In this document: in pieces, positions 1 to 35,572 of the stretch
Numbering within the stretch: the stretch's first letter is position 1
How the letters are laid out: every line of letters begins with the position of its first letter
Made by a program: the position numbers and the translations under genes
Notes under the pieces: model-generated
What the model saw: only the letters and a program-made list of their open reading frames with translations
Database searches by the model: none
Told to the model about the DNA's origin: nothing
Source: Oscillospiraceae bacterium
GTDB taxonomy: Bacteria; Bacillota; Clostridia; Oscillospirales; CAG-272
Assembly: GCA_015063585.1 (NCBI GenBank)
Contig: SVTW01000018.1
Location: forward strand, 1-35,572
Direction: 5' to 3'
Length of the DNA stretch: 35,572 nucleotides

Positions 1-779
1 CCGCATCCGATATAAACCACGAGGTCAACGTCACTCCACTTTGCGAGCTGATGCTGTACCACGGTCTTACCCGAACCGAAGGGACCCGGAACACAAGCCG
101 TTCCGCCCTTTGCGATCGGGAAAAGCGCATCAATTACACGCTGACCCGTGATCATGGGATCCACAGGGGGCAGCTTTTCCTTATAAGGACGCGACACACG
201 AACCGGCCATTTCTGCATCAAGGTGATGTCCTCGATCGTGCCGTCATCCAATTTGATCTTACCGATCCGATCGGTCACCCGGAAATCCCCCTCGCGCAGA
301 TCCACGATCACACCGCTCTTTTTGGGCGGCACCATGATCTTATGCTCGATGACCGAATTTTCCTGAACCGTACCGTAAATATCGCCCGCCTGTACGCGAT
401 CGCCGAATTTTACCGCAGGCGTAAAATGCCAACGGAGCTCTCGGTCAAGCGCGGGCTCGTCAACTCCGCGCGTCAGATTGGAACCGATCTTCTGTCGCAT
501 CGTCTCCAACGGACGCTGGATACCGTCATAAATATTGGTGAGAAGACCGGGACCCAGCTCAACCGACAACGGTGCGCCTGTTGAAACGACCTTATCTCCG
601 CGTCCGATTCCCGCCGTCTCCTCGTAAACCTGAATTGAAGCACGGTCGCCGTGCATCTCAATAATTTCACCGATCAAGCGGTCGGAACCTACGCGAACCA
701 CGTCAAACATATTGGCGTTTCGCATGCCCTCAGCAACAACCAGAGGTCCCGATACTTTCAGTATTTTTCCTTCAACCAT
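1..779 (-). CDS. ntpA: V-type ATP synthase subunit A, 3' end outside window
   Basis: Catalytic nucleotide-binding subunit of the V1 headpiece of a V/A-type ATPase, which couples ATP hydrolysis or synthesis to ion transport across the membrane. The first 259 codons are visible. The N-terminal beta-barrel begins [15 protein letters not shown], residues about 110-200 are the insertion specific to subunit A, and the Walker A loop GPFGSGKT lies at residues 232-239. The ATG at 777-779 has a GGGAG ribosome site about 7 nt upstream. It is the seventh gene of the operon, 46 nt after subunit F. The remainder of A, and presumably B and D, lie left of the window. Identification is firm. Confidence 0.97.
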
Positions 780-825
780 AATAATGCTCCCGTTTTCAAG
801 AAACGAAAACGTCCTTTCTTCTCAT

Positions 826-1152
826 TCACTGCTGTTCTTTAAACAAAATATCGGCTCCAACCGCACGCTCAACGGCAGAACGAATACTATTCATTCCATA
901 GCCCGTTGAACCGTTCTGCCCGGGAATCGAAATGATTGCGGGAAGCGGAAGATCTTTATATTGCTCGCATACGTCAGCGAGGCGCATTGCGTAATCCTCT
1001 GTTAAAAAGATAACCGCGTACTCGCCCGACCGAACAAGTGCGTGCAGCTTCTTTGCGGCTTCTTCCGCCTCGTTCACCTCGTGAACCGAAAAGCCGAGTG
1101 CCATAAAACCGAGGACCGCGTCACGAGCTCCGAGAATTCCAATTTTATACAT
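826..1152 (-). CDS. V-type ATP synthase subunit F (NtpG in Enterococcus numbering)
   Basis: Small central-stalk subunit that binds subunit D and helps couple V1 to the rotor. The protein is 108 aa, typical of the family, and begins MYKIGILGARDAVLGFMALGF, with the glycine-rich first strand and loop of the Rossmann-like F fold; the conserved hydrophobic strand VIFLTEDYA follows near the middle. The reading frame is open further upstream, but those codons lie inside subunit C. The ATG at 1150-1152 overlaps the end of subunit C by 8 bp, so translational coupling is likely. Position between C and A matches the E. hirae ntp order. Confidence 0.93.
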   Translation of the reverse strand: MYKIGILGARDAVLGFMALGFSVHEVNEAEEAAKKLHALVRSGEYAVIFLTEDYAMRLADVCEQYKDLPLPAIISIPGQNGSTGYGMNSIRSAVERAVGADILFKEQQ

Positions 1153-2140
1153 AGCTCTCCCGAATCCTTTCCCTTGTTGTTTCCGGATCAAGACCAGCGT
1201 CCTTAGCGGCAAAAAGAATACGAAGATTCCGTACTTCATATTCGTATGCCAAGAGGTATGCGATTGCCACCTCCGGACCGTATGACACATATTTCGCGGT
1301 TTGGATCTCATTCATCCAAACGTTATCGATACAGCGCTCGACAGCGGTCAACGAGCGGTCTGTCTGCGCAACCGCCGCTGCCAGCCGGCCTTGCTCGGAA
1401 TAGTATAAGCGATCCCAAAGAGAATCCTCCCCCGCATCGAACCAAGCGTTCAGATCGGCAAAGGTCAACAATCCTCCCTCGATCAGCGAGTCCTGCAAAA
1501 GCGCGCGTCCCGCCTCCCCGCTCCGCATTCTTAAAATACGGATACAGATCAAAAGATTGGTCAGATCAATTTTGGTACGAACCAAGCGAACCGCAAAATC
1601 CACGCCGCTCTCGATGGCGTCGCAAAGCATGTCGGCATAGCAGGCGCGGTCGATCAAAAGATCGATCACCTGTGGATTTTTTGTTTTTGCGTATTCCGCC
1701 GAGGCGAGTGCCGCAGCAGCAGCCATATGCGCGGGAAAGCTGTCGAAACAATTGCTTTGAACCGCCTCCAAAACATCTTCAACGGACAGTGTTCCGAAAT
1801 CGAACATCATGGAGCGCGGGTCAATATCGCGAACAAAGCCCTTAATTGCCGCTTTTAAGTTATTACAGTCGTATTGATAGAGCCAAAGCCGCAGTGCCGG
1901 TACATCGGGAAAAAGCAGATTGATCTCCTCATATACAGCTCTGAGAATCGATAAAAGCGTTTCTTCCCTCAGTTTCTCGTTTGTTTGGGGGTCTGTCTTT
2001 GCCAAGACCCCAAAGTCCCCAAGCTTATCCCAAAGATGCTCGGTATCGGGACATGCGAGCAATTCCTGCATGCGAGCGGTTCCGATGATCGAGGATTCCT
2101 TCGCACGTAGGAGCGCGCTCCCGTATAAATAATCTGTCAT
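1145..2140 (-). CDS. ntpC: V-type ATP synthase subunit C
   Basis: Subunit C (d-type) is the funnel-shaped adaptor that sits on the membrane rotor ring and receives the central stalk. The sequence is almost entirely alpha-helical, about 331 aa, the usual size, and starts MTDYLYGSALLRAKESSIIG. Two ATG codons are adjacent (2141-2143 and 2138-2140). A GGGGGAGG ribosome site ends 3 nt before the first and 6 nt before the second, so the second is preferred, but either may serve. It begins 16 nt after the subunit E stop and overlaps subunit F by 8 bp. Confidence 0.93.
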   Translation of the reverse strand: MTDYLYGSALLRAKESSIIGTARMQELLACPDTEHLWDKLGDFGVLAKTDPQTNEKLREETLLSILRAVYEEINLLFPDVPALRLWLYQYDCNNLKAAIKGFVRDIDPRSMMFDFGTLSVEDVLEAVQSNCFDSFPAHMAAAAALASAEYAKTKNPQVIDLLIDRACYADMLCDAIESGVDFAVRLVRTKIDLTNLLICIRILRMRSGEAGRALLQDSLIEGGLLTFADLNAWFDAGEDSLWDRLYYSEQGRLAAAVAQTDRSLTAVERCIDNVWMNEIQTAKYVSYGPEVAIAYLLAYEYEVRNLRILFAAKDAGLDPETTRERIRESYV

Positions 2141-2156
2141 CATAAGCCTCCCCCGC

Positions 2157-2843
2157 TCATGCGCGGCGATCGGCGTCGAACAGAACGCGACAGACCTCAG
2201 TCTCAAGCTCTTCACGAAGCTGCGCAAAGAGCAAAGAAAGCGAGCAGTTTGCCTCGATATTACCGCATCTGAGAATCAATCCACCGTCAATCGAAGCAGT
2301 GGATTCCGCAAGAACCAGCTTTTCCAGCATCTCGGCAGGCAGTTTTCCATTTCCCTTTTTCACGCGTTCGATCAAAGCCACTCCGCAACGCTCACGGTCA
2401 CGTGCATTGAGCAAGACCTCATAGCTTGAGAAAACAGGCATATCTTCTTCTCCGTAAAGCTCACGGCTTTCTTTCTCTGCCTTTGCTTGCTCGGAAAGAG
2501 CTGCTGTCAGCAAGCCGACAAGCAGATCGGTGTAGGTCTCAAGGTTCTGCGATTTCATTCCCTCCAGAGTTCCTTCAAACACCTCGTCAATCAAGCGACT
2601 CTGTGTCTCCAGAAGTAAGTCACGCTTGCGGTTGGCGGAAGCAGACTTTGCACGTGAAATCAATTCGATTCCCTCATGCTCGCTCTCCGCCGCGATTTGT
2701 TCGCGGACAGTCGCTACGCGTGACGCATAGTCAGCACGGATACGCTCTGCCTCTGCATTTGCTTCGGCAAGGATCGCGTCCGCCTCTGCACGTGCCTGCG
2801 CGAGAATCTTTTCCGTGATTTTTTCAAGTCCTGTCACAGCCAT
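2157..2843 (-). CDS. ntpE: V-type ATP synthase subunit E
   Basis: Peripheral-stalk subunit of the V-type ATPase; it pairs with the small G/H subunit as a heterodimeric coiled coil that stops the catalytic head from spinning. The 228-aa protein has the expected two-part layout: residues about 1-110 are a charged, alanine- and glutamate-rich helix (AQARAEADAILAEANAEAER), and the C-terminal part is a globular domain with the IDGGLILRCGNIEANCSL segment typical of the family. It lies between subunits K and C with short spacers, as in other bacterial ntp operons. Confidence 0.95.
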   Translation of the reverse strand: MAVTGLEKITEKILAQARAEADAILAEANAEAERIRADYASRVATVREQIAAESEHEGIELISRAKSASANRKRDLLLETQSRLIDEVFEGTLEGMKSQNLETYTDLLVGLLTAALSEQAKAEKESRELYGEEDMPVFSSYEVLLNARDRERCGVALIERVKKGNGKLPAEMLEKLVLAESTASIDGGLILRCGNIEANCSLSLLFAQLREELETEVCRVLFDADRRA

Positions 2844-2880
2844 TCTCTGAAAATCCTTTCCGTAAAAGCTCGATTATCAA

Positions 2881-3384
2881 TTAACCAAAGAGAACCAGAA
2901 GAACCGAGATCAGGAATCCGAGAATCGCGTAGGTCTCAACAAGAACCGTCAGCGTAATTGCTCTACCGAGCGATTCGGGACGCTTTGCGATGAGCGCGAT
3001 ACCCGAAGCGGCAACCTCACCCTGCTTAATGCCCGAAAACAGACCTGCAAATGCAACGGGAAGAGACGCCATGAGGTAATATCCGCCCTGTGCCGTGGTC
3101 AAAGCTTCGGTTGCGGCACCGCCGAGAACGCCTGCATTTACAAGAATCAAAAATCCGATTGCAAAGCCATAGATACCCTGTGTCATGGGAAGTGCGGTGA
3201 GTGCGAAGGTTTTACCAAACTTACCGGGGTCTTCACTCAGAACACCCGCAGCCGCTCTACCTGCAAGGTTTACGCCCTTTGCAGAACCAATGCCCGCGAG
3301 GAAAGTTGCCAAAGCCGCGCCAAGAAATGCCAGGTTGTTACCCGTAAAAATTGTTGCAAAAAAATCACCCATTGTCATACCCAT
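2881..3384 (-). CDS. ntpK: V-type ATPase proteolipid subunit K (rotor ring), Na+-type ligands
   Basis: Membrane rotor-ring subunit that carries ions across the membrane. At 167 aa it is the duplicated 16-kDa form: two alpha-helical hairpins, four membrane segments, each with a glycine-rich GIGSAKG or SGIKQG helix. The first hairpin has TQG where an acidic residue would sit, and the second has the ion-binding glutamate in VETYAILGF (Glu150). Leu65, Thr68, Gln69, Gln121 and Glu150 align with the five Na+ ligands known from E. hirae NtpK (Leu61, Thr64, Gln65, Gln110, Glu139). This supports Na+ rather than H+ as the coupling ion, by inference. The ATG follows AAGGAG by about 10 nt. Confidence 0.95.
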   Translation of the reverse strand: MGMTMGDFFATIFTGNNLAFLGAALATFLAGIGSAKGVNLAGRAAAGVLSEDPGKFGKTFALTALPMTQGIYGFAIGFLILVNAGVLGGAATEALTTAQGGYYLMASLPVAFAGLFSGIKQGEVAASGIALIAKRPESLGRAITLTVLVETYAILGFLISVLLVLFG

Positions 3385-3433
3385 TTTTTTTAATCTCCTT
3401 TTAATTGGTTTTTATTTTATTTTCTTTTGGGTT

Positions 3434-5389
3434 TCAAAGTTTGGAAGATTCGGAATATTCCTCCGACGGCTCTGCAGGCTCAAAGGGTCTGCCTCCGTCC
3501 TCATAGAATTTTCCGAAGAACTCAAGATACTGCAATCTTGAGGTGTGCACGAAAGCACCGAGAACGTTGATCGCGAGATTGAATACGTGTCCGACAAGCA
3601 GAATAATGATCATTACGATCACACCACCAAAGCCGGTGCTTCCCATCATGGTTATCATGTTGATCACCTTTGCCAGCACAGCCGCAACGAGTGCGAGCGC
3701 CAGAATACGTGAATAGGACAAAAGGTCCGACATATAGTTTACAAGACCGTAAAGACCGCCAAAGCCCGAAATCAGGCGCGAGATCGGGTTACGGATCCCG
3801 TAACCGTTCAACAGAAGAACCAAAACCGCGCCGATGATAAACACGGTAAGTCCAACCGTTATACCAACTGCCAGCATCAGGAGAATGCCTGCAAAAATCA
3901 CCCAATACGGTGCTATGGTGCAGAGCGCCTCCAAGGCTTTTCCGTCCTTACAGAGAATGATAAAGCGAAGAACCATTCCCGCAACCATATGAACAAATCC
4001 AAATCCCATCGAAAGGATCAGGAACATCATGGGATTATCCAGCGGGTTAAACCACAAGCCGCTTCCAAAGAAATGCCCGACCGACGTATCGATAGACATA
4101 CCGAGCAGGTTCTGCATAACAGCCGTTGGGAAATCACCGAACCATCCGCCAAACAAAAGGCCCATGATAATTGCCGAAATGCCGCAATATCCAAACATAT
4201 ACATCATACGGCGAAGCCCTGGCTTGGGATTGAGAAGTTTTACGCCAAGGAAGCACCCGAGCGTCAGGATCAAACCGTAGCCAACGTCGGCAAACATCAA
4301 GCCGAAGGAGAGAAAATAGAAAATACTCATCACAAAGGTCGGATCAAATCTGCCGTATTTCGGGTAGGAATACATTCCAACCACCCATTCAAAATTCACC
4401 GCAAAGCGATTGTTGCGAAGCAGAACAGGCGGCTCCTCGTCCTCACTCGGAGCGGCTGTTTCGCATGCGCATTCAAATTTCGAAAGTGCGTCGATCACCG
4501 CGTCTTCGGTCTGTGTGGGGATCCAACCCTGCAAAACAGCGCAGTTCTTTGTTGCGGCAAGCTTCCGCTTTTGCAAACAAACGTTCAGCGTGGTCGCCTC
4601 AATATCGTAAAGGATTTCCACCTCGTCCAACGCGTCGGAAAGATCGCGGATATCCTCCTCTGCCCGAATCAGCTCCGCCTCCAGCTCCTGCAAGTGTTCC
4701 TCGGTGCGCTCAAATGCCACGCGTGCCGTAACGTCCACGTCGGAAAAATCAAGTGCCAGAAAGCCCTGTCCGTTCAGCGTTTTGCTTACGCTGTCACGAT
4801 CACTTTTATGGTAGGTGATCGCGAGATAGCTTTGCTCATCGAGCGTAACTTCCTCGGTATATGCCCCCGCCTCATGGAGTGCGTTGAAAAAGTCCTGCGT
4901 TGCGGATTTGCATGACAGCGCTCCCAAAACCATTTCGGTATGCGCCGATCCGCCCGCGTTGAGCGGTGCGTCATAACCAAGCCACGGTTCAAGTGAGATC
5001 AGCCTTGCCTGATTGCGTGAAATCTCGGCAGTGAGTGCCTCCATATGCTCAGATATCTTGATCGTATCCAAAACCGTTTGCCATGCGTGCTCACTTCTTC
5101 CATCATTGCAAAACTCCTCATAGTTCACGCGATGGACCAAGCGTCCCAGTCCGCTTTTCCGTCTGGTATATTTTGCAAGGATCGGGATCACACGGCGAAT
5201 GGCGGAAAGCTTTTGCTCACATTCGGTGCGGCGCGCCTCATTTTCAGCGGTGTTTACGGGAACAAGCCCCTGCCCTGTTTCGGCGGCATGGATCTCAACG
5301 CAGCGCAGGCTCATCAGTTTACGTACAATGGCGTCCGCGTCCTGGGCATATGCCAAGACGGTGAGTTTTTTCATTGTACAAACCGACAT
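3434..5389 (-). CDS. ntpI: V-type ATP synthase subunit I (a-type stator)
   Basis: Membrane stator subunit that forms the ion half-channels against the K ring and holds the peripheral stalks. At 651 aa it has the family length. The N-terminal half (about 1-330) is soluble, with long helices and coiled coil that reach toward the head. The C-terminal half (about 335-630) has seven or eight hydrophobic segments, including FGLMFADVGYG and the LLSYSRILALALV helix that carries the conserved arginine of the ion path. The ATG at 5387-5389 follows GGAGG by 4 nt and lies 19 nt inside the preceding small-stalk gene, so the two are probably translationally coupled. Confidence 0.96.
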   Translation of the reverse strand: MSVCTMKKLTVLAYAQDADAIVRKLMSLRCVEIHAAETGQGLVPVNTAENEARRTECEQKLSAIRRVIPILAKYTRRKSGLGRLVHRVNYEEFCNDGRSEHAWQTVLDTIKISEHMEALTAEISRNQARLISLEPWLGYDAPLNAGGSAHTEMVLGALSCKSATQDFFNALHEAGAYTEEVTLDEQSYLAITYHKSDRDSVSKTLNGQGFLALDFSDVDVTARVAFERTEEHLQELEAELIRAEEDIRDLSDALDEVEILYDIEATTLNVCLQKRKLAATKNCAVLQGWIPTQTEDAVIDALSKFECACETAAPSEDEEPPVLLRNNRFAVNFEWVVGMYSYPKYGRFDPTFVMSIFYFLSFGLMFADVGYGLILTLGCFLGVKLLNPKPGLRRMMYMFGYCGISAIIMGLLFGGWFGDFPTAVMQNLLGMSIDTSVGHFFGSGLWFNPLDNPMMFLILSMGFGFVHMVAGMVLRFIILCKDGKALEALCTIAPYWVIFAGILLMLAVGITVGLTVFIIGAVLVLLLNGYGIRNPISRLISGFGGLYGLVNYMSDLLSYSRILALALVAAVLAKVINMITMMGSTGFGGVIVMIIILLVGHVFNLAINVLGAFVHTSRLQYLEFFGKFYEDGGRPFEPAEPSEEYSESSKL

Positions 5390-5700
5390 TTTGCCTCCAC
5401 CCCTCTCATAATGACTTTTTCAGCAGCCTTCCGTCTGAGTTGAACAGTGCGGCGGAGCTCCTCGCAAGCCTCCTGACTTTCGGAATCAAGACGCTCACCA
5501 AGCTGAGCCGTGCGCTCACGGATCTGCCCGAGCATTTCGGCAGCGGCAGCGCGGCTTTCTTCCTCCGCAACACGCAGAGACTCCTTACCATTGCGCTGTG
5601 CGTCTGCCACAAGCTTTTTCGCAAGCTCACGAGCCTCGGCGATCAAACGCTCTGCCTCTTCCTCGGTTTCCTGAATTTTCAAAATCGACTCTCTCGACAT
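5371..5700 (-). CDS. V-type ATPase peripheral stalk subunit G/H (NtpF-like)
   Basis: A 109-aa protein made almost wholly of charged heptad-like helix (ETEEEAERLIAEARELAKK). This is the expected form of the small peripheral-stalk subunit (G or H; NtpF in E. hirae) that coils with subunit E. It is first in the operon, next to subunit I, which is the standard position. AGGAGG lies just upstream of the ATG at 5698-5700, and a promoter at 5765-5793 would give a leader of about 57 nt. Low-complexity coiled coils carry little family signal, so the assignment rests on size, composition and position. Confidence 0.88.
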   Translation of the reverse strand: MSRESILKIQETEEEAERLIAEARELAKKLVADAQRNGKESLRVAEEESRAAAAEMLGQIRERTAQLGERLDSESQEACEELRRTVQLRRKAAEKVIMRGVEAKCRFVQ

Positions 5701-5764
5701 AAATACCTCCTGTCGATTCGCTCATTAATAATTATCTTTATTCTGATAATTTTCTTTATCTTTT

Positions 5765-5793
5765 ATTATAGCACAGTTTTTATGCAATTGCAA
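5765..5793 (-). promoter_or_regulatory. sigma-A promoter of the V-ATPase operon
   Basis: Read on the minus strand: -35 TTGCAA (5788-5793), 17-bp spacer, -10 TATAAT (5765-5770) with an extended TGTGC just before it. It lies 65 bp upstream of the first V-ATPase gene and nothing else separates them. Confidence 0.8.
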
Positions 5794-5830
5794 GTTTTTT
5801 GTGTCTCTTTTTCCTTTTTTTCTCAAAAAT

Positions 5831-6382
5831 TTATGATTTTTTTATTTCTCTGGAAAGACGTTGCTCAACAAATGGAAGATTGTCGGTTGCATTGCGAAAA
5901 AAAATCATTTTATCTCCGCAAGGATAGATCCCATCGGGACGGAACGGAAGCATGTTTCTGGTCAGCTTCATTCCAAATCCATGTAAAATTTGTGCCTGCG
6001 GGAGAATCAACTCCTCTTTTACACTCCAAACGTGCGAAATGCGGTGGTAGCTTTTTTGCGGCTCGCGCCATTGACCGAGAAGCTCGGATTCGCACAGATA
6101 AACCGCATATCCGTCCTCTACCCACGGCACGTGTATCCGAAGTTTATAATGTTGCGTATGGAATTGCGACTTTTCACGGATACTTTCCACCTCCGCAAAA
6201 TCGCGCTTTAATGCCTCGCCGTGCACTTCCTCTGCCCAGCGCATGCAGGTTTGTGCCATACGCTCATAAAATTCAAGCATTTTGGGACATTCTTCGGGCA
6301 AATACAGTTCGGCATCGGCTCGCATTAAGATCTGATAGCCTTCCCGAACCGTGGCATGCATTTCTTTTTTTATCAGGTTCAC
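5831..6382 (-). CDS. uncharacterised soluble protein, 183 aa
   Basis: I do not recognise the family. The protein has no signal peptide or membrane segment and is rich in aromatic and charged residues. The first 70 residues are helical (EECPKMLEFYERMAQTC), and the rest looks like alternating strands (YKLRIHVPWVEDGYAVYLC, LPFRPDGIYPCGDKMIFF). Translation most likely begins at the GTG at 6380-6382, which lies 9 nt after GGAGG; the ATG at 6389 is closer but is in another frame that soon stops. The gene stands alone between the V-ATPase promoter and the lipoprotein gene, with a hairpin on its upstream side. Confidence 0.7.
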   Translation of the reverse strand: MNLIKKEMHATVREGYQILMRADAELYLPEECPKMLEFYERMAQTCMRWAEEVHGEALKRDFAEVESIREKSQFHTQHYKLRIHVPWVEDGYAVYLCESELLGQWREPQKSYHRISHVWSVKEELILPQAQILHGFGMKLTRNMLPFRPDGIYPCGDKMIFFRNATDNLPFVEQRLSREIKKS

Positions 6383-6454
6383 CTTTCATCGCCTCCTTTC
6401 TACTTCTTTATTCCTAAAAAAACTTTTTTATGAATCGAAATACAAAATAGAAGA

Positions 6455-6489
6455 GGGTGAGTCAAATGCAACGCATCTGATCCTCACCC
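6455..6489 (+). repeat. hairpin of the GGGTGAG-TCAAATGC repeat family
   Basis: GGGTGAGTCAAATGC pairs across a 3-nt loop with GCATCTGATCCTCACCC and is followed on the plus strand by ACGTTTTTT. It resembles the first stem and 3' flank of the 171-nt elements at 10062-10232 and 26664-26834, so it may be a shortened copy. Both neighbouring genes are on the minus strand, where the hairpin follows the lipoprotein stop by about 45 nt and could end transcription from that side. Confidence 0.7.
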
Positions 6490-6533
6490 ACGTTTTTTGG
6501 AAGCGGAAACTGCACAGATAGCGCAGCCCGGTG

Positions 6534-7031
6534 TTAGTTCGTTTGTTTTTTGTATTGAATATTGATGACCGTATCATTCCGAATCGAAATCATCAGTTCG
6601 GTCCCGTACGCCTCATCCGTATAAATGATCGCCGATCCTGTGTCACGTCCGCCCTCACCGTAAGCCGCGATCACCGCATCGCGCGTGGAGCCGATCGTGA
6701 TCCCCTTTGACGTTGCAACCGAATCGTCAAGCAACTCAACCGAGTAAATGTACTCTGATCCGTCCTTTGGATAGGTTTGGATCCGAAAACCGCTATAGCC
6801 ATAGATTTTATCCAATCCGTCAAACAGACAGGAAGGTGATTCGCTGTACTGCTTCCACGTTCCAAGCGCGACGAGAACATCGGCGGCACTGCCGTCAACC
6901 GCGATAGTCGTTCCGTTATAGGTGAATACGTAAAGCGGCTCAGAATTTTCGGCAGGAGTGCATGCGCCGATCAAAATTACAGAGCAAAGGACCAAAATAC
7001 CGCAAAAAACGCGTATCATATTTTTTTTCAT
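6534..7031 (-). CDS. small secreted lipoprotein, uncharacterised
   Basis: A 165-aa exported lipoprotein. MKKNMIRVFCGILVLCSVIL is a lipoprotein signal sequence ending in the lipobox IGAC, so the cysteine near residue 23 should be lipidated. The mature part shows a repeated-strand pattern (PLYVFTYNGTTIAVDG, YGYSGFRIQTYP, VINIQYK) that I associate with small Clostridia lipoproteins of unknown role. The ATG at 7029-7031 follows AGGAG at normal distance; upstream codons in frame belong to the preceding gene region. It starts 22 nt after the SGNH protein's stop, so it probably belongs to the acyltransferase operon. Confidence 0.8.
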   Translation of the reverse strand: MKKNMIRVFCGILVLCSVILIGACTPAENSEPLYVFTYNGTTIAVDGSAADVLVALGTWKQYSESPSCLFDGLDKIYGYSGFRIQTYPKDGSEYIYSVELLDDSVATSKGITIGSTRDAVIAAYGEGGRDTGSAIIYTDEAYGTELMISIRNDTVINIQYKKQTN

Positions 7032-7053
7032 AAGTGAATCTCCTTCCGTTTTC

Positions 7054-8079
7054 TCATGGTTCAGCGTCTCTCTCCGCTTTATATGCCGCAAGCTTTTCCG
7101 ACCAGACCGAAGCCAACTCAGCATCGCTGTGATGCCCTGCAAGCCCAAAATCTTCCGCAAGGATCGCACCGAAATAGGAAGTCAGCTTTTCCGCGCCCCA
7201 AACATTCAGATGTGTACCGCCGTCATAGGTGTCGGTATTCCAATCAATTCCGATCTCCTCGCACTGCGGAATAAAGTTATAATATGAAATTCCATAACGT
7301 GCGGCGTAGTCCGCTACCTGCTCATCCCATTCATCATACCAATAATATTTCCAATTGTTGGTAGGCGCCTTGATCAAAACAAACGCGACACCTTTTTCCA
7401 GACAGAGCTGACGCATGGCATCCAAATAGTACATAGACCGCTCCGGGAGCGTATAGTCGGCAAGCGGAGACGGCTCCATATCCGAAAATCCCGGTTTTAT
7501 CCCGGTTTGCATCAGATATCCGTTATGAGAAACAAGGTCACGGGAGCAAAGATATTTCCAATCCTCAGCAGAAAGCTCCTTCCATCTGCTATGATATCGC
7601 AGGATCGGGAAAACATAGGACACCCAATTTTCCTCCTCGGTCATTGACGCGAAAACCGCGCGCAGCTTGGTAAAGGAGAGATGCATGCCATCGAGCGCGA
7701 TGCGATTGTAGGCTTCGTTCTGCGGCTCCCCGTATTTCAGAGCAAGGACGTTAAACACAACCACACGCGGTGTTTCGGTCTTGAGCATTTCCTCAAGCAG
7801 ATAGTAGGAGTGCCACGTAAGCTGTTGTGCGCTCCCGCGCACATAAGAAGTAATGCCGTATTCCTCCCACAGCGTTGGCGGTGTAAAGCCCTCATAGACT
7901 TCACAGTCACCGATAAAAAGTACATCGTGCGAGCGCCCCTCCTCTGCGTAATATTCGGATATCAGAGCACCTTCCTTGTTTTCACTCATATATTTCGGCT
8001 GTAGGAGTGCCTGCAAAAAGCCAAGCAACAGAGCCGTTACAAGCAAAATACAAAAACAACTGATGAATTTTTTCTTCAT
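7054..8079 (-). CDS. membrane-anchored SGNH-hydrolase-like protein paired with MBOAT
   Basis: A 341-aa protein with one N-terminal membrane anchor (residues about 5-25) and an extracytoplasmic SGNH-like domain. Block I reads VLFIGDCEVYEGF with Cys59 in the place of the usual serine, and the last block D-G-G-T-H at 286-290 supplies an Asp/His pair. Such proteins act with MBOAT acyltransferases (as AlgX/AlgJ and DltD do) in moving acyl groups onto a polysaccharide or teichoic acid outside the membrane. The gene begins 11 nt after the MBOAT stop, with an AAAGGAAT ribosome site. The Cys-for-Ser change may be normal for this subgroup; the acceptor polymer is unknown. Confidence 0.82.
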   Translation of the reverse strand: MKKKFISCFCILLVTALLLGFLQALLQPKYMSENKEGALISEYYAEEGRSHDVLFIGDCEVYEGFTPPTLWEEYGITSYVRGSAQQLTWHSYYLLEEMLKTETPRVVVFNVLALKYGEPQNEAYNRIALDGMHLSFTKLRAVFASMTEEENWVSYVFPILRYHSRWKELSAEDWKYLCSRDLVSHNGYLMQTGIKPGFSDMEPSPLADYTLPERSMYYLDAMRQLCLEKGVAFVLIKAPTNNWKYYWYDEWDEQVADYAARYGISYYNFIPQCEEIGIDWNTDTYDGGTHLNVWGAEKLTSYFGAILAEDFGLAGHHSDAELASVWSEKLAAYKAERDAEP

Positions 8080-8090
8080 TTCGATTCCTT

Positions 8091-9683
8091 TTAAAATTGA
8101 TTATAGATAAACTGAGACGCGTCATAGCCGATACCGTAAGCACCGAAAAGCAAAATGATCACGGTTGCGGCACAAAGACCGGCGCAGAAAAGAATCGGAC
8201 GCTCGGCAATGATCCGACGGCAGGGACGTTCCTCAGTTCCGATCCTGCTGACCGCCCACATCAAAAGGACACCGCCAAGAAGGAGCGAAAGATCATAAAC
8301 CGATAATCCAAAAGAAAACAAACCGCCTTTAAAAAGCGTATCCCAATTCCATACGGTAAGCATCGTTCCCCATTTTGCGAAAGCACGCGGAACGTCGCGA
8401 TAAACGTCGAGTGAGCGGATCAGCCCCATGAGCAGGAAGGTTCGCACCATCTGCCATTTGATCCAGCCGCCCGACGCGGTCAAGCGTGGAAAGCGATGGT
8501 GAAAACGGTCATAGAGTGGCTGCAGTTCTTGTGAAATCAGGATCACGGCGCAGTTAAGCAATCCCCAAACGATAAAATTCCAACCCGCGCCATGCCAAAG
8601 ACCCGTGAGAAACCACGTAACCGTTGTGGCAAGATATACCGGCAACCGTTTTCCAAGCGCGGCGCCGAGATGTGCACGCGACCATTTTGAAAGACGCTGC
8701 ATCGGAAGGCATACAGAGAGCGGATAGAAAACGTAATCGGTAAACCAGCTGCCCATCGTAATATGCCAACGGCGCCAATATTCTTTGGTGGAACGCGACG
8801 AAAACGGACGGTTAAAGTTTTCTGCCAAACGAATTCCCATTGCCTCGGAAAGCCCGATGGTAATGTCAATTCCGCCCGTGAAATCGCCGTAGATCTGAAT
8901 GGAATAAAGAACGATAAGAATGAGAACATACACGCCGTTGAATTCGGGTGTTTTTCCAACCAATTCCTTTACCCCGATCAGCGCAGTATCGGCAATGACC
9001 AGCTTTTTAAAGAAGCCCCACGCAACACGACAGAGTCCCGAACGAAAGGCGAGCCCATTAAATCGGTGCGGGACAAAGAGCTCATTTGCCAAAGCATCGT
9101 GTCGGCTGATCGGTCCTTGAATGATCTGCGGAAAAAAGGATACAAAAAGCGCAAGTCTTGCAGGGTTGGTTTCGGCACGCGTTTTTTTGCGGTAAACGTC
9201 GATCAGATACCCCATGGACTGGAATGTGTAAAAGGAAATTCCGAGTGGAAGAAGGAGCGACGGTACCGTAAAACCTTTGGCACCAAAAGCATTGCAGATC
9301 GAATTGACCCCCGTAATGGCAAATGCGGTATACTTCAGTATCGCCAACAAGCCAAATCCAAGGAAGAGTCCAACAAGCAGGACTTTGAATCTGCGCTTCT
9401 TTTCCCCGGCGCGGTATGCTTTGCGTTCGGACTTGTCCATAATGTCGCGGTGTTGTGCAACATACGCGTCCTCCGCATCGGCTCTTTTTTGCATGATACG
9501 CGCGGTAAAATAGGTTACGGTCGTTGTATAAAGCAAAAAAGGCAAATATGTAATTCCCGCAAACAAATAAAAAATATAGCTCGCCGCCAAAAGCACCCAC
9601 CATTGCTTTGCCTTGGGCGCCGTAAAATAAAACAGCAGGGTCAGCGAGGCAAACAACAAAAAAGATAGCGTTGTGAATTGCAT
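8091..9683 (-). CDS. MBOAT family membrane O-acyltransferase (AlgI/DltB-like)
   Basis: Polytopic membrane enzyme that passes an acyl group, often acetyl or D-alanyl, through the membrane to an extracellular acceptor. The protein is 530 aa with about ten hydrophobic segments. MBOAT hallmarks are visible: ENFNRPFSSRSTKEYWRRWH (WRRWH at 303-307) and the catalytic histidine in TGLWHGAGWNFIVWG (His364). The ATG at 9681-9683 was chosen because it begins the first membrane helix (MQFTTLSFLLF); a TTG ten codons upstream overlaps the acyl-carrier gene and is less likely. The ribosome site (GAGGA, about 11 nt away) is poor, so coupling to the ACP gene 7 nt upstream is likely. Confidence 0.92.
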   Translation of the reverse strand: MQFTTLSFLLFASLTLLFYFTAPKAKQWWVLLAASYIFYLFAGITYLPFLLYTTTVTYFTARIMQKRADAEDAYVAQHRDIMDKSERKAYRAGEKKRRFKVLLVGLFLGFGLLAILKYTAFAITGVNSICNAFGAKGFTVPSLLLPLGISFYTFQSMGYLIDVYRKKTRAETNPARLALFVSFFPQIIQGPISRHDALANELFVPHRFNGLAFRSGLCRVAWGFFKKLVIADTALIGVKELVGKTPEFNGVYVLILIVLYSIQIYGDFTGGIDITIGLSEAMGIRLAENFNRPFSSRSTKEYWRRWHITMGSWFTDYVFYPLSVCLPMQRLSKWSRAHLGAALGKRLPVYLATTVTWFLTGLWHGAGWNFIVWGLLNCAVILISQELQPLYDRFHHRFPRLTASGGWIKWQMVRTFLLMGLIRSLDVYRDVPRAFAKWGTMLTVWNWDTLFKGGLFSFGLSVYDLSLLLGGVLLMWAVSRIGTEERPCRRIIAERPILFCAGLCAATVIILLFGAYGIGYDASQFIYNQF

Positions 9684-9690
9684 GGAACGC

Positions 9691-9918
9691 TCATTCCTCG
9701 TCCAAACGCTCAATCAATGCCCAAAGTGCTTCCGCACTTGCAAAATTCTCGGGCAAAACCTCCTCGGCGGGGATACTGACATCAAACGTATTGTTGATTT
9801 CCGTAATCAACGTAACGATATCAAGCGAATCCAAGATGCCCTCACCGATCAAGTCGTCCGCGGCTTCAAAATCGACCTCGGGATGCATGCTTTTCAAAAT
9901 TGTAAGTAACTGTTCCAT
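9691..9918 (-). CDS. acyl carrier protein (DltC-like)
   Basis: A 75-aa acidic carrier protein. The phosphopantetheine attachment site is the serine in ILDSLDIVTLI (Ser31, the DSL motif), followed by helix II as in ACP and DltC. It is the first gene of an operon with the MBOAT and SGNH proteins, so it probably hands an activated acyl group to the MBOAT rather than serving general fatty-acid synthesis. No DltA-type ligase is encoded nearby, so the source of the acyl group is open. A consensus promoter lies about 40 bp upstream. Confidence 0.9.
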   Translation of the reverse strand: MEQLLTILKSMHPEVDFEAADDLIGEGILDSLDIVTLITEINNTFDVSIPAEEVLPENFASAEALWALIERLDEE

Positions 9919-9959
9919 ATCTGCGCCTTTCTTTGAAAGATAAACTAAATATATAGTAT

Positions 9960-9988
9960 ATTATACCCTTTTCCGTTTCACCTGTCAA
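9960..9988 (-). promoter_or_regulatory. consensus sigma-A promoter of the ACP-MBOAT-SGNH operon
   Basis: On the minus strand: -35 TTGACA (9983-9988), 17-bp spacer, -10 TATAAT (9960-9965), a perfect match to consensus. The ACP start codon is 42 bp downstream. The upstream stretch 9989-10061 contains nothing else I can identify. Confidence 0.88.
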
Positions 9989-10061
9989 TGATAAAACGAA
10001 ATTTAAGGGAAAAGAATTTTGTCTGACACTCAATTATACCGAAAACATTTATGAAAAGCAA

Positions 10062-10232
10062 GGGGCTGCATCATGGGCGCAGCCCCTGCTCAAAAAAGCC
10101 GACGGTAATTTTTTTGAAAGCGCGGAATTTACGGTTTTCGGTTGCAATACAGTCGAAAATTGCGGCGTTTAGCCGCAAAGCAAAAACATTGGGGGTGAGT
10201 ACCAAATGCATTTTTGCATTTGACCCGCCCCC
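10062..10232 (-). repeat. 171-nt hairpin-rich repeat element, copy A
   Basis: A block of consecutive hairpins that aligns without gaps to 26664-26834 with 148 of 171 positions identical. Read on the minus strand it begins with a long palindrome around TCAAATGC AAAA TGCATTTG (10191-10232), continues with TTGCGGC/GCCGCAA, then a weaker A-rich/GGCTTTTTT stem, and ends with GGGGCTGC/GCAGCCCC (10062-10086). It starts 13 nt after the pseF stop codon, on the same strand, and should lie in the 3' untranslated part of that message. Open frames cross it on both strands but lack ribosome sites. Confidence 0.9.
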
Positions 10233-10245
10233 TTTTGGTATTCGA

Positions 10246-10935
10246 TTATTTTTCAATCATCAATTTATACTTGATTTCAGCAATCGCCCAATCTGTATCG
10301 TTGTCGATATCCTGAACCTCTGTTTCGGGGATATACATTGGGAAGATCTTTTTAAAGACATGCTTGTCGCCCTTTTCAAAATCTTTTTTGTTGTAAAAAT
10401 AAAGCTGTCCGCAATCATGATATAGTGGTTCAAGGTCTTGGGAACGCATGTTGTTATATTCGGGATATTTATATTGGATCATACCGTCAACAAGCTCAAA
10501 ACATCTCTGGGGCGGCGGAGAACATTTAACAACAGTCCAAACACTGTGTGCCTCTTTTTCTCGTAAATAATCAAAGCAATCTCTGAGTTTTTTTGCGGTA
10601 ACAAACGGTGCGCACGGATAGATGCAGCAAAAATATTCAATATTTTCACCCATTTCATCATATTTCCGAACAACTTCCTCCAATACGTCACGCGTAGTGG
10701 CAAAATCATTCGCCGTCTCCGCGGAACGCATAAAGGGTACCTCTGCACCGTATTTACGGGAAATTTCCGCAATTTCCTCATCGTCTGTAGAAACCATCAC
10801 GTGGTCGAAAATACCACTCTCAAGAGCTGCACGAATAGAATATGCAATGATGGGTTCTCCACAGAAATTTTTAATATTTTTTCGGGGAATTCTTTTACTT
10901 CCGCCTCTTGCGGTGATAATTGCAATAACACTCAT
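10246..10935 (-). CDS. pseF: pseudaminic-acid-type cytidylyltransferase (PseF/NeuA family)
   Basis: Activates a nine-carbon acidic sugar by transferring CMP from CTP, giving the CMP-sugar donor for surface glycans or flagellin. The 229-aa protein has the nucleotide-binding loop ARGGSKRIPRKNIKNF (residues 9-24), the VSTDDEEIAEIS strand, and a C-terminal EVQDIDNDTDWAIAEIKY stretch with metal-binding acidic residues. The overall pattern fits PseF (TIGR03584) better than sialic-acid NeuA, but substrate cannot be fixed from sequence. The ATG overlaps the stop of the preceding 71-aa gene (ATGA), and AAGGAG lies 10 nt upstream. No other nonulosonic-acid genes are in the window. Confidence 0.88.
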   Translation of the reverse strand: MSVIAIITARGGSKRIPRKNIKNFCGEPIIAYSIRAALESGIFDHVMVSTDDEEIAEISRKYGAEVPFMRSAETANDFATTRDVLEEVVRKYDEMGENIEYFCCIYPCAPFVTAKKLRDCFDYLREKEAHSVWTVVKCSPPPQRCFELVDGMIQYKYPEYNNMRSQDLEPLYHDCGQLYFYNKKDFEKGDKHVFKKIFPMYIPETEVQDIDNDTDWAIAEIKYKLMIEK

Positions 10936-11147
10936 TTTACCATTTCTCCTTTGAGTTTTCTCATAATATTTTCAAATTCTTCCATCGTTTCCGGAATGAT
11001 CACCTTTTCAGGATTGCGATAAATGGATTTTATTCTCCTCACAATCTTCAAAAACTCATCCATTTCCGCCGCCGACTTATCATAACCCGAAATTTTTGCT
11101 GTAAAAACAATCGTTGGTTCCGCGTCCAAAATCAATTCCGGATTCAT
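10932..11147 (-). CDS. hypothetical 71-aa protein coupled to pseF
   Basis: Unrecognised small soluble protein. It begins MNPELILDAEPTIVFTAKIS and has a charged helical second half (ETMEEFENIMRKLKGE). There is no signal peptide or membrane segment. Its TGA overlaps the pseF ATG by 4 bp, which argues that it is really translated and functions with pseF. The ribosome site is weak (a GAG about 8 nt upstream), and no clear promoter was found in the A+T-rich 140 bp before it. It could also be a remnant of a longer gene. Confidence 0.6.
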   Translation of the reverse strand: MNPELILDAEPTIVFTAKISGYDKSAAEMDEFLKIVRRIKSIYRNPEKVIIPETMEEFENIMRKLKGEMVK

Positions 11148-11242
11148 GCTTGCATCTCATTTTCAATTCCTCAATTCAAAATAATAAAAAACAAATCGAT
11201 CCTTTTAGCATTTTAACAACGTGGTAATTGAAAAAGGAATCA

Positions 11243-11274
11243 AGGGAAGATCGCTATAACAAGAAACCTTCCCT
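11243..11274 (-). terminator. possible terminator after thrS
   Basis: A 7-bp stem, AGGGAAG/CTTCCCT, with a long 18-nt loop lies 14 nt beyond the thrS stop and is followed on the minus strand by TGATTCCTTTTTC. The long loop and imperfect T tract make this a weak call. Confidence 0.4.
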
Positions 11275-11287
11275 AAGTTTCATAATT

Positions 11288-13231
11288 TTATCGTCTCTTT
11301 TCAGCTACCTCAAGAAGCGCGGATGCAAGGAATGCATCCACTGCCATAGGAGTGGTCTCTCCGGCACGGTTACGAACCGAAACGGTTCCCTCCTCTACCT
11401 CCTTGCCGCCGATGATCAACATGTACGGAACCTTCTGCATCTGCGTTGCGCGGATCTTATAGCCGATGGTGTTGGAGGAATCGTCAAGCTCTGCGCGCAA
11501 TCCTGCCGCAGCAAGGCGCTTTGTCACGTTTGCGGCATATTCGACGTGCTCATCACCGATGGGCAAAACACGGATCTGCTCGGGTGCCAGCCACATCGGG
11601 AATGCGCCCGCGTACTTTTCGATCAAAAGCGCAAGCGTTCTCTCGTAGCATCCCATAGAGGTACGGTGAATGATATAGGGCGTAACCATTTGGTTGTTGG
11701 AGTCTACGTATTCCATACCAAACTTCTTAGCGAGCAGCATATCGATCTGAATGGTGATCAAGGTATCCTCTTTTCCAAATACGTTCTTGATCTGAATATC
11801 CAATTTCGGACCGTAGAAAGCGGCTTCATCAATTCCAACAATATAATTGATTCCGTTTTCGTCAAGCAATTCCTTCATAATGCTCTGCGCCTCATCCCAC
11901 TGCTCGGGAGTGCCCTCATACTTATCGGTACGCGCAGGATCCCATTGCGAGAAACGGAAGGAACAGTCCTCTTTAAGACCAAGCGTATCCAGCATATACA
12001 TGGCAAGATCAAGACAGCCCTTGAATTCCTCCGCGAGCTGATCGGGACGCAGAACAAGATGTCCCTCCGAAATCGTGAACTGACGCACACGGATCAGTCC
12101 GTGCATCTCTCCCGAATCCTCGTTGCGGAAGAGCGTGGAGGTCTCGCCCAATCGCATGGGCAGATCACGGTAAGAGCGCTTTTTGTTCAAGAACACCTGA
12201 TATTGGAAAGGACAGGTCATGGGACGAAGTGCGAAGCATTCCTTGGTCTCATCATGGGGATCGCCCATTACAAACATACCGTCCAGATAGTGATCCCAGT
12301 GGCCCGAAATCTTATAAAGCTCACGCTTAGCCATCAAGGGCGTTTTCGTAAGCAGATAGCCTCTCTTTTGTTCCTCGTCCTCAACCCATCTTTGAAGCGT
12401 TTGGATTACACGCGCGCCCTTGGGAAGCATAATGGGCAGACCCTGACCGATGCTGTCTACGGTCGTAAACAGCTCAAGCTCACGGCCCAACTTGTTGTGA
12501 TCGCGCTTGAGTGCCTCTTGCTGCTGTTGGAGATATGCGTTCATTTCATCCTTGGAAGGATACGCAATACCGTAAATACGTTGCAGCATCTTATTCTTCT
12601 GGTCACCCTTCCAATAAGCGCCCGTGCATTGAGTCAGCTTAAAAGCTTTCACAGCACCCGTACTGAACAAGTGGGGCCCGGCGCAAAGATCGGTGAACTC
12701 TCCTTGCTTGTAAAAGCTGATCACGGCATCCTCCGGCAATTCCTCGATCAATTGAACCTTATAGGGTTCGTCCTTTTCTTGCATCAAAGCAATTGCCTCG
12801 GCGCGCGGCAGCTCAAATCGCTCAATCTTCAAATTTTCTTTTACGATCTTCTTCATTTCCCCCTCAAGTGCTTTCAATGCCTCAGGGGAAAAGGTTACGT
12901 CGGAGTCAATATCATAGTAAAATCCGTTCTCGACCGCAGGACCGATCGTCAGTTTCGCCGAAGGATAAAGGCGTTTGACAGCCTGCGCAAGAATATGCGA
13001 TGCCGTATGACGGAACAGCTTCTTACCGGCTGCATCCGCAAAGGTCAAAAGCTTAACGCGATCTCCATTTTGCATCACATGTGTAAGAGCAACGGTTTCG
13101 CCATTGATCTCGGCACCGATCACCTCACGGGTGATCAGCCCCAGCTCCTTTGCGGCCTCATAAACCGTTGTGCCTGCTGCCGTTGTAAGAATGTTTTCTT
13201 GATTAACTGTTACCTGAATTTGTTCTTCCAT
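11288..13231 (-). CDS. thrS: threonine--tRNA ligase
   Basis: Charges tRNA-Thr with threonine. The 647-aa protein shows the full bacterial layout: N-terminal TGS domain (about 1-62), the second editing/SAD domain (about 65-220, with the HTASHILAQAVKRLYP zinc-type motif), the class II catalytic core (RPMTCPFQYQVF, GLIRVRQFTISEGHL, IIHRTSMGCYERTLALL), and a C-terminal anticodon-binding domain (about 545-645). Cys in MTCP and His in the later two motifs are the expected zinc ligands. The ATG at 13229-13231 follows AAAAGGAG by 10 nt; upstream in-frame codons are leader RNA. A T-box precedes it, so expression should rise when tRNA-Thr is uncharged. Confidence 0.97.
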   Translation of the reverse strand: MEEQIQVTVNQENILTTAAGTTVYEAAKELGLITREVIGAEINGETVALTHVMQNGDRVKLLTFADAAGKKLFRHTASHILAQAVKRLYPSAKLTIGPAVENGFYYDIDSDVTFSPEALKALEGEMKKIVKENLKIERFELPRAEAIALMQEKDEPYKVQLIEELPEDAVISFYKQGEFTDLCAGPHLFSTGAVKAFKLTQCTGAYWKGDQKNKMLQRIYGIAYPSKDEMNAYLQQQQEALKRDHNKLGRELELFTTVDSIGQGLPIMLPKGARVIQTLQRWVEDEEQKRGYLLTKTPLMAKRELYKISGHWDHYLDGMFVMGDPHDETKECFALRPMTCPFQYQVFLNKKRSYRDLPMRLGETSTLFRNEDSGEMHGLIRVRQFTISEGHLVLRPDQLAEEFKGCLDLAMYMLDTLGLKEDCSFRFSQWDPARTDKYEGTPEQWDEAQSIMKELLDENGINYIVGIDEAAFYGPKLDIQIKNVFGKEDTLITIQIDMLLAKKFGMEYVDSNNQMVTPYIIHRTSMGCYERTLALLIEKYAGAFPMWLAPEQIRVLPIGDEHVEYAANVTKRLAAAGLRAELDDSSNTIGYKIRATQMQKVPYMLIIGGKEVEEGTVSVRNRAGETTPMAVDAFLASALLEVAEKRR

Positions 13232-13261
13232 TGTTTGATTACTCCTTTTATATAGATAGGA

Positions 13262-13490
13262 TTCATTTATAAAAAAATCACACCCCACAGACATACTCTG
13301 CCTGTTCGGGGTGTGGATTGATTCCGCACGGTTCCACCCGGACGTTTCACTTTGAAATTGCTATTAAATTGTTCCACAAGAGCGGTATCCGTGTGTGCTA
13401 CGCCAAGAGCCTTTCAGCGTTTCCTATATAAAACGGCTCTCTCTCTGTTTGCGTGCTTGCAAACGGACTTGTTTCTCGTGTCGATCTCCC
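13262..13490 (-). promoter_or_regulatory. T-box riboswitch leader of thrS
   Basis: On the minus strand the leader contains the T-box sequence GGGTGGAACCGTGC (13326-13339), followed by a terminator hairpin CACACCCC/GGGGTGTG (13279-13315) and a run of seven T. Upstream hairpins include CGTTT/AAACG nested in AGAGCC/GGCTCT. Uncharged tRNA should pair with the T-box region and favour the antiterminator. An ACC triplet (Thr codon) at 13384-13386 is a candidate specifier, but I could not fold stem I with certainty. The leader begins right after the stop codon of the upstream gene. Confidence 0.9.
13279..13315 (-). terminator. T-box-controlled terminator before thrS
   Basis: CACACCCC pairs with GGGGTGTG, with an inner ACAG/CTGT step, then A and seven T on the minus strand. 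It forms the off state of the thrS T-box; the start codon is 48 bp further on. Confidence 0.87.
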
Positions 13491-13495
13491 ATTGA

Positions 13496-13939
13496 TCAGT
13501 CTTTTTTAGAACTTGCGCGAAGGCGCAGGTTGTATTCGGAGCGGGGATTGAAAATTTCTCTCCAATCAAGGTCGCCGCGATCAAGCGCGGTGATCAACAC
13601 CTCCGCGGTGGCAATATTCGTTGCAACGGGAATGTTATACAGGTCGCACAGGCGCAAAAGCTCGGCTTCAACCTCGTCGCTCTTTGCGTCCTTGCGCGTA
13701 TCCTTGAAATAAAGAAGGACATCAATTTCATTACAGGAAATGCGCGATGCGATTTGCTGTTTACCGCCCTGCACACCCGAGAGCAAACGTTCGATCTGGA
13801 GTCCCGTTGCTTCCGATATATACTTTGCGGTAATGCTGGTGGCACAAAGATTGTGTTTACTGAGAATTCCGCAGTATGCAATACAAAACTGTGTCATCAG
13901 TTCTTTCTTCAAATCGTGTGCGATGATGGCAATTTCCAT
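13496..13939 (-). CDS. methylglyoxal-synthase-like protein, catalytic residues changed
   Basis: A 147-aa protein of the MGS fold, alignable end to end with methylglyoxal synthase (dihydroxyacetone phosphate to methylglyoxal and phosphate). It retains IAHD (His8), the SG of the phosphate loop, and NIPVATNIATAEVLI. However, the normal GGDQQ motif reads GGKQQ (Lys60 replaces the catalytic Asp), the normal PHEPDVN segment reads AKSDEVE, and the TGTTG phosphate motif reads TSITA. It is therefore unlikely to make methylglyoxal and may bind a phosphorylated ligand as a sensor or carry another activity. Promoter at 14035-14064; thrS and its T-box follow directly. Confidence 0.85.
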   Translation of the reverse strand: MEIAIIAHDLKKELMTQFCIAYCGILSKHNLCATSITAKYISEATGLQIERLLSGVQGGKQQIASRISCNEIDVLLYFKDTRKDAKSDEVEAELLRLCDLYNIPVATNIATAEVLITALDRGDLDWREIFNPRSEYNLRLRASSKKD

Positions 13940-14034
13940 GTGGTGATGTTCCCCTTTCCGATATTGTAAAAATATATCCTTTGAACCAACCGAAATGGCA
14001 GGACAAAATCTTTTTCAAAAAATACACCGAATAT

Positions 14035-14064
14035 ATTATATCACATCATCCCCTAAATTGTCAA
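14035..14064 (-). promoter_or_regulatory. sigma-A promoter upstream of the MGS-like gene
   Basis: On the minus strand: -35 TTGACA (14059-14064), 18-bp spacer, -10 TATAAT (14035-14040) with extended TGTGA. The start codon is about 95 bp downstream. It could also feed the thrS T-box leader. Confidence 0.85.
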
Positions 14065-14113
14065 GAGCACGAGCCGTATTTTTTGAAAGAATCGTGTAAA
14101 AAATTCAAAAAAA

Positions 14114-14650
14114 TTATTCGTATCTTGCGCGGATTCCGCCGATATATTTGGGTCTTGTACGAGCGGCAAGCAGGCGCGCCGCTCCGATTTGTGCAACCGA
14201 AAGCCGCACGGGAACGGCAACCTCACGCAAATGCATACCAATCAGCGTACCGCCGATATCAAGCCCGGCATGTGCGCGGATATGCTCAACCGCAACCGGC
14301 TCGGAAAAGGTTGCCCACGCGGTTGTGGCAAAGGATCCCCCTGCCTTGGGCTGCGGAACCACGCAAACCGCATCCAATCCGTACCGCTCGGCACATGCAC
14401 GCTCAATGATCAACGCGCGGTTCAAATGCTCGCAGCACTGTGCCGCCAGATAAATGCCCTTTTCCGACAAAATCGGATAGATTGCACCAAAAACAGCCTG
14501 TGCTGCCTCAAGGCTTGACCCGTGCCCGATCGTTTCGCCTACTATTTCAGACGACGAGCAACCGATCACGAGAATATCGCCTTCACGCAAGCCAGCGGTC
14601 AAAATCAATTCCGAAACCGCCGCCGCGGCTTCCTTTTTTATCTGTTCCAT
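14114..14650 (-). CDS. ywlG: UPF0340 / TIGR01440 family protein YwlG
   Basis: A 178-aa member of the YwlG family (DUF436), conserved in Bacillota but without a proven function. Recognisable segments are DILVIGCSSSEIVGETIG near residues 26-42, AAQCCEHLNRALI in the middle, and the C-terminal part with AGLDIGGTLIGMHLREVAVP. It has no signal peptide or membrane segment, so it should be cytoplasmic. It starts 21 nt after the yqhQ stop and is probably co-transcribed with it; the next gene downstream has its own promoter. Confidence 0.92.
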   Translation of the reverse strand: MEQIKKEAAAAVSELILTAGLREGDILVIGCSSSEIVGETIGHGSSLEAAQAVFGAIYPILSEKGIYLAAQCCEHLNRALIIERACAERYGLDAVCVVPQPKAGGSFATTAWATFSEPVAVEHIRAHAGLDIGGTLIGMHLREVAVPVRLSVAQIGAARLLAARTRPKYIGGIRARYE

Positions 14651-14671
14651 ATATTCCTCTTTCTTTCTAAC

Positions 14672-15814
14672 TTACCATTTATCACTTTGGTCATCGGGAA
14701 TGACCTCTTTTACTGCCAGGATCGCACATTCAATCATATCGTCGGTCGGCTCAAAAACCGTGATGTGCTGGAGCCAGACACCCGGCATGGAAATGATGCG
14801 GGTGATAAGATTGTCGTGACGTCCCGCAAATTTGATCAGCTCATATCCCACACCGACAACCACGGGAAGCAGCAAAAACTTTACAAGCGTACGAAGTACG
14901 GTGGGAAGCTCTGTCCCCATGATCAAAATGGAGATCGGATCGATAAAAAACGAAATGAAGATGCTGACAAGAAGCATCAGGATCAAAAAGGATGTTCCGC
15001 AACGGGGATGGAAACGGCGTTGCTTGCGTACGTTTTCCACGGTTAGCTCCAAGCCTGCCTCATAGCAAAAGATCGTTTTATGCTCGGCACCGTGATACAT
15101 AAAGGTTCGTCTGATATCTTTCATCAAAGAGATCAACGCCATATATCCAACAATAAGAATGATCTTGAAAACGCCTTCAAAAACCGCCTTCCAAAGCGAA
15201 TTGACCGCAATATTTTCGGTATTGAAAAACGGAACGTAGGGACGAATCAGTTGGAACAAAAAGGTAGGAACGAAAATAAACAGTCCGAGCATGATCGCCA
15301 CAGCCAAAACAACGCTTAAAACCATTGTCAGCGTAAATACCCATGCAGGAAGCTTTTCCTCTTTCTTTTCCTCGTTTTTTTCTTCCAGGGGAGCCGTGGG
15401 CGACTTTTCAGCGGTGTCCGCCGATACCGTTGCGGCATCCACCCCCTCGGGTTCCAAAACGTCGGACGCATTCACCGTCGTTTTTAACGTTTCGGCTTCT
15501 CTCTTCTTTTTCTTTTTCGGGCTCTCCTCCACCAGATCCTCCAGACCCGAAAGCTCGGCGGAACGCATCAGGCATTTATACCCCACAACCATGGAATCAA
15601 TATATCCCAAAACACCGCGAATGATCGGCCAACGGCAAAATGCAGGACGCTTTGCGCCCTTGGTTGCAAATTCCTCCACCACGATCTCTCCCTTGGTATT
15701 GCGAACCGCCATTGCGGTCTTTTTTGGTCCTCGCATCATAATTCCCTCCATCAGCGCCTGTCCGCCGATCGAAGTCTTTAATGCACAGGATATCTTTTCC
15801 TGCTCTTTTTTCAA
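14672..15814 (-). CDS. yqhQ: DUF1385 membrane protein YqhQ with charged insertion
   Basis: Polytopic membrane protein of the DUF1385 family, function not established. Family motifs are present: GGQALMEGIMMRGP (17-30), HGAEHKTI (241-248) and HPRCGTSF (269-276). There are about four hydrophobic segments between 157 and 330. Length is 380 aa; the excess over usual members (about 300) is a low-complexity, Lys- and Glu-rich stretch at residues 93-154 just before the first membrane segment. Translation probably begins at the TTG at 15812-15814, 9 nt after AAGGAG. It lies between ispE and ywlG on the same strand, 125 bp after the ispE stop. Confidence 0.92.
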   Translation of the reverse strand: MKKEQEKISCALKTSIGGQALMEGIMMRGPKKTAMAVRNTKGEIVVEEFATKGAKRPAFCRWPIIRGVLGYIDSMVVGYKCLMRSAELSGLEDLVEESPKKKKKREAETLKTTVNASDVLEPEGVDAATVSADTAEKSPTAPLEEKNEEKKEEKLPAWVFTLTMVLSVVLAVAIMLGLFIFVPTFLFQLIRPYVPFFNTENIAVNSLWKAVFEGVFKIILIVGYMALISLMKDIRRTFMYHGAEHKTIFCYEAGLELTVENVRKQRRFHPRCGTSFLILMLLVSIFISFFIDPISILIMGTELPTVLRTLVKFLLLPVVVGVGYELIKFAGRHDNLITRIISMPGVWLQHITVFEPTDDMIECAILAVKEVIPDDQSDKW

Positions 15815-15939
15815 TGTTGCAAACTCCTTATTCTTGAAATAAAAATCGATACTATTTTACGCTCTACATATGAACTGCATATGAACATTCGAATTCTTTT
15901 CCAAAAAACACAAAGATTCCGCAGTTTCGTGTTCACGTG

Positions 15940-16818
15940 TTATTTTTTAGGTTCACATACAAATGCCGCGGCTCCCGATCTGCGCAGTGCCTCGCATGCA
16001 GCAGATGCCGCCTCAAGATCACAGAAAACGCCGAACACAGAAGGTCCGCTTCCGCTCATCATGGATCGGATCGCGCCATGCTCGATCATCGTCTGCTTAA
16101 TAGCATTCACAAAGGGCTGTTCATGCGGGACTACTTCCTCAAAAATATTGTAAAATCCGCTACACGCAGGCTCAATTTCATTGTTTTTGATCCGGTCCAC
16201 GATCTGATCGACACGTGAATCATACGGTTCAGCATTTACAAAATGATCGTGGAGAGCGTCCAGCTTTCCATATGCGACCGGAGTGGAGACGCCTTCCCCT
16301 TGGCATGCCACCACAAGCGGACAAGACGGCATGGAAGGAATATCGGTCAAACACTCTCCGATCCCCGTTACAAGCGCCGCTCCGCCCTTGATACAAAACG
16401 GAATATCCGCGCCCATACTTGCGCCGAGCTCGCATAATTCATCGAGGGACAAAGGAGAACCGCAAAGGAGGTTGAGACCGCGCAAAACCGCCGCCGCATC
16501 GGTACTTCCGCCCGCAAGTCCTGCCGCCATCGGAATATGCTTTTCAATCGAAAGGCGCACCTCCCCCCGCCGATCAATGCGTTGCAGATAACGCTCGGCG
16601 GCGCGCCATGCAAGATTGCGGCAATCGGTGGGCATGCGGTCATTCCCTGAAGCGGTAAGCGAGACAGAGGTATGCTCACCCGGATAAAATTCGATGCTGA
16701 CAAGATCGCAAAGCGAAACCGCTTGCATGATGCTCACGATATCATGGTATCCGTTTTCTCGTCTCCCCACAATATTCAGATAAAGATTGATCTTCGCGTT
16801 CGCGCGTTCGATTCTCAT
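15940..16818 (-). CDS. ispE: 4-diphosphocytidyl-2-C-methyl-D-erythritol kinase
   Basis: Phosphorylates CDP-methylerythritol with ATP in the non-mevalonate isoprenoid pathway. The 292-aa GHMP kinase starts MRIERANAKINLYLNIVGRR, with Lys9 matching the catalytic lysine. The ATP loop is PMAAGLAGGSTDA (96-108), the catalytic Asp lies in GADIPF (Asp138), and the C-terminal glycine-rich motif is MMSGSGPSVFGVF. Length is normal for the family. It has its own promoter (16905-16933) facing away from the AI-2E operon. The rest of the pathway is not in the window. Confidence 0.96.
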   Translation of the reverse strand: MRIERANAKINLYLNIVGRRENGYHDIVSIMQAVSLCDLVSIEFYPGEHTSVSLTASGNDRMPTDCRNLAWRAAERYLQRIDRRGEVRLSIEKHIPMAAGLAGGSTDAAAVLRGLNLLCGSPLSLDELCELGASMGADIPFCIKGGAALVTGIGECLTDIPSMPSCPLVVACQGEGVSTPVAYGKLDALHDHFVNAEPYDSRVDQIVDRIKNNEIEPACSGFYNIFEEVVPHEQPFVNAIKQTMIEHGAIRSMMSGSGPSVFGVFCDLEAASAACEALRRSGAAAFVCEPKK

Positions 16819-16904
16819 ATAAAATCCTCGTTTTCCCGACGAAATGCAGAATCACAGGCAAACCTTCCCCGATCAGTCGTCACTCCGCCGATTTTCTGTC
16901 CATT

Positions 16905-16933
16905 ATTGTAGCACACTTTTGATTAAAATGCAA
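16905..16933 (-). promoter_or_regulatory. sigma-A promoter of ispE
   Basis: On the minus strand: -35 TTGCAT (16928-16933), 17-bp spacer, -10 TACAAT (16905-16910) with extended TGTGC. It is divergent from, and 39 bp away from, the promoter of the AI-2E genes. Confidence 0.78.
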
Positions 16934-16972
16934 GAATTCTTTGAAAAGAAAATGAATTTCCTGTAAATTCCC

Positions 16973-17001
16973 TTGACGAATACATTAAAATAGTATAAAA
17001 T
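16973..17001 (+). promoter_or_regulatory. sigma-A promoter of the AI-2E permease operon
   Basis: -35 TTGACG (16973-16978), 17-bp spacer, -10 TAAAAT (16996-17001). The start codon of the first permease is 29 bp downstream. No other promoter was obvious before htpG, so this one may drive the whole run of plus-strand genes to 25.2 kb. Confidence 0.75.
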
Positions 17002-17030
17002 ATAATAAGAAAATAATATGGGAGAGTTCC

Positions 17031-18635
17031 ATGAAAAACCAAGAAAAAAGTTCCGTTCAAAACAAGCTATGGCGGTTGGGGTTGCTCTATCTCGCTCTTT
17101 TCGTCATTTTAATTTGTATCATCAATCTGCATGCGGTAAACCATTGGCTCGGTTGGCTGTTTTCTTTGTTGCGCCCGGTTCTGATCGGTCTTGCGCTTGC
17201 ATATCTGCTCAACCCCCTGTTTCGCTTCTTTGAGCGCCGCGTATTTCACCGTGTACGCTACCAAGCGTTACGCCGCGTGATCTCCTTGACCTGCTCCTAC
17301 GTTCTGATGTTGGTGCTTGTGGCTTCGGTCGTTTTGTTGATCGTTCCGCAGTTGATCGATTCGATTCTTTTGTTTCTCGAAAGCTATAACGAGCATATCT
17401 CGTCCGCAATTGCACAGATCAACTCCATGTTTTCCCATATTAATGCCTTTTTCAAAAATCTGACGGGAAATGAAGGGCTTCTTGAATATCTGGACGAAGC
17501 AAGCATTCGTGAATCTGCCGCTGAATTGTTTATCAATCTCGATAAGCTGAGCACAACCTTGATGAATCTCCTGTCGGATCTTGATATCAAACCGCTTCAA
17601 ACCTTTTTCCAAAATGCGCTGTCGGTTGTTACCGATTCTATTTTCGGTATTTTCGTCTCGATCTATCTCTTAGCTTCAAAGGAAAAGCGCTATACGCAGA
17701 TCATGAAAGTGCGTCGCGCCCTTTTCAGCAATAAAACAAACGAGCGCATCACTCGGTTTTGCACGGTGGCAGACCGCTCCTTCGGCGGTTTTGTAGAGGG
17801 CAAAACGCTGGATTCTTTTCTGGTTGGCATTATTCTCTATATTTTGTTCACGATCTTCCGTATTCCCTACGCGATCATTCTTGCCACCTTCATTGCGATC
17901 ACCAATTTTATTCCCCTGATTGGTCTTTTGATCGGTTCGATTCCCGCTGTGTTCATTCTGTTCCTCACAGCACCCGGAAAGGTCATTCCGTTTTTGCTGA
18001 TCATGCTGGTCATGCAGCAGATCGATATCAACATCATCAGCCCCAAGATCTTAGGAAGCAACACGGGTGTCAGCTCGCTGTGCATCATCATCTCCATTTC
18101 CGTAATGAGCCATTTTTGGGGGCTGCTCGGCATGCTGCTCGCCGTCCCGATCTTCGCAACCGCGTTGGAGCTTTTAGATGAGCATCTCGTATCCTCGCTC
18201 CAAAAGAAGGGACTCCCCTCGGGTCTTGCGAACTACTATGCGCCCGATTCTGCCGTTGACCCTGTGAAAAACGCAGGAATTACCTATAATAACGCGATCC
18301 AACGCTTTGAAAAACGCGCGCATTACGCGCTTGCCAGAAAAGAACAGGGCGAGAAGCCCGACAGAAGTGACCGCATTCTCCTCGCAATGTACAGATTGGC
18401 ACAAAAATATCACATTCTGACCGAAATGAGTGACGAAACCCACGCGCGCTATGCTGCGGAGGAGGCGGTGCTTGCCGCTGAAATGCAATCCGATCTCATG
18501 ATTGCTCGATTGCACGCACAACAGGCAACGGAGGCGTCACATCACAACCAAGAAACCATAGAGATGTCTCAAGCCGCTCCCGAAGCCGCCAACGCTGAAA
18601 CCGAAGGAGGTAACCAAAATGGAAACGATGAATAA
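17031..18635 (+). CDS. AI-2E family permease, first of a tandem pair
   Basis: A 534-aa membrane protein of the AI-2E (UPF0118/YtvI) family. It has two N-terminal membrane segments (about 17-70), a third near 90, a soluble middle part, and a C-terminal cluster with the hallmarks DRSFGGFVEGKTLDS, PYAIILATFIAITNFIPLIG, PGKVIPFLLIM and SPKILGSNTGVSSL. Residues after about 385 form a long charged cytoplasmic tail. Members export varied substrates, and some act as Na+/H+ antiporters; the AI-2 role is not general. GGGAGA lies just upstream of the ATG. Its end overlaps the second copy by 17 bp. Confidence 0.9.
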   Translation: MKNQEKSSVQNKLWRLGLLYLALFVILICIINLHAVNHWLGWLFSLLRPVLIGLALAYLLNPLFRFFERRVFHRVRYQALRRVISLTCSYVLMLVLVASVVLLIVPQLIDSILLFLESYNEHISSAIAQINSMFSHINAFFKNLTGNEGLLEYLDEASIRESAAELFINLDKLSTTLMNLLSDLDIKPLQTFFQNALSVVTDSIFGIFVSIYLLASKEKRYTQIMKVRRALFSNKTNERITRFCTVADRSFGGFVEGKTLDSFLVGIILYILFTIFRIPYAIILATFIAITNFIPLIGLLIGSIPAVFILFLTAPGKVIPFLLIMLVMQQIDINIISPKILGSNTGVSSLCIIISISVMSHFWGLLGMLLAVPIFATALELLDEHLVSSLQKKGLPSGLANYYAPDSAVDPVKNAGITYNNAIQRFEKRAHYALARKEQGEKPDRSDRILLAMYRLAQKYHILTEMSDETHARYAAEEAVLAAEMQSDLMIARLHAQQATEASHHNQETIEMSQAAPEAANAETEGGNQNGNDE

Positions 18636-20262
18636 AACCAAACTGTTTCGCGCCGTTTCGATGTGGATGATTCTTCTGCTGGTTTTGGTCGTAATCTCCA
18701 ACGTAACCCCCATCAACGCGTGGATCAACAGTCTGCTCTATCTGTTTCGTCCCGTTTTGATCGGACTTGTGATTGCTTACCTTGCAAACTCATTTTTCAG
18801 ACTTTATGAAACCCGTTGCTTTGCAAAGATCCGCCCCTTCTCGCTCAAGCGCGGAATCGCACTGTTTTTTACCTACCTCAGCATACTGTTGATTTTTGCG
18901 ATCCTGATCGTTTTGATCGTGCCCCAGCTTCTCAACAGTATTCTTGACTTTATTAACAACGCGGATAAGCACGTAGACAGAACCGTGGGAGAAATCAATA
19001 AGCTGATCGCCACACTGAATACCCGATTCCCATCCGATGATCCCAATGATCCAACCATTGAACCGATCGATGCCGAATGGATCAAAACAAGTGTCGCCGA
19101 CTTCCTCAAATCGGTCAAGCTGGATACGCAAACACTCCTCAATCTTTTAAGCCCTGGCGCCGTAACCTCGATTTTCGGCGTTGCGGAAAGCATTGTGCGG
19201 ATCATTGCCGACATGATTCTCGGACTGTTTATCTCCTTCTATCTTCTCAACACAAAAGAAAAACGATACGCGCAAATTATGAGAATGCGCCGCGCCCTGC
19301 TCTCGGATTCCACAAATGCCATGATAACAAGAATCTGTACCACGGCTGACCGCTCCTTCGGTGGATTCATCAAGGGTAAAATGCTGGACTCCACGATGGT
19401 TGGAATCTTGGTTTATATCGCGATCTCGATTATGGGCGTTCCTTACGCGATCCTGATTGCCGTTATTATCGGAATCACCGATTTTGTTCCCGTGATCGGT
19501 CCTTTTATCGGTGTCATTCCGTCCGCAGTCATTATCCTCTTAACAGATCCCGGAAAGGTCATTCCCTTCCTGCTCTGCATTTTGATCGTTCAACAAATTG
19601 ACGGAAATATCATCGCTCCCAAAATTTTGGGAGAAAACACCGGCGTCAGCTCGCTCTGCGTAATGATCGCAATTACAACGATGGGAGCGCTTTGGGGCTT
19701 GGTTGGAATGGTAATCGGTGTGCCGCTTTTCGCAACGATTTTGGAACTGACAAGCAATTGGCTCAACAAGCGGCTTGAAAAGCGTGGACTTACACCACCC
19801 CCGAATGATGAGGACGATGCACCTGAGGTCGCCGGATCGGAAGCCGAGGAAAATATGATCCAACGAATCCAGAAAAAATTTGCGATTCGCGACCGCGCTC
19901 ACGTAATTGGCGGAAAGGGGTCGCTTACCGCATTGGAGCATCTTCAGATCGACTCTTTCCGATTGCTTCATAAATATCAGGTGGACACCCAAAAGCCCGA
20001 CGTGCTTCCCTCCGACTTTGTAGAAGAAGAAATCGCCTTGACCGAAGCGGCAATTGAACAGGTGGAGGAGGAGATTGCGGCTGAGGAAGCTGAAGAAGCC
20101 GAAAAAGCCGAGGCAGCTATTCAAAATGAAACACCTGACGCTATAAGCTCCGATTCCATTAAAGAAAATGAGGAAAATACGGTGCAGAATCCGCGCCGAG
20201 ATGCGAATGAAACCGCTGAAAACAATTCCTCAAATTCCAATTTCATTGATACAGTCGAATAA
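18619..20262 (+). CDS. AI-2E family permease, second of a tandem pair
   Basis: A 547-aa paralogue of the preceding gene, with the same order of membrane segments and motifs: DRSFGGFIKGKMLDS, PYAILIAVIIGITDFVPVIG, PGKVIPFLLCI and APKILGENTGVSSL. It too ends in a long hydrophilic tail (from about residue 390), here very acidic (VEEEIAAEEAEEAEKAEA). GGAGG lies 8 nt before the ATG inside the end of the first copy, so the two are translationally coupled and may work as a heteromer. The tails differ more than the membrane parts. Substrate unknown. Confidence 0.9.
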   Translation: METMNKTKLFRAVSMWMILLLVLVVISNVTPINAWINSLLYLFRPVLIGLVIAYLANSFFRLYETRCFAKIRPFSLKRGIALFFTYLSILLIFAILIVLIVPQLLNSILDFINNADKHVDRTVGEINKLIATLNTRFPSDDPNDPTIEPIDAEWIKTSVADFLKSVKLDTQTLLNLLSPGAVTSIFGVAESIVRIIADMILGLFISFYLLNTKEKRYAQIMRMRRALLSDSTNAMITRICTTADRSFGGFIKGKMLDSTMVGILVYIAISIMGVPYAILIAVIIGITDFVPVIGPFIGVIPSAVIILLTDPGKVIPFLLCILIVQQIDGNIIAPKILGENTGVSSLCVMIAITTMGALWGLVGMVIGVPLFATILELTSNWLNKRLEKRGLTPPPNDEDDAPEVAGSEAEENMIQRIQKKFAIRDRAHVIGGKGSLTALEHLQIDSFRLLHKYQVDTQKPDVLPSDFVEEEIALTEAAIEQVEEEIAAEEAEEAEKAEAAIQNETPDAISSDSIKENEENTVQNPRRDANETAENNSSNSNFIDTVE

Positions 20263-20297
20263 AAACAATTCATTTTATAAACCCCAAGGAGAAAACA

Positions 20298-22157
20298 ATG
20301 AATAACAACATCAAAAAGGGGGGAATTTCGGTTCAAACCGAGCATATATTCCCCGTAATTAAAAAATGGCTTTACTCGGAAAAGGATATTTTCCTGCGTG
20401 AGATTGTGTCCAATGCTTCGGATGCCGTGACAAAGCTTCGCCGGCTTGCTTCTCTCGGTCAGTACGACAACGGACATGATGAATCCTACCGCATTGACGT
20501 TATTTTGGATAAGGAAGCCAAAACGCTTACCGTTTCCGATAACGGTATTGGTATGACTGCCGATGAGCTCGATCGCTATATCTGCCGCATCGCGCTTTCG
20601 GGTGCGTTGGAATTTATCGAAAAGTATGAGGGCGAGAACGCAAACAACGGAATTATCGGACACTTTGGACTTGGATTCTATTCCTCCTTTATGGTAAGTG
20701 ACACCGTGGAGTTGATCACGCGCTCTTATACGGAAGAAACGGCGCTCCGTTGGGTATGCACGGCTGACGGCAACTATGAAACCTCTGCCACCGAGCGCGA
20801 TTGCCACGGAACGTCGGTAATTATGCATATCTCAGATGAGGAAGCGGCATATCTTGAAAAATACAAGATCGAGGAGATCCTTGAAAAATACTGCGCATTT
20901 ATGCCGGTTGATATCTATTTCCAAGCAGTTGGTGAAACATCGGAAGAAGAAAAAGAGACCGATCAGGCTGTCGCGCCCGCTGAGCCCAAGCCGATCAACG
21001 ATACCACTCCGCTTTGGCTGAAAAATCCGTCGGATTGCACGCCCGAGGAATACAAGGAATTTTACCGCAAGGTTTTCCATGATTTCCGTGAGCCCCTGTT
21101 TTGGATCCATGTAAACGCGGATTATCCGCTTAATTTCCGCGGCATTCTTTATTTTCCGAAGCTTGCAAACGAATACGAGTCGATAGAGGGACAAGTCAAG
21201 CTTTACTACAATCAAGTTTTTGTTGCCGACAATATCAAAGAGGTAATTCCCGAATATCTTCTTATGCTCAAGGGTGTTCTGGATTGCCCCGAATTGCCGC
21301 TTAACGTATCGCGCAGTTATCTGCAAAATAACACCTACGTTTCCAAGGTATCGGCTCATATCGTAAAAAAGGTGGCTGACAAGCTGAACAGCCTGTGCAA
21401 TACCGCGCGCGAGGAATATGAGAAGGTTTGGGGCGATATCCGCACCTTTGTTGAATATGCCTGCATGCGTGACCGCAAATTTTATGACCGCGTGAAGGAT
21501 TCCCTCCTGCTCGAATTGACCGACGGCTCCTTCACCACCGTTTCGGATTACCTTGCGGACGCAAAAGAAACACATGAAAACACCGTATATTACACCTCCG
21601 ATATGGCAGCTCAGGCACAGTACGTTTCCATGTTTGCCGCACAGGGAATCAAAATTGCGGTATTTGAAAAACAGCTTGACGTTCAATTCCTCTCAATGGT
21701 GGAGGGATATAACAGCGACGTCAAATACGTCCGCATTGATGCCGACGTTGCCTCGGCTCTCAAAAGCGGAGATGCCGCCGTTGAAGACGCAGAACTGACG
21801 GCTCTCTTCCAAAAGGTTTCGGGAAATGAAAAGCTCAAGGTGGTATTCCACGCGCTCAAGGACGAATCGGTTCCGCTCCTGCTGACCGTTTCCGAAGAAT
21901 CGCGTCGCATGGAGGAAATGATGAAAATGTACGCGATGGCAGGCATGATGGGCATGAATTCCTTCCCGCAAGACGAAACGCTTACCGTTAACACCTCCTC
22001 CGCGCTGATCCAAAAGCTTGGCACCATGGAGGACGCAAAGCGCGAACAAACAGCCGCTTACCTTTATCAGCTCACCCTGCTCTCTCAACGCAAGCTGACC
22101 GCTGATGAGCTTCAAAAATTTTTGCGCGATAGCTACGCAATCGTTTATCTGATCTGA
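20298..22157 (+). CDS. htpG: molecular chaperone HtpG (Hsp90)
   Basis: ATP-dependent chaperone of the cytosol. The 619-aa protein has the GHKL ATPase domain first: REIVSNASDA (Glu35, Asn39), SDNGIGMTADEL (Asp81), and GHFGLGFYSS (121-130). The middle domain contains LNVSRSYLQNN with the catalytic-loop arginine, and the C-terminal dimerisation domain follows, with a methionine-rich EMMKMYAMAGMMGM helix. Length is normal. AAGGAG lies upstream of the ATG. It begins 35 nt after the second permease and is followed after 5 nt by the PDT-like gene. Confidence 0.97.
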   Translation: MNNNIKKGGISVQTEHIFPVIKKWLYSEKDIFLREIVSNASDAVTKLRRLASLGQYDNGHDESYRIDVILDKEAKTLTVSDNGIGMTADELDRYICRIALSGALEFIEKYEGENANNGIIGHFGLGFYSSFMVSDTVELITRSYTEETALRWVCTADGNYETSATERDCHGTSVIMHISDEEAAYLEKYKIEEILEKYCAFMPVDIYFQAVGETSEEEKETDQAVAPAEPKPINDTTPLWLKNPSDCTPEEYKEFYRKVFHDFREPLFWIHVNADYPLNFRGILYFPKLANEYESIEGQVKLYYNQVFVADNIKEVIPEYLLMLKGVLDCPELPLNVSRSYLQNNTYVSKVSAHIVKKVADKLNSLCNTAREEYEKVWGDIRTFVEYACMRDRKFYDRVKDSLLLELTDGSFTTVSDYLADAKETHENTVYYTSDMAAQAQYVSMFAAQGIKIAVFEKQLDVQFLSMVEGYNSDVKYVRIDADVASALKSGDAAVEDAELTALFQKVSGNEKLKVVFHALKDESVPLLLTVSEESRRMEEMMKMYAMAGMMGMNSFPQDETLTVNTSSALIQKLGTMEDAKREQTAAYLYQLTLLSQRKLTADELQKFLRDSYAIVYLI

Positions 22158-22162
22158 TTTCT

Positions 22163-23095
22163 ATGATAGAAGATCTGCGAAATTATTCTCCCGAGGATAT
22201 TATCAGTGCAAATCTGAGAGAAACGGGAGCAAGAGCCGCTATGCTCAACGAGCAAGAACGGGCACATCTGCGTGAGCTTGCGGCAGAGCTTGTAAAAGGC
22301 GCAGAAAATTTACAAGAGCTCGTTTCCTCCCTGCCAGACCTTCTCCCTTCCGATATTTTCGGTGAATCGCAAAGGGCGTATCTGCCACGCAACACGCTTC
22401 GTCGGCTCACGTTTTGCCGTGAACTGAAATTGCTGTTCAATGCCGATCAAAAAGAGTTTTCCGAGCAGTTTCTCTCGGACACGGACGGGGACGTCCCTAC
22501 CTTTGATCGGATCGCATACCAGCGAAGCAGCTATGCCGACACAGCTTATCTGCAATTTGCCACGCTCCTGCGGGATCCGCGCGCGGTATATACGCACAGC
22601 TTTCCTGCCGCTTGCGAGGAGATCTATAACGAATTGTGCGAATACTGCATTCTTCCTTTGGAAAATTCCTCCGAAGGTCCTCTGAATACCTTTGCGCGCC
22701 TGATCGACCGCTTTGGGCTGCGCATTGCTGCAACAACCGATGTAACCGCAAACGACGGAACACGTACCACCTGCTTTGCGCTTCTGCGCCGCACGGTCTT
22801 TCCCTTACTCGGTGCGCGTGATCGCGCGCATTTTCTGGAAATTGCAATTCCGTCCGATCCCTCGGATTCCCTTGCCGCGGTACTGCTGGCGGCACAGCTT
22901 TGCGAGGTGAAGCTATGCAAGGTCAACACGAGACAATCGCCCAATGACGGCCGTCTCGTCGCGCACGCGATCTTTCAGGCATCGGATGAACAGCTCGCAG
23001 ATCTGATGCTGTATCTGGCAACCGACCCGATCGAATATGAAACGGTTGGATTGTATTCCCATGTTTCCGAAAAAACAACCCAATCAAGACGATAA
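22163..23095 (+). CDS. prephenate dehydratase-like protein (PDT plus ACT domains), probably not catalytic
   Basis: A 310-aa protein of no assigned family in my reading, but its middle follows the prephenate dehydratase pattern: RIAYQRSSYADTAYLQF (116-132), a SFPAACEEI step, then ILPLENSSEGPLN (163-175), matching the PIENSxxG motif. An ACT-like region follows at about 215-285. The catalytic TRF motif is not clear: the aligned stretch reads TTCF (202-205), with Cys where the arginine should be. The first 110 residues are a helical extension unlike chorismate mutase. It may be a ligand-binding relative that senses an aromatic amino acid or precursor. It begins 5 nt after htpG. Confidence 0.65.
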   Translation: MIEDLRNYSPEDIISANLRETGARAAMLNEQERAHLRELAAELVKGAENLQELVSSLPDLLPSDIFGESQRAYLPRNTLRRLTFCRELKLLFNADQKEFSEQFLSDTDGDVPTFDRIAYQRSSYADTAYLQFATLLRDPRAVYTHSFPAACEEIYNELCEYCILPLENSSEGPLNTFARLIDRFGLRIAATTDVTANDGTRTTCFALLRRTVFPLLGARDRAHFLEIAIPSDPSDSLAAVLLAAQLCEVKLCKVNTRQSPNDGRLVAHAIFQASDEQLADLMLYLATDPIEYETVGLYSHVSEKTTQSRR

Positions 23096-23114
23096 AAAAG
23101 AAAGGAATTAGAAA

Positions 23115-23369
23115 ATGGAACGCTTTACTTACCAAACAAAAGGAGTTTGCTCTCGCGCGATCGAGATTGAAATTGAGGACGGCATTGTTGTTTGCGTAAA
23201 ATATCAGGGCGGTTGCTCGGGAAATACACAGGGTGTTGCCGCACTTGTTCGCGGAATGTCGGTTACCGATGCGATCGAACGGCTTTCCGGCATTCGTTGC
23301 GGCATGAAAAGCACCTCGTGCCCCGATCAGCTCGCAACCGCGCTTCGTGAATATCTTGCGAATAAATAA
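23115..23369 (+). CDS. TIGR03905 family TSCPD domain protein
   Basis: An 84-aa protein with the TSCPD motif at residues 67-71 (STSCPDQLA) and further cysteines at 12, 34 and 62 that could make a metal or Fe-S site. TSCPD domains also occur at the C-terminus of some class II ribonucleotide reductases; the free-standing form is common in Clostridia and its role is unknown. AAGGAAT is upstream of the ATG, and the gene lies 19 nt after the PDT-like gene in the same operon. Confidence 0.9.
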   Translation: MERFTYQTKGVCSRAIEIEIEDGIVVCVKYQGGCSGNTQGVAALVRGMSVTDAIERLSGIRCGMKSTSCPDQLATALREYLANK

Positions 23370-23432
23370 CATATTCTATTTTCAGAAAACTTACAAGTAT
23401 CTATTATAAAATCTATGGAGGAATATCTAACC

Positions 23433-25154
23433 ATGAGCATTTTTATGGAAAACTATGAAAAATGGCTGTCTGCCAACGCACTTTCAAAGGAAGAAAAAGC
23501 TGAGCTGGAAGCCATTCGCGAAAATGAAACAGAGATTGCTTTGCGTTTTTCCTCAGGTCTTTCTTTTGGAACCGCGGGCTTGCGCGGAACCATGAAAACA
23601 GGAATGAATGCCATGAACCGCCACACGGTTGCGCACGCAACGCAGGGTCTTGCCAATTTGATTCGGAAGGAAAACTGTGCGGAGCGAGGCGTTGCCGTTG
23701 CATACGACAGCCGCAATAACTCGGCACTTTTCGCAAAAACTGCCGCATCGGTGCTTGCCGCGAACCGGATCCGCGTGTATCTGTTTGACGGACTTCGTCC
23801 TACCCCCGAGCTTTCCTTTGCACTGCGTGAACTGAACTGTGTTGCGGGCATCAATATCACCGCATCGCACAACCCCAAGGAGTATAATGGATACAAGGCA
23901 TATTGGGAGGACGGCGCACAGCTTCCGCCCGAGCACGCGGACACGGTTTCGGCAGAGATCCGAAGCCTTGACATTTTCCGAGACGTGAAAACAACCGATT
24001 TGGACGAAGCGATCCAAAACGGGCTTGTAACCATGATCGGAGAAGATATGGACGAAAAATACCTGCAACAGGTATTGGCACAGGCAGTAAACCCCGAAGC
24101 GGTGAAAAAAGTTGCAGATGAATTAAAGATCGTCTATTCCCCTCTGCACGGAGCAGGTCATAAGCTCGTTCCCGAGGTGATGCGCCGCATCGGACTGAAG
24201 CATCTGTACACCGTTGACGAACAAATGGTAATTGACGGAAACTTCCCCACCGTGAAAAAGCCCAATCCCGAGTATCCCGACGTTTTCACGCTTGGAATTG
24301 CGCTTGCAAACCGCGTTGGTTCCGACCTGATCGTTGCAACCGACCCCGACGCAGACCGCGTTGGTGTTATGGCACGTAAGTCGGACGGCACCTTCACCAC
24401 GATCACGGGAAATCAGATGGGCGCTTTGCTGATTGATTATATTATTACGGCATACCGTGAAACCGATACCATGCCGAAAAATCCTTATGCGGTGAAAAGC
24501 ATCGTTACAAGTGAACTGGCAGGAAAGATCTGTGCCGCAAACGGTATTAAGATGCACAACGTGCTCACGGGCTTCAAATTTATCGGTGAAGTGATTAAAA
24601 ACTATGAAAAGAGCGGCGACGGAAGCTTCCTCTTTGGTTTTGAGGAAAGCTACGGATATCTCAAAGGCACTTACGCGCGCGATAAGGACGCGGTAGTTGC
24701 TTCGATGCTCATTTGCGAAATGACCGCATATTATCGTGCAAAAGGCATGACCCTTTCCGAAGCACTTTCCGCGCTCTTTGAAAAATACGGTTTTTGCTAT
24801 GAAACCAACGTTGAGATCTATATGGAGGGCTTGGAAGGTCCTGCAAAGATGGCGGCACTTATGGACCGTCTGCGCAAAAATCCGCCCACACAATTCGGAA
24901 ATGAGCCTGTCACCCTCGTTGGAGATTATCTGACGGGAATCATCACCGAAAACGGTAAGACATCGCCAACGGGACTCCCGAAATCGAACGTACTGTATTA
25001 CCGTATGCAATGCGGAGACGTGATCGTAGCGCGTCCTTCGGGAACCGAACCGAAGATCAAATTCTATTATATGCTTGAGGCCGAGGATCTGGATACCGCC
25101 AAAAAGAAATGCGCGGCATATCAAGAAACGCTCAACGCAATTGCAAACGCATAA
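23433..25154 (+). CDS. phospho-sugar mutase (alpha-phosphoglucomutase type)
   Basis: Interconverts hexose 1- and 6-phosphates, most likely glucose, feeding UDP-glucose and cell-envelope synthesis. The 573-aa protein has the four classic parts: phosphoserine loop TASHNPKEYNGYK (Ser145), Mg2+ loop DPDADRVG (304-311), sugar-binding FGFEESYGY (about 402-410), and phosphate-binding RPSGTEPKIKF (534-544). The start chosen is the ATG at 23433, 11 nt after GGAGG; an in-frame ATG at 23415 has no ribosome site and contains that GGAGG itself. The family resembles Bacillus PgcA, but mannose or glucosamine substrates cannot be excluded. A strong terminator follows. Confidence 0.93.
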   Translation: MSIFMENYEKWLSANALSKEEKAELEAIRENETEIALRFSSGLSFGTAGLRGTMKTGMNAMNRHTVAHATQGLANLIRKENCAERGVAVAYDSRNNSALFAKTAASVLAANRIRVYLFDGLRPTPELSFALRELNCVAGINITASHNPKEYNGYKAYWEDGAQLPPEHADTVSAEIRSLDIFRDVKTTDLDEAIQNGLVTMIGEDMDEKYLQQVLAQAVNPEAVKKVADELKIVYSPLHGAGHKLVPEVMRRIGLKHLYTVDEQMVIDGNFPTVKKPNPEYPDVFTLGIALANRVGSDLIVATDPDADRVGVMARKSDGTFTTITGNQMGALLIDYIITAYRETDTMPKNPYAVKSIVTSELAGKICAANGIKMHNVLTGFKFIGEVIKNYEKSGDGSFLFGFEESYGYLKGTYARDKDAVVASMLICEMTAYYRAKGMTLSEALSALFEKYGFCYETNVEIYMEGLEGPAKMAALMDRLRKNPPTQFGNEPVTLVGDYLTGIITENGKTSPTGLPKSNVLYYRMQCGDVIVARPSGTEPKIKFYYMLEAEDLDTAKKKCAAYQETLNAIANA

Positions 25155-25169
25155 CTCATATTTTATATC
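25141..25169 (+). promoter_or_regulatory. possible mgtE promoter inside the end of the mutase gene
   Basis: -35 TTGCAA (25141-25146), 17-bp spacer, -10 TATATC (25164-25169). If used, transcription would begin almost exactly at the first base of the hairpin at 25174. The -10 is not consensus, so this is tentative. Confidence 0.4.
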
Positions 25170-25173
25170 ATCA

Positions 25174-25221
25174 GCACAGGGGAAAAATGAAAACAACCGG
25201 CATCTTCCCCTGTGCTTTTTT
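25174..25221 (+). terminator. strong hairpin terminator directly in front of mgtE
   Basis: GCACAGGGGAA (25174-25184) pairs perfectly with TTCCCCTGTGC (25205-25215) and is followed by TTTTTT. It ends 10 nt before the mgtE ATG, and the GAGGTG ribosome site lies immediately after the T run. It terminates the upstream operon and, given the position, may also attenuate mgtE. Confidence 0.9.
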
Positions 25222-25231
25222 GAGGTGTTCT

Positions 25232-26632
25232 ATGCTGAATGAAAATAAAACCTATTCCTATGAAGACCTGATCTTTTTGCTTGAACAAAAGAAATATACC
25301 GATTTGATGCGCCGAATCGATACCCTGCCCCCAATTGACGCGGCAAACTTTTTAACGTCGATTGACGGCACATATTTTCCCATCGTATTTCGCTTACTCA
25401 AAAAGGATACCGCGGCAAAAATCTTTGCCGAGCTCGATCCCGACCGTCGCGAGGAATTGATCAATGGGTTGACCGACCGTGAACTGTCTCCGATTCTGAA
25501 CGAGCTTTTTGTAGACGATACGGTTGATATGCTTGAGGAAATGCCTGCGGGAATGGTAACACGCATCATGAAAATTGCCTCTCCCGAAACACGTGCTGAG
25601 ATCAACCGCTTTCTTGCCTATCCGATCGATAGTGCCGGAAGCGTAATGACAAGTGAATTTTTAGATCTCAAGCGCAGCATGACCTGTTCGGAGGCTATTG
25701 AAAAGATTCGTCGGATCGGACTTGAAAAAGAAACGGTCTACGTGGCTTATGTGATCAACTCAGAACGGGTTTTAGAGGGTGTGGTCCCACTCAAAAAGCT
25801 GCTCTTTGCGTCCGCAGACGCGAAGATCGGAGAGATTATGGACCAAAACGTGGTGTTCGGTTATACACATGATGACCGTGAAACAGTAGCGCGTATGATC
25901 TCACATTATGACTTGCTTGCCATTCCGATCGTTGACAAAGAGCGCCGCCTTGTGGGGCTTGTAACGGTCGACGACGCGCTCGACGTTCTTCGTGATGAGG
26001 ATACCGAGGATATTGAACGTATGGCGGCAATTTTGCCAACGGACAAGCCCTACATGCGTACCGGAATTTGGGAAACCTGGAAAAAAAGGATCCCCTGGTT
26101 GTTGTTACTCATGATCTCCGCAACCTTTACGGGCGCAATCATCACACACTATGAAACCGCAATTGGAAAATATGCCATTTTGACCGCCTTCTTTCCAATG
26201 CTGATGGACACGGGCGGAAATGCGGGCGGTCAAACCTCGGTCACCATCATTCGTGCGCTATCTCTTGGCGAAATATCCCCTCGCGATATTTTTCGAATCC
26301 TTCGAAAGGAGCTTTGTGTTGCGCTCCTTTGCGGTATCACGCTTTCTGCCGTTACTTTTTTGAAAATTATGGCAATCGACTTTCGTTTTACGCTGCAAAG
26401 CGTTACAGAAAGCGGCATTGTTCAAAACAACCTCGCGATTGCGCTGGTGGTTTCTGTAACCGTTCTTTTCTCAATTCCGATTGCCAAGCTTGTTGGAACC
26501 CTCCTGCCGCTTGGTGCGAAAAAGATCGGAATGGATCCCGCCGTTATGGCAAGCCCCTTTATCACGACCATTGTAGATATTGCAATCCTCTTTCTCTATT
26601 TCAGCATCGCTGCCCGTGTCATCGGATTTTAA
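25232..26632 (+). CDS. mgtE: magnesium transporter MgtE
   Basis: Mg2+ channel of the inner membrane, closed by Mg2+ bound to its cytosolic domains. The 466-aa protein has the superhelical N domain (about 10-130), a tandem CBS pair (about 135-255), a connecting helix, and five membrane segments (about 287-466). The pore signature is PMLMDTGGNAGGQ (322-334), and pore-lining acidic residues include Asp435 in MDPAVMASPF. The ATG at 25232 follows GAGGTG closely; in-frame codons further upstream run through the terminator hairpin and are not translated. The 171-nt repeat copy B begins 31 nt after the stop. Confidence 0.95.
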   Translation: MLNENKTYSYEDLIFLLEQKKYTDLMRRIDTLPPIDAANFLTSIDGTYFPIVFRLLKKDTAAKIFAELDPDRREELINGLTDRELSPILNELFVDDTVDMLEEMPAGMVTRIMKIASPETRAEINRFLAYPIDSAGSVMTSEFLDLKRSMTCSEAIEKIRRIGLEKETVYVAYVINSERVLEGVVPLKKLLFASADAKIGEIMDQNVVFGYTHDDRETVARMISHYDLLAIPIVDKERRLVGLVTVDDALDVLRDEDTEDIERMAAILPTDKPYMRTGIWETWKKRIPWLLLLMISATFTGAIITHYETAIGKYAILTAFFPMLMDTGGNAGGQTSVTIIRALSLGEISPRDIFRILRKELCVALLCGITLSAVTFLKIMAIDFRFTLQSVTESGIVQNNLAIALVVSVTVLFSIPIAKLVGTLLPLGAKKIGMDPAVMASPFITTIVDIAILFLYFSIAARVIGF

Positions 26633-26663
26633 AAATACCGTTTTTTATCCCAATCCAAAACAA

Positions 26664-26834
26664 GGGGGTGAGTCAAATGCAAAAATGCATTTGGTACTCA
26701 CCCCCGACGTTTTTGCTTTGCGGCGAATCGCCGCAATTTCCGACTGCTTTGCAGGCGAAAACCGCAAATTCCGTGCTACAAAAAAGCCTACCGTCGGCTT
26801 TTTTGAGCAGAGGCTGCGCCAATGACGCAGCCTC
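26664..26834 (+). repeat. 171-nt hairpin-rich repeat element, copy B
   Basis: Five consecutive hairpins: a palindrome of GGGGGTGAGT-CAAATGC with its complement (26664-26705), TTGCGGCG/CGCCGCAA (26718-26736), CTGC/GCAG (26744-26754), AAAAAAGCC/GGCTTTTTT (26780-26804) and GAGGCTGCG/CGCAGCCTC (26810-26834). It aligns without gaps to copy A at 10062-10232. It lies 31 nt after the mgtE stop on the same strand. The last two stems could terminate mgtE, and the whole may be a 3' RNA element or a small mobile repeat. Confidence 0.93.
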
Positions 26835-26844
26835 CTGTTTTCAT

Positions 26845-27309
26845 TCATTCGATTGTTTCCGTAGAAGCCTCACTGAGAAAACTCTTATACCACGTTTCAA
26901 AGTCGACACCGAATTCTTCCATAAATGCCTGGTCGATTATTTCCCGTATCTCAGCCTCGGTAATCGACGTGACCATTATGATCTCAACACCAAGGAATAC
27001 AACAAACAACACGATTGCGAGAATACACAAAATCAAACCGACTTTCGCCTTTGTCGGCATAGTTCCATTTGCATCACGGCGTGCAAGGCATGCCATTACA
27101 ATACCGATAATGCCGAGCGGAAGCGCAAGATAGTAAGCACAACAGCAGCAAAAGCAAACCAAAACGCCTGCAATTCCCAACCAAAGCGCGGCATTGGCAT
27201 AGGATTTTGATTTTCCATTATTTTCGTTTTGATCGAGATTTCCCTCGGGCATGGAGGATTCATAGAAAAAGCTATCCTGACCGGGAGTGTAGTCTTGATT
27301 GTCATTCAT
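26845..27309 (-). CDS. DUF4190-type membrane protein
   Basis: A 154-aa membrane protein. The first 40 residues are hydrophilic and Asn/Gln-rich, then two hydrophobic segments (about 42-75 and 88-110) frame a short loop ACLARRDANGTMPTKAKVG. This is the arrangement of DUF4190 proteins, whose role is unknown. A run of four cysteines (CFCCCC) lies in the first membrane segment. The C-terminal 40 residues are acidic and helical. AAGGTG lies 6 nt before the ATG at 27307-27309. Its promoter is back to back with that of the DUF2752 gene. Confidence 0.78.
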   Translation of the reverse strand: MNDNQDYTPGQDSFFYESSMPEGNLDQNENNGKSKSYANAALWLGIAGVLVCFCCCCAYYLALPLGIIGIVMACLARRDANGTMPTKAKVGLILCILAIVLFVVFLGVEIIMVTSITEAEIREIIDQAFMEEFGVDFETWYKSFLSEASTETIE

Positions 27310-27355
27310 AATCAGCACCTTATTTGAAAAACCTTTCCTTGAGATTTCTGAATAC

Positions 27356-27384
27356 ATTATATCATATTTTTTCAATAAAAACAA
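27356..27384 (-). promoter_or_regulatory. sigma-A promoter of the DUF4190 gene
   Basis: On the minus strand: -35 TTGTTT (27379-27384), 17-bp spacer, -10 TATAAT (27356-27361) with extended TATGA. Only 8 bp separate it from the -35 of the divergent promoter at 27393-27421. Confidence 0.78.
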
Positions 27385-27392
27385 TCTTTTTC

Positions 27393-27421
27393 TTGAATTT
27401 TTTTATAATTTATGGTACAAT
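27393..27421 (+). promoter_or_regulatory. sigma-A promoter of the DUF2752 gene
   Basis: -35 TTGAAT (27393-27398), 17-bp spacer, -10 TACAAT (27416-27421) with extended TATGG. It implies a transcript starting near 27428 and so excludes any start codon upstream of that for the DUF2752 gene. Confidence 0.78.
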
Positions 27422-27455
27422 TAATACATATTTTTGGGAAAGGAGAAATAAAAAA

Positions 27456-27899
27456 TTGAAAGTCCACAAAAAATCGGCATTTGTTTGGCTCGGAATCCAT
27501 TTTCTAATCCTGCTTGCCATTCTCCTTTTTCCTTTTTACAGAAAAGTAACGTCATTCCTTTCGCATTTTCTGTCAAGCTGTATCCTGCATGACCGACTCG
27601 CACTCTACTGCCCTTTGTGCGGCGGTACACGCGCACTTGAGGCAATCTTTTCCCTAAAAATCGCCTCCGCTCTTGCACTCAATCCGTTTATCACGTTGCT
27701 GTTTTTCGCGGCAATTGCTTGGGATATTTGGGCACTTATCCGCCTCCTGCGCGGAAAAAACAAGCTTTATCGGTTGCCAACATGGGGATGGATTCTTTTG
27801 ATTTCCGTGATGCTTCTATACGGCATTATACGAAACGTTTTGCTTATTACGGCGGCGTATGACCCTTTGGGCGATTTGGTAGGATTTTGGCATGCATAA
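27456..27899 (+). CDS. DUF2752 membrane protein
   Basis: A 147-aa protein with three or four hydrophobic segments. The family signature CPLCGGTRALEAIFSLKIAS (about residues 51-70) is present, with the CxxCGxTR cysteine pair and the following NPF. DUF2752 proteins are small membrane proteins of unknown role. I place the start at the TTG at 27456-27458, about 9 nt after AAGGAG. The open frame extends to 27324 but would then begin upstream of the promoter. Convergent with the surface operon beyond the hairpin at 27919-27957. Confidence 0.85.
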   Translation: MKVHKKSAFVWLGIHFLILLAILLFPFYRKVTSFLSHFLSSCILHDRLALYCPLCGGTRALEAIFSLKIASALALNPFITLLFFAAIAWDIWALIRLLRGKNKLYRLPTWGWILLISVMLLYGIIRNVLLITAAYDPLGDLVGFWHA

Positions 27900-27918
27900 A
27901 GAATAATAGAAACAGAAC

Positions 27919-27957
27919 GAGTGGGAATCGATGACACAATGTCAAGGATTCCCACTC
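27919..27957. terminator. hairpin between convergent genes
   Basis: GAGTGGGAATC (27919-27929) and GATTCCCACTC (27947-27957) form a perfect 11-bp stem, with an inner TGACA/TGTCA stem. It lies 19 nt after the DUF2752 stop and 30 nt after the end of the surface operon on the other strand. Neither side has a pure T tract; the minus side (GTTCTGTTTCTATT) is richer in T. Confidence 0.7.
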
Positions 27958-27987
27958 CTTCGATCTCAACAGCTAAGCTTTCTGAGC

Positions 27988-28518
27988 TCAGGATTGCGGT
28001 TGAACAACCGATACTGTAAAGATCATAGAACCGCCGTATGTTCCCGACGCGCGAATATCGGCTTCATTGATCTCAAGTCTGCCTTTGATCGTCTCATCGC
28101 GCTCAAAAACATGAAAAACCGAATCATTCGCAAGCGGCGTTCCGCCCGTCTCCTGATTGTAGACCTGATACGGCAACCGATAATCATTGTAAAACAGATA
28201 AAATCCATTCTCCGCCGAAACGCTGACTTGAATCTGCTTGCCGTTGAGATAGGTCAATTCTGAAACACCAACCTCAAAGGATACCGATTTGATGGAGTCG
28301 CTCTCACTCCGCTCCAACGTGCCGATCGGTATGGTGCTTGGAATCGAAAGCGTAAATTCGGGCTTGCTGATCGCAACGGTTTCCACCGTGATCGACGTGC
28401 TTGTGCTCGACGACCCGTTTGAGGACGGGGAGAGCGTTTCTTCCTCCGCGGAAAGAACGGTTGTTGGCAAAAGCAGAGCAAAAAGAATGGAAAAGATAAT
28501 AATACCGATTTTCTTCAT
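27988..28518 (-). CDS. secreted protein sharing the RCC1 protein's C-terminal beta domain
   Basis: A 176-aa exported protein. Residues 1-23 are a signal peptide ending TTVLSA, followed by a Ser/Thr-rich linker and one domain (about 48-176). This domain matches the end of the preceding RCC1 protein step by step: PEFTLSIPSTIPIGTL against PTYQITVPATLNVGTL, NGFYLFYNDYRLPYQVY against NGRFQLVDGDYTLPYNIY, and GTYGGSMIFTVSV against GNYSGSVTFLVEV. It is probably a beta sandwich. No sortase motif or membrane anchor is present. The ATG at 28516-28518 follows AAAGGGGG; the gene is 17 nt after the RCC1 gene, last in the operon. Confidence 0.82.
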   Translation of the reverse strand: MKKIGIIIFSILFALLLPTTVLSAEEETLSPSSNGSSSTSTSITVETVAISKPEFTLSIPSTIPIGTLERSESDSIKSVSFEVGVSELTYLNGKQIQVSVSAENGFYLFYNDYRLPYQVYNQETGGTPLANDSVFHVFERDETIKGRLEINEADIRASGTYGGSMIFTVSVVQPQS

Positions 28519-28535
28519 AACCGTTGATCCCCCTT

Positions 28536-30239
28536 TCAAGAAAGCGGCGCCACTTCCACAAGGAAGGTTACGCTACCGCTGTAATTTCCCGATCTTGTGA
28601 TTAAGGAACGGTCAAGCTCTATGCGACCTGTTGCAACCACTGTTTCGTCGGATTCATAGAAGACGGCAAATATATCGCCCGACTGTAGCATGTCCGTGCT
28701 GTCCGCAGTTGGATAAATGTTGTATGGCAGTGTATAGTCCCCGTCAACCAATTGAAACCTGCCGTTGGGCGCTTCAATTTTAACAACCACGCGCTTTTCC
28801 CCAAACAGATGATCCACAGCCGTTGCGCTGACCGAGAGAGTGGTTTTGCTGATGCGTGTTGCGTCTGCCTCTGCGGGTGATGCTTGCGTAAGTGTGCCCA
28901 CATTGAGGGTTGCGGGTACTGTGATCTGATACGTTGGGCTGGGAACGGTTACCGTTGCCGTGATGGGAACCTTTTGAACGATGCGGTCATTGGGCTTTCC
29001 GAGACAAAGCAGTGTTCCGCCCTGTTCTCCCGCTTGAACGGCTACGGGAGCTTCTGTTTGCGTGCTTGTTACGCCACTGTCTCCAAGCTGCCCCGCATCA
29101 TTTTTGCCCCACAGATAAACAAATCCGTCGGAATCGATCACCGCGCTGTTTTGGTAACCTGCCGCAATTTCGGAGATCTGTTTTTCTCCGAGGTCAAGCG
29201 CGACTGCCTTTGGTGTTTTTTGAATCTTGGAGCTGTCCGCTACCGAATAGCCAAGCTGAGAATTGCTGCCATTTCCCCAGGTGTAGAGCGATTTGTCAGA
29301 GGAAAGTGCGATCATATGCGCGCTTCCCGACGCGATTTTCAAGACAGGCAATGCGTTGGCGGAAAAGGTTGCCGATGTGGGAACCGTATAATAGAGCTCT
29401 GTATCAATCTCTCCGTTTCCGAAGATCGCGTTTTGATTGATACCAAGGCTCTTAACCGCACCGTCCGACAAAAATGCCGTATGCGTAGTACCGAATACGA
29501 TCGCATCTGCTGATGCCGCATTTTTACGGGTAGGTGTTGTAATCACGTTCCCGCTTGAAACACCGGTTTGACGGTATTGATTATCACCCCAAAGCCATAC
29601 ACCGCCGTCAGCCGAAATTGCCGCGGCAACGCCCTGATCGGTCCAAATTGAGGTTATATACTGCGACTCAAGTGCGGAAACAAACACGGGAATATTGGAA
29701 AATTTATTGGAACCGGACTCTCCGTTTGCGAGCAATCCGGTTTGATTGCTTCCCCAAACCCAAACTCGCCCTGTCTCCGAAAGTGCGAAGGAAGTGTTTT
29801 CCCCTGCCGCAATTGCTACAAAGTTGACGTTTTCCGGCATTTGGATCTTTACCGGCGCGTTTTGATCCTCGGTAGAAGCATTTCCGAGCTGTCCCGCGCC
29901 GTTTTCACCCCAAGCCCATACGGCACCGTCTGTATCGAGTGCCAACGCATGCGCGCTCCCCGCCGCAATCTGAACAAAGGTTTGATCCGACGCAACCGCA
30001 ACGGGTTCCTTTTCAGAGGTTGACGTTGCACCGTTTCCAAGCTGTCCAACCCTGTTTTTTCCCCATGCGTAAGCATCTCCCTCCGCGGTCAGGGCAACTA
30101 CAAAGCCCTCCCCGATGCAAACCATCGGATCTGTAACCGAAAGGGTTTGCGCACAGGCTTTTACAGCGGCAAATCCGCGCATTGATTCAAACAAAAAGAA
30201 AATCCCCAGAAAAAAAGTGCATATTCTTTTGAAAATCAT
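28536..30239 (-). CDS. secreted RCC1-repeat beta-propeller protein
   Basis: A 567-aa exported protein. After a signal peptide (about 1-30) come seven RCC1-type repeats (about 35-425), recognisable by AAGxxHxxAL followed by GxVWAWGxNxxGQLGN, for example AAGSAHALALDTDGAVWAWG and GFVYLWGKNDAGQLGD. Seven repeats make one closed propeller. Repeat 5 is the most divergent (VKSLGINQNAIFGNG). Residues about 445-567 are a beta domain shared with the downstream secreted protein. RCC1 propellers usually bind proteins; secreted bacterial ones are thought to act in surface contacts, but no ligand can be named. No sortase motif is seen. Confidence 0.88.
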   Translation of the reverse strand: MIFKRICTFFLGIFFLFESMRGFAAVKACAQTLSVTDPMVCIGEGFVVALTAEGDAYAWGKNRVGQLGNGATSTSEKEPVAVASDQTFVQIAAGSAHALALDTDGAVWAWGENGAGQLGNASTEDQNAPVKIQMPENVNFVAIAAGENTSFALSETGRVWVWGSNQTGLLANGESGSNKFSNIPVFVSALESQYITSIWTDQGVAAAISADGGVWLWGDNQYRQTGVSSGNVITTPTRKNAASADAIVFGTTHTAFLSDGAVKSLGINQNAIFGNGEIDTELYYTVPTSATFSANALPVLKIASGSAHMIALSSDKSLYTWGNGSNSQLGYSVADSSKIQKTPKAVALDLGEKQISEIAAGYQNSAVIDSDGFVYLWGKNDAGQLGDSGVTSTQTEAPVAVQAGEQGGTLLCLGKPNDRIVQKVPITATVTVPSPTYQITVPATLNVGTLTQASPAEADATRISKTTLSVSATAVDHLFGEKRVVVKIEAPNGRFQLVDGDYTLPYNIYPTADSTDMLQSGDIFAVFYESDETVVATGRIELDRSLITRSGNYSGSVTFLVEVAPLS

Positions 30240-30257
30240 ATCAAAATTGCCTTTCCT

Positions 30258-31157
30258 TTATTGTTTTACCACCGTTAGCTTTACAGCCATTTCAATTCCG
30301 TTCATGGGGGTTTTGTCCTGCAATGACTGCGTTTCAATCCGTATTCGCAAGCGATATTCCCCTGCTTCCAACGGATGCGTCAGCGTTAGGTCGGTAACCG
30401 CCATTCCGGGCGGGATCAACCCCGAACGGTAAATTTCTTCTCCACTATCTTCAAGCTCCAAAATAAACCGAAAATAACACGGGTTTCCTTTCGGATTGAT
30501 CAGTACCATTTGAACCGACTTGGTGTCCGCCGGTAAAGTGACGTCTGCATATCCCGGTGCGGCAATGTTTCCGGGATCGGTATTCTCCTGATCTTCGTAT
30601 AGATTCCCATAATCCGATGCGCCGGGGTCAATATCGGGGTCATGCAATATATTTTGATTGATCCAAATGCCAAAAAAGACACCTCCGGTCACCAAAACAA
30701 CCGCGCCAAGCAGAGCAAGCAAAAGGTGAAGGGGCCTGAGAAGGATCCCCGTGGAAATCGCGGCCGGCGGATTCACGGGAGGCATCTCCGGTGGAATTAC
30801 GTCCTCCGCAGAGGGTTGCGCCTCCACAACAGGTTCCGCAGGCTCATTTGGAACGTCATATGCGAGTTCATCCAATCCATCTGTCTCCTGCGATGTTGGT
30901 TCCGCATCTACCTCTTCGATATACGGACGCTCGCAAGGTTGGGGATCCGAAGTCTGGGACGCGTCCTCAAAGGGTGTCGCACATGGATCGAGCGTTTCCA
31001 ACGCAGGTGTCAGTTGTGATACCTTCTCCTCGCCGGATTCTTCAACGGACTCCTCGCCGTACGATTGATCGCACGGTTGGATATTCGAAGTTTGAGACGC
31101 ATCTTCAGAAGAGAGATTTGCCTGATCAATCCCTACTTTTTCCTTTTCTGAATTCAT
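30258..31157 (-). CDS. single-pass membrane protein with repeated acidic cytoplasmic part
   Basis: A 299-aa protein I do not recognise by name. Residues 1-140 are acidic, Pro/Ser-rich and contain two copies of EDASQTSxxQPC (from 18 and 64). One membrane segment spans about 142-166, and the remaining 130 residues should be outside the cell: a linker rich in Asp and Asn, then a beta domain (VQMVLINPKGNPCYFRFILE, SGLIPPGMAVTDLTLTHPL). No signal peptide is seen, so the membrane segment probably serves for insertion. It is first in the surface operon, with promoter at 31200-31228, and may anchor or guide the two secreted proteins. Confidence 0.78.
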   Translation of the reverse strand: MNSEKEKVGIDQANLSSEDASQTSNIQPCDQSYGEESVEESGEEKVSQLTPALETLDPCATPFEDASQTSDPQPCERPYIEEVDAEPTSQETDGLDELAYDVPNEPAEPVVEAQPSAEDVIPPEMPPVNPPAAISTGILLRPLHLLLALLGAVVLVTGGVFFGIWINQNILHDPDIDPGASDYGNLYEDQENTDPGNIAAPGYADVTLPADTKSVQMVLINPKGNPCYFRFILELEDSGEEIYRSGLIPPGMAVTDLTLTHPLEAGEYRLRIRIETQSLQDKTPMNGIEMAVKLTVVKQ

Positions 31158-31199
31158 ATTGATATTCCTTTATTTCTCGTTCTTGCTTATTTATTTAAT

Positions 31200-31228
31200 A
31201 TTATATCATATTTGAACTTATATTTCAA
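31200..31228 (-). promoter_or_regulatory. sigma-A promoter of the surface-protein operon
   Basis: On the minus strand: -35 TTGAAA (31223-31228), 17-bp spacer, -10 TATAAT (31200-31205) with extended TATGA. The first gene starts 43 bp downstream. Confidence 0.8.
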
Positions 31229-31294
31229 TACATAATTCGACAAGCTTCTTGATTATCTTCGAGATTTAAGGATAAAAAAAAGCGTTCGAGGAAA

Positions 31295-31339
31295 AAAATA
31301 TGCCCCCAAAAGTCAGACACTTTTGGAGGTGCATATTTT
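31295..31339 (-). terminator. intrinsic terminator after the gene at 31430-32089
   Basis: On the minus strand AAAATATGCACCTCCAAAAGT pairs, with two small irregularities, with ACTTTTGGGGGCATATTTT across a 5-nt loop, and T residues follow the stem. It lies about 90 nt after the stop codon. The intervening 31340-31429 holds two weak hairpins (GAACCC/GGGTTC; ATTCT/AGAAT) and nothing coding. Confidence 0.75.
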
Positions 31340-31429
31340 GATCGCAAACAACCGAATATTTAATTTTTATCGAACCCCTTGGGTTCCCTTCATAATTGCA
31401 TTTGCGATATTCTCTTATAGAATACGTTT

Positions 31430-32089
31430 TTAGTAGAAAAGCTCAATATTGCGCTTGATATATCCGAGCATTCTTCCGCGGATATATTTTTGATTGCCGA
31501 TGATAAAGTCCTTGATTTTTGAGGGATTTTCACGGTAATTCTCCATAATATAGCGGAACGCCTTTACCATTTCCTGTTCACCGCCCTGTGCAAGCGCACT
31601 GTAAAGCGAATTTAAAACGTCGGGCGCGGCATTGAGCATAGCATCCCAATAACTGTCCAAATTCTTGTCTGCAAGATCGTAAATCATCTTATACGCCAGA
31701 AGTGGACGGTAGACCCTGCGATACCCCAGCTTTCGGTCACTTTCCAAGACGTTTTCCTGCCAAAGCTGTTCCACCGACTCACAAACCATGGTCAAGAAAA
31801 AGGTCATTCGCTCATTTACAATTGTAAAAGTGAGGTTTTCAACCGGAATATTCCGCTTTTTGGCACGGTCAAAAAGGAAGAAATTGGGGTCCACGTCACG
31901 CGTGATGAACATATAGTAGCCGGCACATGCCGCCAAAAGGAGCATCAGGCAAGCGAGAATGACCTCCAAAACCTGTTTATAGGCAGCGTTTGCGTTTGGC
32001 ACTGCGAGAACAAAAATAAGGATCGCACCGATCAAGCTGAGCACACCGACAGACGAGACGATCACGGGAATGGATTTTTTCAGATTCAT
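31430..32089 (-). CDS. uncharacterised protein with two N-terminal membrane segments
   Basis: A 219-aa protein of unknown family. Residues 8-29 and 37-62 are hydrophobic and should form a hairpin in the membrane. The rest is a helical cytoplasmic domain with many aromatic and basic residues (LGYRRVYRPLLAYKMIYDLA, RGRMLGYIKRNIELFY). No metal-binding or nucleotide-binding motif is visible. It is a single-gene transcription unit, with its own promoter (32158-32186) and terminator (31295-31339), divergent from the DUF624 gene. Confidence 0.72.
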   Translation of the reverse strand: MNLKKSIPVIVSSVGVLSLIGAILIFVLAVPNANAAYKQVLEVILACLMLLLAACAGYYMFITRDVDPNFFLFDRAKKRNIPVENLTFTIVNERMTFFLTMVCESVEQLWQENVLESDRKLGYRRVYRPLLAYKMIYDLADKNLDSYWDAMLNAAPDVLNSLYSALAQGGEQEMVKAFRYIMENYRENPSKIKDFIIGNQKYIRGRMLGYIKRNIELFY

Positions 32090-32157
32090 TGACTACCTTG
32101 CCCTTTCTTTTCCGAATATCTTTTAAAAAACCGCACAGGGTTTACACTCTATTCAAT

Positions 32158-32186
32158 ATTATATCACAGTCGAAGGTTCATTGCAA
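32158..32186 (-). promoter_or_regulatory. sigma-A promoter of the gene at 31430-32089
   Basis: On the minus strand: -35 TTGCAA (32181-32186), 17-bp spacer, -10 TATAAT (32158-32163) with extended TGTGA. The start codon lies about 69 bp downstream. Confidence 0.78.
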
Positions 32187-32265
32187 GATATTTTTTTCTT
32201 TTTTTGTATTTTTCAGATCAATTTTTTGTATAAAAATCGTATTATATGTAAATTTTTTGTTCCTG

Positions 32266-32294
32266 TTGACTTTCGCTATAAAATATGGTAAAAT
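32266..32294 (+). promoter_or_regulatory. sigma-A promoter of the DUF624 gene
   Basis: -35 TTGACT (32266-32271), 17-bp spacer, -10 TAAAAT (32289-32294) with extended TATGG. The TTG start codon is 32 bp downstream. Confidence 0.78.
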
Positions 32295-32326
32295 AATAAA
32301 AAATACAAAACAAAGGAAGATTTACT

Positions 32327-33340
32327 TTGAGTACCAAAAAGAAAGAAGGACTGCTCTACCGCCTTTTCAGCTCCAACCGAGCAGACCGCCCCGACGCACA
32401 AGACGAAGATACAACCCCAACGGTAAAACGCTATTTCAAGCTCCTCGGCAGACGCTTTTGGAAGCTCATATCGCTCAACCTGATGATGCTCCCTATGGTG
32501 CTTCCGATTCTGCTCGCGGCTTATTTTTACCTTGGATTTGATAAGACACCGGTTGAAAACTCCCCGCTCTTTTCTCCGCTTTACGGAGTTAATTTCATTC
32601 AAAAATCCCCGATCGTCACGCAATTGCTTGACCTTCACGGCGCACAGGTCTTTGTTCCGTTTGGCAACACGGTTACCTATGTTTTAATCGCCGTTTGTCT
32701 TATTTTCCTGCTCGTTACCTTTGGTTGGCAAAACGTTGGCGCGACCTACATTCTGCGCAGCATGGTGCGCGGGGAACCCGTTTTTCTGTTCTCCGATTAT
32801 TTTTATGCCATTCGCAGAAATCTAAAGCAGGGCTTTTTGATGGGCGTGATCGATGTACTTGCCATTGTGCTACTGGTATTTGATCTGCAATATTTCATGT
32901 CCATGCCAAGCTCGTTCTGGATTGATTGCGGTTTCTTTGCAATCTGCATCATTGCGATTCTGTATTTCTTCATGCGCTTCTACATTTATCTGATGATGGT
33001 AACATTTGATCTGTCGCTGAAAAAGATTTTGAAAAACGCGCTGATCTTCACAGTCCTCGGCATTAAGAGAAACATCATGGCTGTGCTTGGAATTGTGGTC
33101 ATCACCGCGATCAACGTTGTGCTCTTCCCGCTCTTTATGATGACACCGCTGAGCATTGCGATCCCGCTTCTGCTTCCCTTCCTTTATTATTTCGCTGTTA
33201 CGGCATTTACCACAACCTTTGCCGCATACCCGATCATAGACCGCTATATGATCGAACCCTACCGCACGCCCGACTCGGACGAGAGCGACGAGGATTTTGA
33301 GGTGGATGCTCCGTCGGAGCAAAACGACGAAACCATTTGA
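32327..33340 (+). CDS. DUF624 (YesL-like) membrane protein
   Basis: A 337-aa polytopic membrane protein with about six hydrophobic segments (about 48-70, 117-135, 163-183, 198-220, 240-262, 265-285). Features fitting DUF624/YesL are the opening FKLLGRRFWKLISLNLMMLP, the central GWQNVGATYILRSMVRGEPVF and the DYFYAIRRNLKQGFLMG loop. YesL-type proteins are often found with sugar-uptake genes but their role is not known; no transport genes are next to this one. Both ends are hydrophilic, the C-terminal tail being very acidic. Start is the TTG at 32327-32329, 7 nt after AAGGAAG. Confidence 0.85.
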   Translation: MSTKKKEGLLYRLFSSNRADRPDAQDEDTTPTVKRYFKLLGRRFWKLISLNLMMLPMVLPILLAAYFYLGFDKTPVENSPLFSPLYGVNFIQKSPIVTQLLDLHGAQVFVPFGNTVTYVLIAVCLIFLLVTFGWQNVGATYILRSMVRGEPVFLFSDYFYAIRRNLKQGFLMGVIDVLAIVLLVFDLQYFMSMPSSFWIDCGFFAICIIAILYFFMRFYIYLMMVTFDLSLKKILKNALIFTVLGIKRNIMAVLGIVVITAINVVLFPLFMMTPLSIAIPLLLPFLYYFAVTAFTTTFAAYPIIDRYMIEPYRTPDSDESDEDFEVDAPSEQNDETI

Positions 33341-33355
33341 TCTTTTGATAAAATT

Positions 33356-33409
33356 ACAGCCGAGGCTGTCAACCAAATGCTTAATTGCATTTGAGACAGC
33401 CCCGGCTGT
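33356..33409. terminator. bidirectional terminator carrying the CAAATGC hairpin core
   Basis: ACAGCCGAGGCTGTC pairs with GACAGCCCCGGCTGT with a single mismatch; inside it CAAATGC pairs with GCATTTG. The plus side is followed by TTTTAT, and the minus side by AATTTTATC. It lies between the convergent ends of the DUF624 gene (16 nt) and the glycoside-hydrolase-like gene (17 nt). Confidence 0.9.
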
Positions 33410-33425
33410 TTTATCTCCAAATTGC

Positions 33426-35330
33426 TTAGTCAAAGACTTCAAACGCCGCAAATTCGTACGCGTGGAGAACAGAGGTCAGGCGAACCGTGTCGCCGCAAAT
33501 CTCGCCAGTGGCATTCAGGAAGCGAACATTCCGATACGCGCGATCAAGCTTGATCTCGGGGTGCATGATTTTGTCTGCATAGCAGTTAAAGAGCCCAACA
33601 GCCATTCGTCCCTCTCCCTGCTTGGCAAGCAGATAGAGCTCGGGATGCTTTTTGCAAATTGCAGGAAGTCGTTTTCCTGCCGCCCATTCAACACCCTCAA
33701 TGAGCACGCGCTGGTGCAGGTATCCAAGCGAGATCTCCGAATACCGTGCAGCCGTCACGTCGTAGAGACATACGAAAAAGCGCTTGTGATCGGCGTTTTC
33801 ATAGCAATATGCAAACGGAACGGTTCTCTCTCCTATCTCGGCGAGCATCGTCACGCGTGCGCCCGAACGAAGGGTGCAATCAAAGATTCTTGCTTTTGAA
33901 TCCTTGACATAGGCACACTCGCTGCGGTCGGGGGTGAGCAGATTGGCTACCTCAACCAATTCGGGCGCGCCGACCGTTTCAAGTCCCACGTCCACGCCGC
34001 GCTTTTGCAGGATGATCGCGGAGATCGCGTCGAGGATCACTCCCGAGGGAAGCGTATCAAGCACAAGCTCGCGTGCGGTTTCTCCGAACACGGCATTGCA
34101 GATTCCCTCACCGTCGAAGGTGGTGGGGATCGAATGAAGTCCCATGAGATGCGCTGCTGCCGGGAAGGGTGCGGTATACTCGGACAGAGAATAATCGGCG
34201 CATTCCATCATCTTAACCTTTGTTGCGCACTGCACGCCGCACGCGGTCTTGCCCTCAAACATCGCTCCAAGATCCTCCATGAGAGGCAGATTTGCAACGT
34301 GATGCTCAAAATATCCCGTTTCATAGGTGGGAGAGGAGGTGTAGTCTGCCATGTATTTGAGGATCCCGTTATGTCCTCCGTCCGCGCGCATCACGGCATC
34401 GAAAAGCTCCAGATAAGAGGCGGGCACATTGTAGCGGGGGCGTGGATAGGAATCGTCCTCACTCATCAACTCGCCCTTAAAGCCCTTCGCAAGGGATGCC
34501 ATCATGCGAGCTGCCTCAAAGACGGTGGAAAGACGCCTAACGGAATATTGCACCGTGTAGGGTGCCGAGCAGAGGCGCACAAGCGGCTCGTTGCCCTCCC
34601 CTGCCAGAATCCTGCCAAGCTCGAGCGCATCGCATCCGTCGGCATCCCAAATAGCATAGGTGGAGCAGAGTCCGATCCGAACGGTGGGATCCACCGCGTC
34701 CACGGCATCACGCATCGCGCGGGCGAGATCACGAAGTCCCTCTCCCTGCGCCTTTACCCATGCGTGGCGGTATTTGTTGACGGGAGAATGGAAAACAAGA
34801 CGGTCAAGCTCCTCACGGGTGAGCTTTTCACCGTCGCAAAGCTCGGAGATGCGCTTCATGTGCATCTCGCAGGCACAGCAGCGCACCGAACCGTGAGACA
34901 TACGGAAATCGTCGTCGAGCAGGATGGTCTTCGCGCCCGAGCGTGCCACGAGTGCCACGTGAGCGGCAAGTGCCTCGCGAACCTCGGGATAGAGCGGACA
35001 GCGCGTGTCGGACAGAGCCTCGCCCTTGAGGTTCACAATTCGTACCGCGGGAGAAAAGAAATCTTTGTTGCCGGCACCCGCGAGAGGCACACCGTGTCCG
35101 ATCGTGGTGCCGATCCAAACGCCTGCCTCAAGTCCGTTCTGCTCAAAATACTGAATGTTCTCGCGCAAGACGGATACAAACTCGTCCTTCTCCGCGTCGG
35201 TTTGGCAGAACTTGACCACGCACAAAAACACGCGGTCTGCCTTTGCCGCCTTGAGCTGCTCCAGATAAATGCCTCTGGTGCTTTCATTGACCGAATGATT
35301 CATGATCGGTACAGAAATTTTGTAAGACAC
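33426..35330 (-). CDS. putative glycoside-hydrolase-like (TIM-barrel) protein, 634 aa
   Basis: A large protein without signal peptide or membrane segment. The first 390 residues resemble an uncharacterised glycosidase barrel: KADRVFLCVVKFC, GAKTILLDDDFRMSHG, a Cys cluster (RCCACEMH) next to KRISELCD, GLCSTYAIWDAD, and LMSEDDSYPRPRYNVPASY, with acidic residues at strand ends where a retaining glycosidase would hold its catalytic pair. The C-terminal 200 residues look like strand-rich accessory domains. I cannot assign a GH family. The gene uses more G+C-rich codons than its neighbours. Start is a GTG at 35328-35330, 8 nt after AAGGAGG; the preceding TTG is a less likely alternative. Confidence 0.6.
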   Translation of the reverse strand: MSYKISVPIMNHSVNESTRGIYLEQLKAAKADRVFLCVVKFCQTDAEKDEFVSVLRENIQYFEQNGLEAGVWIGTTIGHGVPLAGAGNKDFFSPAVRIVNLKGEALSDTRCPLYPEVREALAAHVALVARSGAKTILLDDDFRMSHGSVRCCACEMHMKRISELCDGEKLTREELDRLVFHSPVNKYRHAWVKAQGEGLRDLARAMRDAVDAVDPTVRIGLCSTYAIWDADGCDALELGRILAGEGNEPLVRLCSAPYTVQYSVRRLSTVFEAARMMASLAKGFKGELMSEDDSYPRPRYNVPASYLELFDAVMRADGGHNGILKYMADYTSSPTYETGYFEHHVANLPLMEDLGAMFEGKTACGVQCATKVKMMECADYSLSEYTAPFPAAAHLMGLHSIPTTFDGEGICNAVFGETARELVLDTLPSGVILDAISAIILQKRGVDVGLETVGAPELVEVANLLTPDRSECAYVKDSKARIFDCTLRSGARVTMLAEIGERTVPFAYCYENADHKRFFVCLYDVTAARYSEISLGYLHQRVLIEGVEWAAGKRLPAICKKHPELYLLAKQGEGRMAVGLFNCYADKIMHPEIKLDRAYRNVRFLNATGEICGDTVRLTSVLHAYEFAAFEVFD

Positions 35331-35360
35331 CAAAAAATCCTCCTTGTTGGTGGTATTTTT

Positions 35361-35572
35361 TTATGGATCGCAGTTGCCGCAGGGGGAATATCCCTCGGTT
35401 ACTGCCTCCTCGCGCGTGGTAAACCAGATACGATTGGTCTCATCGGGGAGATTTTTGCAGTCGAGCGTGTGAAATTTTTTACTGTTAACGTTACCAACAT
35501 AGCGGTACTCGGTCGCCGAGGACGAATCCGATTCGGTGCGGTCACTTTCGGTTGGGTTGACATCAATGCCGC
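35361..35572 (-). CDS. C-terminal end of a protein with Ada-like Cys cluster, 5' part outside window
   Basis: The last 70 codons of a gene that begins right of the window. After a Ser/Asp/Glu/Thr-rich linker (PTESDRTESDSSSATEYR) comes YVGNVNSKKFHTLDCKN, then TTREEAVTEGYSPCGNCDP and the stop TAA at 35361-35363. The spacing N-x-K-x-FH-x3-C ... A-x5-GY-x-PC-x2-C is that of the small Ada-type metal-binding domain often found at the C-terminus of exported nucleases and ComEC-like metallo-hydrolases. It probably binds zinc. The main domain, and so the function, cannot be seen. Confidence 0.8.
   Translation of the reverse strand, partial: GIDVNPTESDRTESDSSSATEYRYVGNVNSKKFHTLDCKNLPDETNRIWFTTREEAVTEGYSPCGNCDP

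Follow-up and report, generated by a model that had tools for sequence, protein, structure and literature searches.

MITEs are short, non-autonomous elements that are dispersed over a genome in near-identical copies. In the passages of Di Nocera et al. (2013, PMC3733652) on REPs, a CGTC-tagged group has no linked transposase, and REPs are mostly found at convergent or co-directional gene ends; in the two genomes shown there, most REPs at convergent junctions are no more than 20 bp away from either 3′ end. In terminators made of DNA uptake sequences, the intergenic hairpin is formed by an inverted repeated word (Kingsford et al. 2007, PMC1852404; PMC2267715). For intrinsic terminators with clustered hairpins, better termination than by one hairpin is proposed in passages of Gupta and Pal (2021, PMC8355165). 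RepRanger (2025, PMC12306157), according to excerpts of its text, separates REPs from Rho-independent terminators by the T-rich tail and filters out the latter. An element with both characters, like the one presented below, would fall between its classes. Excerpts of PMC8040213 report 3161 candidate structured RNAs from human microbiomes, including 250 palindromic ones, 230 of which are predicted terminators. The parts of the literature on REPs, repeats and terminators considered here contain no description of the element family presented below or of terminator replacement, and those on REP-like repeats at gene ends are silent on whether such repeats add to terminators or replace them.

The element analysed here occurs in two full copies, A and B, in the window, which is the whole 35,572-nt stretch of DNA under study. 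We propose, with a probability of about 0.7, that it is a non-autonomous, REP/BIME-like palindromic repeat that replaces the cores of terminators and is predicted to terminate transcription in both directions. The features of the window are the following.

26664..26834, plus strand: copy B, the full 171-bp element, 31 nt past the mgtE stop codon and 10 nt before the stop codon of the convergent gene (our gene calls)
26664..26705, plus strand: left-end hairpin of copy B, GGGGGTGAGTCAAATGC..., with a GT bulge
26718..26736, plus strand: hairpin 2 of copy B, with changes on both sides across relatives in four of six pairs
26737..26761, plus strand: hairpin 3 of copy B, from the family consensus, 76% of cells paired
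26780..26804, plus strand: hairpin 4 of copy B, AAAAAAGCC-TACCGTC-GGCTTTTTT
26810..26834, plus strand: right-end hairpin of copy B, followed by a T-rich flank and called terminator-like on the plus strand
10062..10232, minus strand: copy A, the full element, 13 nt past the pseF stop codon, with a right-end hairpin scanned as terminator-like
6455..6497, plus strand: third copy, short and decayed, with a left-end-like hairpin and a reduced right end reaching to about 6530 by eye
33358..33408, no strand assigned: terminator hairpin between convergent genes, with the CAAATGC...GCATTTG core of the left end but other arms; it is related to the element without being one of its copies

The preliminary description had reported two gap-free copies of a five-hairpin element with 23 differences by hand count, and alignment over the 171 nt gives exactly this number. 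The spacing it gave to the upstream stop codons, 31 and 13 nt, is also correct, and the genes concerned are assigned above the cut-off to mgtE (NCBIfam TIGR00400) and pseF (TIGR03584). The claimed covariation in the last stem is found at element positions 148 and 170, which form an A-T pair in copy B and a G-C pair in copy A. Stems 1, 2 and 5 are present in the minimum-energy folds of both copies, and stems 3 and 4 are unformed in that of copy A. In copy B stem 4 is present and only the inner part of stem 3 is paired, while the outer part of hairpin 3 pairs with the stretch preceding hairpin 2. The fold of copy B reaches −87.3 kcal/mol (z −8.1) and that of copy A −68.7 kcal/mol (z −4.4), with no equally good fold among 200 shuffles in either case. 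Copy A is the more diverged one, differing from the genome consensus at 20 positions against 6 in copy B. The window also encodes, at 28536–30239 on the minus strand, a 567-aa protein that consists of RCC1-like repeats (Pfam RCC1, E 3.5e-58); this fold is more familiar in eukaryotes.

The genome that contains the window (G000) is a 2.24 Mb draft of 99 contigs with a completeness of 86.5%. The window copies belong to a large family in it: allowing up to three mismatches, the left-hairpin word has 91 matches and the right-end word 79, and neither pattern has any match in G000 when reversed. The absence of further copies in the genome, which the preliminary description had named as a refuting outcome, is thereby contradicted. 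A tally of 109 stretches around word matches plus the window, in which a few partial copies are counted twice, gave 57 full-span copies and 31 internal partials; contig ends truncate a further 36 copies, of which 19 are left and 17 are right halves. The number of copies is estimated at 90–110. The 45 of 56 full copies that are exactly 171 nt long have a median pairwise identity of 97.7%, and seven of them are identical to the consensus. The copies are also relevant to assembly, with 36 contig ends of the 99-contig genome falling within one. The left-end hairpin occurs by itself as a 42–43-bp solo hairpin at seven loci. CAAATGC/GCATTTG palindromes number 125 in the genome, and 14 of the 98 with flanks lack the usual right arm of the left end; some of these 14 are element variants and others are terminators with unrelated arms.

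The element resembles REPs, BIMEs and REPINs as a high-copy extragenic palindrome with single- and multi-hairpin forms, and it resembles REPs in its position at convergent and co-directional, rarely divergent, gene ends. It differs from REPs in its length, 137–206 bp against the 20–40 bp given for REP units in the REP passages considered, in its ends, which are two different hairpins, and in standing in the place of a terminator. It is also found in Clostridia, whereas the main text of PMC3733652 contains neither "Clostrid" nor "Firmicutes". The GTAG/CGTC tag of REPs is not conserved: beside the left hairpin lies GACG in G000 and GTCG in most relatives, and the reverse complement is CGTC in the GACG type only. 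Because of this unconserved tag and the lack of a linked RAYT, the element, which works like a REP/BIME, is placed outside any named REP family. Similarity to the DNA uptake sequence terminators lies in the repeated inverted word in intergenic terminator hairpins. An uptake sequence as such was rejected, since CAAATGC outside the elements is not clearly over-represented (111 observed, 85.9 expected in 384 kb). The element shares with clustered-hairpin terminators the presence of several hairpins near a stop codon, as described in the passages of PMC8355165; those passages describe no repeated family, and the text of the paper does not contain "transpos". The form of an intrinsic terminator, a GC hairpin with a T-rich tail at gene ends, is present as predicted from the sequence.

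BLAST detected the element in 12 of 60 genomes including G000, two of the 12 only at E values of about 1e-4 to 1e-3. The preliminary description had proposed to search related Clostridia genomes with a covariance model. Such a model, with up to 73 candidates scored per genome, matched 20 of 35 genomes of the genus at E ≤ 0.001. The best E value lies below 1e-10 in 12 of the 35 genomes, eight of the 20 matching genomes have weak matches alone (best E 1e-8 or weaker), and five genomes (G000, G026, G015, G012 and G024) have at least 40 matches each. The order-wide sample yielded matches at E ≤ 0.001 in 16 of 295 genomes, which are strong only in G000 and in G272, a member of another genus of the same family. 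The other 14, marginal at E 1.7e-7 or weaker under stricter filters, were treated as chance. As judged from these searches, the element belongs to a single genus of gut Clostridia and, outside it, to one genome from the same family. No match of the element was found to plasmids, and a 30-base word of it has no exact match in IMG/VR. A weak match in L196 (G012) lies in the 5′ part of mgtE.

Exact left hairpins were found in Oscillospiraceae bacterium SIG678 (20 stretches), SIG689 (two) and Clostridia bacterium RGIG3976 (one). The SIG678 copies are 90–95% identical to the G000 consensus, many of them 92.3%. Four alignments of genes between SIG678 and G000 show 68–72% identity, and a fifth, at 76%, includes the element. 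Identical 169-bp copies in SIG689 and SIG678 (L051:7405-7573 and L060:7330-7498) point to recent transfer or to cross-binning.

The five-hairpin structure of the preliminary description is supported by an alignment of 21 diverse copies of 137–206 bp, in which the five helices are conserved with compensatory changes and 76–99% of cells are paired. Changes on both sides of a pair occur in 17 of 50 pairs, compared with 8.6 in shuffles. Hairpin 3 varies among relatives in sequence and length, and some G000 copies carry a 231-bp insert in its stead. Conserved unpaired stretches include CGCAAATTCC and the TACCGTC loop. Departures from pairing are of the G-U type in 30 cells, 16 of them from one bulge-side pair, and of the A-C type in 25, without a clear plus-strand excess. 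A long insert in hairpin 2 of one copy (L200:1411-1863, G015 C123) has ends resembling by eye the T-arm and acceptor end of a tRNA, GGTTCGAATCC-like.

The gene context of the copies was determined with our own hexamer-based gene caller. No called gene contains any of the 57 full-span copies. Both neighbours are called for 51 full copies, of which 35 stand between convergent, 15 between co-directional and one between divergent genes. When all hits are counted, the 69 junctions with the element include 44 convergent and 2 divergent ones, whereas the 175 junctions without it in the same stretches include 6 convergent and 35 divergent ones. The convergent excess of the full copies has a p value of about 2e-13 against the pooled baseline of 50/244, which is deliberately high, being inflated by sampling around copies. 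In SIG678, SIG689 and RGIG3976, 13 of 24 copies have both neighbours, seven convergent, six co-directional and none divergent. For the G000 copies the median distance is 25.5 nt to the same-strand upstream stop (42 copies) and 22 nt to the opposing downstream stop (49 copies), and both stops are at most 60 nt away in 21 of the 35 convergent copies.

These positions bear on the suggestion of the preliminary description that the element is one of a family of structured RNAs in 3′ regions and is transcribed in sense. Such a strand-specific family with a regulatory or stabilising role in 3′ untranslated regions would need the plus-strand transcript. The covariation in the five helices, the conserved unpaired CGCAAATTCC and TACCGTC loop, and the same-strand gene on the left side of 42 of 54 full copies agree with it. 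However, at the 35 of 51 sites that are convergent both strands should be transcribed, and the 15 co-directional copies are antisense to the adjacent gene end in 11 cases and sense in 4 (binomial p 0.12), so that orientation is not tied to sense transcription. Furthermore, nothing shows selection on the plus-strand RNA alone, as the stems have no clear preference for G-U over A-C, and the window has no Rfam match at the gathering score. We regard a strand-specific RNA family as very unlikely, and as stated the suggestion is unsupported.

Flanks on the left of the element are rich in A (88% at position −1 in 83 flanks), and those on the right are rich in T (60–71% at +1 and +2 in 72 flanks). 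A simple scan calls the right-end hairpin and its T tail terminator-like on the sense strand in both window copies, and the same scan gives no call for an opposite-strand terminator at the left end of either copy. Termination from both sides is inferred from the abundance of A on the left and from the position between convergent genes. As the preliminary description had noted for the window, there is no target-site duplication: direct repeats are not above permutation in the 50 full copies tested (0.18 against 0.18). Strongly palindromic target sites were considered as well and obtained mixed support. Flank complementarity is clear without gaps (1.78 against 1.09 ± 0.12 permuted, 0 of 1000 permutations, 50 full copies) and modest with gaps (3.21 against 2.67 ± 0.20, 1 of 200, partly owing to one copy, 54 copies).

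The relation of the element to resident terminators was assessed on convergent spacers. Spacers of 25–400 nt without the element contain a hairpin of −8 kcal/mol or lower in 15 of 16 cases in relatives and in 3 of 3 in G000. The relatives have 32 element-less convergent spacers, of which the 8 of at least 400 nt were left unscored; the 24 scored ones contain a hairpin in 15 cases, with none in the 8 shorter than 25 nt, and the corresponding figure for G000 itself is 3 of 6. Where a convergent spacer carries the element and neither flank exceeds 100 nt, a hairpin outside the element is present in 8 of 27 cases and absent in 19 of 27. At a few sites a strong hairpin still stands beside the copy, for instance at C48:22856 and C25:38739.

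Orthologous gene ends were compared at several loci. The threonine synthase gene (TIGR00260) was found in 16 of 18 genomes searched, and the gene in these other species is 70–82% identical at the DNA level. The element is absent in 16 of 16, and in each of them the 90 nt after the stop codon contain a hairpin, with best folds of −12.9 to −34.4 kcal/mol (in L293 the stronger hairpin begins at 92). The convergent neighbour is the same in all 16, its end motif being located by exact word in 15 and by eye in L290. In G000 the element lies 13 nt after the threonine synthase stop and 10 nt before the convergent stop, in a spacer otherwise free of hairpins. The second gene end belongs to pyruvate carboxylase subunit B or oxaloacetate decarboxylase alpha and was matched in 15 of 18 genomes. 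In all 14 relatives examined, a 26-base match of G027 (L311) being left out, the element is missing and a hairpin stands no more than 100 nt from the stop, which by eye is a typical terminator in 12; this comparison concerns the 3′ side of the gene itself, without the neighbour. Here G000 has kept a weak hairpin (−7.2 kcal/mol) between the stop and the element. At the C95 junction, the SIG678 ortholog has TAACCAAAAA-hairpin-TTTTTT where the G000 element starts, 4 nt past the stop codon; on its other side this copy is truncated by the contig end. On the 3′ side of mgtE, the element is absent from the up to 180 nt past the stop that were inspected in the 21 relatives with downstream sequence (loci ending at or before the stop give none), and in many of them a plain terminator can be recognised by eye. 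G000 and SIG678 have the element in common at one junction, where it is oriented alike and lies 19 and 5–7 nt from the stop, which could reflect shared descent.

The ordinary terminators of the relatives at orthologous gene ends indicate that the element has replaced them. That the old terminator was lost at the moment of insertion is inferred from these junctions of other species. Both the non-autonomous mobile repeat and the composite terminator, offered as separate options in the preliminary description, are supported and appear to be the same thing.

The data were also weighed against a conventional MITE, inserted beside or inside terminators by a transposase that escaped detection, with the redundant old terminator lost later. 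The element is short, non-autonomous and dispersed in near-identical copies as MITEs are, composite and deletion forms exist, and a few copies still have a strong adjoining hairpin (see above). It departs from MITEs in that no parent element was found, in having no target-site duplication and in having inverted repeats of at most about 4 bp (GGGG/CCTC or CCCC). The boundary at A-rich and T-rich flanks also speaks against a MITE, and so does the absence of another hairpin at 19 of 27 compact sites, since the copies are very alike and therefore probably young. This explanation is considered unlikely. Homogenisation of resident multi-hairpin terminators by gene conversion, without any insertion, would account for the junction shared by G000 and SIG678 and for the species-wide homogeneity of the copies, those of SIG678 being about 90–95% identical to the G000 consensus. 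It is contradicted by the two searched gene ends, at which the relatives have unrelated simple hairpins and not diverged elements, and by the patchiness of the family across the genus, with matches at E ≤ 0.001 in 20 of 35 genomes and below 1e-10 in 12 of 35. Gene conversion is given the least credence of the explanations considered.

With terminator replacement by a REP/BIME-like repeat as the preferred explanation, the following route can be proposed. The repeat would spread within genomes and end up in the slot of a resident intrinsic terminator at the 3′ ends of genes. The whole element would be copied via single-stranded hairpin DNA, perhaps with an enzyme acting in trans. The new copy would exchange with or displace the GC core of the terminator, the local A and T tracts being kept, and once inserted would stop transcription from both sides. 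On this evidence, some of the terminators of the cell appear to have been supplanted by a repeat that is spreading. A more specific version is put forward tentatively, as possible rather than probable: a selfish palindromic element swaps its hairpins for the GC cores of terminators with the A and T tracts as the sole homology, needs no classical transposase, and is tolerated as it restores the function that it destroys. If replacement is true, it points to a way in which a repeat could multiply harmlessly to a hundred copies or so, and terminator hairpins would be targets for mobile DNA.

In that case the probably young family would also offer a route to the mobilising activity of palindromic repeats without a transposase. 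The Y1 transposase (RAYT) gained no clear support as the driver: none was found in G000 (86.5% complete), and it is unlinked to the element in relatives. A Y1 transposase gene scores above the cut-off in 5 of 35 genus genomes, which are incomplete. Nine relatives in the genus had clear copies by BLAST, and only three of them (G015, G023 and G024) have such a gene; the 1.6–3.4-kb loci around these genes in relatives contain no element. Group IIC introns target terminators. Targeting of this kind was considered, and no sign of an intron was seen by eye in the element alignment. An autonomous parent element was likewise not seen by eye among the partial and long copies.

Variants of the element bear on how it is copied. 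In one form, hairpin 3 is replaced by the 231-bp insert; three left parts and four right parts of it were found, with one pair joined at C61. A deletion form without positions 76–146 and a 140-bp form occur at two loci each. As these variants recur at separate, unrelated loci, whole elements seem to be copied, and their middle parts seem dispensable. The 231-bp insert, in the copy at L127:4729-5109 (G000 C61), has inverted ends, GGGGCTGATTCATT...AATGAATCAGCCCC. It is a second repeat nested in the first and seems to move along with it; copies with hairpin 3 replaced are also found at C20:6289, C70:20896, C5:64521, C38:111 and C51:52 of G000. Other short tandem hairpin repeats adjoin element copies in G000 (L079 near 411, L096 near 208 and L122 near 2014), one example being ATCACTGCGAAGCAATATCACT beside C25:208. 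They are apparently a second repeat family. Two further loci (L066:193-221 and L171:1902-1930, G000 C4 and C99) share the flank GTGAGCGGAATGAATGACACCACGGTGTGGTGTC... followed by the right-end hairpin alone, and represent another composite repeat.
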